Of a DNA stretch of 64,000 nt, positions 1 through 64,000 are shown one piece after another. The stretch comes from Streptomyces coeruleorubidus (lineage in GTDB: Bacteria > Actinomycetota > Actinomycetes > Streptomycetales > Streptomycetaceae). The DNA is taken from the NCBI RefSeq assembly GCF_028885415.1, contig NZ_CP118527.1, positions 3,100,001 to 3,164,000 of the forward strand. Reading direction: 5' to 3'. The notes below the pieces were generated by a model. The model was not told the DNA's origin, did no database searches, and saw only the letters and a list, made by a program, of their open reading frames with translations. Each line of letters opens with the position of its first letter. Position 1 is the stretch's first letter. A program made the translations under genes and the position numbers.

Positions 1-1053
1 TACGAGGTGGACCTCACCACGCACCAGTCCCACCACCGGGTCTCCCTGCCGAGCTCCGGCAAGGGCGCCTTCGCCGCCGCGGTCGAGCTGTCCTGGCACG
101 TGGACGACCCCGTCGCCTTCGTGCGCGCCGAGGTCACCCGGGTGTCCGAGCCGCTGCTCGGCCATCTGCTGGAGGAGGCGGCCCGTATCACCCGCCGCCA
201 TCCGCTGCGCCGGGCGGGCGCGGCGCAGCGCGCGGTCAACGCCGGGCTGCGCAGGTGGCCGGTGCCGGGGCTGTCGGTGGCGGCGTCGGTGCAGCTGGCC
301 CCCGAGGGGACGGCCCTGCCCGGCGTGCCGCGGGTGCCGGCCCCCTCGGCACGTCCGCTGACCGGTCTGCTCGGCGAGGCCGAGACCGTCCTGCTCGGCT
401 TCGACGGCCCCATGGCCCGCCTGTTCTCGGCGACCGCCGCCCGCGTGGCCGCGCTCGACCTGCTCGCCCTCGTCACCGAGCACCGCGACCCGCAGGACGC
501 CCTGACCGGCCGGCCCCTGGCCGCCGCCGCGGCACAGGAGACGTTCGTGCATCCGCTCGACGTCCTGCGGGCCTTCGCCCAGGACCGGCTCGGCCCCCTG
601 CTCCGCGACCGTCTCGACGCGATCGAACTGCGCGCGGTCCCCGACGCGCCGACGACCCACAACTCCGTGCCGCTGGTCCGGGCCCTGCACGACTCCGGCC
701 GCCGCGTCAGCGTGGTCACGGACGTCAGCGCACCGGCCGTACACCGCTACCTCGAGCCCTACGGCCTCCCCCTGGCCGGCATCCACGCCCGCGGCAAGGA
801 CCTCGCCCTGCTGACCCCGCACCCCGACTGCCTCCTGCGCGCGATGCACTCCTCGGGCGGCGCCGCCGCGACCGGCGTACTGATCGGCTCCACGGTCGCC
901 GAACTCACCGCCGCCCAGCAGGCCGGAGTGCGCTTCATCGGCCTCGCCCGCAACACCACCGCCGCCCGGCAGCTCGACGAGGCGGGCTGCGAGACCACCG
1001 TCACGTCGCTGGCACCGCTCCTGGAGGCCGCGCGCTCTCTCCAGGCCCGGTGA
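1..1053 (+). CDS. HAD-superfamily pseudo-hydrolase with unrecognised N-terminal region, 5' end outside window
   Basis: The frame is open from the first base and coding character begins before the first possible GTG at 7, so the true start lies upstream; 350 residues are visible. The first ~120 residues are a domain I do not recognise, ending in a Pro-rich linker. A HAD-like core follows: strand plus FDGP loop (motif I, near 397-408), VVTD (motif II), LLTPHP (motif III region) and LIGST (motif IV). The catalytic positions are altered: the nucleophilic Asp of DxDG is Gly (397-399), the motif III Lys is Thr (814-816) and the acidic residue of GDS is Ser (889-891). Family knowledge says these residues carry phosphotransfer, so a non-catalytic role is inferred. 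It is followed by mbl after 164 bp. Confidence 0.7.
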   Translation, partial: YEVDLTTHQSHHRVSLPSSGKGAFAAAVELSWHVDDPVAFVRAEVTRVSEPLLGHLLEEAARITRRHPLRRAGAAQRAVNAGLRRWPVPGLSVAASVQLAPEGTALPGVPRVPAPSARPLTGLLGEAETVLLGFDGPMARLFSATAARVAALDLLALVTEHRDPQDALTGRPLAAAAAQETFVHPLDVLRAFAQDRLGPLLRDRLDAIELRAVPDAPTTHNSVPLVRALHDSGRRVSVVTDVSAPAVHRYLEPYGLPLAGIHARGKDLALLTPHPDCLLRAMHSSGGAAATGVLIGSTVAELTAAQQAGVRFIGLARNTTAARQLDEAGCETTVTSLAPLLEAARSLQAR

Positions 1054-1217
1054 GGTCGGACCCCCCGTTCGGCGGCACCCCGCCCGGCCCCCTCCGAAAG
1101 GCGCCCCCGGTCCGTCCCGCGCACGATGCGAGGGAGGCCCGCCGCCCGGCGGTCCCACGTCTGCGAGGCCCGCCACCTGGCGGCCTCCCACGGTCTGTGC
1201 TCTCGGGAGGACCTGCC

Positions 1218-2255
1218 ATGACCGCCAGTCTGGAGCAGTTGCGCCGCTGCCACTTCGCCGTCGATCTCGGGGCGGCCCGCACACGCGTCTACGTCAAGGG
1301 CGCCGGGCTCGTCGTCGACCAGCCGTCCGCCGCCGCCGTGAACACGCGCACCGGCGCGCTGATCGCGGTCGGCGAGCTCGCGGAGAAGATGACGGGCCGC
1401 ACACCGGACTACATCCGGGTGGTGCATCCGGTCTCCGGCGGCACCGTCGTCGACATCGAGATGGCGCAGCGCATGCTGCGGCACCTGCTCGGCGACAAGA
1501 TGCGCCGCAGCCTGCGCCGCAAGCCGATCCTGCGCGCCGCGGCCTGCATCCCGCACGACGCCGACCCGCTCGCCCAGCGCGCCGCCATCGAGACGCTGGT
1601 CGGACTCGGGTCCCGCCGCGTGGAGCTGGTCGACACGCTGATCGCCGCCGCCGTCGGCTGCGGACTGCCCGTGGAGCAGCCCGAGGCCACGATGATCATG
1701 GTGTGCGGTGCCGCGGCGACGCAGGTGGCGGTGCTGTCCCTCGGCTCGATCGTCACCGCCGAGCGCATCCCGGTGGGCGGCGAGGCCGTCGACCACGCGA
1801 TCGTGCAGCACCTGCGGCACGAGCACGAGCTGATCCTGCCCAGCCAGTCGGTACGGCCGTTGCAGCTCGCCCTGTCCGGCAATGGCCTCACCTCGCAGGG
1901 CCCGGCCTCGACGGAGATCCACGGGCGGGACGTCGCCACCGGCCTGGCCCGCTCCGTCCAGGTCGACACCGCCGCCGTGCGGGACGCCATCCAGACGCCG
2001 CTCACCGCGGTCCTGGACGGCATCGGCAAGGTGCTGCGCTCCTGCCCTCCCGACCTGGTCGCCGACCTCGCCGACCGGGGGATCATGATGGTCGGCGGCA
2101 GTGCGCTGCTGCCGGGCCTGGACCAGATGCTGCGCCAGGCGACCGGCATGCCCGTGCACATCGCCGAGCGGCCGGACGTGTGCGCCGTGCAGGGCCTCGG
2201 CGCGATGCTGGAGGGCAGGATCGAACCGCTGGCGCTGGATCCGCTGGGATCCTGA
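1218..2255 (+). CDS. mbl: Actin-like MreB/Mbl family protein
   Basis: 345 residues, the usual length for bacterial MreB/Mbl actins. A GGGAGG ribosome site (1205-1210) precedes the ATG. The N-terminal phosphate-1 loop (AVDLGAARTRVYVKG) and the C-terminal adenosine motif (MMVGGSALLPGLDQML) are clear. The phosphate-2 segment, normally DIGGGTTD before VAVISLG, reads VCGAAATQ before VAVLSLG, so nucleotide handling is probably weakened. Isolated from the mreBCD cluster, it is better called Mbl than MreB; in streptomycetes Mbl acts with MreB in spore wall synthesis (family knowledge). Its 3' end faces the convergent anti-sigma-type gene 41 bp away. Confidence 0.88.
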   Translation: MTASLEQLRRCHFAVDLGAARTRVYVKGAGLVVDQPSAAAVNTRTGALIAVGELAEKMTGRTPDYIRVVHPVSGGTVVDIEMAQRMLRHLLGDKMRRSLRRKPILRAAACIPHDADPLAQRAAIETLVGLGSRRVELVDTLIAAAVGCGLPVEQPEATMIMVCGAAATQVAVLSLGSIVTAERIPVGGEAVDHAIVQHLRHEHELILPSQSVRPLQLALSGNGLTSQGPASTEIHGRDVATGLARSVQVDTAAVRDAIQTPLTAVLDGIGKVLRSCPPDLVADLADRGIMMVGGSALLPGLDQMLRQATGMPVHIAERPDVCAVQGLGAMLEGRIEPLALDPLGS

Positions 2256-2276
2256 GCGACCGGCGGGGCGAGGCCC

Positions 2277-2306
2277 TCAGCGGGTCTCAGCGGGTCTCAG
2301 CGGGCG
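2277..2306. repeat. Three-copy 10-bp tandem repeat between convergent genes
   Basis: The unit TCAGCGGGTC occurs at 2277, 2287 and (last two bases changed) 2297. The third copy supplies the TCA that is the stop codon of the minus-strand gene. Short repeats like this can change the C-terminal end of the neighbour; no function is evident. Confidence 0.7.
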
Positions 2307-3250
2307 AACCAGCAGCGCACGGTCGTCCCGTCGTCTCCCCTGTGCACCCGCACCAGGTCGGCGATGAGGTTCACCAGCAGCAGCCCGCGTCCGCCGCGCT
2401 GGTCGCGGGGCACGGGCCGGCGCCCGGCCAGAAGATCCGCGAGCCGGCCTTCGTCGCGCACCTCGCACACCACGTACCCGTCCTCGGTCCACACCCGCAG
2501 CATCCCGCAGCCGCCGCCGTGCACCACGCTGTTGGTGGTGAGCTCGGCCACGGCGAGGGCCAGGTCGTCCAGCTTGACGCCGGTGAGTCCGAGCCGCGCG
2601 CCCTCCCCGGCGGCCACGTGCCGGGCCTGGGAGAGCGAGCCGGAGTCGAAGGAGAACGTCAGCGCGTTCGGCACGGCCGGCAGCGCCTCGTTGTAGCGGG
2701 CGACGACGTCCCCGGGGGCGTACGCGTCGCTGCCCTGCTCCAGCCGGGAGCCGGAGGGGATGACGGTCGGGTGGGTGGCGTGGGCGTCGGCGAGGACGCG
2801 CTCGGGGAGCTGCTCGATGTCGTACGGACACAGGATGGTCGCCGTACGGCCCCGGAAGGCGGCGTTGATGAGCGCCTCGTGCTGGACGCAGGCGGGGTAC
2901 TCGGTGTCGGAGCGCCCGGCCCAGATGGGCTCGCCGATGATCCGCACCCGGCGTCCGGGCGGCTGGGCGTCGGCGAACGCGCGTAGCACGCCGGGAATGA
3001 TCCGCCCGGGGTTGCGGCCGGCCTCGCACATGTCCAGGAGCCGCACCGCCTCGGCGGCCTCGCCCAGCGCGTCCCGGATCAGCGCGAGGTTCTTGCCGGG
3101 CACCGCGACGGCCACGGGGTCGCCGGCCGCCAGGCCCTCGCGCACGAAGGGCACGGTGACGCCGAGGTACTCGTCCTCGTCGCGGTAGAAGAGCGCGGGG
3201 TGGACGAAGGGTTCCAGGGGGCCGAAGGGTTCGGCCTCGACAGCGGTCAT
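2297..3250 (-). CDS. MEDS-domain / HATPase anti-sigma-type regulator
   Basis: 317 residues from the ATG at 3250. The first ~170 residues resemble the MEDS (DcmR-sensory) domain: a RecA-like fold beginning PFVHPALFYRDEDEYLG, with HEALINAAFRG and LCPYDIEQLP. The C-terminal ~120 residues are a GHKL ATPase of the RsbW type with N-box ELTTNSVVHG, G1 region VRDEG and G2 region GGRGLLLVNLIADL. Such proteins bind ATP and partner-switch with STAS proteins or sigma factors. Its ATG overlaps the stop of the upstream STAS gene as ATGA (3250-3247), so the two are translationally coupled and probably act as a pair. Target sigma factor unknown. Confidence 0.85.
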   Translation of the reverse strand: MTAVEAEPFGPLEPFVHPALFYRDEDEYLGVTVPFVREGLAAGDPVAVAVPGKNLALIRDALGEAAEAVRLLDMCEAGRNPGRIIPGVLRAFADAQPPGRRVRIIGEPIWAGRSDTEYPACVQHEALINAAFRGRTATILCPYDIEQLPERVLADAHATHPTVIPSGSRLEQGSDAYAPGDVVARYNEALPAVPNALTFSFDSGSLSQARHVAAGEGARLGLTGVKLDDLALAVAELTTNSVVHGGGCGMLRVWTEDGYVVCEVRDEGRLADLLAGRRPVPRDQRGGRGLLLVNLIADLVRVHRGDDGTTVRCWFAR

Positions 3251-3660
3251 GACACCGATACCTCGATCCCGGCGTGGTCGGGCCACAGCAGCTCCAGCGT
3301 CCGCCGCAGGGCCGGCGGCGGCCGACGCACCACGAACCGCCGGCCGTCCCCGAGCTGCCCGGCGGCGGCCGCGAGCGCGCCCGCGCCCGCGACGTCGACG
3401 AACGTCACGTCGGACAACTCCAGGTAGTACACGTCCTCATCCTCGCGAACGGCCTGCTCCAGTACGCCTTCCCAGATCGCACGTGTCGTCAGGACGACCT
3501 CGCCCGCCGCCCGGACACCCTGCCGGCCGGACAGCGGGAACACCGCCAGGCCCGGCACGGGACCGCAGGCGCCGGCGGCCGGCACCCGATACTGAGTGTT
3601 CAAGCCCCTCTCCCCACGCTGGTGGACCACAGCGCTCGTACCCGTCCGGGCGAAGCTCAT
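3247..3660 (-). CDS. STAS-domain anti-sigma antagonist-like protein
   Basis: 137 residues from ATG 3660. STAS features: beta strand FPLSGR-x-GVRAAGEVVLTTRAIWE, then YYLELSDVTFVDVAGAGAL and a C-terminal helix. In RsbV/SpoIIAA the Ser before the conserved Gly of DSSG is phosphorylated; here the sequence is DVAG, with Ala, so classical phospho-switching is not possible. A TTG at 3603 preceded by a GGGGAGAGGGGC ribosome-site-like stretch is a possible alternative start that would remove ~19 residues. Coupled by ATGA overlap to the MEDS-HATPase gene; divergent from the STAS-ANTAR gene across 130 bp. Confidence 0.8.
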   Translation of the reverse strand: MSFARTGTSAVVHQRGERGLNTQYRVPAAGACGPVPGLAVFPLSGRQGVRAAGEVVLTTRAIWEGVLEQAVREDEDVYYLELSDVTFVDVAGAGALAAAAGQLGDGRRFVVRRPPPALRRTLELLWPDHAGIEVSVS

Positions 3661-3790
3661 TCCCCGCTGTGGTGTGTAGTACGCCGTACGGCGGGCAGGC
3701 GCACCTCACATCGACGTCGACGGGGGCGCGTGACGTCGAGCAGTTCCGGCGAGGAGGAACACGACCGAAGAGCTCCGAGAGGGCGGTGAC

Positions 3791-4486
3791 ATGACGTCAG
3801 CGGCATCACCACATCGCACAGGAGGGCTGAACACACTGGTCATCAGTGGCCGCGTGAGCGCGGACCGGGCCGAGCTCACCCCGTGTGGTGAGCTGGTTCA
3901 CGGCTGCGCGGAAACACTGACCAGGACCCTGGCCGAGCTGCCGCCCACGATCACGCGGGTGGACCTGGACATGGGGGGCGTGCACTTCATGGACACGGCG
4001 GGTCTGCAGTTCCTCGACGTGCTGGGCGACTTCGCCCGTCGGCGTTTTGCGACGGTCACGACCACGAACTGGAACGGCCAGCCGCGCCGGATCCTGGAAC
4101 TGGCGGGCCTGGACACGACCGACCCCCTGCGCGCCGCGCCCCACCCCGACCCGGAGCCCGCCCAGCCGTCGGCCCCGGCCTCCTCCGCGGTCGCAGTGGA
4201 ACGCGCGGAGCGCCTGCACGTCCTCGAGGAGGAGGTCGAGCAGCTCCGCCAGGCCATCGCCTCCCGCCCGGTCATCGACCAGGCCCGGGGCATCCTCATG
4301 GCCACCCACGGCTGCACGTCCGACGAGGCCTGGCACGTCCTGCGCGAGACGTCCCAGCTCTCCAACACCAAGCTCCGCGACGTGGCCGCCGCCGTGACGG
4401 CCAGCGCGAAACCCGACGGCCCCCGCCCGTCCCCCGCCCTCCGCGAGGCCCTGCAGCAAGCCCTCACCCGCCGCCGCCGAACCTGA
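3791..4486 (+). CDS. STAS-ANTAR fusion regulator
   Basis: 231 residues. Residues ~10-110 form a STAS domain (LVISGRVSADRAE, HFMDTAGLQFLDVLGDF); a Pro/Ala linker follows and then an ANTAR RNA-binding domain (~145-200: RPVIDQARGILMATHGCTSDEAWHVL, read as separate helices). ANTAR proteins bind paired hexanucleotide hairpins in nascent RNA and cause antitermination, so this gene links a partner-switch input to transcription elongation. The phospho-Ser position is Ala (DTAG), as in the divergent STAS protein. The ATG at 3791 has a GAGGGCGG upstream; an AGGAGG lies inside the frame at ~3822, but no good start codon follows it. Confidence 0.85.
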   Translation: MTSAASPHRTGGLNTLVISGRVSADRAELTPCGELVHGCAETLTRTLAELPPTITRVDLDMGGVHFMDTAGLQFLDVLGDFARRRFATVTTTNWNGQPRRILELAGLDTTDPLRAAPHPDPEPAQPSAPASSAVAVERAERLHVLEEEVEQLRQAIASRPVIDQARGILMATHGCTSDEAWHVLRETSQLSNTKLRDVAAAVTASAKPDGPRPSPALREALQQALTRRRRT

Positions 4487-4822
4487 GACCGAGCCCGGGA
4501 ATCCGCCCCCTCGCCGTCGGCCCCGTACGCCATCGGCCGGGCCTCAGCCCGCTGAGCGGCACCCTGCCGACGGCTGCCGCGCCCATGCCGTCCTCGTGGA
4601 GAGCCTGCGCTCGACGGGCCCTGATCCGCCACCGGGCCCGGGTCCGCTCGCCCCGGCCACGGTGCTCCGGGGCCCACGGGGGTACTCGGCCGGCCACGGC
4701 CGGAGCGCGGCACACGGCCGCTCCGGTTCCGAGGAGGACGACACCGACTCCCAGGAGGTGTTCCGACGCGGCCCCGGCCCGCATGCACGGGCCACCGCGC
4801 AACCTGACGTACCGTCCTCGCT
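4487..4822. other. 336-bp gap with two mutually exclusive GC hairpins
   Basis: No supported gene. It contains CCGGCC-AC-GGCCGG (4690-4703) and CCGGAGCG...CGCTCCGG (4700-4707 with 4719-4726, 11-nt loop). The two stems share CCGG at 4700-4703, so only one can form at a time. At the 3' end a TACCGT (4810-4815) stands 7 nt before the GTG at 4823, a leaderless-type promoter for the next gene. Confidence 0.4.
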
Positions 4823-5860
4823 GTGAGCGATGCACCTCCCGCGAACACCCGACGAGCGCCCTCCGCGCGCGCGGTGATCGGCGACGATCCGGCGCTGCGG
4901 GCGGCCTACGGGCTGTGCCGGCGCCGGACCAGGGAGCAGGACCCGGCGGAGTACGCGCTGATCCAGCTGGTGCCCGCGGCGCTGCGCCCGGCCTGCTGGG
5001 CCCTGTGGGCGGCGGCCAACGCGCTCGACGACCTGGGCGACGACCGCACGGTGCCCGCCGCCGGACGGGCCGCCCGGGTCGAGGAGTGGATCACCGCCCT
5101 GCACCGCGAACTGCCCACCGGCACGAGCCCGGACCCGATCCGCCACGCCCTGGTCGACACCGCGGCCCGCTGGCGCCTGGACCTGTCCGAGCTGCACGGC
5201 GCCATGGTCCAGGTCCAGGACGACACCCACGGCAGACACTTCGCCGACTGGGCCGCGTGGCGCACCTGGGGCCGGGACAATCTGCTGCCCTGGTTCGGCC
5301 AGGTCCGCACCCTCTTCGACCGGGCCGGCGTCCCCGTGGCACTGCGTCTGGACGCCAGGGAGACCTACGAGGAGTTCCTGGACGGCGTGCGGCTCACGGA
5401 CATCCTCACCGACCTGTCCGCCGACCTCGCCCAGGGCGACCTCCTCCTGCCCGACGAGGCCCTGAAGCCCTACCCCGGGGCCGCGGACGACCTGGCGCAG
5501 CGGCGCTGGAGCCCCGCCGTCGCCGCCCTGGTCACGCAGCTGACCGGCCTGGCCCGCCAGTGGGTGACCCAGGACGGCCTCGACCGCGGCATGCACCCCG
5601 GGCCCGCCACCGTCCTGCACACCATGGCCGCCCTGCTGCGCGCCCAGCTCGACGCGATCGGCTCGGCCGGCCCGGCCCTCCTGCGGCGCCCGCCCCGGCC
5701 CGCGCTCCACGCCCGGGCCCGCGTCCTCGTCCCGGCCCGGGCCCGCGCCGCCCTGGCCTGGAGCTTGACCCCGCTGACGGTGCCGCCCGCACGGCCCGCC
5801 GGGCACGGCAGCCCGCCCCCGGCCGACCGGACGGCACGCACCCGGACCTTCCGCCCCCCC
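4823..5860 (+). CDS. Squalene/phytoene-synthase-like domain, 5' part of a frameshifted fusion
   Basis: From GTG 4823 about 300 residues resemble head-to-head prenyl synthases: helix PACWALWAAANALDDLGDD with the first Asp-rich motif, and RLTDILTDLSADLAQGDLLLP matching the second motif region. The family joins two prenyl diphosphates to presqualene/prephytoene diphosphate. After the domain the same frame has no stop until 7009, but its codon third-position GC collapses exactly at the C7 tract 5854-5860, where the +1 frame takes over with an UppS domain. The literal reading would be a 728-residue protein with an artefactual tail overlapping two other genes. I therefore end this part at 5860. A TACCGT 7 nt upstream suggests a leaderless mRNA. 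Confidence 0.7.
5854..5860 (+). other. C7 tract at the frame switch between synthase and UppS domains
   Basis: Seven consecutive C. Left of it the frame of 4823 has high GC3 (codons such as CGC CCC); right of it that frame becomes CGA, CCA, GGA, CAT while the +1 frame becomes CAC CCC GAC GGC CAC. Dropping one C joins both into one frame reading FRPPPHPDGHRPPDIPPDR. This marks a sequencing error, a phase-variable tract, or a +1 recoding site. Confidence 0.75.
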
Positions 5861-5924
5861 TCCGCACCCCGACGGCCACCGGCCCCCGGACATCCCGCCG
5901 GACCGGCTCCCCGCCCACGTCGCC

Positions 5925-6626
5925 GTGATCATGGACGGCAACGGCCGCTGGGCCCAGCAGCGCGGCCTGTCCCGGCACGAAGGACACCGGGCCGGCGCCG
6001 CCGCCGTCCGCGAGGTGGTGCACGGCGCCCTGGACATCGGCCTGCGGCACCTGACGCTCTACACCTTCTCCACCGAGAACTGGCACCGCGACCCCGAGGA
6101 GGTCGACGCGATCCTCGACCTCGTGCGCCGCGAGGTCGTCGACAACCCCTTCCGCGACCTCGACGTCCGGCTGCGCTGGCACGGCCGCACCGGCCGCCTG
6201 CCGCCCGACCTGTCCGACCTCCTCGACCGGCGGGAGCGCGGCACCCGCACCCGCACCGGCCTGACGCTGACGATGTGCATCGACTACGGCGGCCGCGACG
6301 AGCTCACCCGCACCGCCGCCGCCCTCGCCCGCCGGGCCCGGGCCGGCCATCTCGACCCCGACCTGATCGGCGAGGAGGACTTCGCGCGGCACCTGCCCCA
6401 TCCGGACATGCCGGACGTCGACCTGCTCTGGCGCACCGGCAACGAGCAGCGCACCTCCAACTTCCTGCCCTGGCACACCGCCTACGCCGAGCTGCACTTC
6501 ACCCCGGAGCTCTGGCCCGACACCGACCGCCGCCACCTGTGGCAGGCGATCACCACGTACACCCACCGCCAACGCCGCCACGGCACCGCTCCGACGGGCA
6601 CCCCGGGAGGTCCGGTCAGCCGGTGA
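5925..6626 (+). CDS. uppS: Isoprenyl (undecaprenyl) diphosphate synthase, cis-prenyltransferase
   Basis: Family signatures are intact: MDGNGRWA (substrate Asp), GHRAGA, STENW, RTGNEQRTSNFLPW and AYAELHF. UppS condenses IPP onto FPP to make the C55 carrier for peptidoglycan. The first usable start in frame is GTG 5925 (or ATG 5931), which begins at the active site, yet the frame is coding upstream too: codons 5883-5924 read PPDIPPDRLPAHVA, the normal UppS N-terminus. No ATG, GTG or TTG exists between the in-frame stop at 5775 and 5925. The N-terminus is thus supplied by the upstream frame through a shift at the C7 tract, or it is lost. The 3' end overlaps the convergent RraA-like gene by 11 bp. 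Confidence 0.82.
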   Translation: MIMDGNGRWAQQRGLSRHEGHRAGAAAVREVVHGALDIGLRHLTLYTFSTENWHRDPEEVDAILDLVRREVVDNPFRDLDVRLRWHGRTGRLPPDLSDLLDRRERGTRTRTGLTLTMCIDYGGRDELTRTAAALARRARAGHLDPDLIGEEDFARHLPHPDMPDVDLLWRTGNEQRTSNFLPWHTAYAELHFTPELWPDTDRRHLWQAITTYTHRQRRHGTAPTGTPGGPVSR

Positions 6627-7230
6627 AGCCCTGCTCGCTCAGCGCCTTCTCGATGCGGGCACGGTGGTTCGCCTCCCAGGCGTCGAGGGACTCCTCGGCC
6701 TCCTTGGCCAGTTTCGCCCGGGCAGCGGCGAGGATCTCCTCCCGGCGGGCGGCGGGAGTGACGACGATGCCCTCCTCGTCGGCGACGACGATGTCGCCGG
6801 GGTGCACGAGCACGCCGCCGACACGGGCCGGCTCACCGAGCGCGCCGGCCTTCTCCTTGGTTCCTGGGATCGGGATGACACCGCGCGAGAAGACGGGAAA
6901 GCCCGCCTCGCGCACCTCCCCGAGGTCGCGGATGACACCGTCGACCACGAAGGCCGCGACACCCCGGCGCTGGGCGACGGCGCACACGTTGCCGCCGGCC
7001 AGCGCGTAGTCCACGTCGCCCGACTCCACGACGATGACCGAGCCGGGCTCGGCGCGGTAGATCGCGGCGTGCAGCATCAGGTTGTCGCCGGGCACGCACC
7101 GCACGGTGTACGCGGGACCCGCGATGCGGGGCGAGTTCCACAACGGACGGATGCCGGTGTCCATGACCTGCTCACGGCCCAGCAGATCGGCGAGGGTGGT
7201 GGGGGGTACGTCCTCGAAGGCAGAAGTCAC
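6616..7230 (-). CDS. RraA-like protein / HMG-CHA-type aldolase family
   Basis: 204 residues from GTG 7230 (VTSAFEDVPPTTLADLLG), the size of the RraA/MenG fold. Recognisable are GDNLMLHAAIYRAEPGSVIVV, the segment GGNVCAVAQRRGVAAFVVDG and the metal/substrate loop VIRDLGEV, where the Arg-Asp pair is conserved in 4-hydroxy-4-methyl-2-oxoglutarate/4-carboxy-4-hydroxy-2-oxoadipate aldolases. The same fold in E. coli RraA inhibits RNase E, so both roles remain possible; the conserved RD favours an aldolase. A longer start at 7308 exists but that extension looks non-coding. It lies divergent from a PanE-type reductase across 103 bp, suggesting a small catabolic locus. Confidence 0.82.
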   Translation of the reverse strand: MTSAFEDVPPTTLADLLGREQVMDTGIRPLWNSPRIAGPAYTVRCVPGDNLMLHAAIYRAEPGSVIVVESGDVDYALAGGNVCAVAQRRGVAAFVVDGVIRDLGEVREAGFPVFSRGVIPIPGTKEKAGALGEPARVGGVLVHPGDIVVADEEGIVVTPAARREEILAAARAKLAKEAEESLDAWEANHRARIEKALSEQGFTG

Positions 7231-7333
7231 ACCGGGAATCCAAGCAACAGGGCACCAGCCGACGCCACTTGGTTTCCGCCGGTGCCCGCGGGATGCTCGG
7301 CACGACACCTGAAGCGGAGAGCCGGGGAGCGGA

Positions 7334-8332
7334 ATGCGCTACATCATCATCGGGTCCGGGGCAGTCGGCGGTTCGATCGGGGGGCGGCTGCACGAGAGCG
7401 GCCGGTCCGTCGTCCTGGTCGCCCGCGGCGCGCACTTAGGGGCGCTGCGCGACAGCGGGCTGCGGCTGAAGGTCCCCACCGGCACGCTCACCCTCGACGT
7501 GCCCGTCGTGGCACGGCCCGAGGACGTCGAACTGCGCGAGGACGATGTGCTCGTACTCGCCGTCAAGACGCAGGACAGCGTGGCCGCCCTGGACGCATGG
7601 GCCGCGCGGCCGGTGGCGGGCGGCGGCACGGCGGGCGAACGCCTGCCTGTGGTGTGCGCCCAGAACGGCGTGGAGAACGAGCGCCTGGCACTGCGCCGCT
7701 TCCGTGAGGTGTACGGCGTGTGCGTCGTCCTGCCCTGCACCCACCTGGACCCGGGTGAGGTCGTCGCGCCCTGCGGCCCGTACACCGGCGCTCTGGTCAT
7801 CGGCCGGTACGGGACGGGCCCGGACGACACCGCCCGGCGGATCGCGGACGACCTGGAGAAGTCCCGCTTCCTGGCTCCGGTGGTGGCGGACGTGATGCGC
7901 TGGAAGTACGGCAAGCTCCTCGGCAACCTCGCCAACGTCGTCGAGGCCGTGTGCGGCTCCGTCTCCGACGCCACCGCGCAGGACCTGGTCGCCCGGGCGA
8001 AGGCCGAGGGTGCCGCGGCCCTCGACGCCGCGGGCATCGCCTACGCGAGCGAGGCCGAGATCACCGAGCTGCGCAGCGGGACGGTCGACCCGCAGCCGAT
8101 CGCCGGCGAGCGCACGCGCGGCTCGTCCTGGCAGAGCCTGGCGCGGGGCGCGGGATCGATCGAGACGGACTACCTCAACGGGGAGATCGTGCTGCTCGGC
8201 CGGGAGCACGGCGTGCCCACCCCGGTGAACGCGGCCCTGCAGCACGCCGCCCGGGAGAGCGTGGGCCGGAGCCGGGAGCCGGGCAGCCTGTCGGCCGAGG
8301 AACTGAGCAGGCGCATCGCGGCGAGCCCTTGA
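7334..8332 (+). CDS. Ketopantoate reductase (PanE/ApbA) family protein
   Basis: 332 residues. An N-terminal Rossmann motif (IIIGSGAVGGSIGGRL), NADPH-type continuation, LVLAVKTQD strand and the catalytic helix with WKYGKLLGNLANVVEA are typical of the family; the C-terminal domain carries KAEGAAALDAAGIAY. The enzymes reduce 2-oxo acids such as ketopantoate with NADPH. It sits between an RraA-like aldolase and a TauE/SafE permease, so a role in small oxo-acid or sulfonate catabolism fits better than pantothenate synthesis; substrate not determined. The ATG is preceded by GGGGAGCGG. Confidence 0.82.
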   Translation: MRYIIIGSGAVGGSIGGRLHESGRSVVLVARGAHLGALRDSGLRLKVPTGTLTLDVPVVARPEDVELREDDVLVLAVKTQDSVAALDAWAARPVAGGGTAGERLPVVCAQNGVENERLALRRFREVYGVCVVLPCTHLDPGEVVAPCGPYTGALVIGRYGTGPDDTARRIADDLEKSRFLAPVVADVMRWKYGKLLGNLANVVEAVCGSVSDATAQDLVARAKAEGAAALDAAGIAYASEAEITELRSGTVDPQPIAGERTRGSSWQSLARGAGSIETDYLNGEIVLLGREHGVPTPVNAALQHAARESVGRSREPGSLSAEELSRRIAASP

Positions 8333-8345
8333 TCATGCATGATCA
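8330..8345. promoter_or_regulatory. 16-bp perfect palindrome, candidate operator for the permease gene
   Basis: TGATCATGCATGATCA is fully self-complementary and overlaps the stop codon of the reductase gene (TGA 8330-8332). A further TTGATCATG lies at 8387-8395, directly before the ribosome site of the TauE/SafE gene, giving three TGATCATG half-sites in 66 bp. It is AT-rich against a very GC-rich background. The regulator is not identifiable; a GntR- or MarR-type dimer is inferred. Confidence 0.5.
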
Positions 8346-8402
8346 GTGCGAGCCCCTCGACCGCCGCGCGGCGGGGAGGCGACACATTGATCATGTAAGG
8401 AG

Positions 8403-9176
8403 ATGGCGTTGTCCATCTGGGAAGCACTGGCCGTTCTCGCAGCCGGCATCGGCGCGGGCACGATCAACACCATCGTCGGTTCCGGCACCCTGATCACCTT
8501 CCCGGTACTGCTTGCCACCGGGCTGCCGCCGATCACAGCCAACGTCTGCAACGCCCTCGGTCTCGTCCCCGGCTCCATCAGCGGAGCCATCGGCTACCGC
8601 GCCGAACTCCGCGGACAGAGCCGCCGCGCACTCGTCCTCGGTCTCACCGCGCTCGTCGGCGGACTCGGCGGAGCCGTCCTGCTCCTCGCCCTGCCCTCCG
8701 AGGCCTTCGACACGATCGTCCCCGTACTGATCGCTCTGGCGCTCGTGCTCGTACTGCTCCAGCCACGCCTCGCCAAAGCCCTACAGCGCCGCCGCGCGAA
8801 CAAAGGCACCGCCGGCCGCCCGCACGGCGGCCCCTTCCTCCTGGTAGGACTGCTCCTCGCGAGCGGGTACGGCGGCTACTTCGGCGCCGCCCAAGGGGTC
8901 CTGTACCTCTCCCTGATGGGCCTGTTCCTCGACGAGGACCTGCAGCGCGTCAACGCCGTCAAGAACATCCTCGGAGCCGTCGTCAACGGCGTCGCCGCCT
9001 GCTTCTTCCTCTTCGTCGCCGAGTTCGACTGGACGGCGGTCCTGCTCATCGCCGTCGGCTCCGCCCTAGGCGGGCAGATCGGCGCCAAGGTCGGCCGCCG
9101 CCTCAGGCCCACCGCCCTGCGCGCCGTCATCGTCGCCGTCGGCATCATCGCGATCGTGCAGCTCCTGCTGCGCTGA
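8403..9176 (+). CDS. TauE/SafE (TSUP) family membrane permease
   Basis: 257 residues from ATG 8403, with TAAGGAG just upstream. About eight hydrophobic segments in two related halves are visible; the N-terminal half has GAGTINTIVGSGTLITFPVLL and the second half GYGGYFGAAQGVLYLSLMGL, characteristic of TSUP transporters. Members export or import sulfonates, sulfite, sulfoacetate or other organic anions. Downstream of the PanE-type gene (70 bp) and under the palindrome at 8330; likely moves the substrate or product of that pathway. Its last 32 bp overlap the convergent dehydrogenase-NTF2 gene. Confidence 0.88.
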   Translation: MALSIWEALAVLAAGIGAGTINTIVGSGTLITFPVLLATGLPPITANVCNALGLVPGSISGAIGYRAELRGQSRRALVLGLTALVGGLGGAVLLLALPSEAFDTIVPVLIALALVLVLLQPRLAKALQRRRANKGTAGRPHGGPFLLVGLLLASGYGGYFGAAQGVLYLSLMGLFLDEDLQRVNAVKNILGAVVNGVAACFFLFVAEFDWTAVLLIAVGSALGGQIGAKVGRRLRPTALRAVIVAVGIIAIVQLLLR

Positions 9177-10329
9177 CACCTCGGTGATAAGCCTTGTTGG
9201 CGATGCGCCAGCCGTCGTCGACGCGGACGAGCAGGAAGACGTCGGTGAACGTGTCCGCGCCGTGCGAGAGCGTCATGGTCGCGGTCGCGACGGTGCCGTG
9301 GACGTCGATGGCGTCGACGCGGCGGGAGCGGGTCGGTTCGTCCGGGGCCGGACGGCCGTGGAAGAGAGCGCAGTACTCCTCCAGGGGCCACGAGACGAAT
9401 GCGCCGTCCCGGATTCCCTCGATGTGGGCGGTGGGCAGGAACGCGTCGCGGAAGTGGGCGGGATCGCCGGTGGCGTGCCCGCGGATGTAGGCGCGGAGCG
9501 GTTCGAGCACGGCGTCGTCCACGGCGGGGACCATGGCGGCGACGGCGATGTCGGCCTCAGGGTCGGCAGGGGTGTCAGCCACATTGGCCGCGCTGCGCAG
9601 GGGCGTGTCCGACGCGGCGGCCAGCAGAGCCATGTCCTTGGCCAGCGCGCCGATCGTGAATTCGGCCGTGTCGGCACCCGCCTGGCCGGTGAGGAAGGGG
9701 CGTTTGCGGGCCACGAGCCCGCCGAGCGGGCCGAGTTCGAGGACGTCCAGCGCCTGGGCGCGGGGCAGGCCGAGGGCGTCGGCTTGTCGCAGTGAGTCGC
9801 GCAGGGCGAGGACGGCGCCGGCGAGGCTGTTGTTGGCGATCAGCTTGAGTGCGGCGGCGGTGGAGGCGTCGTCGACGCGCCGCACGGTGCCCAGCGTTTC
9901 CAGGACCGGTCGGACCCGGTCGAGCGTGTCCTGTTCGGCGGCGGCGAGAATCTGCAGGGCGCCGCCGGCGGCAGCCGGCACGGAGCCGAGCACGGGCGCG
10001 TGGACGTAGGTGGGGCCCAGTCGCCTGGCCAGCTGTGACGCCTCGGCGGGGGCGATGGTGCTGGTGTTCAGCACGACCGTGTCCGCCCTCAGCGAGTCAC
10101 GAACGTCGTCGAGGACCTGCCGGCAGGCCGGACCGTCGAACAACGCCAGGAGCACGAGGTCGGCCTTGGCCACGGCGTCGTTCGGAACGCCCGTCGTCCT
10201 GACGGCTCCTGAGGTGCGCCCGGAGCGTGTCCAGCCGACGACGTCCCAGCCCTGGGCAGCCAGTCGGGTCGCGATCGCGTCGCCCATGCGCCCCAAGCCG
10301 AGGACGGCGATCGTGTGCGGTGTGGTCAT
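9145..10329 (-). CDS. Beta-hydroxyacid dehydrogenase-like protein fused to an NTF2-like domain
   Basis: 394 residues from ATG 10329. Residues ~1-270 are a 3-hydroxyisobutyrate/6-phosphogluconate-type dehydrogenase: VLGLGRMGDAIATRLA Rossmann loop, NTSTIAP, HAPVLGSVPAAAGG and the catalytic-Lys helix AALKLIANNSLAGAVLA. Residues ~285-394 form a separate NTF2/lumazine-binding-like domain (AVDDAVLEPLRAYIRGHATGD, FLPTAHIEGIRDG, VFLLVRVDDGWRIANKAYH). That second domain normally stands alone; the fusion is unusual. Divergent from a LysR gene that probably controls it, and convergent with the TauE/SafE gene with a 32-bp overlap. Substrate unknown. Confidence 0.85.
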   Translation of the reverse strand: MTTPHTIAVLGLGRMGDAIATRLAAQGWDVVGWTRSGRTSGAVRTTGVPNDAVAKADLVLLALFDGPACRQVLDDVRDSLRADTVVLNTSTIAPAEASQLARRLGPTYVHAPVLGSVPAAAGGALQILAAAEQDTLDRVRPVLETLGTVRRVDDASTAAALKLIANNSLAGAVLALRDSLRQADALGLPRAQALDVLELGPLGGLVARKRPFLTGQAGADTAEFTIGALAKDMALLAAASDTPLRSAANVADTPADPEADIAVAAMVPAVDDAVLEPLRAYIRGHATGDPAHFRDAFLPTAHIEGIRDGAFVSWPLEEYCALFHGRPAPDEPTRSRRVDAIDVHGTVATATMTLSHGADTFTDVFLLVRVDDGWRIANKAYHRGVSAAGAARSR

Positions 10330-10424
10330 GCACGCCAGCGTGAGGCACCGCGATGGCTGCGACAAGCGCAGATCTCGCAGACCGGCCCTGCGGGATGCGC
10401 ATACCGCATGGGCATACTGGCGTC

Positions 10425-11351
10425 ATGGAGTTGACGGTGTGGCGGACCTTCGTGACCGTGTGCCGGCTCGGGTCGCTGTCGGCGGCGGCCGCCGAGCTCA
10501 ATCACACGCAGTCGGCCGTCTCCCGGCAGATCGCCGGACTGGAGCGGCAACTCGGCGTGCTTCTGATGGAGCGCCATGCGCGCGGTGTGCGTCCGACACC
10601 TGCCGGCGAGGTGTTCCGGCGCCACGCCCTGGCCACGCTCAACGAGGCCGACCGTGCCGTCCGCGCCGCACGAGACGCTCGCGACGGCGCGCTCGATCGG
10701 CCGCTGGCCGTCGGTGCCACACCCTCTCTGGCCGCGGGAATCGTCCCCGAGGCCGTCCGGGACCTGCTGAAGCAAACCGGATCCGTCCCGTGGAGCCTGC
10801 TGCCGGGCCTGAGCGCACAACTGCACAACCGCGTGATCGCCGGCGATCTCGACATCGCTGTCGTCACCGACGCACCACCAGGGCTGCCCCACGACCCGCG
10901 GCTCGAACGACGGTTCCTCGGGCTGGACGACATGGTCGTCGCACTGCCCGTCGGCCATCCGCAGGCCGGGCGAGACCCGGTGCGCATACAGACGCTGGCC
11001 GACCAGACCTGGGTCGAGGACAACGACGGCTCGGCGGCTCTCCTGCGCCAGCACGCCGCCCGCGCCGGAGTCAGCGCCCGCATCGACCTCTCCGCGGCCG
11101 ATCTGCTCGGCAAGCTGGCCCTGGTCGCGACCGGCCACGCCATCGCGCTGATACCCGGCGTGCTGACGTGCGCCCTGCGGACCGACGTCACCACCGTGGC
11201 CCTCGTCGATCCCCCGACCCGCGGCATCTACACGATCACACCACGCCGCGACCCCCACCCTTGCGCAGCGCCCCTGCTCGACCAGCTCGCCACAGCCTTC
11301 ACCTCGGTCCGTGAGCCGCGCACCCAGGCCCGGCTCAACCGGACGGCGTGA
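10425..11351 (+). CDS. LysR-family transcriptional regulator
   Basis: 308 residues from ATG 10425. N-terminal winged helix: MELTVWRTFVTVCRLGSLSAAAAELNHTQSAVSRQIAGLE in two helices typical of LysR, then a periplasmic-binding-type effector domain (VGATPSLAAGIVPEAVRDLL, GDLDIAVVTD). Divergent from the dehydrogenase-NTF2 gene over 95 bp, the classical LysR arrangement. The spacer holds ATGCGCAT (10395-10402) and ATGGGCAT (10408-10415), a repeated near-palindromic half-site. CATACT sits 6 nt before the ATG, suggesting a leaderless transcript. Its end overlaps the convergent GNAT gene by 17 bp. Confidence 0.87.
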   Translation: MELTVWRTFVTVCRLGSLSAAAAELNHTQSAVSRQIAGLERQLGVLLMERHARGVRPTPAGEVFRRHALATLNEADRAVRAARDARDGALDRPLAVGATPSLAAGIVPEAVRDLLKQTGSVPWSLLPGLSAQLHNRVIAGDLDIAVVTDAPPGLPHDPRLERRFLGLDDMVVALPVGHPQAGRDPVRIQTLADQTWVEDNDGSAALLRQHAARAGVSARIDLSAADLLGKLALVATGHAIALIPGVLTCALRTDVTTVALVDPPTRGIYTITPRRDPHPCAAPLLDQLATAFTSVREPRTQARLNRTA

Positions 11352-11883
11352 CCGAGGACCACACGCCGAACCACTGCTCGGCGCCGTACTCCTCGAACCG
11401 CTCCACCTCGGTGAACCCCAGCTTCGCCGCGAGGCGCATCGCGCGGTCGTTGGCGGTCTGGGTGCAGAGCACCACCGGCTCGCCGGGAAGGGCGTCGGCG
11501 AACCAGTCGAGTGCCGCCGCGCACGCCTCGGCGGCGTACCCGCGTCCCCACGCCTGAGGCAGGAGCAGGTAACCGAGCTCGGCCTCCCCGGCATCCGGAC
11601 GGACATGACCCGGGCGCTCCGCATCGCGCCGGTCGAGCGTGACCATGCCGATCATCGCTCCGTCGAGATCGATCACGAACAGGCCAGGGCGCCGCCCGGG
11701 CACATCGGGCACCGCGCGTTCGAGCTCATCCCGCGGTCGAGAGCCACCGATGTAGGTGCCCACCTCCGGCGATGCGAACAGCTCGATGAACGCCGCACGG
11801 TCCCGGGCCTCGGACTCGCGCAGCACGAGCCGTTCGGTCCTTAACGGGGCTGGTGGCCAGGCGACAGGTCCGAGTCCGGTCAT
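11335..11883 (-). CDS. GNAT-family N-acetyltransferase (RimJ/RimL-like)
   Basis: 182 residues from ATG 11883. Typical start of the family, PLRTERLVLRESEARDRAAFIELFASPEVGTYIGG read across helices, then GMVTLDRRD, AELGYLLLPQAWGRGYAAEAC (the acetyl-CoA pyrophosphate loop RGYAAEA) and the C-terminal NDRAMRLAAKLGFTEVERF. It transfers acetyl from acetyl-CoA to an amine, possibly a protein N-terminus. TAGGTT (11891-11896, minus) lies 7 nt before the ATG, a leaderless-type promoter. It overlaps the convergent LysR gene by 17 bp. Confidence 0.85.
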   Translation of the reverse strand: MTGLGPVAWPPAPLRTERLVLRESEARDRAAFIELFASPEVGTYIGGSRPRDELERAVPDVPGRRPGLFVIDLDGAMIGMVTLDRRDAERPGHVRPDAGEAELGYLLLPQAWGRGYAAEACAAALDWFADALPGEPVVLCTQTANDRAMRLAAKLGFTEVERFEEYGAEQWFGVWSSVTPSG

Positions 11884-11955
11884 GGCGGGCAACCTATCGC
11901 ACGCCCATGAGTGGGACTCGAACGCAGCTGGAGCTATTCCCCAAGAGTCATTCGT

Positions 11956-11990
11956 TTTCCAATGCCAGACATCGGGTTCCTCATTGGAAA
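11956..11990. promoter_or_regulatory. 9-bp inverted repeat with 17-nt spacer in an AT-rich promoter region
   Basis: TTTCCAATG (11956-11964) pairs with CATTGGAAA (11982-11990). The flanking 11,940-12,070 stretch is noticeably less GC-rich than the rest and also has the direct repeat AGTGTCAG at 12048 and 12065. It precedes the DJ-1/TetR genes, so it is a candidate operator for that TetR or another repressor. Inference only. Confidence 0.45.
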
Positions 11991-12157
11991 CCTATGGGAC
12001 TGCGGCCTACTGTCGAGGACATCGCCGCTCTGACGATCTGCACCCACAGTGTCAGTGATCGCAGAGTGTCAGCGGACGAAGCACCTCAGAGCGCGCGATA
12101 CGCAACCCGCCCCTCCGGGCCCCGGCCAGCCGGGGCCCGTACCCTCGGAGAAACACC

Positions 12158-12853
12158 ATGTCGAAGATCCTTTTCGTGATAACCGGCGTCGACCACTGGA
12201 CGCTGGCTGATGGCACCAAGCACCCGACCGGCTTCTGGGCCGAGGAGGCCGTCGCCCCGTACAAGGCGTTCAGGGCCGCGGGCCACGAGATCGTCGTAGC
12301 CACCCCGGGCGGCATCGTCCCCACGGTGGACAAGGCCAGCCTCGCCGCCGAGGTCAACGGCGGCCAGGAGAACGCCGACAAGGTCGCGAGCGCGCTCGCA
12401 GCGATGACCGAGCTGCAGAACCCGATCAAGCTCGAGGACGTGGACCTCGACGACTACGCCGTCGTCTTCTACCCCGGCGGTCACGGCCCGATGGAGGACC
12501 TCGCCGTCGATGCCACCTCCGGCAAGCTGCTCATCGACACCCTGGAGGCGGGTAAGCCGCTGGGTGTGGTCTGCCACGCCCCGGCCGCCCTGCTCGCGGC
12601 CGTGAAGAGCGACGGGTCCAACGCCTTCGCGGGCTACCAGGTGGCTGCGTTCACCAACTCCGAGGAAGCCCAGGCCGGCTTCGCCGACAAGGCGAAGTGG
12701 CTGCTGGAGACCCGCCTGACGGAGGTGGGCGTGCAGGTTCGGCCGGGCGAGCCGTGGGCTCCCCACGTGGTCGTCGACCGCAACCTGGTCACCGGTCAGA
12801 ACCCGGCATCCTCCGCCGCCGTCGCCGCGGAGCTGCTCGAGAAGCTGGCCTGA
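12158..12853 (+). CDS. DJ-1/PfpI family (Hsp31/glyoxalase III-like) protein
   Basis: 231 residues. Hsp31-type layout: ILFVITGVDHWTLADGTKHPTGFWAEE at the start (Glu29/30 region), FYPGGHGPMEDL, and the nucleophile elbow GVVCHAPAALL with Cys139-His140. The longer ~230-residue form matches glutathione-independent glyoxalase III/deglycase-like members that detoxify methylglyoxal or repair glycated molecules. GGAGAAACACC precedes the ATG. The TetR gene follows after only 3 bp, so they are cotranscribed and probably form an electrophile-response unit with the MFS exporter downstream. Confidence 0.9.
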   Translation: MSKILFVITGVDHWTLADGTKHPTGFWAEEAVAPYKAFRAAGHEIVVATPGGIVPTVDKASLAAEVNGGQENADKVASALAAMTELQNPIKLEDVDLDDYAVVFYPGGHGPMEDLAVDATSGKLLIDTLEAGKPLGVVCHAPAALLAAVKSDGSNAFAGYQVAAFTNSEEAQAGFADKAKWLLETRLTEVGVQVRPGEPWAPHVVVDRNLVTGQNPASSAAVAAELLEKLA

Positions 12854-12856
12854 GCC

Positions 12857-13420
12857 ATGAGCACTGACCGGCTGGATGAAGTCCTGGACGCCACCTACGA
12901 CTGTCTGACCCGGTACGGCGTGCGGCGCACCACCATGGACGACATCGCCACGACCATGGGCGTGTCCCGGTCAGCGGTCTACCAGTACGTCCGCAGCAAG
13001 GACGACGCCTTCCGGCAACTCGCCCACCGCCTGCACACCCAGGCACTGGAGCAGGCCCGGCAGGCGGCGGCCGCCGAGGACGCCCCGTACGCCGAGCGCG
13101 TCCGGGGCGTCCTGGCCGCCAAGCTCGACTTGGCCCTTCAGCTCGCCGGGGACTCCCCGCACACCGCCGAACTCCTGGACGAAAAGGCCCGGTTGTTCGG
13201 GGGGATCTGCACCGCCTTCACCGCGGACCTGCGTCGCCTGCTGATCGGCCTGTTCACCAAGGCCGGCACCATGGGCGGTATCGAGCCCGGCAAGGCGGCA
13301 GATGTCGCGATCGCCCTGGTGATCGGGCTGGAGTCGGTGGGCGACGGCAGGCTGCTGCTGGGGCCCGCGACCGACGCGCTTGTGTCCGGCCTGCTGGGCG
13401 CCCCGGTCGCGACCCGCTGA
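12857..13420 (+). CDS. TetR-family transcriptional regulator
   Basis: 187 residues. The N-terminal HTH is textbook TetR: YGVRRTTMDDIATTMGVSRSAVYQYV followed by SKDDAFRQL; the rest is helical ligand-binding domain. Starts 3 bp after the DJ-1 gene stop, indicating coupling and probable autoregulation of the DJ-1/TetR/MFS region, perhaps through the inverted repeat at 11956-11990. Effector unknown. Confidence 0.9.
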   Translation: MSTDRLDEVLDATYDCLTRYGVRRTTMDDIATTMGVSRSAVYQYVRSKDDAFRQLAHRLHTQALEQARQAAAAEDAPYAERVRGVLAAKLDLALQLAGDSPHTAELLDEKARLFGGICTAFTADLRRLLIGLFTKAGTMGGIEPGKAADVAIALVIGLESVGDGRLLLGPATDALVSGLLGAPVATR

Positions 13421-13581
13421 CCACGCGCCCCGGGTCGTCCGTTCTCCCGTTCCCCCGTCGTTTCGCTCTGTGGCGCTGACCCGTGCCCGTTTCCAGCCGG
13501 TTCAGCCACCACAAGGCACGCCTGGACGTACGTCCCCCATCACCCCGTGCCGCCGGATGCCTCTTCTCGAAAGGCGCCCCC

Positions 13582-15102
13582 ATGTCGTCCCAGCGCCGTG
13601 TCCTGACCGCGCCTGCCGGCGCCGGATACGGGCTCGTTTGCATCCTCGGTCTCGCGGCCACCGTCGTGGCCATGATGCAGACCCTGGCCGTGCCCATCCT
13701 GGCCATCATCCGGGACGAGTTGTCCCTGACCACCTCCACCGCCGGCTGGCTGACCACCGCCACCCTGCTGTCCGCAGCCGTCTTCACCCCGCTGCTGGGG
13801 CGGCTCGGGGACATGCGCGGCAAGCGCCCCGTCCTCATCGGCATCCTGCTTGTCACCGTGGCCGGCTCCGTCCTTGGAGCCACCACCAGCTCCCTGCCCC
13901 TGCTGCTGACCGCCCGGGCGATGCAGGGCGCCTCCACCGCGATCTTCCCCCTGGCCCTGTCGGTGCTGCGCGATGAACTGGAGCCCCGCCGACTGTCCGG
14001 CGCCATGGGCCTGATCAGTGGCACCCTCGCGGTGGGAGCCGGGCTCGCCCTGGTCGGCGCGGGACTGCTCACCCAGGGCACCGATCCCGACTACCACCGC
14101 GTCTTCTGGATGGCCACCGCCCTGTCCCTGATCGCTCTCGTAGGCGTCATCGCCGCCGTCCCGCCCTCCCGCGAGACCATCGGCGGACGCACCGACTGGG
14201 CCGGCGCGGTCACCCTGGCGGCCACCCTCGTCCTGTTCCTGCTGCCCGTCTCGCAGGGCAACACCTGGGGCTGGACCTCCCCTCGCACCGTGATCCTGTT
14301 CGCCGCCGCGGCCGTCCTGGGCACGCTCTGGGTGGTCGTCGAGCGACACGTCAGCGAGCCCATGGTGGACATGACCATGTTCGTGTTCCGGCCGGTGCTG
14401 TTCACCAACATCGCCGGTGTGCTGCTCGGCTTCGGCATGTTCACCCAGTTCATCGGCATCGCCTTCCTGGCCCGGACCCCCAGGGAACTGGCCGGCTACG
14501 GCTTCTCGGCCTCCGTGCTGGGCGCCGCGACCACATACCTGCTGCCCAGCACCCTCGCCTCACTGATCGCCGCGCAGCTGGGCGGCACCCTGGTACGCCG
14601 CATCGGCGCCCGCGTGACCCTGGCTGCCGGCGCCGCCTCGGGCGTCGCCGGTTTCGCCTGGCTTGCCCTCGCCCACGGCAGCACCCCATCCGTCGCCGGC
14701 GCGGGCGTCCTTACCGGCATCGCCGTCAGCTTCGGCTTCGCCGCCCTGCCCGCCCTCATCGCCCAGGGCGTGCCCGCCCACCAGAGCGGCATCGCCAACA
14801 GCATCAACTCCATCGCCCGTTCGGTCGGCAGCTCCGCAGGCTCGGCCGTCATCGCCACCCTGCTGGCCGCCAACACCCTGCCCCATCACCCGCCCGGAAC
14901 CCCTGCGCTGCCGGCCGAGACGCAGTACAGCGTCGTCTTCGCCCTCGGTGCCCTGGCCTTCGCTCTCATCGCCCTGGTCGCCCTCACCGGCCTCAACTTC
15001 AACGGCACAACACCCAGCAGCATCGTGCGGCAACCGGCCAACAGCCTCCCGGCTCCGTCGGCACCGCCACGACCTGCTCCGCTGAACACCGTCGGCCACT
15101 GA
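13582..15102 (+). CDS. MFS transporter, DHA2 (14-TM) drug exporter type
   Basis: 506 residues from ATG 13582. Motif A-like GRLGDMRGKRPVLIG lies between TM2 and TM3, motif C-like GLISGTLAVGAGLALVGAGLL in TM5, and about 14 hydrophobic segments can be counted, as in EmrB/QacA-type proton-driven exporters. Preceded by a weak GAAAGG ribosome site. Placed 161 bp after the TetR gene, which may repress it. A 24-bp gap leads to the F420:NADP-reductase-like gene. Probably exports a toxic organic compound; substrate unknown. Confidence 0.88.
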   Translation: MSSQRRVLTAPAGAGYGLVCILGLAATVVAMMQTLAVPILAIIRDELSLTTSTAGWLTTATLLSAAVFTPLLGRLGDMRGKRPVLIGILLVTVAGSVLGATTSSLPLLLTARAMQGASTAIFPLALSVLRDELEPRRLSGAMGLISGTLAVGAGLALVGAGLLTQGTDPDYHRVFWMATALSLIALVGVIAAVPPSRETIGGRTDWAGAVTLAATLVLFLLPVSQGNTWGWTSPRTVILFAAAAVLGTLWVVVERHVSEPMVDMTMFVFRPVLFTNIAGVLLGFGMFTQFIGIAFLARTPRELAGYGFSASVLGAATTYLLPSTLASLIAAQLGGTLVRRIGARVTLAAGAASGVAGFAWLALAHGSTPSVAGAGVLTGIAVSFGFAALPALIAQGVPAHQSGIANSINSIARSVGSSAGSAVIATLLAANTLPHHPPGTPALPAETQYSVVFALGALAFALIALVALTGLNFNGTTPSSIVRQPANSLPAPSAPPRPAPLNTVGH

Positions 15103-15126
15103 CCTCGATACCCCAGGAGACTCCCC

Positions 15127-15789
15127 ATGAAGATCGGCATCATCGGCGCCGGCGCCATCGGCGGCAACCTCACCCGGCGGCTGACCGCCCTCGGGCACGA
15201 CGTCTCCGTCGCCAACTCCCGCGGCCCGCACACCCTGACCGCGCTGGCCGAGGAGACCGGCGCCACCCCGGCAGCCGTGACCGAAGCGGCCCGCGGCGCC
15301 GAGGCCGTCGTGGTCACCATCCCGCTCAAGAACATCCCCGACCTTCCGCCCGGTCTGTTCGACGGGGCCGCCGAAGGCTTCGCCGTGATCGACACCGGCA
15401 ACTACTACCCCAAGGAGCGCGACGGGAGGATCGCCGCCATCGAGGACGATGGGCTCACCGAGAGCCGCTGGCCCCAGCAGCACCTCGGTCACCCGGTGAT
15501 CAAGGCGTTCAACGGCACCTACGCCCAGGACATCCTCGACAAGCCACGCCCGAAGGACGACCCCGAGCGGATGGCGCTGCCGGTCGCGGGCGACGACGAG
15601 GCCGCCAAGAGGATCGTCCGCGATCTCATCGACGAGCTCGGCTTCGACACCGTGGACGCCGGCGGCATCGACGACTCCTGGCGCCAGCAGCCCGGCACCC
15701 CCGTCTACGGCCTGCGCGGCGGCGTCGACGCGGTGACGAAGGCCCTGGCCGAGGCGTCCCCCAAGCGCCCGGCCGCGTTCCGGGCGTAA
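15127..15789 (+). CDS. F420:NADP oxidoreductase-like NAD(P)-binding protein
   Basis: 220 residues, one Rossmann domain: MKIGIIGAGAIGGNLTRRL, GHDVSVANSRGP (the Ser-Arg typical of NADP-binding Fno proteins), VVVTIPLKNIPDLPP, VIDTGNYYP and VIKAFNGTY. Fno transfers hydride between NADPH and coenzyme F420; many streptomycete paralogues have unproven roles. A clear AGGAG ribosome site precedes the ATG. Last gene in line with the MFS exporter (24-bp gap) and followed by a LysR regulator in the same orientation. Confidence 0.82.
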   Translation: MKIGIIGAGAIGGNLTRRLTALGHDVSVANSRGPHTLTALAEETGATPAAVTEAARGAEAVVVTIPLKNIPDLPPGLFDGAAEGFAVIDTGNYYPKERDGRIAAIEDDGLTESRWPQQHLGHPVIKAFNGTYAQDILDKPRPKDDPERMALPVAGDDEAAKRIVRDLIDELGFDTVDAGGIDDSWRQQPGTPVYGLRGGVDAVTKALAEASPKRPAAFRA

Positions 15790-15820
15790 GGCCTCGGATT
15801 CCGCCACAGCCCCCTCGCCA

Positions 15821-15842
15821 TAGGAAGCGGATAGGGTTCCTA
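15821..15842. promoter_or_regulatory. TAGGAA-N10-TTCCTA dyad overlapping the LysR promoter
   Basis: The dyad covers a TAGGGT (15832-15837) that stands 6 nt before the GTG at 15844, so the operator lies on the -10 of a leaderless promoter. Consistent with LysR-type autorepression; inference from position. Confidence 0.5.
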
Positions 15843-15843
15843 C

Positions 15844-16794
15844 GTGAGACATAGGGATCCCGATGGCCCGATCGGGGTGCGGCAGTCCGCTGCGGCACCC
15901 CCACGGGACCTGAACCTGCTGCGCACCTTCCTGGCTGTGTACCGCTGTGGTTCCTTCACCGCCGCCGCGGGACTGCTGGGCCTGTCCCAGCCCACGGTGA
16001 CCACCCAGATTCGCGCCCTGGAACGGCAGACGGGCCGCGAGCTGTTCCAGCGCCTGCCCCGCGGCGTCGCCCCGACACCCGTCGCCCACGACCTCGCGGC
16101 CCGCGTGGCCGCGCCCCTCGACGCACTCGCCGCCGTCGCCGGGCACGACACCGCACCAGACGAGCCGGCCACCCCCGTCCATCTGGCAGGGCCTGCCGAG
16201 CTGCTGTGCACCCGGGTCCTGCCGACGCTCGCCCCGCTGGCCGCCGACGGCGTACGGCTGCGCGTGACCATGGGCCTGACCGACCCGCTCCTGGAGGAGT
16301 TGCGCTCCGGACGCTATGACCTGGTGATCTCCACCGTCCGGCCGCGCGGGAGGGCGCTGGCCGCCGTGCCGTTGATGGACGAGGAGTTCGTCCTGGTCGC
16401 CGCGCCCGCCTGGGCCGACCGCCTGAGGGAACGGCTGGCCGCCGACGGCCCGGCCGCGCTGCACGCCGTCCCCCTGGTCACCTACGCCGAGGACCTGCCC
16501 ATCGCCCGCCGCTACTGGCGGCACGTCTTCGGCACCCGGCTGTCCTGCCCCGCTGCCGTCACCGTGCCCGACCTGCGCGGCGTACTCGCCACGGTCGCCG
16601 CGGGAGCGGGTTTCACCGTCCTGCCCCGCTTCCTGTGCCAGGACGAACTCGCCTCCGGCGCCCTGGTGCCCCTGCACGAACCAGACGACCCGCCCATCAA
16701 CACCGGCTACCTCGTCCAGCGCCCCGGCAGGCCCGGCAACCCCGACGTCACCCGGGTCCGCGACCTCATCCTCGAGGCGGGTCGCACCTGGTGA
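15844..16794 (+). CDS. LysR-family transcriptional regulator
   Basis: 316 residues from GTG 15844. HTH region PRDLNLLRTFLAVYRCGSFTAAAGLLGLSQPTVTTQI (read as helix-turn-helix), then VHLAGPAELLCTRVLPTLAP and a substrate-binding-type effector domain with YDLVISTVRPRG. The first ~20 residues precede the usual LysR start, so an internal start near DLNLL cannot be excluded. The GTG has TAGGGT 6 nt upstream, arguing for a leaderless mRNA and for this start. Likely regulates the Fno-like/MFS genes or itself through the TAGGAA dyad. Confidence 0.86.
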   Translation: MRHRDPDGPIGVRQSAAAPPRDLNLLRTFLAVYRCGSFTAAAGLLGLSQPTVTTQIRALERQTGRELFQRLPRGVAPTPVAHDLAARVAAPLDALAAVAGHDTAPDEPATPVHLAGPAELLCTRVLPTLAPLAADGVRLRVTMGLTDPLLEELRSGRYDLVISTVRPRGRALAAVPLMDEEFVLVAAPAWADRLRERLAADGPAALHAVPLVTYAEDLPIARRYWRHVFGTRLSCPAAVTVPDLRGVLATVAAGAGFTVLPRFLCQDELASGALVPLHEPDDPPINTGYLVQRPGRPGNPDVTRVRDLILEAGRTW

Positions 16795-17206
16795 CGCCGA
16801 ACGGGCTCTGGATGTCACCTCCAGGCGGCAGCCTTCCCGATGAACGCAGGCGGTCCGTTCTCGTGACGGAGGCCGGTCAGCAGCGGGCTGAGGACGTCGG
16901 ACGCGGAGCGCCAAATCCGGGCGCCTGGAGCCGACTTCAGCAGGCGCTGACAGGCCCACCCCCGGGCCCGGACCGATCAGCCATGGGGAACGAAGGCAGC
17001 AGGGGCTACCCAATGTCTGACGCCGAGGGTTGACACGCGTGCAGCGTGAACACAAAATCGCTGCCCATCGACAATGCCGAACAGCGTTCGGATGCAGAGT
17101 CACCCGCACGGCATGCCGCTCGCGGCAGGCCATCAACCGTCGCGACGGGGTTCACCAGTTCCGTCCCCGCCCTACCGTCCCCCTCCCCCGTCGACAAAGG
17201 AAGACC
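16795..17206. other. 412-bp intergenic region carrying the lipase promoter and leader
   Basis: No supported gene. The right part holds a near-consensus promoter (17030-17058) and then a ~140-nt leader with a GCCGC-TC-GCGGC hairpin. The left ~230 bp show nothing I can interpret. Confidence 0.5.
17030..17058 (+). promoter_or_regulatory. Housekeeping-type promoter for the secreted lipase
   Basis: TTGACA (17030-17035) and CAAAAT (17053-17058) are separated by exactly 17 bp, close to the sigma-70/HrdB consensus, in a locally AT-rich stretch. The start would fall near 17065, about 140 nt before the ATG at 17207. Confidence 0.65.
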
Positions 17207-18040
17207 ATGCCTCCGCGCCTCCCCGCGATCCTTACCGCCGCCGCGCTCGCGGTCACCACTGCCGTCTTGTCCCCTGCGTCACCGGCCACCGCCGACACCA
17301 CCGATATCTCTCCGCCCGGAGCCAACGACTGGTCCTGCAAGCCCACCGCCGAGCACCCCGAGCCGGTCGTGCTGGTCCACGGGACGTTCGAGACCATGGC
17401 CAAGAACTGGCCGACGCTCAGCCCCAAGCTGAAAAGCGAGGGGTACTGCGTCTTCGCGCTGAACTACGGCGGCAACGCCATGGGACCCATTGCCCAGTCG
17501 GCGAAGGAACTCAAGTCGTTCGTCGGCGCGGTCATGGGGGCAACGGGCGCCAGGAAGGTCGATCTGGTCGGACACAGCCAGGGCGGAATGATGCCCCGCT
17601 ACTACATCAAGTACCTCGGCGGCGCGACCCAGGTCGACGACCTGGTGGGGATCGTTCCGTCCAACCACGGCACGGAGGGCGTGATCGCACCGACGCCCGA
17701 GCTCGAAAGCGGCGAGAACAGCGCCTGCCCGGCCTGCGACGAGCAACAGGCGGGGTCGGAGTTCCTGACCGACCTGAACGCGAAGGACGAGACGCCGGCC
17801 GGTCCGTACTACACCGTCGTCACCACCAGATACGACGAGGTCGTCACGCCCTACACCAGCGCGTTCCTGGACGGCTCGGACCGGGAGGTCACCAACATCA
17901 CTCTCCAGGACCGCTGCCCGCTCAACACGATCGAACACGACCAGACGCCCAACGACCCGGTCGTCCACCAGTGGGTTCTCAACGCGCTCGAGCGCAAGGG
18001 GCCGGCCGACCCGGCCTTCGTGCCGTCATGCGTCGGCTGA
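17207..18040 (+). CDS. Secreted triacylglycerol lipase/esterase (alpha/beta hydrolase)
   Basis: 277 residues from ATG 17207 (AAAGGAAG upstream). A Sec signal peptide with hydrophobic core and cleavage near SPATA|DTTD is clear. The mature enzyme begins with PVVLVHGTFETMAKNWPTL (oxyanion loop HG), has the nucleophile elbow GHSQGG with Ser124, and a late His in PNDPVVHQW; four Cys residues (such as SACPACDEQ) suggest disulphides. It resembles the Lipase_2 group of streptomycete extracellular lipases. Transcribed alone from the promoter at 17030. Confidence 0.88.
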   Translation: MPPRLPAILTAAALAVTTAVLSPASPATADTTDISPPGANDWSCKPTAEHPEPVVLVHGTFETMAKNWPTLSPKLKSEGYCVFALNYGGNAMGPIAQSAKELKSFVGAVMGATGARKVDLVGHSQGGMMPRYYIKYLGGATQVDDLVGIVPSNHGTEGVIAPTPELESGENSACPACDEQQAGSEFLTDLNAKDETPAGPYYTVVTTRYDEVVTPYTSAFLDGSDREVTNITLQDRCPLNTIEHDQTPNDPVVHQWVLNALERKGPADPAFVPSCVG

Positions 18041-18129
18041 CTGAACAAGACAGACGCCCGGAGGGACGTCGAGCGAAAGCCCGAAAAGTCGTTTCCGCAG
18101 TTCAGAGCGTTTCTCTAACCTGCCTTTAG

Positions 18130-18203
18130 TGGGGCGGGTGGGACTCGAACCCACGGCCGACGGATTATGAGTCCGCTGCTCTAACCGGCTGAGCTACCGC
18201 CCC
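18130..18203 (-). tRNA. tRNA with CAT anticodon (Met elongator or Ile2)
   Basis: The minus strand folds as a standard cloverleaf: acceptor GGGGCGG/CCGCCCC, D-arm TAGCTCAGCCGGTTAGAGC, anticodon loop CTCATAA, T-arm with GGTTCGAGTCC, discriminator A, no encoded CCA. Anticodon CAT serves elongator Met, or Ile(AUA) after lysidine modification; the sequence alone does not settle which. Confidence 0.9.
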
Positions 18204-18361
18204 ATAGCGGCGTGTCGCGTACATGTGTGCGCGCCGTCTGCCGCAGCATAGCCGCTCATACGATCTCCTGCTTCGGATGGTCGGCTTCGCACGGCCTTCG
18301 TGACCATGAGGACTGCGACCAGCCCTGCGCGGTTCCCGGAAGATCGGAACGGACATGAAAA

Positions 18362-18381
18362 AGGACCCCTGTGGGGGTCCT
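18362..18381 (-). terminator. Rho-independent terminator of the tRNA operon
   Basis: On the minus strand AGGACCCC-CACA-GGGGTCCT is followed at once by TTTTTC. The perfect 8-bp stem with a U-run directly after the tRNA-Asn gene is the clearest intrinsic terminator in the window. Confidence 0.9.
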
Positions 18382-18392
18382 CGTTCAGCGTG

Positions 18393-18465
18393 CTCCCCCG
18401 ACTGGACTCGAACCAGTAACCTGCCGGTTAACAGCCGGCTGCTCTGCCAATTGAGCTACGGAGGA
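18393..18465 (-). tRNA. tRNA-Asn (GTT)
   Basis: Minus strand: acceptor TCCTCCG/CGGGGGA (one G-T pair), D-arm TAGCTCAATTGGCAGAGC, anticodon loop CTGTTAA giving GTT, T-arm GGTTCGAGTCC, discriminator G, no encoded CCA. Second of two tandem Asn genes; the terminator at 18362-18381 follows. Confidence 0.95.
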
Positions 18466-18470
18466 CCGAG

Positions 18471-18543
18471 CTCCCCGGACTGGACTCGAACCAGTAACCT
18501 GCCGGTTAACAGCCGGCTGCTCTGCCAATTGAGCTACCGAGGA
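18471..18543 (-). tRNA. tRNA-Asn (GTT), tandem copy
   Basis: Almost identical to the gene at 18393-18465 and only 5 bp away; differences are in the acceptor stem (TCCTCGG/CCGGGGA). Anticodon loop CTGTTAA. Both were probably produced by a local duplication and are cotranscribed. Confidence 0.95.
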
Positions 18544-18701
18544 AGGTCTCGTTGCATCGAACGTACCTACCTGGGTATTCGCCAGGGGGCGCGCGCTCGC
18601 TGCGACACATACATTAGCGCAAGCAGGGGGGTGCTCCGCCAATCGGTACTCCCCGGCGCCCGCGCCGCACCGGAGACCTAGGCAAGGGAAGGGTGACCGC
18701 C

Positions 18702-19007
18702 ATGCGTTACCGGCTCACGTTCGTCGCCGGAGTCGTCCTGGGTTACGTGCTGGGCACGAGGGCCGGACGCGAGCGCTACGAACAGCTGAAGAAGTCGGCC
18801 CGCCAGTTCGCGCAGAACCCCGCCGTCCGCAACACCGCGGAGTCGGCGGCCCAGCAGGGCCGCGAGTTCGCGGGCAAGGCGTACCACGTGGTGAGCGACA
18901 GGGTCGGCGACCGCGTCCCCGACTCGGTGGCCGAGCGAGTCCGCCACCTCAAGGAGCGCGCCACCCACAACGGCGGCGAGGACGACTGGGGTACGAGCAA
19001 TACGTGA
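18702..19007 (+). CDS. Small YtxH-like membrane-anchored protein
   Basis: 101 residues from ATG 18702, which has GAAGGG 8 nt upstream; GTG 18693 would add three residues but overlaps that ribosome site. One N-terminal hydrophobic segment (LTFVAGVVLGYVLGTRAGRERYE) is followed by a long, charged, Ala/Gln-rich helix (KSARQFAQNP, ESAAQQGREFAGKAY). The VLGxxAGRERYE pattern is common in actinobacterial YtxH-like proteins of unknown function. Confidence 0.75.
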   Translation: MRYRLTFVAGVVLGYVLGTRAGRERYEQLKKSARQFAQNPAVRNTAESAAQQGREFAGKAYHVVSDRVGDRVPDSVAERVRHLKERATHNGGEDDWGTSNT

Positions 19008-19040
19008 TCTTCGTTGGTGCCGAGATCGGTGACGCCCTTC

Positions 19041-19109
19041 AAGGGGCGCGGGGCCGTATCGATATGCGGCTCCGCCGCGGGGCGCGACCAGCCACAACGA
19101 GCCCGCACC
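19041..19109 (+). repeat. Dispersed ~70-bp intergenic repeat, copy 1
   Basis: Runs from AAGGGGCGCGGGGCC through TATCGATATGCGGCTCCGCC to GAGCCCGCACC (with further bases between). A reverse-orientation copy at 32313-32382 shares most positions. The core GCGGC-TCC-GCCGC is self-complementary and can form a hairpin. From memory such elements recur between Streptomyces genes; it is non-coding here. Confidence 0.75.
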
Positions 19110-19179
19110 AGAAACCCGGCGACACCCCCCACGGCGCCCACGGCTCAAGCCGGCGCAGCGGTACGGCAGAATTTTGGCC

Positions 19180-20625
19180 ATGGGGATAGTCGCCGGGTTG
19201 GACAGTTCGCCCGATTTCACTCGTATCGTCGTCTGTGACACGGACACCGGAGCCGTGCTCAGGCAGGGATATGCACCGCATCCGGTGGAGAGCCCCGACG
19301 GCGGTCGGCCGTCCGACGTCGATCCGCAGGCCTGGCTGCTGTCCCTGGGCGAGGCCGCGGGCGGCGGGCTGCTGGAGGGCGTGCAGGCGATCGGCGTCTC
19401 GGCGCAGCAGAACGCCGTCGTGCCGCTGGACGCGCAGGGCAACACCGTGCGGCCGGCGATGGTCGGCGGCGACAAGCGGACGCAGGTCGCGGCGGCCGAT
19501 CTCATCGACGCGCTCGGGGGGCGCGAGGCGTGGGCGCAGGCGGTGGGGTGTGTGCCGCAGGCCGCGCAGCCGGTGACGAAGCTGCGCTGGCTGGCCCGGA
19601 CCGAGCCCGAGAACGCGCAGCGCACCGCGATCCTCCTGCAGGCGCACGACTGGCTGGTGTGGCAGCTGCTGGGCCGGCCGGTGCGACGGACCACCGACCG
19701 GGGCGGGGCGTCCGGGACCGGGTACTGGTCGGCGGCGACCGGCGCCTACCGGCCCGACCTGGTCGAGCTGGCGCTCGGGCACCAGGTGATGCTGCCGGAG
19801 GTGATCGGCCCGGCGGACGCGGCCGGCAGGACCCCGGAGGGGCTGCTGATCTCCGTCGGGACCGGCGAGACCATGGCGGCGGCCTTCGGGCTCGGCATCG
19901 GCCTCGGGGACGCGGTCGTCTCGCTGGGCGCGTCCGGGTCCGTGATGGCCGTCCACCCCGAGGCGCTGGTCGACGGCTCCGGGATGATCACCGCCCTCGC
20001 CGACGCGACCGGCATGCACCTGCCCGTCGTCACCACGCTGAACGCCGTACGGACGCTGCGCGGGACCGCCGAGCTGCTGGGGCTGCCCGATCTGGAGAGC
20101 CTGTCCGAGCTGGCGATGAAGTCGACGCCGGGGGCGCACGGGCTGGTGCTGCTGCCCTATCTGGAGGGTGAGCGCACGCCGAACCTGCCGCACACCGCCG
20201 GGACCCTGGCGGGCCTGCGGCGCGAGTCGATGAAGGCGGAGCATCTGGCGCGGGCCGCGTTCGAGGGCATGCTATGCGGGCTCGCGGACGCGCTGGACGT
20301 GCTGCGCGCCCGGGGCGTGGAGGTGCGGCGGGTGTTCCTGCTCGGTCCGGCCGCCGAGCTGCCCGCCGTGCAGGCCGCCGCGCCCTCGCTGTTCGGGACG
20401 CAGGTCGTGGTGCCGCAGCCGGCGGACTACGCGGCGATCGGCGCCGCCCGGCAGGCGGCCTGGGCGCTCGGGGTGTCCCAGAGCACGCTCGACGCACGGA
20501 CCCCGCCGGCCTGGCACGGCGCGGTCGCGCAGGTGCTGGAGCCCGGGGAGGAGCTGGCCGTGGGGCAGGCGGTGCGGCAGCAGTTCGTGTCGGTGCGGGA
20601 GCAGACGCACCCCGGGGCCCTGTGA
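19180..20625 (+). CDS. FGGY-family carbohydrate kinase (xylulokinase-like)
   Basis: 481 residues. The N-terminal IVAGLDSSPDFTRIVVCD phosphate loop, the segment GVSAQQNAVVPLDAQGN (substrate-binding Gln-Gln), and the C-terminal VFLLGPAAELPAVQAAAPSLFG correspond to the FGGY ribonuclease-H-like fold; LPYLEGERTPNLP is the usual xylulokinase loop. It would phosphorylate a sugar such as xylulose with ATP. CAGAAT (19167-19172) lies 7 nt before the ATG, suggesting a leaderless mRNA. No sugar transporter adjoins it. Confidence 0.85.
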   Translation: MGIVAGLDSSPDFTRIVVCDTDTGAVLRQGYAPHPVESPDGGRPSDVDPQAWLLSLGEAAGGGLLEGVQAIGVSAQQNAVVPLDAQGNTVRPAMVGGDKRTQVAAADLIDALGGREAWAQAVGCVPQAAQPVTKLRWLARTEPENAQRTAILLQAHDWLVWQLLGRPVRRTTDRGGASGTGYWSAATGAYRPDLVELALGHQVMLPEVIGPADAAGRTPEGLLISVGTGETMAAAFGLGIGLGDAVVSLGASGSVMAVHPEALVDGSGMITALADATGMHLPVVTTLNAVRTLRGTAELLGLPDLESLSELAMKSTPGAHGLVLLPYLEGERTPNLPHTAGTLAGLRRESMKAEHLARAAFEGMLCGLADALDVLRARGVEVRRVFLLGPAAELPAVQAAAPSLFGTQVVVPQPADYAAIGAARQAAWALGVSQSTLDARTPPAWHGAVAQVLEPGEELAVGQAVRQQFVSVREQTHPGAL

Positions 20626-20735
20626 CCGTTTGACCGCCTGTTGGGTTAATTCGGTTGAGGTAACGCGGGTGGAGTGTTCGACGATAGGGGCCAGGGGCAA
20701 CCAACCGCCCCGTCGTCCACTCCGAGAGAAGCAGC

Positions 20736-22469
20736 GTGCTCATACGACTCCTGCGGACCTACATCAGGCCCTACAAGAGACCCATCGCCCTGCTGGTGCT
20801 GCTGCAGTTCCTGCAGACATGCGCCACGCTCTACCTGCCCACCCTCAACGCGGACATCATCGACCAGGGTGTCGTGAACGGGGACACCGGCTACATCCTG
20901 GGCTACGGCGGCCTGATGATCGGCATCTCGCTGGTCCAGGTCGTGTGCAACATCGGTGCCGTGTTCTACGGCGCCCGGACGGCGTCGGCGCTCGGGCGGG
21001 ACGTGCGGGCGGCCGTGTTCGACCGGGTGCAGTCGTTCTCCGCGCGTGAGGTCGGTCACTTCGGGGCGCCCTCGCTGATCACCCGGACGACGAACGACGT
21101 CCAGCAGGTGCAGATGCTGGCGCTGATGACGTTCACGCTGATGGTGTCGGCGCCGATCATGTGCGTGGGCGGCATCGTGCTGGCGCTCGGTCTCGACGTG
21201 CCGCTGTCCGGGGTGCTGGTGGCGGTCGTGCCGGTGCTGGGCATCTGCGTGACGCTGATCGTGCGGCGGCTGCGGCCGTTGTTCCGGTCGATGCAGGAGC
21301 GGCTGGACACGGTGAACCGGGTGCTGCGCGAGCAGATCACCGGCAACCGCGTGATCCGCGCCTTCGTCCGTGACGAGTACGAGCAGCAGCGCTTCCGGAA
21401 GGCCAACGGCGACCTCACCGACTTCTCGCTGGGCACCGGCAACCTGCTCGCGCTGATGTTCCCGATCGTCATGACGGTGGTGAACCTGTCGTCGATCGCG
21501 GTGGTGTGGTTCGGCGCGCACCGGATCGACAGCGGCGGCATGCAGATCGGCGATCTGACGGCGTTCCTCGCCTATCTGATGCAGATCGTCATGTCCGTGA
21601 TGATGGCCACCTTCATGTTCATGATGGTGCCGCGCGCGGAGGTCTGCGCCGAGCGCATCCAGGAGGTGCTGGACACCTCGTCGAGCGTCGTGCCGCCGTC
21701 GGCGCCCGTGCGGGAGCTGCGCCGGCACGGGCATCTGGAGCTCCGCGGGGCCGGCTTCCGCTACCCGGGTGCCGAGGAGCCGGTGCTGCGGGCCGTCGAC
21801 CTCGTCGCCCGGCCCGGCGAGACGACCGCCGTCATCGGCTCGACCGGCAGCGGCAAGTCCACGCTGCTGGGGCTGGTCCCGCGGCTGTTCGACGCGACCG
21901 ACGGGCAGGTGCTCGTGGACGGTGTCGAGGTGGCGGAGATCGACCCGGAGCTGCTCGCGAAGACCGTCGGGCTGGTGCCGCAGAAGCCGTATCTGTTCGC
22001 GGGCACGGTGGCGACCAACCTGCGCTACGGCAATCCGGACGCCACCGACGAGGAGCTGTGGCACGCGCTGGAGGTGGCGCAGGCCAGGGAGTTCGTCGAG
22101 CGTCTGGAGGGCGGGCTGGACGCGCCGATCGCGCAGGGCGGGACGAACGTCTCCGGTGGGCAGCGGCAGCGGCTCGCGATCGCCCGGACGCTCGTGCAGC
22201 GCCCGGAGATCTACCTCTTCGACGACTCCTTCTCCGCGCTCGACTACGCCACGGACGCCGCCCTGCGGGCCGCGCTCGCGCAGGAGACGGCCGAGGCGAC
22301 CGTCGTGATCGTCGCCCAGCGGGTGGCGACCATCAGGGACGCCGACCGGATCGTCGTCCTCGACGAGGGCCGGGTCGTCGGCACCGGCCGGCACCACGAG
22401 CTGATGGCGGACAACGAGACCTACCGGGAGATCGTGCTCTCCCAGCTCACGGAAGCGGAGGCTGCCTGA
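20736..22469 (+). CDS. ABC exporter half-subunit with degenerate Walker B (heterodimer partner 1)
   Basis: 577 residues from GTG 20736. Six-helix exporter domain (residues ~1-320; starts MLIRLLRTYIRPYKRPIALL), then a nucleotide-binding domain: Walker A GSTGSGKST near residue 368, signature VSGGQRQRL, Walker B LFDDSFSALD. The catalytic Glu after Walker B is Asp, as in the degenerate half of heterodimeric exporters such as TM287/288 (family knowledge). Its stop overlaps the next gene's start (TGATG at 22467), so the halves are made together. Probably a multidrug or lipid exporter. Confidence 0.9.
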   Translation: MLIRLLRTYIRPYKRPIALLVLLQFLQTCATLYLPTLNADIIDQGVVNGDTGYILGYGGLMIGISLVQVVCNIGAVFYGARTASALGRDVRAAVFDRVQSFSAREVGHFGAPSLITRTTNDVQQVQMLALMTFTLMVSAPIMCVGGIVLALGLDVPLSGVLVAVVPVLGICVTLIVRRLRPLFRSMQERLDTVNRVLREQITGNRVIRAFVRDEYEQQRFRKANGDLTDFSLGTGNLLALMFPIVMTVVNLSSIAVVWFGAHRIDSGGMQIGDLTAFLAYLMQIVMSVMMATFMFMMVPRAEVCAERIQEVLDTSSSVVPPSAPVRELRRHGHLELRGAGFRYPGAEEPVLRAVDLVARPGETTAVIGSTGSGKSTLLGLVPRLFDATDGQVLVDGVEVAEIDPELLAKTVGLVPQKPYLFAGTVATNLRYGNPDATDEELWHALEVAQAREFVERLEGGLDAPIAQGGTNVSGGQRQRLAIARTLVQRPEIYLFDDSFSALDYATDAALRAALAQETAEATVVIVAQRVATIRDADRIVVLDEGRVVGTGRHHELMADNETYREIVLSQLTEAEAA

Positions 22470-24397
22470 TGGCGGGGCCCATGGGGCGGATGATGGCCGG
22501 GGGCGGCCCCGACCAGCGCTCGCTGGACTTCAAGGGGTCGGGCAAACGGCTCGTCGCGCAGTTCCGGCCGGAGCGCGTGACCATCTACGTGCTGCTGCTG
22601 TGCGTGGTGCTCAGCGTCGGTCTCAACGTCGTCGGGCCGAAGATCCTCGGCAAGGCGACCGACCTGGTCTTCGCGGGCATCGTCGGGCGGGACATGCCGG
22701 ACGGGACGAGCAAGGAGCAGGTCCTCGACTCCATGCGGCAGCGCGGGGACGGTGACGTCGCCGACATGCTGCGCAGCACCGACTTCACTCCCGGCAAGGG
22801 CATCGACTTCACGGCCGTGGGGAACGTGCTGCTGCTCGCGCTGGGCGTGTTCGTGGTGGCCGGTCTGCTGATGGCGGTGGCGACGCGGCTGGTGAACCGG
22901 GCCGTGAACCGCACCATGTTCCGGATGCGCGAGGACGTGCAGACGAAGCTGTCGCGGCTGCCGCTGTCGTACTTCGACAAGCGCCAGCGCGGTGAGGTGC
23001 TGAGCCGGGCCACCAACGACATCGACAACATCGGGCAGACGCTCCAGCAGTCGATGGGGCAGCTCATCAACTCGGTGCTGACCATCATCGGCGTGCTGGC
23101 GATGATGTTCTACGTCTCCTGGATCCTGGCGCTGGTCGCGCTGGTGACCGTGCCGCTGTCGTTCGTCGTCGCCACGCGCGTGGGCAAGCGGTCGCAGCCG
23201 CACTTCGTGCAGCAGTGGCGCTCTACGGGCAAACTCAACGCGCACATCGAGGAGATGTACACCGGGCACGCGCTGGTGAAGGTGTTCGGGCGGCAGCAGG
23301 AGTCGGCGCAGCAGTTCGCCGAGCAGAACGAGGCGCTGTACGAGGCCGGGTTCCGGGCGCAGTTCAACAGCGGGGTCATGCAGCCGCTGATGATGTTCGT
23401 GTCGAACCTCAACTACGTGCTGGTGGCGGTCGTCGGCGGGCTGCGGGTCGCCTCGGGGTCGCTGTCCATCGGTGATGTGCAGGCCTTCATCCAGTACTCG
23501 CGGCAGTTCTCCATGCCGCTGACCCAGGTCGCGTCCATGGCCAACCTGGTGCAGTCGGGTGTCGCCTCGGCGGAGCGGGTCTTCGAGCTGCTGGACGCCG
23601 AGGAGCAGAGCGCCGATCCGGTGCCGGGCGTGCGGCCCGAGGAGCTGCGCGGGCAGGTGGCGCTGGAGCACGTGTCGTTCCGCTACGACCCCGACAAGCC
23701 GCTCGTCGAGGACCTCTCGCTGAAGGTGGAGCCCGGGCAGACGGTGGCCATCGTCGGCCCGACGGGCGCCGGCAAAACGACGCTGGTGAACCTGCTGATG
23801 CGGTTCTACGACGTCACCGGCGGGCGCATCACCCTCGACGGGGTCGACATCGCGCGGATGTCCCGGGACGAACTGCGCGCCGGGATCGGCATGGTGCTCC
23901 AGGACACGTGGCTGTTCGGCGGCACGATCGCGGAGAACATCGCGTACGGGGCCGCCCGGGACGTCACGCGGGGGGAGATCGAGGAGGCGGCCCGGGCCGC
24001 GCACGCGGACCGGTTCATCCGGACGCTGCCGGACGGGTACGACACGGTGATCGACGACGAGGGGACGGGGGTCAGCGCGGGTGAGAAGCAGCTGATCACC
24101 ATCGCCCGGGCGTTTCTGTCCGACCCGGTGATCCTGGTGCTGGACGAGGCGACGAGTTCGGTCGACACGCGTACGGAGGTGCTCATCCAGAAGGCGATGG
24201 CCAAACTGGCGCACGGGCGGACCTCGTTCGTCATCGCCCACCGGCTGTCGACGATCCGGGACGCGGACGCGATTCTGGTGATGGAGAACGGGGCGATCGT
24301 GGAACAGGGCGCGCACGAGGAGCTGCTGGCGGCCGACGGGGCCTACGCCCGGCTGTACAAGGCGCAGTTCGCGCAGGCGGTGGCCGAGGTCGACTGA
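22469..24397 (+). CDS. ABC exporter half-subunit with canonical ATPase (heterodimer partner 2)
   Basis: 642 residues from ATG 22469. A ~50-residue Met/Gly-rich N-terminal extension precedes six helices; a large loop (GRDMPDGTSKEQVLDSMRQRG and on) lies between TM1 and TM2. NBD: Walker A GPTGAGKTT, Walker B LVLDEATSSVD with the catalytic Glu, but the signature is VSAGEKQLI instead of LSGGQ. This complements the partner: the degenerate site combines partner 1's Walker motifs with this altered signature, leaving one working ATP site. TGATG coupling to partner 1. Confidence 0.9.
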   Translation: MAGPMGRMMAGGGPDQRSLDFKGSGKRLVAQFRPERVTIYVLLLCVVLSVGLNVVGPKILGKATDLVFAGIVGRDMPDGTSKEQVLDSMRQRGDGDVADMLRSTDFTPGKGIDFTAVGNVLLLALGVFVVAGLLMAVATRLVNRAVNRTMFRMREDVQTKLSRLPLSYFDKRQRGEVLSRATNDIDNIGQTLQQSMGQLINSVLTIIGVLAMMFYVSWILALVALVTVPLSFVVATRVGKRSQPHFVQQWRSTGKLNAHIEEMYTGHALVKVFGRQQESAQQFAEQNEALYEAGFRAQFNSGVMQPLMMFVSNLNYVLVAVVGGLRVASGSLSIGDVQAFIQYSRQFSMPLTQVASMANLVQSGVASAERVFELLDAEEQSADPVPGVRPEELRGQVALEHVSFRYDPDKPLVEDLSLKVEPGQTVAIVGPTGAGKTTLVNLLMRFYDVTGGRITLDGVDIARMSRDELRAGIGMVLQDTWLFGGTIAENIAYGAARDVTRGEIEEAARAAHADRFIRTLPDGYDTVIDDEGTGVSAGEKQLITIARAFLSDPVILVLDEATSSVDTRTEVLIQKAMAKLAHGRTSFVIAHRLSTIRDADAILVMENGAIVEQGAHEELLAADGAYARLYKAQFAQAVAEVD

Positions 24398-24425
24398 GTT
24401 CGTCGCTCGGCGCTGGGGCTGGGCT

Positions 24426-24473
24426 CGGGTGGGCGCGCAACCCGGCGCTGCGGGGTGCCGCTGCGCCCACCCG
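24426..24473. terminator. Probable bidirectional terminator between exporter and sigma gene
   Basis: CGGGTGGGCGC (24426-24436) pairs perfectly with GCGCCCACCCG (24463-24473) across a 26-nt loop. It lies between convergent genes ending at 24397 and 24508; no U-run, as is common in streptomycetes. Confidence 0.6.
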
Positions 24474-24507
24474 TGCCGCCCCCGCGGCACGACTGCCCGC
24501 AGCTCAG

Positions 24508-25836
24508 TCAGTCCAGATAACCCCTCAGCTGGTCTGCGAAGGCGTGGTCGCGGAGTTTGTTGAGGGTCTTGGACTCGATCTGCCGTATCCGTTCCCGGGT
24601 GACGCCGAAGATGCGGCCGATCTCCTCCAGCGTGCGGGGGCGGCCGTCGGCGAGGCCGTAGCGGAGTTGGACGACCTTGCGCTCCCGCTCCCCCAGCGTC
24701 GACAGGACCGCTTCCAGGTGCTCCTTGAGCAGGAGGAACGCGGCGGACTCGACGGGGCTGGTGGCGTCGCCGTCCTCGATGAGGTCGCCGAGGGCTACGT
24801 CGTCCTCCTCGCCGACGGGCGCGTGCAGCGACACCGGCTCCTGGGCGAGGCGCAGCACTTCGCTGACGCGCTCCGGGGGCAGGTCGAGGTGGGCGGCGAC
24901 CTCTTCCGGCGTCGGCTCGTAGCCCCGCTCCTGGAGCATGCGGCGCTGGACGCGGACGACCCGGTTGATGAGCTCCACGACGTGCACGGGGACCCGGATG
25001 GTGCGGGCCTGGTCGGCCAGGGCGCGGGACATGGCCTGGCGGATCCACCAGGTGGCGTAGGTGGAGAACTTGTAGCCGCGGGCGTAGTCGAACTTCTCGA
25101 CGGCCCGGATGAGCCCGAGGTTGCCCTCCTGGACGAGGTCGAGCATGGTCAGGCCGCGCCCGACGTAGCGCTTGGCGACGGAGACGACCAGGCGCAGGTT
25201 GGCCTCGATGAGGCGGCGCTTGGCCATGCGGCCCATGACGACGAGCCGGTCGAGGTCCAGTGCCAGCTGGCTGTCCAGGTCGGCGGCGAGCCGCAGCTTC
25301 TCCTCGGCGAACAGGCCGGCCTCGACGCGGCGGGCGAGTTCGACCTCCTCGGCGGCGGTCAGCAGGGGGATGCGGCCGATCTCCCGCAGGTACTGGCGGA
25401 ACAGGTCGGAGGAGGGGCCGCCGGTGTCGGGGCGGGCCCGTGGCGGTTCGACGGCCTCGACGACCTCGGTCGTCTCGACGGCCTCGGCGGGCGGCTCCTC
25501 CGGTTCCGTCTCGGGGTGGAGCACGACGCGGCCTTGCGCCGGGACGGCGGGGAGGACGTCGTCCTCCCCGTCCGGTGCGGCGCCGTCAGCGCCGATGGCG
25601 CCGCTGACGTCGGTCTGGGTGAGGGTCTGGGTCTGCACGGGGGCGACCTCCAGGATGATCGCTGCCAAGGCGGGCGGCAGCGGTACTTCGGGGGCGGAGT
25701 CGGCGGCCTCGCCGCTGTCCGTCCCGTACGCGATGAGCGGAACCGCGGGGGTCTGGGACCCGTCGGGGACGGATCGGCCGCGCTCCGAGGACTCAGGCAC
25801 CGGAACCCAGTGTGGGGTAAGACACATCGTCGCCAC
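24508..25836 (-). CDS. hrdA: Primary-type RNA polymerase sigma factor (HrdA-like)
   Basis: 442 residues. A ~145-residue acidic, Pro-rich N-terminus is followed by region 1.2 ([16 protein letters not shown]), 2.1-2.4 ([38 protein letters not shown]), region 3 ([15 protein letters not shown]) and region 4.2 ([20 protein letters not shown]). All region 2.4/4.2 contacts of sigma-70 are present. The neighbours (dnaG nearby, ABC exporter downstream) match the hrdA locus of S. coelicolor from memory, hence the symbol; HrdA is a non-essential paralogue of HrdB. The start is uncertain: GTG 25836 or ATG 25827, neither with a good ribosome site. Confidence 0.85.
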
Positions 25837-25939
25837 GAGGGGCGTGCGATGACTTTTTGCTTCCGGTCCGTGACCGTGCGGTCGCCCCTGGTGGGAAACG
25901 CGGATGCCTCACGCGTCACTGGTCTGCGAGGATCGGCCG

Positions 25940-26557
25940 ATGTCCGCTTCCCTGTACGAATCGCATGTGACGGTTCGCTGCACCGGGCCCGACGAGTCCG
26001 CGCGGCTGCGCCGCTGGGCGGCCGCGGGCGGCTTCAAACTGACGCACATCGTGCTGGCCAGGGGCCGGATGCGTGATCAGCCGATGCTGACGCTGTCCGG
26101 TTCGCCGTCGTACGCCTGCGAATCGGCGCGGGCGCGCGAGGTGGCGGCGCGCTTGCGCGCGGACGGTTTCGAGCCGGTCCGCGTGAAGATCGAGTCGTCG
26201 CCGTGGGCGCCGGAGGTGCCGCGCGAACCGTGCGACGACGGACGGTACTTCGAGCACCACGTGAAGCTGCTGCTCACCCCGGGCACGGATCTGGCGGCCC
26301 TCGCGGCCCGCGTCGTGCCGCACGGCGCCCATCTGTCGTGGAACGCCCGGCGGGTGCGGGGCGCACGGCACGAGCGGTTCGTGACCCAGCGCTGCCGCGC
26401 GGTGGACGCCGAGGGCGCCGACCAGGCGCTGGAGCGACTGCTCACGGAGCTGCAGGACTGCGTAGTGCTCGGCGTGGAGCGGGAGTTCGTGCTCCACGAC
26501 AGTGACATGTCGGTGGACGAGGGATGGCTGGAGGAGCCGGTGGGGGTGCGGACATGA
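25940..26557 (+). CDS. Hypothetical protein with an internal duplication, coupled to AbiEii-like gene
   Basis: 205 residues from ATG 25940. I do not recognise a named family. Two halves align: residues ~6-80 begin YESHVTVRCTGPDESARLRRWAAAGGFKL and residues ~100-185 begin FEHHVKLLLTPGTDLAALAARV (both continue with a basic strand and a helix), so the protein is a tandem repeat of one alpha/beta unit. The stop overlaps the next gene's ATG as ATGA (26554-26557), so it is made with a nucleotidyltransferase-like protein and may be its partner or antidote. GAGGAT 6 nt before the ATG suggests a leaderless mRNA. Divergent from hrdA. Confidence 0.75.
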   Translation: MSASLYESHVTVRCTGPDESARLRRWAAAGGFKLTHIVLARGRMRDQPMLTLSGSPSYACESARAREVAARLRADGFEPVRVKIESSPWAPEVPREPCDDGRYFEHHVKLLLTPGTDLAALAARVVPHGAHLSWNARRVRGARHERFVTQRCRAVDAEGADQALERLLTELQDCVVLGVEREFVLHDSDMSVDEGWLEEPVGVRT

Positions 26558-27552
26558 CCGGGACGTCGTGGGAGAGGTTCGGGTGGCAGAGCCCGGAGCT
26601 GCCCCGGGAGCCGCTGGACGAGGCCACCCGCAGGGCGGAGGACCTGCCGAAGACGCTGCGGCCGGTGCCGGGGGACGACGTGGTGCAGCGCCCGGTCTTC
26701 GACCCGGCCCTGAAGCAGCATCGGAACGCCTACCGGGCCACCGACCCGAGCTTCACCGACCCGGCCCGGGGCGAGGCCTGGCGGGCCGCCCGCCGACGGG
26801 CCCTGCAGCTGGTGCTGGCGGCCGTCTCCGGTTCGCCCTGGGTGGATGCGCTGGTGCTGCGGGGCAGCGTGCTGATGTCGGCGTGGTTCGGGGAGGCCGC
26901 GCGTGAGCCCGGGGACCTGGACTTCGTCGTCGTGCCGCACACCTGGAGGATCGAGGACGGCCGGACGGACCGGATGCTGACCGGCATCGCCGAGGCGGCG
27001 CAGGAACGGGCCGAGGCGAGCGGGGACGAGGTCGGGATCTCGGCGCGCGGCGCGGTCGTCGAGGACATCTGGACCTACGAGCGGGTGCCGGGCCGGCGGA
27101 TGGTGATCCCCTGGGGCGCGCCCGGGCTGCCCGGCGGCCACATCCAGCTGGACTTCGTCTTCAACGAGCGGCTGCCCGAGGAGCCCGAGCCGGTGGAGCT
27201 GCCGGGCGGGGCGCTCGTGCAGGCGGCGACACCGGAACTGTCGCTGGCGTGGAAGCTGATGTGGATCATCAACGACACATACGCCCAGGGCAAGGACCTG
27301 TACGACGCCGTCCTGCTGGCCGAGCGGCATCCGCTGCGCTATGAGCTGCTGCACGGGGTGTTCCGGCTGTCGGGCGAGTGGCCGTACCCCTACCGCGAGA
27401 AGATCCTGCTGGAGGACGTGGTGGAGGCGGTCGGGTACGTGGAGTGGAACCACTTCGTCACCGAGTACCCGCGCTTCCGGAACGACGAGCGGGAGTTCGC
27501 CGAGCGGCTGGTGCGGGCGGTGACGCCGACGTTCGAGGGGGGCGGGGCCTGA
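26554..27552 (+). CDS. AbiEii-type nucleotidyltransferase-like protein
   Basis: 332 residues from ATG 26554. The polymerase-beta/AbiEii nucleotide-binding core is visible: LVLRGSVLMSAWFG then PGDLDFVVVP, matching the RGS...DxD motif, followed by IQLDFVFNE (third acidic strand) and the AbiEii-like helix SLAWKLMWIINDTYAQGKDLYDAVLL, whose Lys-x-Lys/Asp arrangement is typical. AbiEii toxins nucleotidylate targets and are paired with AbiEi antitoxins; the partner here is not AbiEi-like but the duplicated hypothetical protein overlapping by 4 bp. Convergent with dnaG, 6 bp away. A housekeeping nucleotidyltransferase is also possible. Confidence 0.75.
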   Translation: MTGTSWERFGWQSPELPREPLDEATRRAEDLPKTLRPVPGDDVVQRPVFDPALKQHRNAYRATDPSFTDPARGEAWRAARRRALQLVLAAVSGSPWVDALVLRGSVLMSAWFGEAAREPGDLDFVVVPHTWRIEDGRTDRMLTGIAEAAQERAEASGDEVGISARGAVVEDIWTYERVPGRRMVIPWGAPGLPGGHIQLDFVFNERLPEEPEPVELPGGALVQAATPELSLAWKLMWIINDTYAQGKDLYDAVLLAERHPLRYELLHGVFRLSGEWPYPYREKILLEDVVEAVGYVEWNHFVTEYPRFRNDEREFAERLVRAVTPTFEGGGA

Positions 27553-27558
27553 CCGGCG

Positions 27559-29487
27559 TCAGAGCGCGGCGGCGCCGTGTTCCCGCAGGGCCTGGTCGTA
27601 CTGCTGGAGGACCCAGAGCTCGTTCTGCACGGCGGCCAGCTGGGCCGCATCGCCGTGGGTGCCGAGGCGGGTGAGCTGGCCGGTGATGTCGCGGATGCGG
27701 CGCTCGACGGCGCGGCGGCGGACGGTGACCAACTGGGCGCCCGCGTAGGTCTCGTCGACGCCCTTCACGCCCTTGTGCAGCAGGATCGCCTCGACGGCCA
27801 GTTCCGTCACCATCGCGCGAACCGCGTCGTCCGGGGCGGCCTCACGGACCTTGACCAGGTAGTCCTGGGGGTCCGCGACGCCCGGTTCCGCGCCGCCGGC
27901 GTCCAGGATGGCCTGGCGGACGGCGGCGTAGGGCGGGGCGGTGAACTCGTCGACGCCGTACGCGTCGAAGGCCGGGGAGACCAACTCCGGGCGCTGGAGG
28001 GCGAGTTTGAGGAGTTCGCGTTCGGTGGCGTAGACGGGGTTGCGGAGGTTGAGGGCCGGGCCGCGCGGAGCGGCGGACGGCTGGGCGGAGGCGTAGTGCT
28101 GCGACCCGTGCTGGTGCTGGTGCCGGTCCGGGGCGGGGCCCTTGCCGCCACGGTCGCGGGCCCAGCGGGCCAGCTGGGCCACGCGCTTGACCACGAACTG
28201 GGTGTCGAGGATGCCGAGCATGCCGGCGAGCTGGACGGCGACCTCGTGCTGGGCGCCGCTGTTCTTGATGCGGGCGACGATCGGTGCGGCCTCGTCCAGG
28301 GCGGCGGCGCGGCCGGCCGGGGTGTCGAGGTCGTAGCGGCTCACGATCTGGCGGAGGGCGAACTCGAAGAGCGGGGTGCGGGGTTCGACCAGGTCCGCCA
28401 CCGCCTCGTCGCCCTTGGCCAGGCGCAGGTCGCAGGGGTCCATGCCGTCGGGGGCGATGGCGATGTACGTCTCGGCGGCGAACTTCTGGTCGTCCTCGAA
28501 GGCGCGCAGGGCCGCCTTCTGGCCGGCCGCGTCGCCGTCGAAGGTGAAGATGACGCGGGCCGAGCCGTTGTCCATCAGCAGCCGGCGGAGGATCTTGATG
28601 TGGTCGCCGCCGAAGGCCGTGCCGCAGGTGGCGATGGCGGTCGTCACCCCGGCGAGGTGGCAGGCCATCACGTCCGTGTAGCCCTCGACGACCACCGCGC
28701 GGGACGTCTTCGCGATGTCCTTCTTCGCCAGGTCGATGCCGTAGAGGACCTGGGACTTCCGGTAGATCGGCGTGTCGGGCGTGTTGAGGTACTTGGGGCC
28801 GTTGTCCGCCTCGTAGAGCTTGCGGGCGCCGAAGCCGACGACCTCGCCGCCGATGTCGCGGATGGGCCACATCAGCCGGCCGCGGAAGCGGTCGATGGGG
28901 CCGCGGCGGCCCTCCTGGGCGAGGCCGGAGAGGAGGATCTCCTTGTCGGTGAAGCCCTTGCCGCGCAGATAGCGCGTGAGGTGGTCCCAGCCCTGGGGGC
29001 TGTAGCCGACGCCGAAGTGGACGGCGGCGGCCTGGTCGAAACCGCGCTCGGCGAGGAAGACGCGGCCGGTTTCGGCCTCGGGGCTCATCGCCAGCTGTTC
29101 CGCGTACCACTCGGCGGCGATCTTGTGGGCCTCGACCAGGCGGATGCGTTCGCCGCGCTGGTGGGAGGGGTTGTAGCCGCCCTCCTCGTAGCGCAGGGTG
29201 ATGCCCGCCTGGCCGGCCAGGCGCTCGACCGCCTCCGAGAAGGAGAGGTGGTCGATCTTCATCACGAACGTGATGGTGTCGCCGCCCTCCTGGCAGCCGA
29301 AGCAGTGGAACAGGCCCTTGCTCGGGCTGACCTGGAAGGACGGTGACTTCTCGTCGTGGAACGGGCACAGACCCTTGAGGTTGCCGCCGCCCGCGTTCCG
29401 CAGCTGGAGGTACTCGGACACCACGGCGTCGATCGGGACCGCGTCCCGTACCGCCTTCACGTCCTCGTCGTTGATCCGTCCAGCCAC
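27559..29487 (-). CDS. dnaG: DNA primase
   Basis: 642 residues from GTG 29487. N-terminal CHC2 zinc ribbon (Cys41, His44, Cys62, Cys65 in LCPFHDEKS and HCFGCQ), then the RNA-polymerase-like core (RLMWPIRDIGGEVVGFGARKL) and TOPRIM domain (VVVEGYTDVMACHLAG, FTFDGDAAGQKAALRAF), and a C-terminal DnaB-binding helical domain. It lays RNA primers at the replication fork. TAGAAT (29494-29499 on the minus strand) stands 6 nt before the GTG, a near-consensus -10 for a leaderless mRNA. The 3' end is 6 bp from the convergent AbiEii-like gene. Confidence 0.97.
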   Translation of the reverse strand: MAGRINDEDVKAVRDAVPIDAVVSEYLQLRNAGGGNLKGLCPFHDEKSPSFQVSPSKGLFHCFGCQEGGDTITFVMKIDHLSFSEAVERLAGQAGITLRYEEGGYNPSHQRGERIRLVEAHKIAAEWYAEQLAMSPEAETGRVFLAERGFDQAAAVHFGVGYSPQGWDHLTRYLRGKGFTDKEILLSGLAQEGRRGPIDRFRGRLMWPIRDIGGEVVGFGARKLYEADNGPKYLNTPDTPIYRKSQVLYGIDLAKKDIAKTSRAVVVEGYTDVMACHLAGVTTAIATCGTAFGGDHIKILRRLLMDNGSARVIFTFDGDAAGQKAALRAFEDDQKFAAETYIAIAPDGMDPCDLRLAKGDEAVADLVEPRTPLFEFALRQIVSRYDLDTPAGRAAALDEAAPIVARIKNSGAQHEVAVQLAGMLGILDTQFVVKRVAQLARWARDRGGKGPAPDRHQHQHGSQHYASAQPSAAPRGPALNLRNPVYATERELLKLALQRPELVSPAFDAYGVDEFTAPPYAAVRQAILDAGGAEPGVADPQDYLVKVREAAPDDAVRAMVTELAVEAILLHKGVKGVDETYAGAQLVTVRRRAVERRIRDITGQLTRLGTHGDAAQLAAVQNELWVLQQYDQALREHGAAAL

Positions 29488-29493
29488 GCAGCG

Positions 29494-29499
29494 ATTCTA
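29494..29499 (-). promoter_or_regulatory. -10 element of dnaG, leaderless type
   Basis: TAGAAT on the minus strand with CGCTGC and then the GTG start codon. The distance places transcription start at or within a base or two of the start codon. Confidence 0.65.
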
Positions 29500-29525
29500 C
29501 GGGGGCGGACCGACAGTCCTGACGG

Positions 29526-30791
29526 CTATGAGCCGAGGCTGTCCAGCGGCACGTGCGGGTCAGCCAGCGCCTCCGTGTTCACCCGGGCCTTGGAGCGGAT
29601 CAGCTGCTGGATCTTGTCTGTGACGTCCCACACGTTCACGTTCATCCCGGCCAGCACCCGGCCCTCCTTCACCCAGAAGGCGATGAACTCGCGCCGGCTC
29701 GCGTCCCCCCGGATCACCACCTGGTCGTACGTCCCCGGCGGCGCCCAGCCGGAGTACTCCATGCCGAGGTCGTACTGGTCGGAGAAGAAGTAGGGCACCC
29801 GGTCGTACGTCACGTCCCGGCCGAGCATGCAGCGGGCGGCCGCCGGGCCGCCGTTCAGCGCGTTGGCCCAGTGCTCCACCCGCATGCTGGTCTCGAAGAG
29901 GGCGTGGTGGAAGGAGGCCACGTCGCCGGCAGCGTAGATGTCGGGGTCGGAGGTGCGCAGCCGCTCGTCGACCACGACACCGCCGCCCCGCGCCGGGCCG
30001 GCGATCTCCAGCCCGGCCGCCTCCGCGAGGGCGACCCGCGGGGCCGCGCCGATCGCGGCCAGGACGTCGTGCGCCGGGTGTTCCTCGCCGTCGTCCGTGC
30101 GGGCCGCGAGGACCATGCCGTCCTGGCCGACGATCTCGGTGAGCCGGGTGCCGAACTGGAAGCGGACGCCGTGGTCGCGGTGCAGGTCGGCGAAGAGCTG
30201 GCCGAGCTCGGGGCCGAGGACCGAGTGCAGCGGGGTCGGCCCGCGGTGGATCACGGTGACCTCCGCGCCGTACTCGCGGGCCGCCGCCGCGACCTCCAGG
30301 CCGATCCAGCCGGCGCCCGCGATCACGAGGTGGCCGTTGTCGCGGCCGAGGTTGGTCAGCACGTGTTTGAGCCGCTCGGCGTGGGCGAGGCGGCGCAGGT
30401 GGTGGACACCGGCCAGGCCCGTGCCCGGGATGTCGAGGCGGCGGGGCTCGGCGCCGGTCGCCAGGAGCAGCTTGTCGTAGCGGACGACGGTGCCGTCCTC
30501 GCCGAAGCGGACCGTCTTCGCCGTACGGTCGATCGCGTCGACGGTCTGGCCGAGGTGCAGCTCGATGTCGTTCGCCGCGTACCAGGCGGGCTCGTGCACG
30601 AAGACGCTGTCGCGTTCCTCCTTGCCGAGGAGGTAGCCCTTGGACAGCGGCGGGCGCTCGTAGGGGTGGTCACGTTCGTCGCAGATCAGTATCACGCGGC
30701 CGGTGAAGCCCTCCGCCCGGAGCGTCTCGGCCGCCTTGGCGCCGGCGAGTCCGCCTCCGACGATGACGAATGTCTGATCCGCGTCGACCAC
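29526..30791 (-). CDS. FAD-dependent NAD(P)H:ferredoxin/rubredoxin reductase-like oxidoreductase
   Basis: 421 residues from GTG 30791, preceded by GAGGAGG at 6 nt. Two Rossmann folds: FAD motif FVIVGGGLAGAKAAETL and NAD motif LVIAGAGWIGLEVAAAAREYG; the second FAD motif DPDIYAAGDVASF with Trp-containing HWANALNGG is typical of the putidaredoxin/rhodocoxin reductase group, which reduce small iron-sulfur proteins for cytochromes P450 or dioxygenases. No ferredoxin or P450 gene is adjacent. Upstream of dnaG on the same strand but dnaG has its own promoter. Confidence 0.9.
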   Translation of the reverse strand: MVDADQTFVIVGGGLAGAKAAETLRAEGFTGRVILICDERDHPYERPPLSKGYLLGKEERDSVFVHEPAWYAANDIELHLGQTVDAIDRTAKTVRFGEDGTVVRYDKLLLATGAEPRRLDIPGTGLAGVHHLRRLAHAERLKHVLTNLGRDNGHLVIAGAGWIGLEVAAAAREYGAEVTVIHRGPTPLHSVLGPELGQLFADLHRDHGVRFQFGTRLTEIVGQDGMVLAARTDDGEEHPAHDVLAAIGAAPRVALAEAAGLEIAGPARGGGVVVDERLRTSDPDIYAAGDVASFHHALFETSMRVEHWANALNGGPAAARCMLGRDVTYDRVPYFFSDQYDLGMEYSGWAPPGTYDQVVIRGDASRREFIAFWVKEGRVLAGMNVNVWDVTDKIQQLIRSKARVNTEALADPHVPLDSLGS

Positions 30792-30969
30792 TTGATGCCT
30801 CCTCGTAAGGGTGTCGCCACTTGCGAGCGTCCCGCACGGAGCGTGATGCGGGAAGAGGGAGTGACCCGATCAGGCCACGGAGGGTCACGATCGGGCGCGC
30901 CGTGGCCCGCTGTTTCCCTGGTGCTGTCCCCTGTTTCCCGTCAGTTTCCTGTCAGTCTTCCCGTCAGTC

Positions 30970-32247
30970 TCATGCGTGCCCTGTCAGACGGGCGTGAAGC
31001 GACCGGGCGGAGGTGTCGGTGAGGGAGGAATCTTGGTCGACGATCACCCGCTTGCGGGCCCGGTCGTCCGGCGCCCGGTCGAACAGGGCGCGGAACTGCG
31101 GGTCCAGGCCGTCCGGGGCGCGGGCGGTGAGCGCCTCGGCCAGTTCGGCGACGACGATGCGCTGGTCGGCGCGCAGGCGTTCCTGCTCGGCGCGCTGCAT
31201 GACGTAGAGGTCGGCGACGGCCTTGAGGACGGCGCACTCCATCCGGGCCTGGCGCGGGACGACCAGTTCGGCGGCGTACCGGGTGAGGCGTCCGGCGCCG
31301 TACGTGGTGCGCGTCGCGGTCTCGGCGGCCAGGCAGAAGCGGCCGATGAGCTGGCTGGTGGCGTCCTTCAGACGGGCCTGGGCGACGGCGGTGCCGTCGT
31401 AGCCGTGCGGCCACCACTCCTGGGCGAGCAGCCGGTCCAGGGCCTCGGCGAGTTCGGCGGGGTCGGTGTCCGCCGGTACGTACCGGCCGCGGGCGACCCG
31501 GAAGACGTCCTGCCGTTCCGGTTCCGCGTGCAGGCAGTTCGGGTCGATGTGGCCGGCGTGCAGGCCGTCCTCCACGTCGTGCACCGAGTAGGCCACGTCG
31601 TCGGACCAGTCCATGACCTGCGCCTCGAAGCAGGCGCGGGTGCCGGGGGCGCCCTTGCGGACCCAGTCGAAGACCGGGCGGTCGTCCTCGTACACACCGA
31701 ACTTGTTCGACGCCGGGTCGGTGGGGTGAGCGCCGCGGGGCCAGGGGTACTTGGTGGCGGCGTCGAGGGCGGCGCGGGTGAGGTTGAGACCGACGGAGCC
31801 TTCGGGAGTGAACCGTTTGGGCTCGATGCGGGTGAGGAGTCTGAGGGACTGGGCGTTGCCCTCGAAGCCGCCGCAGTCCGCCGCGAACTCGTTGAGGGCC
31901 TGTTCGCCGTTGTGGCCGAAGGGTGGGTGGCCCAGGTCGTGGGAGAGGCAGGCGGCTTCCACGAGGTCCGGGTCACAGCCGAGGGCCGCGCCCAGTTCGC
32001 GGCCGACCTGGGCGCATTCGAGGGAGTGGGTGAGGCGGGTGCGGGGGCTGGCGTCCCAGGCTGGGCCCATGGTGCCGGGCGTCACCACTTGGGTTTTGCC
32101 GGCGAGGCGTCGTAGGGCGGCGGAGTGGAGGACTCGGGCTCGGTCGCGTTGGAAGGCGGTGCGGCCGGGGCGTTTGTCTGGTTCCGGGGCCCAGCGGTCG
32201 ACTGACGTCGGGTCGTAGGCCGGGGGGGTTTGTGGGGTGCCTGCCAT
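30970..32247 (-). CDS. dgt: Deoxyguanosinetriphosphate triphosphohydrolase-like HD protein
   Basis: 425 residues from ATG 32247. HD-domain ligands are visible: [17 protein letters not shown] (first His), then [17 protein letters not shown] (HD plus His), a later Asp in [19 protein letters not shown]. These enzymes cleave dNTPs to deoxynucleoside and triphosphate, controlling nucleotide pools; the short actinobacterial form is a dGTPase homologue near dnaG, a conserved placement. Longer N-terminal extensions in frame (to 32541) are non-coding and overlap the intergenic repeat. TACTGT (32254-32259 minus) is 6 nt from the ATG: leaderless type. Confidence 0.93.
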
Positions 32248-32312
32248 GTGTCGACAGTACGGGCATGGGTGTGCTGTGTGCCTGAGCGTTTGCCGGGTTC
32301 GAGTGTGTGGCG

Positions 32313-32382
32313 GGTGCGGGTTGAGTGTGGCTTGTCGCGCCCACGCGGCGGAGTCGCAAATCGATACAGCCCCGCACCCCTT
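32313..32382 (-). repeat. Dispersed ~70-bp intergenic repeat, copy 2 (inverted)
   Basis: Read on the minus strand it gives AAGGGGTGCGGGGCTGTATC, then GATTTGCGACTCCGCCGCG and on to CAACCCGCACC, matching copy 1 at 19041-19109 in the other orientation. Lies between the dGTPase and chelatase genes. Confidence 0.75.
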
Positions 32383-32405
32383 AGGGACCTGCACCAACCC
32401 GCGTT

Positions 32406-33179
32406 CTAAGCCGAAGCCAATTCGGGCACAGCCGTCGAAGCCGCCGCCAGAGTCTCGTCGTAGCGGTGGAGGAGGAGGTGGGCCATGGACGGGTGCGTGC
32501 CGAGGGGGGCCGCTGCTATCCAGGGGGCCGACTGGGCGCACTCCGTGGCGAAGCGGCCGGGGGCCGTGAAGTAGGAGGCCAGGGCTATGTGGCGGCGGCC
32601 CCTCGCGAGGAGGGTGCGGACGGCCGTCTCGACCGTCGGGGTCGCCGCCGAGGCGTAGGCGGGGATGACGGGGACGCCCAGGCGGGCCGCGAGGAGATGG
32701 GCCGTGCGGCCGGTGTCCGCCTTGGCGTCCGGGTCGCGGGAACCGGCCGCGGCGAGTACCACCGCGCTGCTGCTGCGGGGCGTGCCACCCCAGCCCGCCT
32801 CCTCCAGGCGGGCCTGGAGGGCGTCCACCAGGAGGGGGTGCGGGCCCAGGGGGGCCGCCACGTGGGTCCGGGCCGGGGAGGCCGCGGCCATCTCGGGGAT
32901 GTCCTGCTTGACGTGGTAGCCGCGGCTGAGGAGGAGGGGGACCAGGACGGCCTCCGTGCCTCCCAGGGCGGCGAGGGTGTCGGGGAGCAGGGGGGCGTTC
33001 AGTTCGATGTGCCCGAGGTGCACCGGCACATCGGGGCGCAGCGCGCGGACGCGGTCCAGGAGCGCGCGTACGGTGCTCAGCGCACGGGGGTCGCGGCTGC
33101 CGTGCGCCACGACCACGAGGGCGGGCGGGGCCGGGCGGCGCGTGGCGGGCGGCGGGACGAGGCTGAGCTTGCTGGGCAT
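32406..33179 (-). CDS. CbiX/SirB-like sirohydrochlorin chelatase family protein
   Basis: 257 residues. Double CbiX-like units: first [23 protein letters not shown] with [16 protein letters not shown] and [16 protein letters not shown], where the two His are metal-insertion ligands; second [18 protein letters not shown] with [13 protein letters not shown], in which the catalytic His is replaced by Ala (AAAGS). The family inserts Fe2+ or Co2+ into sirohydrochlorin; iron gives siroheme, the cofactor of NirB encoded at 48.7 kb, and actinobacterial members usually adjoin nitrite or sulfite reductase genes. Nothing regulatory is obvious upstream. Confidence 0.85.
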
Positions 33180-33394
33180 GCCATCGATGGTCGCCGCCGC
33201 ACGTTGCCGTCCCGTTGCGTGGGCGTCACGGGTGTTTTCCGGCGGTTCACGATGCGGGACGGTGGGGGTGTGAGGCCGCTTGACCTGGAGTTTCCGTGTA
33301 ACGAGTGAAGCTGGTCACGCGTGCGCGGATGAACCGGGCGGCCCGAGGAGGCGTCCCTGACTGTCGGGGGGCCGATCTGGGGAGGGACCGTCCG

Positions 33395-34093
33395 ATGCGT
33401 CGTGTGACGTTCCGCAGACCGCGGCTGCCGCGTACCCGGCGAGGGCAGCGGCGGCTGGTGCAGGCCGTGATGGCCGGGTGCGTGCTCGCGCTGCTTCCGG
33501 CGACCTGGATGTATGTGGCCGCGGGCGACCGGCTGCGGACGGCGGCGGACGTGCCGCGGACCGATGTGGCCGTGGTGTTCGGTGCCGGGTTGTGGGCCGG
33601 GGAGCCCTCGCCGTACCTCGCGCACCGGCTGGACGCGGCGGCCGAGCTGTACCGGAAGGGGCGGGTCGAGGTGGTGCTCGTCACCGGGGACAACAGCCGC
33701 GAGGACTACGACGAGCCGGACGCGATGCGTGTGTACCTGACGCGGCACGGGGTGCCCGACGGGCGGATCGTCAGCGACTACGCGGGGTTCGACACCTGGG
33801 ACTCCTGCGTGCGCGCGAAGAAGATCTTCGGGGTGGACGAGGCCGTGCTGATCAGCCAGGGATTCCATATCCGGCGGGCGGTGGCGCTGTGCCAGGCGGC
33901 GGGGGTGGAGTCGTACGGGGTGGGGGTGGACGCCGTGCATGACGCGACCTGGTACTACGGGGGTGCCCGGGAGATCCTCGCCGCCGGGAAGGCGGCTCTG
34001 GACGCGGTGTTCCGGCCGGATCCCCGGTTCCTCGGGCCCCGGGAGCCGGGCGTGGAGCAGGCGTTGGCCACGGCCGAAGAGACGCTCGGATGA
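33395..34093 (+). CDS. SanA/YdcF-like DUF218 membrane protein
   Basis: 232 residues from ATG 33395 (GGGGAGGGACC upstream; a GTG at 33305 would add 30 residues). One N-terminal TM helix (VMAGCVLALLPATWMYVAAG) is followed by a DUF218 domain: VAVVFGAGLWAGEPSPYLAHRLDAAAELY, VLVTGDNSRE, DEPDAMRVYL, DYAGFDTWDSC and LISQGFHIRRAVALC. SanA affects envelope barrier and vancomycin resistance in E. coli; a role in peptidoglycan or polysaccharide metabolism is inferred. A strong 12-bp inverted repeat lies 33 bp after the stop. Confidence 0.88.
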   Translation: MRRVTFRRPRLPRTRRGQRRLVQAVMAGCVLALLPATWMYVAAGDRLRTAADVPRTDVAVVFGAGLWAGEPSPYLAHRLDAAAELYRKGRVEVVLVTGDNSREDYDEPDAMRVYLTRHGVPDGRIVSDYAGFDTWDSCVRAKKIFGVDEAVLISQGFHIRRAVALCQAAGVESYGVGVDAVHDATWYYGGAREILAAGKAALDAVFRPDPRFLGPREPGVEQALATAEETLG

Positions 34094-34126
34094 ATCCGGA
34101 CTTTCTCCCCCTCCTGGTTTGACGCG

Positions 34127-34154
34127 CGCATTTCACACCGGAGTGTGAAATGCG
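34127..34154. promoter_or_regulatory. 12-bp perfect inverted repeat (CGCATTTCACAC / GTGTGAAATGCG)
   Basis: Arms 34127-34138 and 34143-34154 with loop CGGA; a third half-site CGCATTT is at 34177-34183. It could terminate the SanA-like gene, but the AT-rich arms and location just before the small peptide gene favour an operator for that gene. Confidence 0.5.
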
Positions 34155-34248
34155 ACTTGGGCGCTCTCGGTGATCACGCATTTAGTGTCTTCGCCGTGCG
34201 GCGGCGGATCTCGGGCCGTCCGCCGCGAACTGGGGGAAAGGACACGTG

Positions 34249-34404
34249 ATGACTCGACTTCGCTCCGCGCTGGTCACGGCCGCCGCGGTCGCGCTGCTGG
34301 CCGGGACGGCCGCCATGGGGACCGCCTCGGCGGAACCCGTGGCCGCCGCGCCGGTCGAGGCCATGGAGCCGGGCGACAATCCGTACTACGCGTACGAGTG
34401 CTGA
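34249..34404 (+). CDS. 51-residue secreted peptide ending in Cys
   Basis: ATG 34249 to TGA 34402-34404, preceded by GGGGAAAGGA. Residues 1-28 are an ideal Sec signal peptide (MTRLRSALVTAAAVALLAG core, cleavage after TASA). The predicted mature part is only 23 residues: Ala/Pro/Val-rich, then EPGDNPYY and the terminus AYEC with a single C-terminal Cys. High GC3 and the signal peptide argue it is real. It sits between a strong inverted repeat and a strong terminator, i.e. it is a monocistronic unit. Function unknown; a signalling, surface-linked or processed peptide is possible. Confidence 0.7.
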   Translation: MTRLRSALVTAAAVALLAGTAAMGTASAEPVAAAPVEAMEPGDNPYYAYEC

Positions 34405-34463
34405 CCACGGCCGCCGTGTGCTGACCGGGGCCGTGTCATGACCAGACACAGCCCCTGAACGTG

Positions 34464-34512
34464 GCCGGGGGCGGGAGCGCGGCCGGCGCGCTCCGCGCGT
34501 CCCGCCCCCGGC
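34464..34512. terminator. Strong bidirectional hairpin terminator
   Basis: GCCGGGGGCGGGA (34464-34476) pairs perfectly with TCCCGCCCCCGGC (34500-34512); inside lies a further GCGCG/CGCGC stem. It ends the small peptide gene and the convergent enoyl-CoA hydratase gene (stop at 34515). Confidence 0.75.
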
Positions 34513-34514
34513 TG

Positions 34515-35282
34515 TCAGAGCCCGCGGAAGGCTGGTGGGCGCTTCTGAAGGAACGCCGTCATCCCCTCCTTCTGGTCGTCGGTGGCGAACAGGGCGTGGA
34601 AGACGCGGCGTTCGAAGCGGATGCCGTCGCGCAGGCCGGTTTCGAGGGCCTGGTCGACGCACTCGCGGGCCGCCCTGACCGCCATGCGGCCGTACGAGGC
34701 GATCGTCGCCGCCGCTTCGAGGGCCTCGGGCAGGACGCGGTCGTCCGGAACCACTCGGGAGACAAGACCGCAGCTTCCGGCCTCCCGTGCGTCCATCGTG
34801 CGGCCGGTGAGGATCAGGTCCAGCGCCTTGGCCCGGCCGACCAGACGGGTCAGCCGCTGGGTGCCGCCGATACCGGGGATGACGCCCAGCCTGATCTCCG
34901 GCTGGCCGAAGAGCGCCGACTCCCCCGCGACGACCAGGTCGCACATCATCGCCAGCTCGCAACCGCCGCCGAGGGCAGGGCCGTTGACGGCCGCGATCTT
35001 CGGTGTGCGGAGGTCCGCGAACTCCTCCCAGGCGGCGAAGTAGTCCTCTGCCGCCATGTCCACGGCCGACTTCGGGGCCATCTCCTTGATGTCGGCGCCT
35101 GCCGCGAAGACCCCTTCCGAGCCGGTGACGACGAAGCAGCCGGTCCCGGGGTCCGCGTCCAACGGGCGGAGGGCGTCCAGGAGTTCGGTGAGGAGCTCAC
35201 TGCTGAGCGCGTTGCGGACGTGCGGGCGGTGCAGGCGTACCGTCACCACGCGGTCGTGGCGCTCGACCTTCAGGTTGTTCAT
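34515..35282 (-). CDS. Enoyl-CoA hydratase/isomerase family protein
   Basis: 255 residues from ATG 35282, with AAGGAGAAGG upstream. Crotonase fold: CFVVTGSEGVFAAGADIKEM (oxyanion strand, ADIKEM), KIAAVNGPALGGGCELAMMCD (second oxyanion Gly, catalytic Glu region GGGCELA), GQPEIRLGVIPGIGGTQRL with the second catalytic Glu in QPEI. It hydrates enoyl-CoA thioesters or acts on related acyl groups. Last gene of a three-gene minus-strand operon after an adenylation protein and a membrane flavoprotein; 21 bp separate it from the flavoprotein gene. Confidence 0.88.
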   Translation of the reverse strand: MNNLKVERHDRVVTVRLHRPHVRNALSSELLTELLDALRPLDADPGTGCFVVTGSEGVFAAGADIKEMAPKSAVDMAAEDYFAAWEEFADLRTPKIAAVNGPALGGGCELAMMCDLVVAGESALFGQPEIRLGVIPGIGGTQRLTRLVGRAKALDLILTGRTMDAREAGSCGLVSRVVPDDRVLPEALEAAATIASYGRMAVRAARECVDQALETGLRDGIRFERRVFHALFATDDQKEGMTAFLQKRPPAFRGL

Positions 35283-35303
35283 CTGCCTTCTCCTTACGAG
35301 GGG

Positions 35304-36572
35304 TCACGAGTCCCAGATCGCGCCGTACGCCGGAACGCCGCGCCGTTCCAGGCCGTGCACCACCTGCCAGGTCAGCCGCTTGTTGGAGATGCAGATGACC
35401 GCCTCCGCACCGAAGTCCCGGTACGCGGCGTGGGCGAGCCGCACCATGTCGGGCTTGCCGTGCCGGGAGGTGTCCCAGACCAGGGCGTGCGGCTGGACGG
35501 CGAGGATCTCGTCGACCAGGGCGTCGCCGTAGGTGGCGCGGGGGTCGCGGGTCGCCCAGACCAGGCGCGAGGGGACCTCGGCGGCCAGCAGGTGGGGCAG
35601 GCAGGGGCCTATGCCGCTGCCGGTCGCGACGTAGACCACCTTCCTGAACAGGACCTCGATGTTGGCGACTCCGGCCGTGGTGATGCCCTTCACCCACACG
35701 CGCGAGGGCTGGTCGTCGATGAAGGAGCCGGTCCAGTCACCGGCGCGGGAGATGGTGAGCCGGAAGCCGGAGCGTCCGGGGGCGGGGACGTTGGCGAAGG
35801 AGTGCCACTCCTTCAGCGGGCTGCGGCTGATCGCGGTCGAGGAGCCGGCGAAGGGGGTCTCGCCGTAGTCGAAGTGAGCCAGCGTCACGTGCGGGGAGGG
35901 GCGTTCGGTGCGGACGTCCACCTTGCGCAGCCGCAGCCAGGGCAGGGCCACGCTGAACGTGACGACGGCGAGGACCGCGAGCGGCAGCGGTCCCTGGCCG
36001 GACAGCAGCGTGTGGGTCCAGAAGAGCGCGAGGGCGCTCCAGCCGCCGAAGCGGTGGATCTTCTCGAAGTGGTCGTGCCGGCGGGAGCGGAAGGGGGGCA
36101 GGGCGGTGGCGACGATCAGGGCGAGGAGGGCCACCAGGGTCCAGCTCACCGTGATCAGCGGCAGGTCCGTTCCGGCGCGGGTCACCTCGGCCGTCAGGGC
36201 CAGGAACCAGACCGCCCCGGCCAGCGCCCCGCCCACGTGCAGCCCGCCGAAGTGGTACACCTTGCCGAGCGTCCAGCGGACCTTCAGCGGCCAGCTCACC
36301 GGGGCCGAAGTCGCCAGCCGGAACAGGAGGTTGATGACGTACTGCTGGCGTACGAGGACGGCGAGGGCGAGGTTGGCGAGGGCCGCGTGGCCGAGGGTGG
36401 GTGTGGCCAGGGGGGCGGCGGCCCACAGGAACGCCGCGTTGGCCAGGAGGACCAGGGCCGCGAGGCGGTTGTAGTGCATCAGGCGGGGGTGTTTGAGCAG
36501 GCGGCGGGGGGCGGGCAGGAGCGGCGGGAGTTCGCCGGTGTCCTGGTGGGTCCGGGCGGGGGACGTGGTCAT
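35304..36572 (-). CDS. Multi-pass membrane flavin oxidoreductase (ferredoxin-NADP reductase-type)
   Basis: 422 residues. Residues ~30-225 hold about six hydrophobic helices (LMHYNRLAALVLLANAAFLWA, HALANLALAVLVRQ region, VLAVVTFSVALPWLRLR), with histidines in TM segments such as FGGLHVGG and HRFGGWSALALFWTH that could bind haem. Residues ~230-422 form an FAD/NAD-binding module (GSGFRLTISRAGDWTG, VVYVATGSGIGPCLPHLL). It begins with an ATGA overlap with the adenylation gene (36572-36569). From memory it resembles fungal TmpA-like membrane flavoproteins, which also associate with adenylation domains. Electron donor to a bound acyl or aminoacyl substrate is inferred. Confidence 0.8.
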   Translation of the reverse strand: MTTSPARTHQDTGELPPLLPAPRRLLKHPRLMHYNRLAALVLLANAAFLWAAAPLATPTLGHAALANLALAVLVRQQYVINLLFRLATSAPVSWPLKVRWTLGKVYHFGGLHVGGALAGAVWFLALTAEVTRAGTDLPLITVSWTLVALLALIVATALPPFRSRRHDHFEKIHRFGGWSALALFWTHTLLSGQGPLPLAVLAVVTFSVALPWLRLRKVDVRTERPSPHVTLAHFDYGETPFAGSSTAISRSPLKEWHSFANVPAPGRSGFRLTISRAGDWTGSFIDDQPSRVWVKGITTAGVANIEVLFRKVVYVATGSGIGPCLPHLLAAEVPSRLVWATRDPRATYGDALVDEILAVQPHALVWDTSRHGKPDMVRLAHAAYRDFGAEAVICISNKRLTWQVVHGLERRGVPAYGAIWDS

Positions 36573-38089
36573 CGGGCCACCGCCAGGCGCTCGTCGAGCA
36601 TTCCCAGCAGGGCCTGTTTGTCGACCTTGCCGCGGTCGGTCTCGGGGAGGAACGCCAGGGGCAGGACCTGCTCGGGGACGCAGTAGTAGGGCAGGGCGTC
36701 CGCGACCGCGCGGCGGGCCGTGTCCGGGTCGACGTCGGCCGGGCAGACGAAGGACACCAGGGTGCGGGCGTCGCGTTTCAGGGTGACGGCGCGGGTGCAG
36801 CCGGCGGCCGTCTCCAGGACGGAGGAGACGGAGTCCAGCTCGACACGGAAGCCGCGCACCTTGACCTGGTCGTCGGTGCGGCCGAGGTGCTCCAGCTCGC
36901 CGCCGGGGGTCCAGCGGCCGAGGTCCCGGGTGCGGAACATGCGCCGGCCGCCGCCGAGGAAGGGGTCGGGGGCGTAGCGCTCGGCGTTGAGGGCGTCGTT
37001 GTCGAGGTAGCCCGCGGAGACGCAGTCGCCGCCCGCCCACATCTCGCCGGTTTCGCCGACGGGCAGGGGGCGCCGGTCGGCGTCGAGGACGTAGACCGTG
37101 TTGTTGGGGGTGGGGCGGCCGATGGTGAGCAGCGCGGCGGCCGGGTCGTGGCGGCTCATCGTGTTGACGATGGTGGTCTCCGTCGGGCCGCAGCAGTTGT
37201 GGAAGGCGGCCCGACGGGCCCAGCGGTCGGCCAGGGGGCGCGGACAGGGCTCCCCCGCGACGGCGACCGTGCGCACCCGCGGGCAGCCGGCGGGGTCGAG
37301 GCCGGACAGCACGGTCGGCGTGGCGATCAGCACGTCGGCGGTGCGGGCCGCCGCGGCGATGTCCTTGCCGCGGATGACGAGGGTGCCGCCGTGGGCGAGG
37401 CAGCCCAGGATCTCCCAGGCCGCCATGTCGAAGGCGATGTTGAGGAGCTGGGCGACCCGGTCGCCGGGCCGGATGCCGAGGCCGCCCGGCTCGGTGAGCA
37501 GGATGTTGGCGACGTTGCGGTGGGTGACCTTCACGCCGTTGGGGCGGCCGGTGGTGCCGGAGGTGAACAGGACGTAAGCGCCGTGGTCGCCGGTGATGCG
37601 CGGGCGCGGGGCCGGGGCGTACGGCAGCGGCTCGTCGAGCGCGAGCAGCAGGTGGCCGTCCGGCAGCGGCACGCGGTGGGCGTGTTCGGCGACCGTGAGG
37701 ACGACCCGGGTCCGGGCGGTGCGGATGACGTGGGTGAGCTGGGCCGGGGGCGCGAGGCCGATGTCCTGCGGGACGTAGGCGGCGCCGGCCTTCAGGATGC
37801 CGAGCAGGCCGACGAGCATCGGGATCGAGCGGCGGACGAAGAGGCCGACGTGGTCGCCGGGACGTACGCCCTCGCGGACGAGGCGGGCGGCGAGGGCGTC
37901 GGCGTACCGGTCGAGCTCGCCGTAGGTGAGGTGCGCGCCCTGGTGTTCGGCGGCCACGGCGTGCGGGGCGGCCGCGGCGTGCCGGGCGACGGCGTGGTGC
38001 AGGAGCGGGTCGGGGACGGGGACGGTGGGACCCCGGCCGTACTGCCGGAACAACTGCCGGTCACGGGGGGTCAGATGGCGCAGAGGCAT
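36569..38089 (-). CDS. Stand-alone NRPS-type adenylation protein
   Basis: 506 residues from ATG 38089 with AGGAGG 10 nt upstream. Adenylation motifs: A2 KAGAAYVPQD, A3 VLFTSGTTGRPNGVKVTH, A4 FDMAAWEI, A5 NCCGPTETT (Tyr replaced by Cys), A7 RTRDLGRW, A8 GRTDDQVKVRGFRVE, A10 DRGKVDKQAL with the catalytic Lys. The FD of A4 supports an alpha-amino-acid substrate, activated as aminoacyl-AMP. No carrier protein, condensation or thioesterase domain is fused or nearby. Translationally coupled (ATGA) to the membrane flavoprotein, so activation and redox steps belong to one pathway. Product unknown. Confidence 0.85.
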   Translation of the reverse strand: MPLRHLTPRDRQLFRQYGRGPTVPVPDPLLHHAVARHAAAAPHAVAAEHQGAHLTYGELDRYADALAARLVREGVRPGDHVGLFVRRSIPMLVGLLGILKAGAAYVPQDIGLAPPAQLTHVIRTARTRVVLTVAEHAHRVPLPDGHLLLALDEPLPYAPAPRPRITGDHGAYVLFTSGTTGRPNGVKVTHRNVANILLTEPGGLGIRPGDRVAQLLNIAFDMAAWEILGCLAHGGTLVIRGKDIAAAARTADVLIATPTVLSGLDPAGCPRVRTVAVAGEPCPRPLADRWARRAAFHNCCGPTETTIVNTMSRHDPAAALLTIGRPTPNNTVYVLDADRRPLPVGETGEMWAGGDCVSAGYLDNDALNAERYAPDPFLGGGRRMFRTRDLGRWTPGGELEHLGRTDDQVKVRGFRVELDSVSSVLETAAGCTRAVTLKRDARTLVSFVCPADVDPDTARRAVADALPYYCVPEQVLPLAFLPETDRGKVDKQALLGMLDERLAVAR

Positions 38090-38228
38090 GATCGGTTGGC
38101 CTCCTGGCTGTGTTCGAGTGTCGGATGTTCGAACGCCGTACGGAGTCGTGCGAGCGCTGCGCGTAGCGAGAGCGTAGTGCGATTGCTTCAAGCCTCAACG
38201 AGGCCGGATCAGCCAAGAAAGGAGAGCA

Positions 38229-38291
38229 ATGAGCCACATGTGGCGTTTTTCGTCACAAGGGCAACGTCCGTGCCGGTCGGCGGCGACGTAA
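38229..38291 (+). CDS. Candidate 20-codon leader ORF with ideal ribosome site
   Basis: ATG 38229 to TAA 38289-38291, preceded by AAGAAAGGAGAGCA. Encodes MSHMWRFSSQGQRPCRSAAT. It lies 114 bp before nasA, upstream of the GlnR-like box, and its start overlaps the palindrome GCCACATGTGGC (38233-38244). A regulatory leader peptide or a spurious short ORF are both possible; codon use is not informative at this length. Confidence 0.35.
   Translation: MSHMWRFSSQGQRPCRSAAT
38233..38244. promoter_or_regulatory. 12-bp palindrome GCCACATGTGGC
   Basis: Perfect palindrome inside the short ORF between the adenylation operon and nasA. Could bind a dimeric regulator of either divergent unit. Confidence 0.35.
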
Positions 38292-38343
38292 AGGTGGGCA
38301 GGCGTGTGCCTCACGCGGGCGGGGCGGCGGCGGGGAGGTTGCC

Positions 38344-38381
38344 GTCCCTGCCGCGTAACAGGGAACCGTCCCGGGCGTAAC
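38344..38381 (+). promoter_or_regulatory. GlnR-like box of nasA
   Basis: Four 5-mers at 11-bp spacing: GTCCC-N6-GTAAC-N6-CCGTC-N6-GTAAC, resembling the GlnR pattern GTnAC-N6-GAAAC repeats. It ends 23 nt before the ATG, exactly as the box before the nirB operon does, and is followed by CACGCT (38392-38397) 7 nt from the start. GlnR activates nitrogen assimilation genes in streptomycetes (established knowledge). Confidence 0.65.
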
Positions 38382-38404
38382 ACGGCCGAAGCACGCTGAG
38401 CGGT

Positions 38405-40663
38405 ATGCAGACCACCTCCACGCCCACGCACTGCCCGTACTGCGCCCTGCAGTGCGGGATGAACCTGACGCCCGCGCTCGACGGGACCGTCGAGGTGAGC
38501 GAGCGTACGGACTTCCCGGTGAACCGGGGCGCGCTGTGCGGCAAGGGCCGTACGGCGCCGGCGGTGCTGGCCTCGAACGTGCGCCTGACGTCACCGCTGG
38601 TGCGCGACGGCGGCACGCTGGTGCCGGCCTCCTGGGACGAGGCGCTGGACCGGATCGCCGAGGGGCTGCGCCGGACGCGCGCGGAGTACGGGCCCGACGG
38701 GGTCGGGGTGTTCGGCGGGGGCGGTCTGACCAACGAGAAGGCGTACACGCTCGGCAAGTTCGCGCGGGTCGTGCTCGGCACGTCCCAGATCGACTACAAC
38801 GGCCGTTTCTGCATGTCGTCGGCCGCGGCGGCCGGTATCAAGGCGTTCGGTCTCGACCGGGGGCTGCCCTTCCCGCTGGAGGACATCCCCAAGACCGGCT
38901 GCGTGATCCTGGTCGGGTCGAACCTCGCGGAGACCATGCCGCCGTCCCTGCGTTTCTTCACCGAGCTGAAGGAGAACGGCGGCACGCTGATCGTCATCGA
39001 CCCGCGCCGCACGAAGACCGCCGAGCAGGCGGACCTGCACCTGGCGCCCCGGCCGGGCACGGACCTGGCGCTCGCCCTGGGCCTGCTGCACCTGGTGATC
39101 GCCGAGGGACGGGTGGACGAGGAGTACGTCCAGGAACGGACCGCGGGCTGGGAGGACGCCAGGGCCGCCGCGATGGCGCACTGGCCGGAGTACGTGGAGC
39201 GGATCACGGGGGTGTCCGTCCCCGAACTGCGGGAGACGGTACGGCTGTTCTGCGAGCCGGAGTCGGCGATGGTGCTCACGGCACGCGGGCCCGAGCAGCA
39301 GTCCAAGGGCACCGACACGGTGGGCGCGTGGATCAACCTGTGCCTGGCGACCGGCCGGGCGGGCCGCCCGCTGTCCGGGTACGGCTGCCTGACCGGGCAG
39401 GGCAACGGGCAGGGCGGCCGCGAACACGGCCAGAAGGCCGACCAGTTGCCGGGCTACCGCAAGCTCGACGACCCGGCTGCGCGGCGGCATGTCGCCGACG
39501 TGTGGGGCGTGGACCCGGACTCGCTGCCCGGCCCGGGCCGCAGTGCGTACGAGCTGCTGGACGCGCTGGGCACGGACATCAAGTCCCTGCTGCTGATGGC
39601 GTCCAACCCGGTGGTGTCGGCGCCGCGTGCCGCGCACATCGAGGAGCGCATCAAATCCCTGGACTTCCTGGCCGTCTGTGACGTGGTCCTGTCGGAGACG
39701 GCGGCGCTCGCCGACGTGGTCCTGCCGGTCACCCAGTGGGCCGAGGAGACGGGCACGACGACCAACCTGGAGGGCAGGGTCCTGCTCCGCCGCCAGGCCA
39801 TCACCCCGCCCGACGGTGTCCGCAGCGACCTGGAGGTCCTCCACGAACTCGCCGCCCGCCTGGGCGTGGAGAAGGGCTTCCCGACGGACCCGGAGGAGAT
39901 CTTCGAGGAACTCCGCCGGGCGAGCGCGGGCGGCCCCGCGGACTACTCGGGGATCACGTACCGCAGGCTGGTGGAGGAGAACGGGGTGTTCTGGCCGTGC
40001 CCGGCGGTCGAGCCGGAGGGCCTGACGGGGGCCCAGGACGGGGCGGGCGGCCCCGGCGCGCAATGGGGCGCGGCGGGCCGCCCGGCCTCCACAGGAGACA
40101 CGACGGGCTCCACAGGAGACACGACGGCCTCGACAGCAGACACGAGGGCCTCCACGGGGGACACGAAGGTCTCCACGGGAGACACGACGAGCCCTGCCCA
40201 CCCCGGCACCCCCCGCCTCTTCCTCGACCGTTTCGCCACCCCCGACGGACGCGCCCGCTTCGTCCCCGTCTCGCACCGGGCCATCGCCGAGGAACCGGAC
40301 GACGAGTACCCCGTGCTGCTCACCACCGGGCGGGTCGTGGCGCAGTACCAGTCCGGGGCGCAGACCCGGCGGGTGGCGGAGCTGAACGCCGCCGCGCCCG
40401 GGCCGTTCGTGGAGCTGCACCCGCGGCTGGCGGCCCGGCTCGGGGCGGCCGAGGGCGATCCGGTGGCCGTCGTGTCGCGGCGGGGCCGGGCCGTGGCGCC
40501 CGCCCGGATCACGGACGCCATCCGCCCCGACACGGTCTTCATGCCGTTCCACTGGCCGGGCGAGGGCCGCGCCAACTCCCTCACCAACCCCGCGCTCGAC
40601 CCGACCTCCCGGATGCCGGAGTTCAAGGCGTGCGCGGTGCGGCTGGAGGCGGTGCGGCCCTAG
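38405..40663 (+). CDS. nasA: Assimilatory nitrate reductase, molybdopterin subunit
   Basis: 752 residues. N-terminal [4Fe-4S] ligands Cys10, Cys13, Cys17, Cys45 (HCPYCALQC, ALCGKGR), Mo-coordinating Cys136 in GRFCMSSA, MGD-binding segments (VGSNLAETMPP, VIDPRRTKTAEQADL, TGQGNGQGGREHG) and a C-terminal molydopterin-dinucleotide-binding domain starting VLLTTGRVVAQYQSG. No Tat signal, so cytoplasmic, as expected for nitrate to nitrite assimilation. Residues 562-596 are five copies of a 7-residue repeat in an inserted linker. Controlled by the GlnR-like box upstream; the nitrite reductase operon is 7 kb downstream under a matching promoter. Similar formate dehydrogenase-type enzymes are the main alternative. 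Confidence 0.87.
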   Translation: MQTTSTPTHCPYCALQCGMNLTPALDGTVEVSERTDFPVNRGALCGKGRTAPAVLASNVRLTSPLVRDGGTLVPASWDEALDRIAEGLRRTRAEYGPDGVGVFGGGGLTNEKAYTLGKFARVVLGTSQIDYNGRFCMSSAAAAGIKAFGLDRGLPFPLEDIPKTGCVILVGSNLAETMPPSLRFFTELKENGGTLIVIDPRRTKTAEQADLHLAPRPGTDLALALGLLHLVIAEGRVDEEYVQERTAGWEDARAAAMAHWPEYVERITGVSVPELRETVRLFCEPESAMVLTARGPEQQSKGTDTVGAWINLCLATGRAGRPLSGYGCLTGQGNGQGGREHGQKADQLPGYRKLDDPAARRHVADVWGVDPDSLPGPGRSAYELLDALGTDIKSLLLMASNPVVSAPRAAHIEERIKSLDFLAVCDVVLSETAALADVVLPVTQWAEETGTTTNLEGRVLLRRQAITPPDGVRSDLEVLHELAARLGVEKGFPTDPEEIFEELRRASAGGPADYSGITYRRLVEENGVFWPCPAVEPEGLTGAQDGAGGPGAQWGAAGRPASTGDTTGSTGDTTASTADTRASTGDTKVSTGDTTSPAHPGTPRLFLDRFATPDGRARFVPVSHRAIAEEPDDEYPVLLTTGRVVAQYQSGAQTRRVAELNAAAPGPFVELHPRLAARLGAAEGDPVAVVSRRGRAVAPARITDAIRPDTVFMPFHWPGEGRANSLTNPALDPTSRMPEFKACAVRLEAVRP
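40088..40192 (+). repeat. Five in-frame 21-bp repeats inside nasA
   Basis: The 21-bp unit encodes STGDTT plus one variable residue (G, A, A, V, S), five times, with STADTR as the third copy. It sits in a Gly/Ala-rich linker before the C-terminal domain, absent from typical family members, and is likely length-variable between strains. Confidence 0.85.
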
Positions 40664-40689
40664 AGGGGCCTCGTCCGTGCCGGTGCGGC

Positions 40690-42336
40690 TCAGTCCACGT
40701 TGACCGCGCTCCAGGCGGCGGCCACCGCCTTCTGCTCCGGGCTGCCGCCGCCGTAGAGGTCCTTCGCCGCGTTCAGCGTCGCCGTGCGGGCAGCCGCGTA
40801 GTCCGTCGAGGACGTCATGTGGACCGTCAGGGCGCGGTACCAGATCTTGCCCAGCTTGGCCCGGCCGATGCCCTTCACCGTGGAGCCGTCGCAGGTCGGG
40901 GAGTTGTGGCCGACGCCGTTGATCGTCTTGGCACCGCTGCCCTCGGCGAGCAGGTACGCGAAGTGGTTGCCGACGCCCGAGGAGTAGTGCACGTCGAGGT
41001 CGGCCAGCCCCTCGCTCCAGCAGTCGGCGGACTTCCCGTCCTTCGACGGCTCGTCCATGCGGCGCAGGGCCTCCCGGCCGAGCCCGGAGCGGACGACCTT
41101 CTCGCCGATGAGCCAGTCACCGGGGTCCTCGGCGTTGTCCGCGTAGAACTCCACCAGCGTGCCGAAGATGTCCGACGTGGCCTCGTTCAGGCCGCCGGAC
41201 TCGCCCGAGTACGTCAGCGCCGCCGTCTTCGACGTCACGCCGTGGGACATCTCGTGCCCGGCCACGTCCAGCGACACCAGCGGTCCGAGCTGCTTGCCGT
41301 CGCCGTCGCCGTACGTCATGCAGAAGCAGTTGTCGTCCCAGAAGGCGTTGTTGTAGTCCTTGCCGTAGTGGACGCGGTTGTAGGAGCCCTTGCCGTCGCC
41401 GGCGATGCCGTTGCGGCCGTGCAGGTTCTTGAAGTAGTCCCAGGTGACGTCCGTGCCGTACTGGGCGTCCACCGCCACCGTCGCACGGTCGGAGGCCGCG
41501 CCCGTGCCCCAGTGGTTGTCGGCGTCCGAGAAGACCGTCGCGGGGGCGCGGGTCAGGCAGACCGTCAGCAGGCACTGGTCCGTCTTGTTCGCCGCGTCGC
41601 CCGTGTACGTGCCGCCCCGGGTCGCGTCCTTCAGCCGGTACGACGACCCGGACTTCGTCGTCTCCAGCGCAACCGTGCCGCCGTAGAGGGACTCGCCGTC
41701 GCCCGACGCCGATTCCAGGGTGTCCCAGGCGTCGATCCGGTCGCCGGTCCTCGCGTCGGTCAGCACCGTGCGCCCGACCGGGTTGCCGAGGCCGTCGTGC
41801 GCCACCGCGTCGGTCTGCCAGGCCAGCTTCGGGGCGCCGTGCAGGGCGTCGACGACCAGCCGTGGCTTGGCGGTCAGCTTCTTCAAGGTCTCGCCGAGGT
41901 GCGCGGCGCGCAGCAGGCTCGCGGCGAGGTCGGCGGCCTTGGGGGCGGTCACCTTCGGGGTGACGCTCTTCAGGGAGAGCGCGGACTTCGTCGCCCGGCT
42001 CGCGCCGCGGTAGGTGCCGTCCGGGTTCAGGTGGAGTACGAAGTCACCGCCCAGGACCGGGAGCCGGTGGTACGTGCGGTCGTAGCGGACGTGCCGCGTG
42101 CCGTCCTCGTCGACGACCACGTCCCGGACCTTCGTCCGCTGGGCCGGGGTGAGTCCCAGTTCCGCGGCCCGGTCGGCGAGGACCGTCTCGGCGCTCTCGA
42201 TCGCGTCGGACCGGGTCGGCCGGTCCTCCGCCAGGGCGGTCGGTGAGAGCGCGGCGGCCAGCAGGGCGGCGGTGCCGGTGACGGCCACGCCTGCGATGGC
42301 GGTACGGGACCCTCGGACGTGACGTATCCGACTCAT
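40690..42336 (-). CDS. Secreted M4 (thermolysin-like) metalloprotease precursor
   Basis: 548 residues from ATG 42336 (GAGGAG upstream). Signal peptide with cleavage near ALA|EDRP, an FTP-type propeptide (residues ~50-200: LGLTPAQRTKVRDVVVDEDGT), then the peptidase domain: VAGHEMSHGV with His361-Glu362-His365, and GGLNEATSD supplying the third zinc ligand; C-terminal M4 helical domain with SSGVGNHFAYLL. Zinc endopeptidase secreted for protein scavenging. Convergent with nasA, 26 bp apart. Confidence 0.93.
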   Translation of the reverse strand: MSRIRHVRGSRTAIAGVAVTGTAALLAAALSPTALAEDRPTRSDAIESAETVLADRAAELGLTPAQRTKVRDVVVDEDGTRHVRYDRTYHRLPVLGGDFVLHLNPDGTYRGASRATKSALSLKSVTPKVTAPKAADLAASLLRAAHLGETLKKLTAKPRLVVDALHGAPKLAWQTDAVAHDGLGNPVGRTVLTDARTGDRIDAWDTLESASGDGESLYGGTVALETTKSGSSYRLKDATRGGTYTGDAANKTDQCLLTVCLTRAPATVFSDADNHWGTGAASDRATVAVDAQYGTDVTWDYFKNLHGRNGIAGDGKGSYNRVHYGKDYNNAFWDDNCFCMTYGDGDGKQLGPLVSLDVAGHEMSHGVTSKTAALTYSGESGGLNEATSDIFGTLVEFYADNAEDPGDWLIGEKVVRSGLGREALRRMDEPSKDGKSADCWSEGLADLDVHYSSGVGNHFAYLLAEGSGAKTINGVGHNSPTCDGSTVKGIGRAKLGKIWYRALTVHMTSSTDYAAARTATLNAAKDLYGGGSPEQKAVAAAWSAVNVD

Positions 42337-42475
42337 CGGTCTCCTCATACGGGCGCACCCGGTCGCGTGGGGTCGACCGGGGGCGGTGTTGATGTTGACC
42401 GCGAGTCAAGTCGGCCCGGACATGTCATGTCCATAGGCCCCGTGTGCAGGTGTGTGAGGGTGGAGAATCGTTCCT

Positions 42476-42892
42476 GTGACCCTCCCCTTCTTCGTCTACG
42501 GCACCCTCCGCCCCGGCGAGGTCAACCACGACCTCTTCCTGCGCGGCCGCACCCGCTCCGAGGTACCGGGGCGGCTCTCGGGCGCGATGCTGTACGAGGG
42601 GCCGGGGTATCCCTACGCGGTCGAGGAGCCGGGCGGCGGGGTCGTGCGCGGGGAGCTGGTGACCGCGCGCCCTCAGGCGTACGCGGAGCTGCTCGCCGAG
42701 CTGGACCGGCTGGAGGAGTACGTGCCGGGCGACCCGCGCAGCCTGTACGAACGCGTCGAGCGCAAGGTCGTACGCGACACGGACGGGGCGGCTGTCCGGG
42801 CCTGGGTGTACGTCGCCGCGCCCGCCGTCGCCGCACGGCTCCGGACCCGGGGGAGGCCGATCGCGGGCGGGGAGTGGCGGGCGCGGGGGTGA
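42476..42892 (+). CDS. Gamma-glutamylcyclotransferase (AIG2-like) family protein
   Basis: 138 residues from GTG 42476. Starts with the family signature FFVYGTLRPGEVNHDLFL, where YGTL binds substrate, then GPGYPYAVEEPGGGVVRGELV and the catalytic Glu in LDRLEEY. The fold cyclises gamma-glutamyl amines. GAGAAT 7 nt before the GTG suggests a leaderless mRNA. The stop codon lies in a 32-bp tandem repeat that continues downstream, so the C-terminus could vary. Confidence 0.87.
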   Translation: MTLPFFVYGTLRPGEVNHDLFLRGRTRSEVPGRLSGAMLYEGPGYPYAVEEPGGGVVRGELVTARPQAYAELLAELDRLEEYVPGDPRSLYERVERKVVRDTDGAAVRAWVYVAAPAVAARLRTRGRPIAGGEWRARG

Positions 42893-42952
42893 GAGGGCGC
42901 GGGGACTGGCGGGCGCGGGGGTGAGAGGGCGCGGGGGTGAGAGGGCGCGGGA
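42875..42952 (+). repeat. 32-bp tandem repeat spanning a stop codon
   Basis: TGGCGGGCGCGGGGGTGAGA begins a 32-bp unit at 42875 and again at 42907; a further GGGTGAGAGGGCGCG part-copy follows. Each unit carries TGA in the frame of the cyclotransferase gene, whose actual stop (42890-42892) is in the first copy. Confidence 0.8.
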
Positions 42953-42969
42953 CGGGGTGCGGCCGGGGC

Positions 42970-43587
42970 TCAGCCCGCGTACGGCCGCTTCGCCCTGGCC
43001 TCGCGCAACGCCCGGCCCCACCACACCAGTTGGTCCAGCATGGCCTTGGCCGCCGCCTCCGGGCCGGACGCGTCGCGCAGGGTGCCCGCGTCGTCGAAGG
43101 ACGCGCCGGCGTTGTGGAAGGAGACGGTGTCGCGGACCGTCACGGCGTGGAGCTCGGCGAAGACCTGGCGGAGGTGCTCCACGGCACGCAGGCCGCCGGC
43201 CATTCCGCCGTAGGAGACGAGGGCGACGGGCTTGGCCCGCCACTCGCCGAAGTGCCAGTCGACGAGGTTCTTCAGGCCCGCCGGGAAGGAGTGGTTGTAC
43301 TCGGGGGTGAGGACCACGAAGGCGTCCGCGCGGGCCAGTTTCGGGGTGACGCCGGACAGCGCGGCGGTCGCCTCGGGGGTCGGTTCGAAGGACGTCGGCA
43401 GGTCGACGTCGGCGACGTCCACGACCTCGGCGACCAGGTCGTCCCGGTCCCGGAGGCGGTCGAGGAGCCAGCCGGCGACGACCGGTCCGAAGCGGCCGTG
43501 GCGGTTGCTGCCGACGACGAGGGTCACCCGGAGGGGCTCGGTCGCGGACTGGGCGGGGGCGGGTGCGTTCGTAACGGCTGTGTTCAT
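42970..43587 (-). CDS. NADPH-dependent FMN reductase, SoxR-regulon type
   Basis: 205 residues from ATG 43587. Flavodoxin-like fold: VTLVVGSNRHGRFGPVVAGWLL (FMN phosphate loop), DAFVVLTPEYNHSFPAGLKNLVDW (PEYN motif) and PVALVSYGGMAGGLRAVEHL. Reduces FMN or quinone-like compounds with NADPH. A SoxR box overlies its promoter; the S. coelicolor gene SCO2478, a member of the small SoxR regulon responding to redox-active pigments, is from memory the homologue at this position. A divergent surface protein gene lies 270 bp upstream. Confidence 0.9.
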   Translation of the reverse strand: MNTAVTNAPAPAQSATEPLRVTLVVGSNRHGRFGPVVAGWLLDRLRDRDDLVAEVVDVADVDLPTSFEPTPEATAALSGVTPKLARADAFVVLTPEYNHSFPAGLKNLVDWHFGEWRAKPVALVSYGGMAGGLRAVEHLRQVFAELHAVTVRDTVSFHNAGASFDDAGTLRDASGPEAAAKAMLDQLVWWGRALREARAKRPYAG

Positions 43588-43594
43588 GCGGCAC

Positions 43595-43625
43595 AGCCTC
43601 ATACCTCAACCTTTCTTGAGGTCAA
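43595..43625 (-). promoter_or_regulatory. SoxR-box promoter of the FMN reductase
   Basis: ACCTCAA-N6-TTGAGGT (43603-43622) has the dyad and spacing of the E. coli SoxR site. On the minus strand it lies between -35 TTGACC (43625-43620) and -10 GAGGCT (43600-43595), a 19-bp spacer as for MerR-family activation; GTGCCGC then leads to the ATG, so the mRNA is likely leaderless. Confidence 0.88.
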
Positions 43626-43857
43626 GCCCGGCAGGCGCGGCACCCGGGTCACCCGTTCACACGCGCGCTCGGCGCTTTTCCGCCCCGCGCCCGTCGAACG
43701 CCCGTGACCTGCCCAAATGCCCACGAGAGGCGGCCGGTCCACCTCCCCCTGACACCCATTCACCCCAATTCTGACGCCCCATCAGAAAGCGCGGTCGTCC
43801 CGCTGCCCGTTACCTCGGAAGGGCAGGTGCACGAACGAACAGCTCGAAGGAGCACCG

Positions 43858-44379
43858 ATGCGACGTACCGCCCGGCCGCTGACCGGTACCGCGCTCGCCG
43901 TCGCCGCCGCGGCTCTCGCCGCCGCCCCCGCGTACGGCGTGTCCGGCGGTGACGTGGAGGTGTCCCCGTCCTCGGTCGTCCCGGGCGGACAGGTCACGGT
44001 GCGCACGGCGGCCTGCGGCGACGGCGGCACGGCGACGGGCGACGCCAGCGCGGTCGGGGCCGGTTCCCTCAGCCTCGCGCCCGGCCCGCACGAGCAGGAC
44101 GCGACCGGGCGGTTCAGGGTGCCGCCGAGCGCGCAGCCGGGGACGTACGAGATCACGGCGACGTGCACCGGGAGCGGCCGGCACATCACCGGTGACCTGG
44201 TGGTCACGCTGACGTCCGAACAGCGGCGGGTCCATCCCAGAGGGAGTGTGAAGACGGGGGTCGGCGGCGCCCTGGGCCCCGATCCCGTGCAGACCGCGGG
44301 CGGTGTGGCGGCCCTCGCCGTCGCCGCCGCGGGCGGTACCTGGCTCCTGCATCGCCGGGCGAGAGGCGACGGGATCTGA
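43858..44379 (+). CDS. Secreted membrane-anchored surface protein next to a class F sortase
   Basis: 173 residues. Signal peptide (LTGTALAVAAAALAAAPAYG), an Ig-like/beta-rich ectodomain (DVEVSPSSVVPGGQVTVRTAACG, GTYEITATCTG) with two Cys that may pair, and a C-terminal TM helix (GGVAALAVAAAGGTWLL) followed by RRARGDGI. No LPxTG/LAxTG motif is visible; the sequence before the helix is VKTGVGGALGPDP. The class F sortase gene follows after 160 bp, the usual streptomycete pairing. Function unknown. Confidence 0.78.
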   Translation: MRRTARPLTGTALAVAAAALAAAPAYGVSGGDVEVSPSSVVPGGQVTVRTAACGDGGTATGDASAVGAGSLSLAPGPHEQDATGRFRVPPSAQPGTYEITATCTGSGRHITGDLVVTLTSEQRRVHPRGSVKTGVGGALGPDPVQTAGGVAALAVAAAGGTWLLHRRARGDGI

Positions 44380-44539
44380 CGGACACCCTCCGCTGTCCGT
44401 CGCCGGTACCGCAATGTCCCCTCCCCCTCCGGGTCCGACGCCCCTCGCGGCCCGGAGGGGGGCACGGGGCGAACCCCGGGACCAGAGGGGGCCGGGGGCC
44501 GGAACCGGACGGCTGTCGGCGATCAGGAAAGGGTCGGCC

Positions 44540-45226
44540 ATGCGCAGGTTCCCCAGGTACGGCAACGGGGTCGGCAACCCGGCCAACGCCGCCATGGCGG
44601 CCGTCACGGTGTTCGCCCTGTGCTCCGGGGCGTGGCTGCTGCGCAACGGCGCCGAGACGCACGCCCCGCCGCAGCCCTCCGCCGCGCAGGCCCGCGCCGG
44701 GCAGGACGAGCAGGACGGACAGGACGGGCAGGACGGCAGGGCCGGTGAGCGGCCCGCCGCGCCCGCGCTGCCGCCTTCGCCGCCCGACCGCATCCGCATC
44801 CCGGCGATCGGGGTGAACGCGCCGCTGACCGGGCTCGGCCTGACGAGGACCGGTAGTCTCGACGCACCGCCGGCCGCGCGCAAGAACCTCGCCGGCTGGT
44901 ACCAGTCCGGCACCACGCCCGGCGAGCGGGGCACCGCGATCGTCGCCGGCCACGTCGACAACGCCGACGGCCCGGCCGTCTTCTACCGCCTCGGCTCCCT
45001 GGCCAAGGGCCGCACGATCGAGGTGGACCGGCGGGACGGCAGCGTCGCGGTGTTCACCGTGGACGCCGTCGAGATGTACGCGGCGAAGGACTTCCCCGAC
45101 GAGAAGGTCTACGGCGCCGCCCGCCGCCCCGAACTGCGGGTCATCACCTGCGGCGGCGGCTACTCACGCGGCTCCGGTTACCAGGGGAACGTCGTGGTCT
45201 TCGCGCATCTGACCGGCAGCCGGTGA
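44540..45226 (+). CDS. Class F sortase
   Basis: 228 residues from ATG 44540 (AGGAAAGGG upstream). An N-terminal TM helix (AAMAAVTVFALCSGAWLL), an acidic DGQDGQDG-type linker, then the sortase barrel: RIRIPAIGVNAPLTGLGL, catalytic His138 in VAGHVDNADG, Cys204 in RVITCGG, and an Arg in YSRGSGY or the following strand. Class F sortases of actinobacteria cleave substrates at sorting signals, but natural substrates are poorly known. Its last 63 bp are overlapped on the other strand by the HxlR gene. Confidence 0.85.
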   Translation: MRRFPRYGNGVGNPANAAMAAVTVFALCSGAWLLRNGAETHAPPQPSAAQARAGQDEQDGQDGQDGRAGERPAAPALPPSPPDRIRIPAIGVNAPLTGLGLTRTGSLDAPPAARKNLAGWYQSGTTPGERGTAIVAGHVDNADGPAVFYRLGSLAKGRTIEVDRRDGSVAVFTVDAVEMYAAKDFPDEKVYGAARRPELRVITCGGGYSRGSGYQGNVVVFAHLTGSR

Positions 45227-45556
45227 CCCTCCCAGGACGTTGGCCCTCCCCCAGGCCCCCAGCGGTTCCAGTGCCTCGTTCAGGGAGACGCCCCGGGGTG
45301 TCAGCGAGTACTCCACGCGCGGCGGCACCTCGTCGTACGCCTCGCGGTGCACCAGCCCGTCGGCCTCCATCTCCCGCAGGTGCGAGGCCAGCACCTTCTC
45401 GGTGATCCCCGGCAGCTCGCGGCGCAGCTCGCCGAAGCGGCAGGGCCGCTCGTTCAGTGCCCAGAGGATCAGCACCTTCCACTTGCCGCCGATCACGTCC
45501 ATCGCCGCGTCGATCCCGCACACGTACGCCCCCGGCCGCCGCCCCGTCGTCCCCAT
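45164..45556 (-). CDS. HxlR-family redox/electrophile-responsive regulator
   Basis: 130 residues from ATG 45556. Winged helix with the HxlR signature CGIDAAMDVIGGKWKVLILWAL, then RFGELRRELPGITEKVLASHLREME and a C-terminal helix. The N-terminal Cys of YVCGID matches the sensing Cys in HypR-type members. Divergent from an imine-reductase-like gene with the palindrome AAGTACGTACTT between them, so probably its repressor. The coding region ends inside the 3' end of the sortase gene (63-bp antiparallel overlap). Confidence 0.87.
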   Translation of the reverse strand: MGTTGRRPGAYVCGIDAAMDVIGGKWKVLILWALNERPCRFGELRRELPGITEKVLASHLREMEADGLVHREAYDEVPPRVEYSLTPRGVSLNEALEPLGAWGRANVLGGSPAAGQMREDHDVPLVTGAA

Positions 45557-45614
45557 GCCCGAGCCCTCCCCTTCTCCTGCCTGGACCCTTCCCCCGGGGT
45601 AACCACCCACTTCG

Positions 45615-45626
45615 AAGTACGTACTT
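45615..45626. promoter_or_regulatory. HxlR-type operator AAGTACGTACTT
   Basis: Perfect 12-bp palindrome between the divergent HxlR and imine-reductase-like genes. HxlR proteins commonly recognise GTAC/ACTT-containing dyads; the position fits control of both genes. Confidence 0.6.
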
Positions 45627-45660
45627 GAGCAGGCGCTCCCCTCGGACGAGCCTAAACGCC

Positions 45661-46563
45661 ATGACTGACAACGCAGTTGCCTCCCGCACCCCTCTCACCC
45701 TCCTCGGCACCGGCGACATGGGCACCGCCCTGGCCCGCGCCTGGCTCGCCGCCGGACACCCGGTGACCGTCTGGAACCGCACTCCCTCCCGCGCCGAGCC
45801 CCTCGCCGCCGAGGGCGCCACCGTCGCCCCTACCGCCGCCGAGGCGGTGGCCGCGAACCGGCTCGTGGTCGCCTGCCTGCTCGACGACGCCTCCGTGGGC
45901 GAGGCCCTCGACGGGGCCGATCTCGCGGGGCGGGACCTGGTGAACCTCACCACGGGCAGCCCCGGCGAGGGCCGCAGCCGCGCCGCCTGGGCCGCAGCGC
46001 GCGGCGCCCGCTTCCTGGACGCCGGGATCATGGCCGTCCCACCGATGATCGGGGTCCCGGAGTCCGGCGGGTACGTCTTCTACAGCGGCTCCTCCGAGCT
46101 GTTCGAGGAGCACCGGGACACCCTCGCCGTCCCGGCCGGCACCCGCTACGTCGGGGCCGACCCGGGCTTCGCCGCGCTGCACGACGTGGCACTGCTCAGC
46201 GCGATGAACGGCATGTTCGCGGGTATCACGCACGCCTTCGCGCTGATCCGCCCGGAGGACATCGCCCCGAAGGACTTCGCGCCGCTGCTCGTGGACTGGC
46301 TGACCGCGATGGCCCCGGCCGTGCACCAGACCGCCGACCAGCTGGAGAGCGGCGACTACGCCAGGAACGTCGTCTCCAACCTCGCCATGCAGGTCGCGGG
46401 CAACGACACGCTGCTGCGCACGGCCGAGGAGCAGCGGGTGAGCCCGCAGCTGCTGACGCCGTACATGGCGCTGATGGAGCGGCGCCTCGCCCAGGGGCGC
46501 GGGGAGGAGGACGGCACGGGGATCATCGAGCTGCTGGACCTGCGGGCGGGGGCGTCCTCCTAG
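45661..46563 (+). CDS. NADPH-dependent imine-reductase-like oxidoreductase
   Basis: 300 residues from ATG 45661. N-terminal Rossmann TLLGTGDMGTALARAWLAAGH with VWNRTPSRAEPL (NADP preference: N-R-T), then DAGIMAVPPMIGVPESGGYVFYSG, a pattern of imine reductases/6PGDH-like IREDs, and the helix FAALHDVALLSAMNGMFAGITHAFAL carrying the catalytic residue of the group (Asp or Tyr; here HD). Reduces cyclic imines or related carbonyls. Under the HxlR palindrome. Its stop codon lies in a 16-bp palindrome shared with the convergent permease. Confidence 0.82.
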   Translation: MTDNAVASRTPLTLLGTGDMGTALARAWLAAGHPVTVWNRTPSRAEPLAAEGATVAPTAAEAVAANRLVVACLLDDASVGEALDGADLAGRDLVNLTTGSPGEGRSRAAWAAARGARFLDAGIMAVPPMIGVPESGGYVFYSGSSELFEEHRDTLAVPAGTRYVGADPGFAALHDVALLSAMNGMFAGITHAFALIRPEDIAPKDFAPLLVDWLTAMAPAVHQTADQLESGDYARNVVSNLAMQVAGNDTLLRTAEEQRVSPQLLTPYMALMERRLAQGRGEEDGTGIIELLDLRAGASS

Positions 46564-46576
46564 TGCCGCGGCACTA
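46561..46576. terminator. 16-bp palindrome containing both convergent stop codons
   Basis: TAGTGCCGCGGCACTA is perfectly self-complementary: its first TAG stops the imine-reductase-like gene and its last three bases, read on the other strand, stop the TauE/SafE gene. As RNA it gives an 8-bp fold-back without loop, so terminator function is only possible. Confidence 0.5.
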
Positions 46577-47356
46577 GGCCAGCCACTGCTCGTACGCCAT
46601 GTTCCCCACCAGGGCGAACACCACCGTCAGCAGCACGACGCGCACGAAGCCGCTGCCCTTCTTCAGGGCGGTGTGGGCGCCCAGGGTGCCGCCCGCCAGG
46701 TTGAACACGGCCATCAGGGCGGCCAGTTTCCACAGGACCGCACCCTGCCAGGCGAACGTGGCGAGGGCGCCCGCGTTGGTACAGCAGTTGACGATCTTGG
46801 CGGTGGCGGAGGCGGTGACGAGGTCGAGGTGGAGCACGGCGGTGAGGGCCAGGACCAGGAAGGTGCCGGTGCCAGGGCCGATGAGACCGTCGTAGAAGCC
46901 GATGCCGAGGCCCGCCAGGCCGATCGCCGCGAGGATCCGGCGCCGGGTGGCCGGACCGGTCGCGGGGGCCGTGCCGAAGGCGGGCCGCAGGATCACGAAG
47001 GCGGCGACCCCGAGCAGCACCACCATGATCACCGGCTTGAGGACGTCGGTGCTCATCCCGGCCGCGAAGAAGGCCCCGGCGGACGATCCGGCGAGCGCGG
47101 CCAGCCCGATGCGCACCGCCGTGCGGACATCCACCGGGGCCTTGCGGGCGTACGTCACGGCCGCGCCCGCCGTACCCACGATGGCGACCGCCTTGTTGGT
47201 GCCCAGGGCGTGCGCGGCGGGCGTGTGCGACGGCAGGCCGAGCAGCAGCACCGGCAGCAGCAGGAGCCCGCCGCCGCCGACCACGGCGTCGATCCACCCG
47301 GCCGCGAGAGCCGCGACGCAGAGCAGGGCGATCATGGTCAGCGATATGTCGGGCAT
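46574..47356 (-). CDS. TauE/SafE (TSUP) family membrane permease
   Basis: 260 residues from ATG 47356. Two pseudo-repeat halves: AGWIDAVVGGGGLLLLPVLLLG and GFYDGLIGPGTGTFLVLALT, the classic TSUP repeat; about eight TM helices. Exports or imports sulfur-containing or organic anions. TAGGGT (47364-47369 minus) is 7 nt from the ATG, leaderless type. Upstream it is divergent from the nirB operon; downstream convergent with the imine-reductase-like gene. Not closely similar to the TSUP at 8403. Confidence 0.88.
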   Translation of the reverse strand: MPDISLTMIALLCVAALAAGWIDAVVGGGGLLLLPVLLLGLPSHTPAAHALGTNKAVAIVGTAGAAVTYARKAPVDVRTAVRIGLAALAGSSAGAFFAAGMSTDVLKPVIMVVLLGVAAFVILRPAFGTAPATGPATRRRILAAIGLAGLGIGFYDGLIGPGTGTFLVLALTAVLHLDLVTASATAKIVNCCTNAGALATFAWQGAVLWKLAALMAVFNLAGGTLGAHTALKKGSGFVRVVLLTVVFALVGNMAYEQWLA

Positions 47357-47470
47357 GATCGGGACCCTATGCGACGGCCGTGCGACGGCCGTGCGAAGCT
47401 GCCCTCACAGCCCGCCGTCACCGCACTCCGGGAACCCTCACACCCACCCCCGGCCCCCGCTGAGGGCAGC

Positions 47471-47508
47471 GTTCCCCGTGGGAAACAGTCGTGATGCTGC
47501 CGGGTAAC
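47471..47508 (+). promoter_or_regulatory. GlnR-like box of the nitrite reductase operon
   Basis: GTTCC-N6-GAAAC-N6-GATGC-N6-GTAAC at 11-bp spacing fits the GlnR a-b repeat pattern well (GAAAC and GTAAC exact). It ends 23 nt before the ATG; CACGCT (47519-47524) follows 7 nt from the start, the same layout as nasA. Confidence 0.75.
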
Positions 47509-47531
47509 ACCGGCACCGCACGCTCAAGGAC

Positions 47532-48749
47532 ATGACCTCGAATGAGCGTGTGGTGGTGATCGGCACCGGCCTCGCGGGCGTACGGCTCGCCCGGCGGCTC
47601 GGTGAGCTCGGCACGCCCGCGTTGCTGATCGGCGAGGAGGAGCACCGGCCCTACAACCGGGTGCTGCTCGCCGAGGTGCTGGCCGGACGCTACAGCCCCG
47701 AGGTGATCGCCCTGCCGGCACCCGCGCAGGCCACGCGCGGCCGGGTCGTCGGCATCGACCGCGACGGGCGCACCGTCGAGTGCGCCGACGGCACGGTGAT
47801 CGCATACGACCGGCTCGTCCTCGCCACCGGATCCAACCCCGTCCTGCCGCCCCTGCGCGGCCTGTTCACCCCCGACCACGTGCTGCCGGAGGGCGTCCAC
47901 GCCTTCCGGACCATGGACGACTGCCTGGGCCTGTCCAAGGCGGTTCGGCCGGGGGCGCGGGCGGTCGTCATCGGCGGCGGGCTCCTCGGGGTCTCCGCGG
48001 CCCGGGCGCTCGCCCTGCGCGGCGCCCAGGTCGTCCTCGCCCAGCAGTCCGAGCGGCTGATGGAGCGCCAGCTCGACCCGGCCGCCTCCAAGCTCGTCAA
48101 GCGGCACCTGACCGACCTGGGCGTCGAGGTGCACACCGAGTGCCGCGTACGGGACGTGCGCTGCGTCGGCGGCGCCGTCCGCTCCGTGGAGATGGCCGAC
48201 GGGTACGCGCTCGACGCCGACCTCGTCGTCGTGGCCTGCGGTGTCCGCCCCCGGGTGGGTCTCGCGCAGGCCGCCGGCCTCGACGTCCGCAAGGGCGTCG
48301 TCGTCGACGACGAGCTGCGCACCTCCGACCCGTACATCCACGCCATCGGCGACTGCGCCCAGCACGACGGCGTCCTCTACGGCCTCGCCACTCCCGCACT
48401 CGAACAGGCCGACGCGCTCGCGGAGCTGCTCGCCGGCGACGCGGACGCCCGCTACACCGGCACCCGCTCCCTGACGCGGCTCACGCTGAACGGGCACGAC
48501 AGCCCCTTCGACCTCGCCGCGTTCGGCGAGACCGAGGCGCTCCCGGGCGACGACGTCGTCCAGCTCGCCGACGCCACCCGCGGCACCTACCGCAAGGTCG
48601 TCGTCCGCGACGACCGCCTGGTCGGCGGGGTTCTCGTCGGCGAACTCGGCACCGTCGGCGCGCTCGCCCGCGCCTGGGAGGGAGCAGAGCCGCTCCCCTC
48701 CGACGGCGGCCCGCTGCTCCACCTGCTTACCAACGATGGAGGCTCCTGA
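47532..48749 (+). CDS. NAD(P)/FAD oxidoreductase of the nitrite reductase operon (NirB N-terminal-like)
   Basis: 405 residues. FAD motif VVVIGTGLAGVRLARRLGELG, NAD motif AVVIGGGLLGVSAARALALRG and C-terminal FAD motif SDPYIHAIGDCAQHDG; it matches the N-terminal diaphorase half of NirB but lacks the siroheme and [2Fe-2S] parts. First gene of the operon: its stop is directly followed by the ATG of nirB (48747-48752). Probably passes electrons from NAD(P)H in nitrite reduction or serves as a second diaphorase. Controlled by the GlnR-like box. Start codon fixed by the promoter layout. Confidence 0.87.
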   Translation: MTSNERVVVIGTGLAGVRLARRLGELGTPALLIGEEEHRPYNRVLLAEVLAGRYSPEVIALPAPAQATRGRVVGIDRDGRTVECADGTVIAYDRLVLATGSNPVLPPLRGLFTPDHVLPEGVHAFRTMDDCLGLSKAVRPGARAVVIGGGLLGVSAARALALRGAQVVLAQQSERLMERQLDPAASKLVKRHLTDLGVEVHTECRVRDVRCVGGAVRSVEMADGYALDADLVVVACGVRPRVGLAQAAGLDVRKGVVVDDELRTSDPYIHAIGDCAQHDGVLYGLATPALEQADALAELLAGDADARYTGTRSLTRLTLNGHDSPFDLAAFGETEALPGDDVVQLADATRGTYRKVVVRDDRLVGGVLVGELGTVGALARAWEGAEPLPSDGGPLLHLLTNDGGS

Positions 48750-51356
48750 ATGTCCGCCAGCCTGGGGGCCACCCCCACGATCGTGCTCGTCGGCCACGGC
48801 ATGGTCGGCCAGCGCTTCCTCGAAGCGCTCGCCGAGCGCGGCCTGACCGCCACGCACCGCGTGGTCGTGCTCTGCGAGGAGCCGCGCCCGGCCTACGACC
48901 GCGTCCAGCTCACCTCGTACTTCTCGGGCAAGACGCCCGAGGACCTGTCCATGACGGACCTGCGGTTCATCGAGGACCACGGCATCGAGCTGCGCGTCGG
49001 CGACCCGGCGGAGACGATCGACCGCGAGGCGCGCAGGGTGACCGCCCGCTCCGGTCTCGTCGTCGACTACGACGTGCTCGTCCTGGCCACCGGCTCGTAC
49101 CCGTTCGTGCCGCCGGTGCCGGGCAAGGACGCCGAGGGCTGCTTCGTCTACCGCACGATCGAGGACCTGCTCGCGATCGAGGAGTACGCCAAGAAGGCGA
49201 CCACGGGTGCCGTGGTCGGCGGCGGTCTGCTCGGTCTTGAGGCGGCCGGTGCCCTCAAGGGCCTCGGACTCACCTCCCACATCGTGGAGTTCGCGCCCCG
49301 TCTGATGCCCGTCCAGGTCGACGAGGGCGGCGGCGCGGCCCTGCTGCGCACCATCGAGGAGATGGGCCTGAGCGTCCACACGGGCGTCGGCACGCAGGAG
49401 ATCGTCGTCGGCGAGGACGGCGCCGTGACCGGCATGAAGCTGTCCGACGGTTCCGAACTGGCCACCGACCTGGTGGTGTTCTCCGCCGGTGTCCGCCCCC
49501 GCGACCAGCTGGCCCGCGACTGCGGCCTGACGGTCGGCGAGCGCGGCGGCATCACGGTCGACGAGCAGTGCCGCACGGTGAACGACCCGCACGTGTTCGC
49601 GATCGGCGAGTGCGCGCTGGCCGCCGACGGCCGGGTGTACGGCCTGGTCGCCCCCGGCTACGAGCAGGCCGAGACCGCCGCCGCGACGATCGCCGCGGAC
49701 GAGGCCGCCTTCACCGGGGCCGACCTGTCCACCAAGCTGAAGCTGCTCGGCGTGGACGTGGCGTCCTTCGGTGACGCGCACGGCACCGCCGAGGACTGCC
49801 TGGACGTCGTCTACTCCGACTCCCGCGCGGGCCTGTACAAGAAGCTGGTCATCGGCCGCGACGGCACGCTGCTCGGCGGCATCCTGGTCGGCGACGCGGA
49901 GGCGTACGGCACGCTGAAGGCGTTCACCGGCTCGGTCCCGCCGGTCTCGCCCGAGTCGCTGGTGCTGCCGGCCGGTGCCGGAGCGCCCGCCCAGCTCGGC
50001 CCGACCGCGCTGCCGGACGACGCGATCATCTGCTCGTGCAACAACGTCCGCAAGGGCACGATCCGCGGCGCGGTCACCGAGCACAACTGCACCACCGTGC
50101 CCGAGGTGAAGAAGTGCACCAAGGCCGGTACGACGTGCGGCAGCTGCGTCAAGGTCCTCGGCCAGCTCGTCAACGCCGAGCTGGAGGCCGGCGGCATCGA
50201 GGTCGACAAGGGCCTGTGCGGCTGCTTCTCGCAGACCCGCGAGGAGCTGTACGAGATCGTCCTCGCCCTGCGCATCAACAGCTACCAGGACCTGCTGGAC
50301 CGCCACGGCCGCGAGGAGGCCAGGGGCGGTGACGGCTGCGAGATCTGCAAGCCCGCGGTCGCCTCGATCATCGCCTCCCTCGCCCCGGCGATCGGCGCGA
50401 GCGGCTACGTCCTGGACGGTGAGCAGGCCGCCCTCCAGGACACCAACGACCACTTCCTGGCCAACCTCCAGAAGAACGGCTCGTACTCGGTCGTCCCGCG
50501 CATCCCCGGCGGTGAGATCGCCCCGGAGAAGCTGATCGTGATCGGCGAGATCGCCCGCGACTTCGGCCTCTACACGAAGATCACCGGTGGCCAGCGGATC
50601 GACATGTTCGGCGCCCGCGTCGAACAACTGCCGCTGATCTGGGCCCGCCTGGTCGACGCCGGCTTCGAGTCCGGCCACGCCTACGGCAAGTCGCTGCGCA
50701 CGGTGAAGTCCTGCGTCGGCCAGACCTGGTGCCGCTACGGCGTCCAGGACTCCGTCCGCATGGCGATCGACCTGGAGCTGCGCTACCGGGGGCTCAGGTC
50801 GCCCCACAAGCTGAAGTCGGCCGTCTCCGGCTGCCAGCGCGAGTGCGCCGAGGCCCAGTCGAAGGACTTCGGCGTGATCGCCACCGCCAACGGCTGGAAC
50901 CTGTACGTCGGCGGCAACGGCGGCGCCACGCCGCGCCACGCGGACCTGCTCGCGCAGGACCTGTCGGACGCCGAACTGGTCCGTCTGATCGACCGGTTCC
51001 TGATGTTCTACATCCGTACGGCCGACCGGCTGGAGCGCACCTCGACCTGGCTGGAGCGGATCCCGGGCGGCCTGGACCACGTGCGGGACGTCGTCGTCCA
51101 CGACTCGCTCGGCATCTGCGACGAGCTGGAGAAGCTGATGCAGGCGCACGTCGCGCACTACCGCGACGAATGGGCGGAGACCATCAACGACCCCGAGAAG
51201 CTGGCCCGGTTCGTGTCCTTCGTGAACGCCCCGGACACCCCTGACCCGGTCGTCGCCTTCGTGCCCGAGCGCGACCAGATGAAGCCCGACCTGCCGCTGC
51301 TGTCCATCGGCATGCGACCCGCCGAAGACGTACTGGAAGGAAGCGCCCAGCGATGA
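48750..51356 (+). CDS. nirB: Assimilatory nitrite reductase [NAD(P)H], large subunit
   Basis: 868 residues, full length for NirB. FAD/NAD diaphorase domain (IVLVGHGMVGQRFLEALAERG; AVVGGGLLGLEAAGAL), BFD-like [2Fe-2S] domain with Cys428 and Cys430 in CSCNNV and two more Cys in TTCGSC, then the siroheme/[4Fe-4S] domain with ligands Cys655, Cys661, Cys695 and Cys699 (SCVGQTWC, GCQRECAEAQ). Reduces nitrite to ammonium with six electrons from NAD(P)H in the cytoplasm. Starts at once after the preceding FAD gene and overlaps nirD by ATGA. Confidence 0.96.
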   Translation: MSASLGATPTIVLVGHGMVGQRFLEALAERGLTATHRVVVLCEEPRPAYDRVQLTSYFSGKTPEDLSMTDLRFIEDHGIELRVGDPAETIDREARRVTARSGLVVDYDVLVLATGSYPFVPPVPGKDAEGCFVYRTIEDLLAIEEYAKKATTGAVVGGGLLGLEAAGALKGLGLTSHIVEFAPRLMPVQVDEGGGAALLRTIEEMGLSVHTGVGTQEIVVGEDGAVTGMKLSDGSELATDLVVFSAGVRPRDQLARDCGLTVGERGGITVDEQCRTVNDPHVFAIGECALAADGRVYGLVAPGYEQAETAAATIAADEAAFTGADLSTKLKLLGVDVASFGDAHGTAEDCLDVVYSDSRAGLYKKLVIGRDGTLLGGILVGDAEAYGTLKAFTGSVPPVSPESLVLPAGAGAPAQLGPTALPDDAIICSCNNVRKGTIRGAVTEHNCTTVPEVKKCTKAGTTCGSCVKVLGQLVNAELEAGGIEVDKGLCGCFSQTREELYEIVLALRINSYQDLLDRHGREEARGGDGCEICKPAVASIIASLAPAIGASGYVLDGEQAALQDTNDHFLANLQKNGSYSVVPRIPGGEIAPEKLIVIGEIARDFGLYTKITGGQRIDMFGARVEQLPLIWARLVDAGFESGHAYGKSLRTVKSCVGQTWCRYGVQDSVRMAIDLELRYRGLRSPHKLKSAVSGCQRECAEAQSKDFGVIATANGWNLYVGGNGGATPRHADLLAQDLSDAELVRLIDRFLMFYIRTADRLERTSTWLERIPGGLDHVRDVVVHDSLGICDELEKLMQAHVAHYRDEWAETINDPEKLARFVSFVNAPDTPDPVVAFVPERDQMKPDLPLLSIGMRPAEDVLEGSAQR

Positions 51357-51703
51357 CCCTGGCACCTGAGACCACCGATCTGAAGGTCCAGCTCGCACTG
51401 GACGGCGACTGGTTCACGGTCTGCGACCTGAGCATGCTGCTCCCGGGCCGCGGGGTGGCGGCACTGCTGCCGGACGGCCGCCAGGCGGCGATCTTCCGGG
51501 ACCGCTCCGGTGAGCTGTTCGCCGTCGACAACCGCGACCCGTTCACCGGCGCGGCCGTCCTCTCCCGCGGCCTGACCGGCACCCACCAGGGCCGCCCCTT
51601 CGTCGCCTCGCCCCTGCTGAAGCAGCGCTTCGACCTGGCGTCCGGGCAGTGCCTGGACGACGAGGAGGTCCAAGTGACGTCGTACAAGGTGCGCACCGCG
51701 TAG
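51353..51703 (+). CDS. nirD: Nitrite reductase small subunit (Rieske-like NirD)
   Basis: 116 residues. Rieske-fold protein WFTVCDLSMLLPGRGVAALLPDGRQAAIFRDRSGELFAVDNRDPFTGAAVLSRG; in NirD the Rieske Cys/His cluster ligands are lost, and indeed the CxH/CxxH pairs are absent here. It supports NirB assembly or activity. ATG overlaps the nirB stop (ATGA at 51353-51356), so coupled translation. Operon ends here. Confidence 0.92.
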   Translation: MTLAPETTDLKVQLALDGDWFTVCDLSMLLPGRGVAALLPDGRQAAIFRDRSGELFAVDNRDPFTGAAVLSRGLTGTHQGRPFVASPLLKQRFDLASGQCLDDEEVQVTSYKVRTA

Positions 51704-51782
51704 GAACGTAAACGCCCGGCTCGGAACGCCCCTCCCCGGAGGGGTGTTTCCGTGTTCCGTTACCGCCTGGCAGGCTGGGGCC

Positions 51783-52625
51783 ATGGTTGCGCAGCCGAAC
51801 GACGGGCCCGGCCTCTCCTGGCTCGGTCCTCCGATCGACGCCCGCCCGCTGTTCGAGCCGGAACTCGAAGCGCTGCTGGGGCTTTTGCGGGGCCTGCGGC
51901 CCGGTCAGTGGCACGAGACGGCCGTGCCGGGCTGGACGGTGCACGACGTCGCCGTACACGTCCTCGGCGACTACCGCGCCCGACTCGGCCGCCGCGAGTT
52001 CGGTGCCTTCGCACCGGGAGAGACCCTGGAGGCGTTCATCCACCGCGCCAACCAGGAGTGGGTCGACCGCCACCGGGACATGGACCCGGCCTCGCTCGTC
52101 GACGCCCTGGAAGAGGCCGGCACCGAACTGGCCCGCCGCTTCGCGCACACCGACCTGGACGCGCCGTCCCTGGGCGTGTCCTGGGCCGGGGTGGACCCGG
52201 CGCCGATGTGGCTGGACTGTGCCCGGGAGTTCACCGAGTACTGGACGCACCGCCAGCAGATCCGGCACGCGGCCGGGCTGGGCACCGACCCCGAGCCGCG
52301 GGCCCTGTCCCTGGTCCTGGACACCTTCATGCGGGCCCTGCCCCACACGCTGCGCGACACCGCCGCGCCGGCCGGCACGCGGGTGGCGCTGACGGTCACC
52401 GGCCCGACAGGGGGCACCTGGGCTGCGACCGCCGGGCCGGAGGGCTGGTCCCTGGCGGAGGACTCCGGCGGACGACCGGCCGCCACCGTGGAGCTGGACA
52501 CGGAGACCGCCTGGCGGCTGTGCACGCGGGGTGTCCAGCCGGCCGACGCTCTCGCGAGTGCCCGGGTCGAGGGAGACCGGCGGCTCGCCGAGGCGGCGTG
52601 CCGGATCGTGTCGATCGTCTACTGA
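51783..52625 (+). CDS. Maleylpyruvate isomerase family (MDMPI/DinB-like) mycothiol-type protein
   Basis: 280 residues from ATG 51783. N-terminal DinB-like four-helix domain (LEALLGLLRGLRPGQWHETAVPGWTVHDVAVHVLGDY, with GWTVHDVAVHV giving the metal His), later WTHRQQIRHAAG supplying the other His, and a C-terminal SCP2-like MDMPI_C domain (VALTVTGPTGGTWAATAGPEG). Metal-dependent, mycothiol-using transferases or isomerases belong here. Found in actinobacteria only in numbers. CAGGCT 6 nt before the ATG may be a leaderless -10. Confidence 0.85.
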   Translation: MVAQPNDGPGLSWLGPPIDARPLFEPELEALLGLLRGLRPGQWHETAVPGWTVHDVAVHVLGDYRARLGRREFGAFAPGETLEAFIHRANQEWVDRHRDMDPASLVDALEEAGTELARRFAHTDLDAPSLGVSWAGVDPAPMWLDCAREFTEYWTHRQQIRHAAGLGTDPEPRALSLVLDTFMRALPHTLRDTAAPAGTRVALTVTGPTGGTWAATAGPEGWSLAEDSGGRPAATVELDTETAWRLCTRGVQPADALASARVEGDRRLAEAACRIVSIVY

Positions 52626-52644
52626 TCAACGGCCGTGCCGGGCT

Positions 52645-52675
52645 GTCGAGTTGCTGTCGGCTTCGCCGACTCGAC
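52645..52675. terminator. Possible terminator hairpin and nearby 18-bp repeats
   Basis: GTCGAGT (52645-52651) can pair with ACTCGAC (52669-52675), and inside it GTCGGC pairs with GCCGAC (52656-52661/52665-52670), two competing stems. Immediately downstream TCGAGTCACA is repeated at 52704 and 52722. No U-run. Confidence 0.4.
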
Positions 52676-52760
52676 TGCCGTGCCGGGGGTACTTCGCGTT
52701 TCATCGAGTCACAGCTTTTCGTCGAGTCACATCCCCCCTTCCTTCCACGGAGGCCCCACC

Positions 52761-53702
52761 ATGACTCGGAACCACCCCCGGCCGTCCCGGCGGACCGTGC
52801 TCGGCGGGGCCGTCGCCGCGCTCGCGGTGGCCGCCGGCACCACCGGCACGGCGCAGGCCGCTCCCGGAACCCACTGGCCGACCGAGTTCCCGCTGCCCGA
52901 CGGCTGGCTACCCGAGGGGATCACCATAGGCAGCAGGCCGTACGCGTACATGGGCTCGCGCGCCGACGGCGCGATCTACCGCACCGATCTGCGCACCGGC
53001 AAAGGCGGTGTCCTGCACGAGGGCGCCGCCGGTCTGGCGTCCATCGGCCTGAAGCTGGACCGTGACGGCCTGCTGTACGTGGCCGGCGGCGCCGGAGGCA
53101 CCGCGAGGATCGTCGACGCCCGCACCGGCGAGCTGTTCACCACCTACCAACTCACCCGTGACGCCGCCCCGTTCATCAACGACGTCGTCCTGCACGAGGA
53201 CCGCGCCTGGTTCACCGACTCCCGTGCGGCCGTTCTCCACGGCGTCCCGCGCGGCCGGCGGGGCGAGGTCCGCGCCCTCCCGCTCACCGGCGAGTGGGTG
53301 CAGGCGCCCGCCGGGACCAACAGCGCCAACGGCCTGGTCGCCACGCCCGACGGCCACGGCCTGCTCGTCGTCAACGCGGGTCAGCTGTACAACGTGGATA
53401 TCAGGACCGGCCACGCCACCAGGATCACGCTGGAGGGCGCCACGGACGTGGCGGGCGGCGACGGCCTGGTCCGCCTCGGCCGCACCCTGTACGTCGTCCA
53501 GAACCGCCTGAACAAAATCACCGTCTGGGACCTCGACCGGAAGGCCACCACCGCCACCCTGACCAGGACGATCACCGACCCCCGCTTCGACGTCCCCACC
53601 ACCGCCGCCCGCTACGGCGACCGCATCTACCTGGTCAACGCCCGCTTCACCAGCCCGCAGACGCCGGAGACGACGTTCAACGCGGTGGCCGTGGCCCTGT
53701 GA
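52761..53702 (+). CDS. Tat-exported SMP-30/NHL-like beta-propeller protein
   Basis: 313 residues. Twin-Arg signal peptide RPSRRTVLGGAVAALAVAAG with cleavage near AQA|APG. The mature part is a beta-propeller of repeated strands (YAYMGSRADGAIYRTDLRTGK, LYVAGGAGGTARIVDARTGE, INDVVLHEDRAWFTDSR, LYNVDIRTGHATRI), resembling SMP-30/gluconolactonase or superoxide-dismutase-annotated propellers of streptomycetes. Enzymatic activity not assignable. Preceded by ACGGAGG. Convergent with the SDR gene, 3 bp apart. Confidence 0.8.
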   Translation: MTRNHPRPSRRTVLGGAVAALAVAAGTTGTAQAAPGTHWPTEFPLPDGWLPEGITIGSRPYAYMGSRADGAIYRTDLRTGKGGVLHEGAAGLASIGLKLDRDGLLYVAGGAGGTARIVDARTGELFTTYQLTRDAAPFINDVVLHEDRAWFTDSRAAVLHGVPRGRRGEVRALPLTGEWVQAPAGTNSANGLVATPDGHGLLVVNAGQLYNVDIRTGHATRITLEGATDVAGGDGLVRLGRTLYVVQNRLNKITVWDLDRKATTATLTRTITDPRFDVPTTAARYGDRIYLVNARFTSPQTPETTFNAVAVAL

Positions 53703-53705
53703 GCG

Positions 53706-54632
53706 TCAAGCCTTCAGAGCGCCGTACGTCACCCCGGTCAGCTCCTCGGACGCGGCCCACAGCCGCTGTCCCGCCGCGTCGTTGAGGGTCCAGGGCGCCC
53801 GCCAGGACGGTGCGGGCGCCCCGCGCCACATGGCGATGTGCGGGCCGGTGAAGGAGTCGGGCCGTACGCCGGGTTCTGTCGCGGCGTACAGGATCGGCAG
53901 CGCGCCCGCCTCGGCCGGCTGCGCGATGACCCGGTTGGCGATCCGCACGAGCCGCTCGGCGGCCGGGCGCCCCTCGGCGAGCGGTCCGGTGGTCTGGAGG
54001 TTGGTGGCCGCGTACCCGGGGTGGGCCGCGGCCGCCACCAGGTCCGTGCCGTGCGCCGCCGCCCGGCGCGCCAGCTCGTGCGTGAACAGCAGGTTGGCCG
54101 TCTTGGAACGGGCGTAGGCGATCCAGCGCCGGTAGCGCCGCTCGCTGTTGAGGTCGTTGATGTCGATGTTGGCGAGGGCGTGCATCCCGCTGGAGACGAC
54201 CACGACCCTGGCCCCCGGCGCCGCCAGCAGCACGGGCAACAGCAGCCCGGTGAGGGCGAAGTGCCCCAGGTGGTTGACTCCGAGCTGCGTCTCGAAACCG
54301 TCCGCCGTCGTCCCGTACGGCAGCGCCATCACCCCGGCGTTGTCGACGAGCACGTCCAGCCGCTCGTACGGGAAACCGGCCGCGAACTCGCGTACGGAGG
54401 CGAGGTCTCCGAGGTCGAGCCGGCCGAGCTCGACCCGGGCCTGTGGCAGTTCCGCACGGAGCCGGTCCACGGCCGCGTTGCCCCGGGCCTCGCTGCGGCA
54501 CGCGAGCACCACCCGCGCGCCCTTGCGGGCCAGTTCCCGTGCAGTGACGAGCCCGATCCCGCTGTTGGCGCCGGTGACGACGGCGACGCGGCCGCTCTGG
54601 TCCGGTATGTCCTGTGTGGTCCAGCCTGGCAT
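53706..54632 (-). CDS. Short-chain dehydrogenase/reductase (retinol-dehydrogenase-like)
   Basis: 308 residues from ATG 54632 (GGAGCCTGCC before it). Cofactor loop VAVVTGANSGIGLVTARELARKG with ACRSEARG favouring NADP, NAG motif DVLVDNAGVMALPYG, catalytic Ser in VVVSSGMHALAN and YARSK as YxxxK. The extended C-terminus (LRP/WW-type oxidoreductase group) handles larger lipophilic substrates. Unlinked in function to its neighbours. Confidence 0.88.
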   Translation of the reverse strand: MPGWTTQDIPDQSGRVAVVTGANSGIGLVTARELARKGARVVLACRSEARGNAAVDRLRAELPQARVELGRLDLGDLASVREFAAGFPYERLDVLVDNAGVMALPYGTTADGFETQLGVNHLGHFALTGLLLPVLLAAPGARVVVVSSGMHALANIDINDLNSERRYRRWIAYARSKTANLLFTHELARRAAAHGTDLVAAAAHPGYAATNLQTTGPLAEGRPAAERLVRIANRVIAQPAEAGALPILYAATEPGVRPDSFTGPHIAMWRGAPAPSWRAPWTLNDAAGQRLWAASEELTGVTYGALKA

Positions 54633-54698
54633 GGCAGGCTCCCTCCATCGGTGGCCGCGATCCAGCCTACGAGGGGCCCCGCGCCGCCTGATCGAACG

Positions 54699-54734
54699 GG
54701 GGGCGTGCACGCCGTACTTGGCGTGCACGCCCCC
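54699..54734. terminator. 15-bp perfect hairpin after the SulP gene
   Basis: GGGGGCGTGCACGCC (54699-54713) and GGCGTGCACGCCCCC (54720-54734) enclose the loop GTACTT. Lies downstream of the minus-strand SulP gene and before the SDR gene, so most likely its terminator. Confidence 0.75.
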
Positions 54735-54754
54735 GGCGTCAGGTACGGCGAGGA

Positions 54755-54796
54755 GGGCCCGGGCCACTGGGCCCCGGCCACTGGGCCCCGGCCACT
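54755..54796. repeat. Three-copy 14-bp tandem repeat
   Basis: GGGCCCCGGCCACT repeated three times (first copy with one shifted G) immediately after the SulP stop codon at 54798. Confidence 0.75.
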
Positions 54797-54797
54797 G

Positions 54798-57332
54798 TCA
54801 GCCCACCGGGCTCGACCGCTGCTCTTCCGGGAGGGGCCGGGTGTCGAGGTAGAACCACTCGGCGTCGGCGGTGGGCCAGGGGGAGGGTTCCCCCACCGGT
54901 TCGCCCCACGGTTCTTCGGCCGTGGTCGTGACAGGCCGTTTGGGCAGGGGTGCGTGAGCTTGTGCCGCGGGGGCCGCGGCCCGGTCGCCGGCCGGCTTCG
55001 GCTCCCCCGGCATCAGCAGCTCCACCCGCAGCCCCAGTCCACGCTGCTGGGCGGTGAACTCCTCGACCTGGTTGCGGCAGGCGTGGTCCAGGTGGGTCAC
55101 GCCGGTCAGGTCGAGCCGGATCCTCGGCTTCCCGGACGCGGCGGCGGCCTCCAGCGCCTCGATCACCTTCGGCAGCCGCAGGAACGTCGCGTTGCCGGCC
55201 ATGACGACCTTGGCCGTGTCGTCCTCGACGTGCTGGCGGATCGCGGTCTGGGACATACGGAGCGCGGCCAGCACGATCCCCGCGGCGAGGCCGATCAGCA
55301 CGCCCTCCAGCAGCGCGGTCACCACGATGACCAGCGTGGTCAGCGTCATCACCGCGAACTCGCCCTTGTCCTGCCGCCACATCTTCGGGAACTCGGCGGG
55401 CGCGAACAGTTTCCAGCCGCTGTGCACGAGAACGCCGGCGAGCACCGAGATCGGGATCAGCGCGAGCACCTGCGGCAGCAGCAGCGCGAAGGCGAGCAGC
55501 CACAGGCCGTGCAGGGTGCGGGAGAGCCGGGTCTTGGCCCCGGCCTGGACGTTGGCCGAACTGCGGGCCACGACCGCGGTGATCGGGAGCGCGCCGAGGA
55601 TGCCCGCGACGGTGTTCCCGGCGCCCTGGGCGATCAGCTCGGTGTTGTAGCGGGTGCGCGGGCCGCTGTGCATACGGTCCACGGCGGCGGCCGTGAACAG
55701 GCTCTCGGCGGACGCGATGACCGTGAAGGTGAGGATGGCGGTGATGACCGCCCCGTCCGCGAGCCCGGCGAACTGCTCCGGCCCGGGCACCGACACGGAC
55801 GCGAGCAGATTGCCCACCTGGAGCGTCTTCACGTCCACGCCGGGCAGCGCGGCGACCACGATGCCGATGCCCACGGCGACCAGTGCGGCCGGGATCTTCC
55901 CGACCGGGCCCGGCACCTTCTTCCACACGAAGCTGAGCACGATCGTGACGACACCGAGCAGGGTGGCGATCATCGCCTGCGGGTTCGTCAGGATGCCGGC
56001 CAGCAGTCCGGGGATGCCGGCCATGTTCTCGATCGCCGTGCCGGGGGCCTTGGCGTCGGCCATCGGATAGGCCTGGCTGAACATCAGCGGCACGCCGATG
56101 CCGGCCAGCATGCCCTGGACGACGGCGACCGAGATGGCCTGGAACATCCGGCCGAGCCGCACCAGTCCCAGGATGATCTGGAGGAGGCCGGCGAACAGCA
56201 CGATCACGCCGAGCATGGCCACGCCGAGTTCGGCGACGGTCTCCGCGACGAGCGCGGCGAGGCCGGCGGCCGGCCCGCTGACCTGGAGCGTACTGCCGCG
56301 TGCCGCGCCGACGACCAGACCGCCGATCACCCCGGAGATGATCCCGAGCTCGGCCGGCACGCCGGAGGCGACGGCGACACCGATGCACAGCGGCAGGGCG
56401 ACGAGGAAGACGACGAGCGAGGCGGTGATGTCGGTGACGAGGTCGCCCTTGGCCGCGCCCTTGCCCCCGGCGCCCTTCGCACGACCCGCCACACGGCCCA
56501 TCAGCCCGCCCAGCGCACCGCCCGCGCCCCCTCCGGCCGAGCCGCCCGCCGATTCACCGGACGGGCCGCCCGACCTCCGTGTCGCGCCCCTCGCCGAGTT
56601 CCCCGCCAAGCCGCCACCGGGACCACCCGACCGACCACCCACCGAACCGCCCACCGGTCCACCCGACCGCCGATACGCAGAGCCCCCCGACGAGTCCCCG
56701 ACCAGACCACCGCCGGGACCACCCGACCGACCACCCACCGAACCGCCCACCGGTCCACCCGACCGCCGATACGCAGAGCCCCCCGACGAGTCCCCGACCA
56801 GACCACCGCCGGGGCCACTCGACCGACCTCCCGTCAAACCGCCCGAAGGTCCGCCCGACCCCCAGCCCGCGGTACCTCCCGCCGCACCACCCAGCGGCCC
56901 GTCCGCCTGCCAGTCCCCCGAGCCCCGCGCGGAGCCGCCTGCCCGCCAGTCCCCCGCAACCTCCTCGGAACGGCCCGGCCCCCACTCCACCGCACCCTCC
57001 GTGGAACCGCCCGACCCCCACTCCGCCGCACCCTCCGCGGAACCGCCCGGCCCCCACTCCCCAGCACCCCCGTCGGAGCCAGCGGACCCCCAACCCGCCG
57101 CGCCCTCCCCGCGACCGCCCGGCCCCCAGTCCCCCGAGCCCCCGGCAAAGCCACCCGACTCCCAACTCCCCGAGTCCTCCGCGGAACCGCCCGGTCCCCA
57201 GTCCGAAGCACCCCCCTCGGAGCCAGCCGCCCCCCAACCCGCCTTGTCTCCGGCCGGACCGGCCGGACCGCCCGGCCGGCCACCCGGCGCGGCGCCACCC
57301 CGTGTCCGCCCCCGCGCATGCGCCCCGCTCAC
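54798..57332 (-). CDS. SulP-family anion (bicarbonate/sulfate) transporter with long Gly-rich repeat N-terminus
   Basis: 844 residues from GTG 57332, whose GTGA overlaps the stop of the carbonic anhydrase gene. Residues 1-295 are low-complexity: WG/WE-containing GG-S-x-E units (such as GEWGPGGSAEGAAEW) and two perfect 32-residue repeats. From residue ~296 a SulP membrane domain follows (DLVTDITASLVVFLVALPLCIG, VSGPAAGLAALVAE, SAESLFTAAAVDRM), 10-12 helices, and a C-terminal STAS domain (KPRIRLDLTGVTHLDHACRNQVEEF). SulP proteins transport sulfate or bicarbonate; coupling to carbonic anhydrase favours bicarbonate. The Gly-rich extension is not normal for the family. Confidence 0.87.
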   Translation of the reverse strand: MSGAHARGRTRGGAAPGGRPGGPAGPAGDKAGWGAAGSEGGASDWGPGGSAEDSGSWESGGFAGGSGDWGPGGRGEGAAGWGSAGSDGGAGEWGPGGSAEGAAEWGSGGSTEGAVEWGPGRSEEVAGDWRAGGSARGSGDWQADGPLGGAAGGTAGWGSGGPSGGLTGGRSSGPGGGLVGDSSGGSAYRRSGGPVGGSVGGRSGGPGGGLVGDSSGGSAYRRSGGPVGGSVGGRSGGPGGGLAGNSARGATRRSGGPSGESAGGSAGGGAGGALGGLMGRVAGRAKGAGGKGAAKGDLVTDITASLVVFLVALPLCIGVAVASGVPAELGIISGVIGGLVVGAARGSTLQVSGPAAGLAALVAETVAELGVAMLGVIVLFAGLLQIILGLVRLGRMFQAISVAVVQGMLAGIGVPLMFSQAYPMADAKAPGTAIENMAGIPGLLAGILTNPQAMIATLLGVVTIVLSFVWKKVPGPVGKIPAALVAVGIGIVVAALPGVDVKTLQVGNLLASVSVPGPEQFAGLADGAVITAILTFTVIASAESLFTAAAVDRMHSGPRTRYNTELIAQGAGNTVAGILGALPITAVVARSSANVQAGAKTRLSRTLHGLWLLAFALLLPQVLALIPISVLAGVLVHSGWKLFAPAEFPKMWRQDKGEFAVMTLTTLVIVVTALLEGVLIGLAAGIVLAALRMSQTAIRQHVEDDTAKVVMAGNATFLRLPKVIEALEAAAASGKPRIRLDLTGVTHLDHACRNQVEEFTAQQRGLGLRVELLMPGEPKPAGDRAAAPAAQAHAPLPKRPVTTTAEEPWGEPVGEPSPWPTADAEWFYLDTRPLPEEQRSSPVG
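56621..56812. repeat. Two tandem 96-bp repeats in the SulP gene
   Basis: Units 56621-56716 and 56717-56812 are essentially identical; each encodes 32 residues including GGLVGDSSGGSAYRRSGGPV. Degenerate part-copies flank both sides. Recent duplication and strain variability are likely. Confidence 0.85.
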
Positions 57333-57934
57333 GCGGCATGCACCCGGAAGGCGCCGTCGTCGCCGAGTTCGTAGACGAACCCCGTGTCGACCTCGTAGTA
57401 CCAGCCGTGCAGCCGCAGCCGGCCCGCGTCGAGCCGCTGGCGCACCACCGGGTAACTTCGCAGCGCGGCCAGCTGGTTGACGACGTTGCCCTGGGACACC
57501 TCCGGCAGCGACGGGTCGTCCGGCGCGGACTCCAGGACGGGGGCCAGTTCGGGGCGGGCGATGTGGAGCCAGGCGTCCACGCCGGGCAGGGCGGACAGGT
57601 CGTCGCCGGACTTCAGCGCGCCCATCGCGCCGCAGTGTGAGTGACCGCACACCACGATGTCCTGAACCCCGAGCACTTCCAGTGCGTACTCGATGGTGGC
57701 CGCCTCACCTGAGGCCCCGGGCCGTCCGTAGGGCGGCACGATATTGCCCGCGTTGCGCAGCTCGAATATTTCTCCGGGCCGTGCGCCCATGATCAGTGCG
57801 GGTATGACCCGGGAATCCGAGCAGGTGATGAACAGCACCTCCGGATATTGCCCCTCGGCCAGTTTCCGGTATTCGCCGCTGTCGAAATCTACGCGCGTCC
57901 TGAACGTGCGGGCACGGTCCAGCAATGCCTTCAA
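57329..57934 (-). CDS. Beta-class carbonic anhydrase
   Basis: 201 residues from TTG 57934, chosen because AGGAGG lies 5 nt upstream; the longer frame to 58039 reads non-coding. Zinc ligands and catalytic dyad: VLFITCSDSRVIP (Cys, Asp-Arg), VVCGHSHCGAMGAL (His, Cys). Interconverts CO2 and bicarbonate in the cytoplasm. Stop overlaps the GTG of the SulP gene, so the enzyme and transporter are made together. Divergent from the two-component regulator across 218 bp that holds a relatively AT-rich promoter region. Confidence 0.93.
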   Translation of the reverse strand: MKALLDRARTFRTRVDFDSGEYRKLAEGQYPEVLFITCSDSRVIPALIMGARPGEIFELRNAGNIVPPYGRPGASGEAATIEYALEVLGVQDIVVCGHSHCGAMGALKSGDDLSALPGVDAWLHIARPELAPVLESAPDDPSLPEVSQGNVVNQLAALRSYPVVRQRLDAGRLRLHGWYYEVDTGFVYELGDDGAFRVHAA

Positions 57935-58152
57935 CTCTGCCTCCTGAACTGGGAATTTCCATCCGTGCACTCCACCGTAGAGGGGCGACCTACAGAGGAA
58001 GGTTAAGCGAACTCCAGAGCCGGCCCAGGAATTGAACATTCTTTGTCCGGATACCCAGACGAACGGTCATCTTGTAGCGTGTGAACTCCAGGGCGGAGAA
58101 TGCTAATTCACGCTGCCCGGATTCATGCCGGCTTCACGGAGAGACAGGACGT

Positions 58153-59022
58153 ATGGGCCTACGAGTGCTGCTCATCGAGGACGACGAGACGATCGCCGAG
58201 CCGCTCACCGAAGGGCTCGGCCACTTCGGGCTGACGGTCGACCACGTCGCCACCGGCGCGGACGGACTGAGAGGCCCGTACAACGACGTCGTCCTGCTCG
58301 ACCTGGGACTGCCGGACATGGACGGCATCGACGTCTGCCGCGGCATCCGGCAGGTCTCGGACGTGCCCATCGTCATCCTCAGCGCCCGCGGCGAGGAGGC
58401 CGACCGCGTGCTGGGCCTGGAACTGGGCGCGGACGACTACCTGGCGAAACCATTCAGCGTGCGGGAGCTGGTGGCCCGGGTCCGTGCGGTGACCCGCCGC
58501 ACGCAACGCACCCAGCAGGCCTTCCCCGAGCCCCCGGGCGCACCGAGCGCACCGGGCTCACAGAGCACGCCGACCACACCGGGCACCGCCGAGCCACTGC
58601 CGCCCTACGAACCGGCCCCCTCCCCCACGTACGAGCCGGCCCCGGCCCTCTCCTACGACCCCCCTGCCACACCACCGTCGTACGACTCGGCCCCCGAGCC
58701 CCCGCACGACCCCGGCCCGCTCGTGGTGGACCGCCGTACCCGCCAGGTCTGGGTCGGCGACTCCCCCGTGCTGCTCACCCCCAAGGAGTTCGACCTGCTG
58801 GCGCTCCTCAGCGAGGACCCGGGCGCGGTCTACTCGCGCCAGCAGATCCTCGACCGCGTCTGGGATCCGCACTACGACGGCCCGACCAAGACCCTGGACG
58901 TCCATGTGGCCGCGCTGCGCCGCAAGTTGGGGCACCCGGCGTGGATCAGGACGCTGCGGGGCGTGGGCTTCCGGCTGGCGGTGCACACGGGGCCGAACGC
59001 CCCGCAGGTGGCCTCTCCATGA
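58153..59022 (+). CDS. OmpR-family response regulator with long Pro-rich linker
   Basis: 289 residues from ATG 58153. Receiver domain: acidic pair LLIEDDET, phospho-Asp50 in VVLLDLGLPDMDG, Lys in LAKPFS. C-terminal winged helix: LLTPKEFDLLALLSEDPGAVYSRQQIL and TKTLDVHVAALRRKLG. Between them is a ~70-residue Pro/Tyr-rich linker with YEPAP/YDPP repeats, far longer than usual. TctD/QseB-like. The ATG of the kinase overlaps its stop (ATGA at 59019-59022). Confidence 0.93.
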   Translation: MGLRVLLIEDDETIAEPLTEGLGHFGLTVDHVATGADGLRGPYNDVVLLDLGLPDMDGIDVCRGIRQVSDVPIVILSARGEEADRVLGLELGADDYLAKPFSVRELVARVRAVTRRTQRTQQAFPEPPGAPSAPGSQSTPTTPGTAEPLPPYEPAPSPTYEPAPALSYDPPATPPSYDSAPEPPHDPGPLVVDRRTRQVWVGDSPVLLTPKEFDLLALLSEDPGAVYSRQQILDRVWDPHYDGPTKTLDVHVAALRRKLGHPAWIRTLRGVGFRLAVHTGPNAPQVASP

Positions 59023-60509
59023 CCCGCCGGCTGCTGATCGGCTACCTCAGCCTCGCCGCGCTGGTGCTGCTCTGCCTGGAGATCCCGCTGGGCTTCGTCT
59101 ACTCGCGCGGGGAGCGCGAGCAGGTGGTCAACGCGGCGAAGGACGAGGCCGAGTCGGTCTCCGCGTACGCCGCGCTGTCCCTCGCGGCGGGGCGGGCCGA
59201 GCGGGACCTGCCCGCGCGGGTGGCGCACTGCGCGCAGCGCATCGGCGGGAAGGTGGTGATCGTCGGCGCCTCGGGCGCGCCGCTGGCCACCTCGCATCCG
59301 AGGGACACCTCGGTGCCCGGCGCCCTGGCCGACCGGCCGGGCATCGCGGCCGCGCTGCGGGGCACCTCGACGGTGGACGTGCGTACCTCCACGATCGGCG
59401 GGGTCGAGTACCTGTCGGTGGCCGCGCCGGTCGGCCAGGAGGCGCGGCCGGTGGGTGCCGTGTGGCTGACGGTGCCCACGCGGACGGTGCACGAGCGGGT
59501 CCACCACGTGTGGCTGCTGCTCGCCCTGGGCGGACTCGCCGTGCTGACGGCGGTGGCCGTGGTCGGCTTCGCCTTCGCCCGCTGGGCGGGCCGTCCCATC
59601 CGTGAACTGGAGCAGGCCGCGCACGACTTGGTGGAGCGCGGCGGCCGGTTCACACCGGTGACGATCACGAAGGGCCCGCCGGAAGTACGCAGTCTGGCCG
59701 CCGCGTTCAACCGCACCGCGGCCCGTTTCGCCCATCTGCTCGCCTCCCAACGGGCGTTCGCCGGCGAGGCCTCGCACCAGCTCAAGACCCCGCTCGCGGC
59801 GCTGCGGCTGCGCCTGGAGAACCTGGAGCCGGACGTGGCGGCCCGCGCCCGGGGCAGCCTGACCGCCGCCGTCACGGAGACGGACCGGCTCGCCCGGATG
59901 GTCGAGCACCTGCTGGCGATGGCCCGGCTGGAGGAGCACGCGGCGATCCCCGCCACGGTCGACCTGGGCGCGGTCTGCGCGGAACGGCACCGCACCTGGC
60001 AGCCGCTGTTCGCCCGGGAGGAGGTCTCCCTCGTGCTCTTCGCGGGCAGCATCGGCCCGGTGCTCGCGGTGCCGGGAGCCGTCGAGCAGATCATGGACAA
60101 CCTGCTGTCCAACGCCCTGCGGGCGTCTCCGCCCGGCAGCACCGTCACGATCGAACTGCGGGTGCCGGCCCCGCCCCGCCGCGCCCTGCGCGACAGCCGC
60201 CCGCGCTGGGTCGACCTGCACGTCACCGACGAGGGCCCCGGCATGACGGAGGAGCAGCGGGCCCGCGCCTTCGACCGCTTCTGGCGCGCCCCGGGGGCCC
60301 CCAAGGGCGGTTCGGGACTCGGCCTCGCCCTGGTGCAGCGCCTCGCCCACGCCAGCGGCGGCGAGGCGAGTCTGCACACGGCGGCGACGGGCGGCCTGGA
60401 CGTGGTGATCCGGCTGCCGTCCGTACGACCGCCGGCGGAGGGCCACGGACCGGGCCCCGACCGGCCGAGGGGCGGCCGGAGACGGGAGGCACCGGCGCTG
60501 CCCGCGTGA
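59019..60509 (+). CDS. Sensor histidine kinase of the two-component pair
   Basis: 496 residues. TM1 (LLIGYLSLAALVLLCLEIPLG), an extracytoplasmic sensor of ~130 residues, TM2 (VWLLLALGGLAVLTAVAVVG), HAMP, then DHp with His253 in EASHQLKTPLAALR and a HATPase with N-box QIMDNLLSNALRAS, G1 VTDEGPGM and G2 GSGLGLALVQR. The C-terminal ~30 residues are basic and disordered. TctE-like group; signal unknown. Coupled to the regulator upstream; the adjoining carbonic anhydrase or PhoX-like genes are possible targets. Confidence 0.93.
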   Translation: MTRRLLIGYLSLAALVLLCLEIPLGFVYSRGEREQVVNAAKDEAESVSAYAALSLAAGRAERDLPARVAHCAQRIGGKVVIVGASGAPLATSHPRDTSVPGALADRPGIAAALRGTSTVDVRTSTIGGVEYLSVAAPVGQEARPVGAVWLTVPTRTVHERVHHVWLLLALGGLAVLTAVAVVGFAFARWAGRPIRELEQAAHDLVERGGRFTPVTITKGPPEVRSLAAAFNRTAARFAHLLASQRAFAGEASHQLKTPLAALRLRLENLEPDVAARARGSLTAAVTETDRLARMVEHLLAMARLEEHAAIPATVDLGAVCAERHRTWQPLFAREEVSLVLFAGSIGPVLAVPGAVEQIMDNLLSNALRASPPGSTVTIELRVPAPPRRALRDSRPRWVDLHVTDEGPGMTEEQRARAFDRFWRAPGAPKGGSGLGLALVQRLAHASGGEASLHTAATGGLDVVIRLPSVRPPAEGHGPGPDRPRGGRRREAPALPA

Positions 60510-60717
60510 AGCCCACGAAAGACAACGTGAGCCCTCGAACAACAAGTCGAGGCCTGCGGGCGCCCGGCCCCACAGGCGGCACACAGCATGCCGTCCCGCC
60601 GCCATGAGTTGGCCATGCCCCGTCAACCCTGCTCCCATAGCGTCCCTCCCGCCTCCCCCCACGCACAACCCTGCCGTCGACCGGCGGCAGGGCGGTACGG
60701 CACCTCTTGGAGTGAGA

Positions 60718-61872
60718 GTGGAACGTCGTAGCCTCCTGCGTGCGGCCGTCCTCGGCGGCACCTCGGCCGCCCTCGGCGGAACCCTGTGGCGCGGGGCCGC
60801 TTACGCGGCCCCGGCCCAGCCCGGCGCCGGCCCCTACGGGCCGCTGGGCTCCCCGGACGCCAACGGCATCAGGCTCCCCAGCGGCTTCACCAGCCGGGTG
60901 ATCGCCCGGTCGGGCCAGCGAGTCGGGACCACGTCGTACACCTGGCACAACGCCCCCGACGGCGGCGCCTGTTACGCCGACGGCACGGGCTGGATCTATG
61001 TCTCCAACTCCGAGATCAATCCCTCGGGCGGCGCGAGCGCGGTGAAGTTCTCGTCCACGGGCGCGATCACCGGCGCGTACCGCATCCTCTCCAGCACCCG
61101 ACAGAACTGCGCCGGCGGCAAGACGCCGTGGAACACCTGGCTTTCCTGCGAGGAGGTGGACCGGGGCTACGTCTACGAGACCGACCCCTGGGGCACGAAG
61201 GCGGCGGTGCGCCGCGACGCCATGGGCCGTTTCAAGCACGAGGCGGCGGCGGCCGACCCGGTCCGCCAGGTCATCTACCTGACCGAGGACGTCACCGACG
61301 GCTGCTTCTACCGCTTCCGCCCGACGACCTGGGGCGACCTGTCCGCCGGCACGCTGGAGGTCCTCGTGGCGGGCAGCGGCACCAGCGGCCCGGTCACCTG
61401 GGCCCGGGTCCCCGACCCCTCCGGCGCGACCGCCACCCGCAGCCAGGTCTCCGGCGCCAAGCGCTTCAACGGCGGCGAGGGCTGCTACTACGCGAACGAC
61501 ACCTGCTGGTTCACCACGAAGGGCGACAACCGCGTCTGGCAGTACAACGCCGCCGCCCAGACCATCGAACTCGCCTACGACGACTCCCTGGTGAGCGGTA
61601 CGGCCCCGCTCACCGGCGTCGACAACGTCACCGGCTCCGCCTCCGGCGACCTCTTCGTGGCCGAGGACGGCGGCAACATGGAGATCTGCGTCATCACCCC
61701 CGCCGACGTGGTCGCCCCGTTCCTCCGCATCGACGGCCAGTCCGGCTCGGAGATCACGGGCCCGGCGTTCTCCCCGGACGGCACCCGCCTGTACTTCTCC
61801 AGCCAGCGCGGCACCAGCGGCAGTTCCTCGGGCGGCATCACGTACGAGGTGAAGGGCCCGTTCCGCTCGTAG
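60718..61872 (+). CDS. Tat-exported PhoX-like (DUF839) protein
   Basis: 384 residues from GTG 60718, with GGAG 6 nt upstream. Twin-Arg signal VERRSLLRAAVLGGTSAALGG and cleavage near AYA|APA. The mature protein is a propeller with PhoX-like pieces: TWHNAPDGGACYADGTGWIYVSNSE, TPWNTWLSCEEVDRGYVYE, GRFKHEAAAADPVRQVIYLTED and NGGEGCYYANDTCWFTTKGDN. PhoX enzymes are Fe/Ca-dependent alkaline phosphatases; whether all metal ligands are kept cannot be decided by eye. No Pho box was recognised upstream. Confidence 0.83.
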   Translation: MERRSLLRAAVLGGTSAALGGTLWRGAAYAAPAQPGAGPYGPLGSPDANGIRLPSGFTSRVIARSGQRVGTTSYTWHNAPDGGACYADGTGWIYVSNSEINPSGGASAVKFSSTGAITGAYRILSSTRQNCAGGKTPWNTWLSCEEVDRGYVYETDPWGTKAAVRRDAMGRFKHEAAAADPVRQVIYLTEDVTDGCFYRFRPTTWGDLSAGTLEVLVAGSGTSGPVTWARVPDPSGATATRSQVSGAKRFNGGEGCYYANDTCWFTTKGDNRVWQYNAAAQTIELAYDDSLVSGTAPLTGVDNVTGSASGDLFVAEDGGNMEICVITPADVVAPFLRIDGQSGSEITGPAFSPDGTRLYFSSQRGTSGSSSGGITYEVKGPFRS

Positions 61873-61981
61873 CCACATCACTCGTCTTCACGTGACCATC
61901 ACAAAATGGTCACCTCTCCCTCATCCAGGGCCACCCGGTCCTACGGTCATCCCCTCACGTACCACCACTGGGGGGATGGCC

Positions 61982-62482
61982 ATGACCAATCCGTACACCG
62001 ACCCGCACACCAACCCGTATCCCGTGCCGCCCGCGCCGCGGCCCGCACGCCCGGCGCCCCGCTGGGCCCGGAAGCGCTACCTGCTGCCCGCCCTCGGTCT
62101 GGCCCTGTTCGTCGGCGCCGGCATCGGCGCCGGCGGCGACACGACGACCGACGCGAAACCCGCGGCCGCGAAGCCGCAGCCGACCGTCACGGTCACCGCG
62201 ACGACCACCGCCACCGCGACACCGCTCGCGAAGGAGCCGGAACCCGCTCCCACGGTCACCGCCACCAAGACCGTCAGAGTCACCACCACGGTCACCGCGC
62301 AACCGGCCGCGGGCGGCGGCTCCGACGACAACGGCTCGGGCGGCTCGGGCGGCTCCGAGGACGTCTACTACGCCAACTGCTCCGCCGTCCGTGCCGCCGG
62401 TGCGGCCCCGATCCACCGTGGTGAACCCGGCTACGCCTCCCACCTGGACCGTGACAACGACGGGGTCGCCTGCGACACCTGA
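61982..62482 (+). CDS. Membrane-anchored excalibur calcium-binding domain protein
   Basis: 166 residues from ATG 61982 (GGGGGG upstream; ATG 61976 also possible). A Pro-rich N-terminus, one TM helix (YLLPALGLALFVGAGIGAG), a Thr/Val-rich stalk (TVTVTATTTATATP, TVTATKTVRVTTT), a Gly/Ser hinge, and a C-terminal excalibur domain (YYANCSAVRAAGAAPIHRGEPGYA, DRDNDGVACD) with the EF-hand-like DxDxDGxxC loop. Extracellular; function unknown but typical of actinobacteria. Confidence 0.87.
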   Translation: MTNPYTDPHTNPYPVPPAPRPARPAPRWARKRYLLPALGLALFVGAGIGAGGDTTTDAKPAAAKPQPTVTVTATTTATATPLAKEPEPAPTVTATKTVRVTTTVTAQPAAGGGSDDNGSGGSGGSEDVYYANCSAVRAAGAAPIHRGEPGYASHLDRDNDGVACDT

Positions 62483-62574
62483 CACGAGTGCGCCGGTGAC
62501 CATCGGCGCGTCCGGCCGTTCCACCGTTTGGGCAGCCCGTCCCGGGCCGCCCGGACGACGGAAGGAACACCACC

Positions 62575-63093
62575 GTGGACACGACCGTGCCCGCCACCGA
62601 CGTGCAGCGCGTGCTGCCGCGTGACGAGTGGGTCAGGACGCTGCCGCAGACCATCGTCGCGTCGTGCGTCCTGCTCCTCGACGCCGAGGACCGGATGCTG
62701 CTGCTGCGCTATGCCGAGGGCCAGCCCGGTGTCGGGCTCTGGGGGCTGCCGGGCGGCATGCTCGACCACGGAGAGGACCCGGTCGGTGCCGCGTGCCGGG
62801 AGCTGCACGAGGAGACCGGCATCGTCCTGGACGGGGCGCCCCGGCTCATCGGCTACGACCACCGGGCCGATGTGAAGGGCACGGGCCCGGTGATCGACTT
62901 CTACTTCCACGGCGGCCGCCTCGCCCCCGGACAGACCGTCAGGCGCAGTGGCGAACACGACCAGGACGGCCTGTTCGCCCTCGCCGACCTGGAATCCACC
63001 CCGCTGTCGACCCCACTGCCGGCCCTCACCGCCCTGCACACGGCCGCCCTGACCGGAACCGTCGTATGCCTGCGGGAAGGTCTGCCCCACTGA
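62575..63093 (+). CDS. Nudix hydrolase
   Basis: 172 residues from GTG 62575 (GGAAGG upstream). The Nudix box is complete: [10 protein letters not shown] then [14 protein letters not shown], satisfying Gx5Ex7REUxEExGU. Preceded by GLWGLPG. Hydrolyses a nucleoside diphosphate linked to another moiety; substrate not predictable. Convergent with the serine hydrolase gene. Confidence 0.9.
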
Positions 63094-63128
63094 CAGCCCC
63101 TCAGGCCGAGGAGCTGCGGGCGGCCCGG

Positions 63129-64000
63129 TCAGCCGTACATCGCCATGCGGTAAAGAGTCGCAAGCGCGTCGTCGATGGGGTGCGGCTGCGGCTTGCCGGA
63201 GGAGTCGAGCCTGTTCCACCTCTGCAGGTTCACCGCGACGGACATCTGCCGCTTGCCGTCGGCACGGATCATGGCTAGTGCTCCACCACCCCAGACCGTG
63301 CCGCCGTGGCCCCAGAAGGTGCCCTGACCGGGCCCCTCCATCGGGTGCAGGCCGAGGCCGTAGTCGATCGTCTTTCCCTCTTGGGAGACGACCGGGACGG
63401 TGCGTCGCATCTGCGCCAGCGACGACGGACTGACGATCTCCCCGGCCAGCAGCATGCCGAAGAACCGGTTGAGGTCCGCGACGGTCGATATCAGCGAGGC
63501 CGACGGCCCCACCCATGACATGTCGTAGACGCTGTAGTCGCGCGGCGGGTCGATCATGCCGAACCACGCCTCGTAGAGCTGCGAGTGCGGCCCGTTGACG
63601 TGCGGTCCGGCGGGGAACTCGGTCTCCCGGAGCCCGGCGCGCTCGATGACGTTCCGGGTGATGTACCGCTCGGCCGTAGTGCCGGTCACTTCTTCCAGGA
63701 GTTTGCCGAGGAGCAGGTAGTTGGTGTTGGAGTACACCCCCGGAGCACCGCCCGGGGCCCCGACGGCAGGCGCGGTGACCCCTATCTCGATCAGTTCGGC
63801 GGGGTCGAACCGCGTGAACCGGTGGTCGTCCAGGCTCTGGGGCCCGGTCTCCGCAAGGGCGGGGAACGCCTTGAGGGAGGGGTAGGCGTACGGGAGATAC
63901 TCGGCGAGGCCGCTGGTGTGGTTGATCAGCATCCGGACCGTGATAGCGGCACCGCGTTCTCCGGGAACCAGCTTCGGAAGGTACCGGCCGATCGGTGTGT
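63129..64000 (-). CDS. Serine hydrolase (class C beta-lactamase/DD-peptidase fold), 5' end outside window
   Basis: The minus-strand frame is open to the right edge, so the N-terminus with the SxxK nucleophile is missing. Visible: GRYLPKLVPGERGAAITVRMLINHTSGL, the YxN motif in GVYSNTNYLLLGKLLEEVTG, and the HxG-type motif in WGHGGTVWGG near the C-terminus. Penicillin-binding-protein-like esterases and D-amino acid peptidases share this fold. The stop is TGA at 63131-63129. Confidence 0.88.
   Translation of the reverse strand, partial: TPIGRYLPKLVPGERGAAITVRMLINHTSGLAEYLPYAYPSLKAFPALAETGPQSLDDHRFTRFDPAELIEIGVTAPAVGAPGGAPGVYSNTNYLLLGKLLEEVTGTTAERYITRNVIERAGLRETEFPAGPHVNGPHSQLYEAWFGMIDPPRDYSVYDMSWVGPSASLISTVADLNRFFGMLLAGEIVSPSSLAQMRRTVPVVSQEGKTIDYGLGLHPMEGPGQGTFWGHGGTVWGGGALAMIRADGKRQMSVAVNLQRWNRLDSSGKPQPHPIDDALATLYRMAMYG

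Follow-up and report, generated by a model that had tools for sequence, protein, structure and literature searches.

The locus analysed here raises the question of whether two prenyl-chain enzymes that lie in different reading frames on either side of a short cytosine run are the halves of one protein and, if so, why the frame is interrupted. It is located in a window of 64,000 nucleotides (positions 3100001-3164000) of a single-contig genome of 9.41 Mb that is listed as 99.99% complete. Taken as a whole, the data are best explained by a conserved fusion of a squalene/phytoene-synthase-like (SQS_PSY) domain with a UppS-type cis-prenyltransferase, which would act as a Z-prenyl diphosphate relay and whose frame has been broken in this copy by a recent mutation or an assembly error; we assign this reading a probability of roughly 0.6. 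The features of the locus are as follows (window coordinates).

4487..4822, no strand: short interval that separates the fusion from the STAS-ANTAR gene.
4823..5854, + strand: squalene/phytoene-synthase-like domain (PF00494), with start GTG at 4823 and both aspartate-rich motifs present.
5854..5861, + strand: C7 run (5854-5860) plus T, the site of the frame change according to the alignment to relatives.
5862..6626, + strand: UppS-type cis-prenyltransferase half (PF01255, TIGR00055), with the native N-terminal motif HPDGHRPP...LPAHVAVIMDGNGRW.
5861..7009, + strand: out-of-frame run-on of the synthase frame, spurious as judged by its overlap with an RraA-like gene on the opposite strand and by the GC position profile.
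6619-7308, - strand: the RraA-like gene (PF03737) overlapped by this run-on.

The first-pass annotation had described a synthase-like frame that runs from 4823 without a stop until 7009, which the list of open reading frames bears out, and a UppS frame that lacks a start after its last stop. This second description is also accurate: after TGA 5775, the UppS frame contains no ATG, GTG, TTG or CTG from 5778 to 5925, and the sole near-start in this interval is one ATC at 5892. The GC content by codon position in frame 0 is 0.79/0.58/0.96 at 4823-5853 versus 0.96/0.77/0.52 at 5861-6623. The reported move of the GC signature to the +1 frame was thus confirmed in that the GC-rich position moves by one base, but composition alone locates the switch only to approximately 5780-5900, the profile being mixed in the block 5783-5902; it was the alignment to relatives that located it at 5854-5861. 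As sequenced, the window copy therefore does not carry both domains in one open frame but is split at 5854-5861, and because the interruption lies at the domain joint, the full protein is not made by ordinary translation in this genome. A consensus scan detected no promoter or terminator near the gene.

The identity of each half is clear at the level of protein family. The synthase half, which uses the same start (GTG 4823) as the gene of S. coeruleorubidus ATCC 13740 (L053), consists of ~345 residues, and its PF00494 match spans residues 37-292 with a score of 58.6 bits, above the Pfam cut-off of 26. The other half matches the whole PF01255 family from 5925 (235.6 bits), exceeds the TIGR00055 cut-off of 109.55 (197.3 bits, compared with 209 for P0017, the fusion protein whose numbering is used below) and contains the motifs MDGNGRW, FSTENW and RTGNEQRTSN. 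The normal UppS N-terminus that had been noticed in the shifted frame is genuine, as a similar motif is present in another UppS of the same genome (L001). In the fusions, this native N-terminus forms the linker (PHPxGxRPP...LPxHVAVIMDGNGRW), and similar motifs are found in L001 and in the Aeromicrobium UppS proteins P0214 and P0231; the fusion point is therefore placed just before the linker, in a proline run. The frame break of the window copy falls within the proline codons at this point.

A scan of named genomes, in which the close matches belong to Streptomyces, established that the fused arrangement is the rule among relatives. Both domains were found in one alignment and one frame in 46 of the 54 loci, which substantiates the single synthase/cis-prenyltransferase fusion of ~600 residues proposed in the first-pass annotation, and separate stop and start codons at the joint, the arrangement that would have argued for two genes, were seen in none of these 46. 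Among the other eight loci, the linker of L035 is out of frame, L041, L045 and L077 run into a contig end, L058 contains an assembly gap, L074 and L082 have the synthase part only, and L087 (Lentzea) encodes a stand-alone synthase with an identity of only 26%. When the S. djakartensis fusion was used as a protein query, 308 matches were obtained, and the 120 listed all combine PF00494 with PF01255 in 574-648 aa; a search with the window synthase half yielded 173 matches, and again the 120 listed all contain both domains. The length rule used in both searches hides short stand-alone relatives, so these numbers do not represent a census of unfused forms. When the UppS half was searched in a length range that excludes fusions, the listed proteins contained PF01255 alone, and a few UppS proteins of or near the fusion type (P0133, P0137 and P0140; 73, 69 and 60% identical, respectively) are annotated alone on long contigs. 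The fused form may thus not be universal, and broken or unfused copies may occur elsewhere. No UppS motif was detected in the called frames of nine stand-alone synthase loci (3-4 kb each), where an unfused synthase-UppS pair was sought as a fusion intermediate.

The fusion is also not a peculiarity of this genome. A strong match to the synthase half was present in 7 of 60 same-genus genomes, with UppS downstream in frame in all seven (the 5' part of one of them, G026, is broken), and the synthase half was detected at E <= 1e-30 in 19 of 150 Streptomyces genomes in an even draw that included the window genome; uniqueness of the combination is thereby refuted. Fused copies are found in Saccharothrix, Actinosynnema, Actinokineospora and Embleya as well. 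Judged by sequence, the locus is a member of a conserved two-domain family consisting of SQS_PSY and a cis-prenyltransferase.

Comparison of the joint with those of the nearest intact copies, namely G166, whose synthase half is 94% identical at the protein level, and L053 (94% DNA identity), clarified the nature of the break. In this stretch, the window has a net deficit of two bases relative to both and an adjacent substitution, and the changes cluster in a C-rich segment of roughly a dozen bases. A net two-base loss plus a substitution relative to the nearest two copies indicates that C7 is the derived state. The earlier proposal that loss of one C would yield a ~600-residue fusion was therefore correct as to the fusion, its relatives being 574-648 aa long, but not as to the excess of one C, and a plain insertion of one C is disfavoured by the same two relatives. 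In the 105-base linker stretch of 45 one-frame relatives (45 of the 46 loci; L072 was left out because of its differing motif), the longest C run is 4 in 11, 5 in 30 and 6 in 4. Such tracts are rare in the window genome: runs of exactly seven C or G occur eight times in 424 kb, where none is longer.

These counts bear on the possibility that the gene is recoded or phase-variable, with a +1 shift at CCC codons or polymerase slippage partly restoring the fusion. A +1 shift is indeed what is required, and consecutive CCC codons, as found at the site, are prone to +1 shifting in bacteria. Nevertheless, none of the 45 measured one-frame relatives has C7; with C runs of 4-6, they need no shift, and the switch is present in one copy only. 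A conserved slippery tract was accordingly rejected, a conserved switch is unlikely, and the phase-variable gene suggested at first finds no counterpart in the relatives, in which the homopolymer tract is not kept. We regard recoding or phase variation of this gene as very improbable.

Another explanation is that the two halves are separate proteins, the UppS half being translated from GTG 5925 and functioning independently. The frame that begins at this GTG is 233 aa long and includes the whole of PF01255, and, as described above, some UppS proteins near the fusion type have stand-alone annotations. However, a start at this codon drops the conserved PHPxGxRPP...HVA segment, no ribosome-binding sequence is seen before it, and the frame continues through in 46 of the 54 relatives; we therefore consider this arrangement improbable as well.

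Substitution patterns were compared in order to weigh decay against recent breakage. The dN/dS values between the window copy and L053 are 0.42 for the SQS half and 0.28 for the UppS half. Against three other species, they are 0.38-0.48 and 0.27-0.37, respectively, and the corresponding values for the intact L053 against the same three species are 0.39-0.51 and 0.29-0.33. Decay of the UppS half thus finds no support, its dN/dS being like that of intact gene pairs, and neither does the decayed N-terminus that had been listed among the options, given the value of 0.28 against L053 and the retention of the native N-terminal motif in the UppS half. From these sequence comparisons, the break, if real, would be recent. 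Values well below 1 in both halves also favour recoding, as well as an error in the sequencing or assembly of this GC-rich, proline-coding stretch, in which case the strain has an intact fusion.

The clustering of the changes within about a dozen C-rich bases is a further point for such an error. So is the case of L035 (S. tuirus PHM034, 10001-11834), the only other shifted linker among the 54 loci: in the surrounding stretch, 20 of 35 query proteins are split, whereas the corresponding numbers are 1 of 33 for L053 and 1 of 25 for L043. Split query proteins were also found in L034 (16/30) and L066 (9/29), but this test is rough because part of L034 is masked and the genomes have overlapping sets of queries. 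On the other side, the window genome is a single contig listed as nearly complete, the difference at the joint goes beyond a simple homopolymer miscount in that a base is also substituted, and there is no excess of split genes. Frame-split proteins numbered 7 of 176 (fusion gene included) when 424 kb of the window genome was compared with 400 kb of S. coeruleorubidus and 6 of 173 in the reverse comparison, so the compared part of the window genome is not unusually rich in frameshifts, and general low assembly quality finds no support over this ~0.4 Mb. In one direction of comparison, 12 genes contained 13 out-of-frame stretches and, in the reverse direction, 15 genes contained 19; by our reading, most of them lie at gene ends with a differing start call. 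We give the assembly error somewhat less than even odds and place a real mutation slightly ahead of it; the window thus carries one copy of a widespread fusion whose frame either broke recently or is wrong in the assembly.

With regard to the function of the intact fusion, we know of no activity for any member. In an alignment of 53 fusions, both Asp-rich motifs of the SQS-like domain (D73/D77 and D201/D205) and the UppS motif residues D376, N378, R380, H393, S421, N424, R427, R542, R548, S550 and E561 are identical in all rows. We take D73, D77, D201, D205 and the series from D376 to E561 to be catalytic or binding positions, and their conservation suggests that both domains are probably active.

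The SQS-like half is related to several characterized synthases but distinct from each of them. Within the SQS_PSY family, it shares the two Asp-rich motifs with HpnC, HpnD, CrtM and CrtB, for none of which are we aware of a fused cis-prenyltransferase. In contrast to these enzymes, the fusion SQS halves were recovered as a clade of their own (support 100/99, 19 of 19 rows) in a tree of 48 rows, 47 of them different, that included only one of the genome's two other SQS_PSY proteins (L134 and L135) and from which L028 was left out as too short. Their scores are low: the window half reaches 58.6 bits against the NCBIfam cut-off of 278.6 for HpnD, 47.8 against 250.45 for HpnC and 33.8 against 550 for cyanobacterial CrtB. 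In addition, the Arg that HpnC and CrtM have at the position three residues upstream of the first Asp motif occurs in only 2 of 53 fusions, and the residue four before the second Asp motif, Asn in HpnC and CrtM, is Asp in 50 and Asn in 3 of the 53.

These features bear on another functional reading, which would not conflict with the fusion: that the domain acts as an ordinary head-to-head synthase and joins two prenyl diphosphates that the cis-prenyltransferase domain makes or shares. The first-pass annotation had called it a head-to-head synthase; the SQS_PSY domain is indeed present, but the scores lie far below the HpnC, HpnD and CrtB cut-offs and two positions are changed. PF00494 membership, both Asp-rich motifs and the fact that HpnC is the nearest solved structure by sequence speak for this function, whereas the scores of P0017 (56.0 bits against the cut-off of 278.6 for HpnD and 46.7 bits against 250.45 for HpnC) and the replacement of the HpnC/CrtM Arg and Asn in 51 and 50 of the 53 rows speak against it, and we consider it unlikely.

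After HpnC, the best-scoring solved relatives of the SQS half are the carbazole enzymes LvqB4 and CqsB4, with which it has the Arg loss and the replacement of the Asn by Asp in common; these differ from the fusions in that their PDB chains, of 360 and 333 residues, have no UppS part. The grouping of the fusions with CqsB4/LvqB4 in the tree is not firm (support 61/50). According to a review (PMC7466098), NzsG uses DMAPP to prenylate carbazole, and NzsG and CqsB4, which both act on carbazoles, keep the two Asp-rich motifs.

The UppS half resembles other UppS/cis-prenyltransferases (PF01255, TIGR00055) in its full domain, its motif residues and its native N-terminal PHPSGxRPP segment but differs from them in sitting behind another enzyme and in a shorter stretch that we take to be the helix-3 region. 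This stretch is 2 residues shorter (4 in L081 and L084) than in L001, P0214 and P0231, the only three housekeeping-type rows against which the difference is seen, the genome's other UppS (L002) having dropped out of the alignment; in two further rows with a housekeeping label, the gap is present (P0147) or absent (P0162). The helix-3 region of UppS influences chain length, and the shorter region may therefore be an indirect sign of a shorter product. The fusion UppS is the third copy in the genome, and as two further UppS genes are present (3190422-3191084, - strand, and 6306164-6306829, + strand), loss of the fused copy need not harm cell-wall synthesis.

If both domains are active, the UppS domain would make a short or medium Z-prenyl diphosphate, which the SQS-like domain would use within the same polypeptide, with acceptor prenylation or irregular coupling as a more likely step than squalene formation, and the product would go to or across the membrane. 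We thus tentatively propose a class of bifunctional isoprenoid synthases in which a Z-prenyl diphosphate would be passed to an SQS domain resembling the carbazole prenyltransferases, and the resulting lipid, prenylated or irregular, would be exported by dedicated ABC or MMPL transporters. Fungal prenyltransferase-terpene synthase chimeras are similar in that a maker of prenyl diphosphate is joined to the enzyme that uses it; their partners are a trans-prenyltransferase and a class I cyclase, whereas the present fusion joins a cis-prenyltransferase to an SQS-like domain, in actinobacteria.

Gene neighbourhoods were counted in 55 stretches, one for each of the 54 loci plus the initial 17 kb of the window. 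ABC-2 permease and ABC ATPase families are present in 20 and 18 of them, respectively, including those of the Pseudonocardiaceae loci L067 (permease) and L075 (permease and ATPase), and in one clade the gene order is ABC ATPase, ABC-2 permease and fusion. An MMPL exporter is located downstream of the fusion in S. acidiscabies (L081) and S. klenkii (L084) and also follows the Lentzea stand-alone synthase L087; the ~800-aa neighbour in these three loci had been considered as a terpene cyclase, a candidate rejected because it is an MMPL transporter. A BrkB-family membrane protein occurs in 12 of 55 stretches and often precedes the fusion in the clade of the window, and no ABC or MMPL transporter gene adjoins the window copy itself. 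That copies in different clades have membrane and export proteins as neighbours is compatible with a lipid product, as a hint and not as proof. The most frequent neighbours in the clade of the window are not transporters but RsbA (17/55), STAS-ANTAR (16/55) and MreB (14/55), which may reflect mere synteny.

We found no description of an SQS_PSY-UppS fusion in the open-licence literature searched, from which subscription papers are largely absent. The architecture itself is already in public databases: where names are given among the matches listed, they are mostly 'polyprenyl diphosphate synthase' or 'isoprenyl transferase', and such UppS-type names hide the N-terminal enzyme. Since the synthase half occurs in about one in eight of the sampled Streptomyces genomes, the fusion, which is of more interest than the frame break, offers a target for genome mining that combines one gene, an adjoining ABC transporter pair in one clade and a likely Z-prenyl precursor. 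The frame break is mainly a warning that this genome's copy should be re-read before use.

Several other observations were made in the surroundings of the fusion. The window copy is preceded by genes for an RsbA-type anti-sigma regulator (2297-3286, - strand) and a STAS-ANTAR protein (3791-4486, + strand). The junction between the latter and the fusion (window 4487-4822) appears as a spot of gene gain or loss: it is 0.3 kb long in the window and 1.8 kb in G166, and about 3.8 kb more is present in S. coeruleorubidus ATCC 13740, where the extra genes encode a protein without a Pfam family, a hemerythrin and a CtaG-like protein. In S. viridochromogenes DSM 40736, no gene is called in the junction, and the fusion is intact. 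In Lentzea atacamensis (L087:8749-13182), genes for a polyprenyl synthetase, the stand-alone SQS-like protein and the MMPL exporter stand in a row. An FAD-oxidoreductase-like region lies upstream of the fusion in S. klenkii (L084:8420-11767) within the same 1116-residue open frame and may be a separate gene without an intervening stop. Finally, an open frame at 9145-10365 (- strand) of the window pairs a 6-phosphogluconate-dehydrogenase-type NAD domain with a C-terminal lumazine-binding domain (PF12893), an unusual combination that may represent a second fusion.
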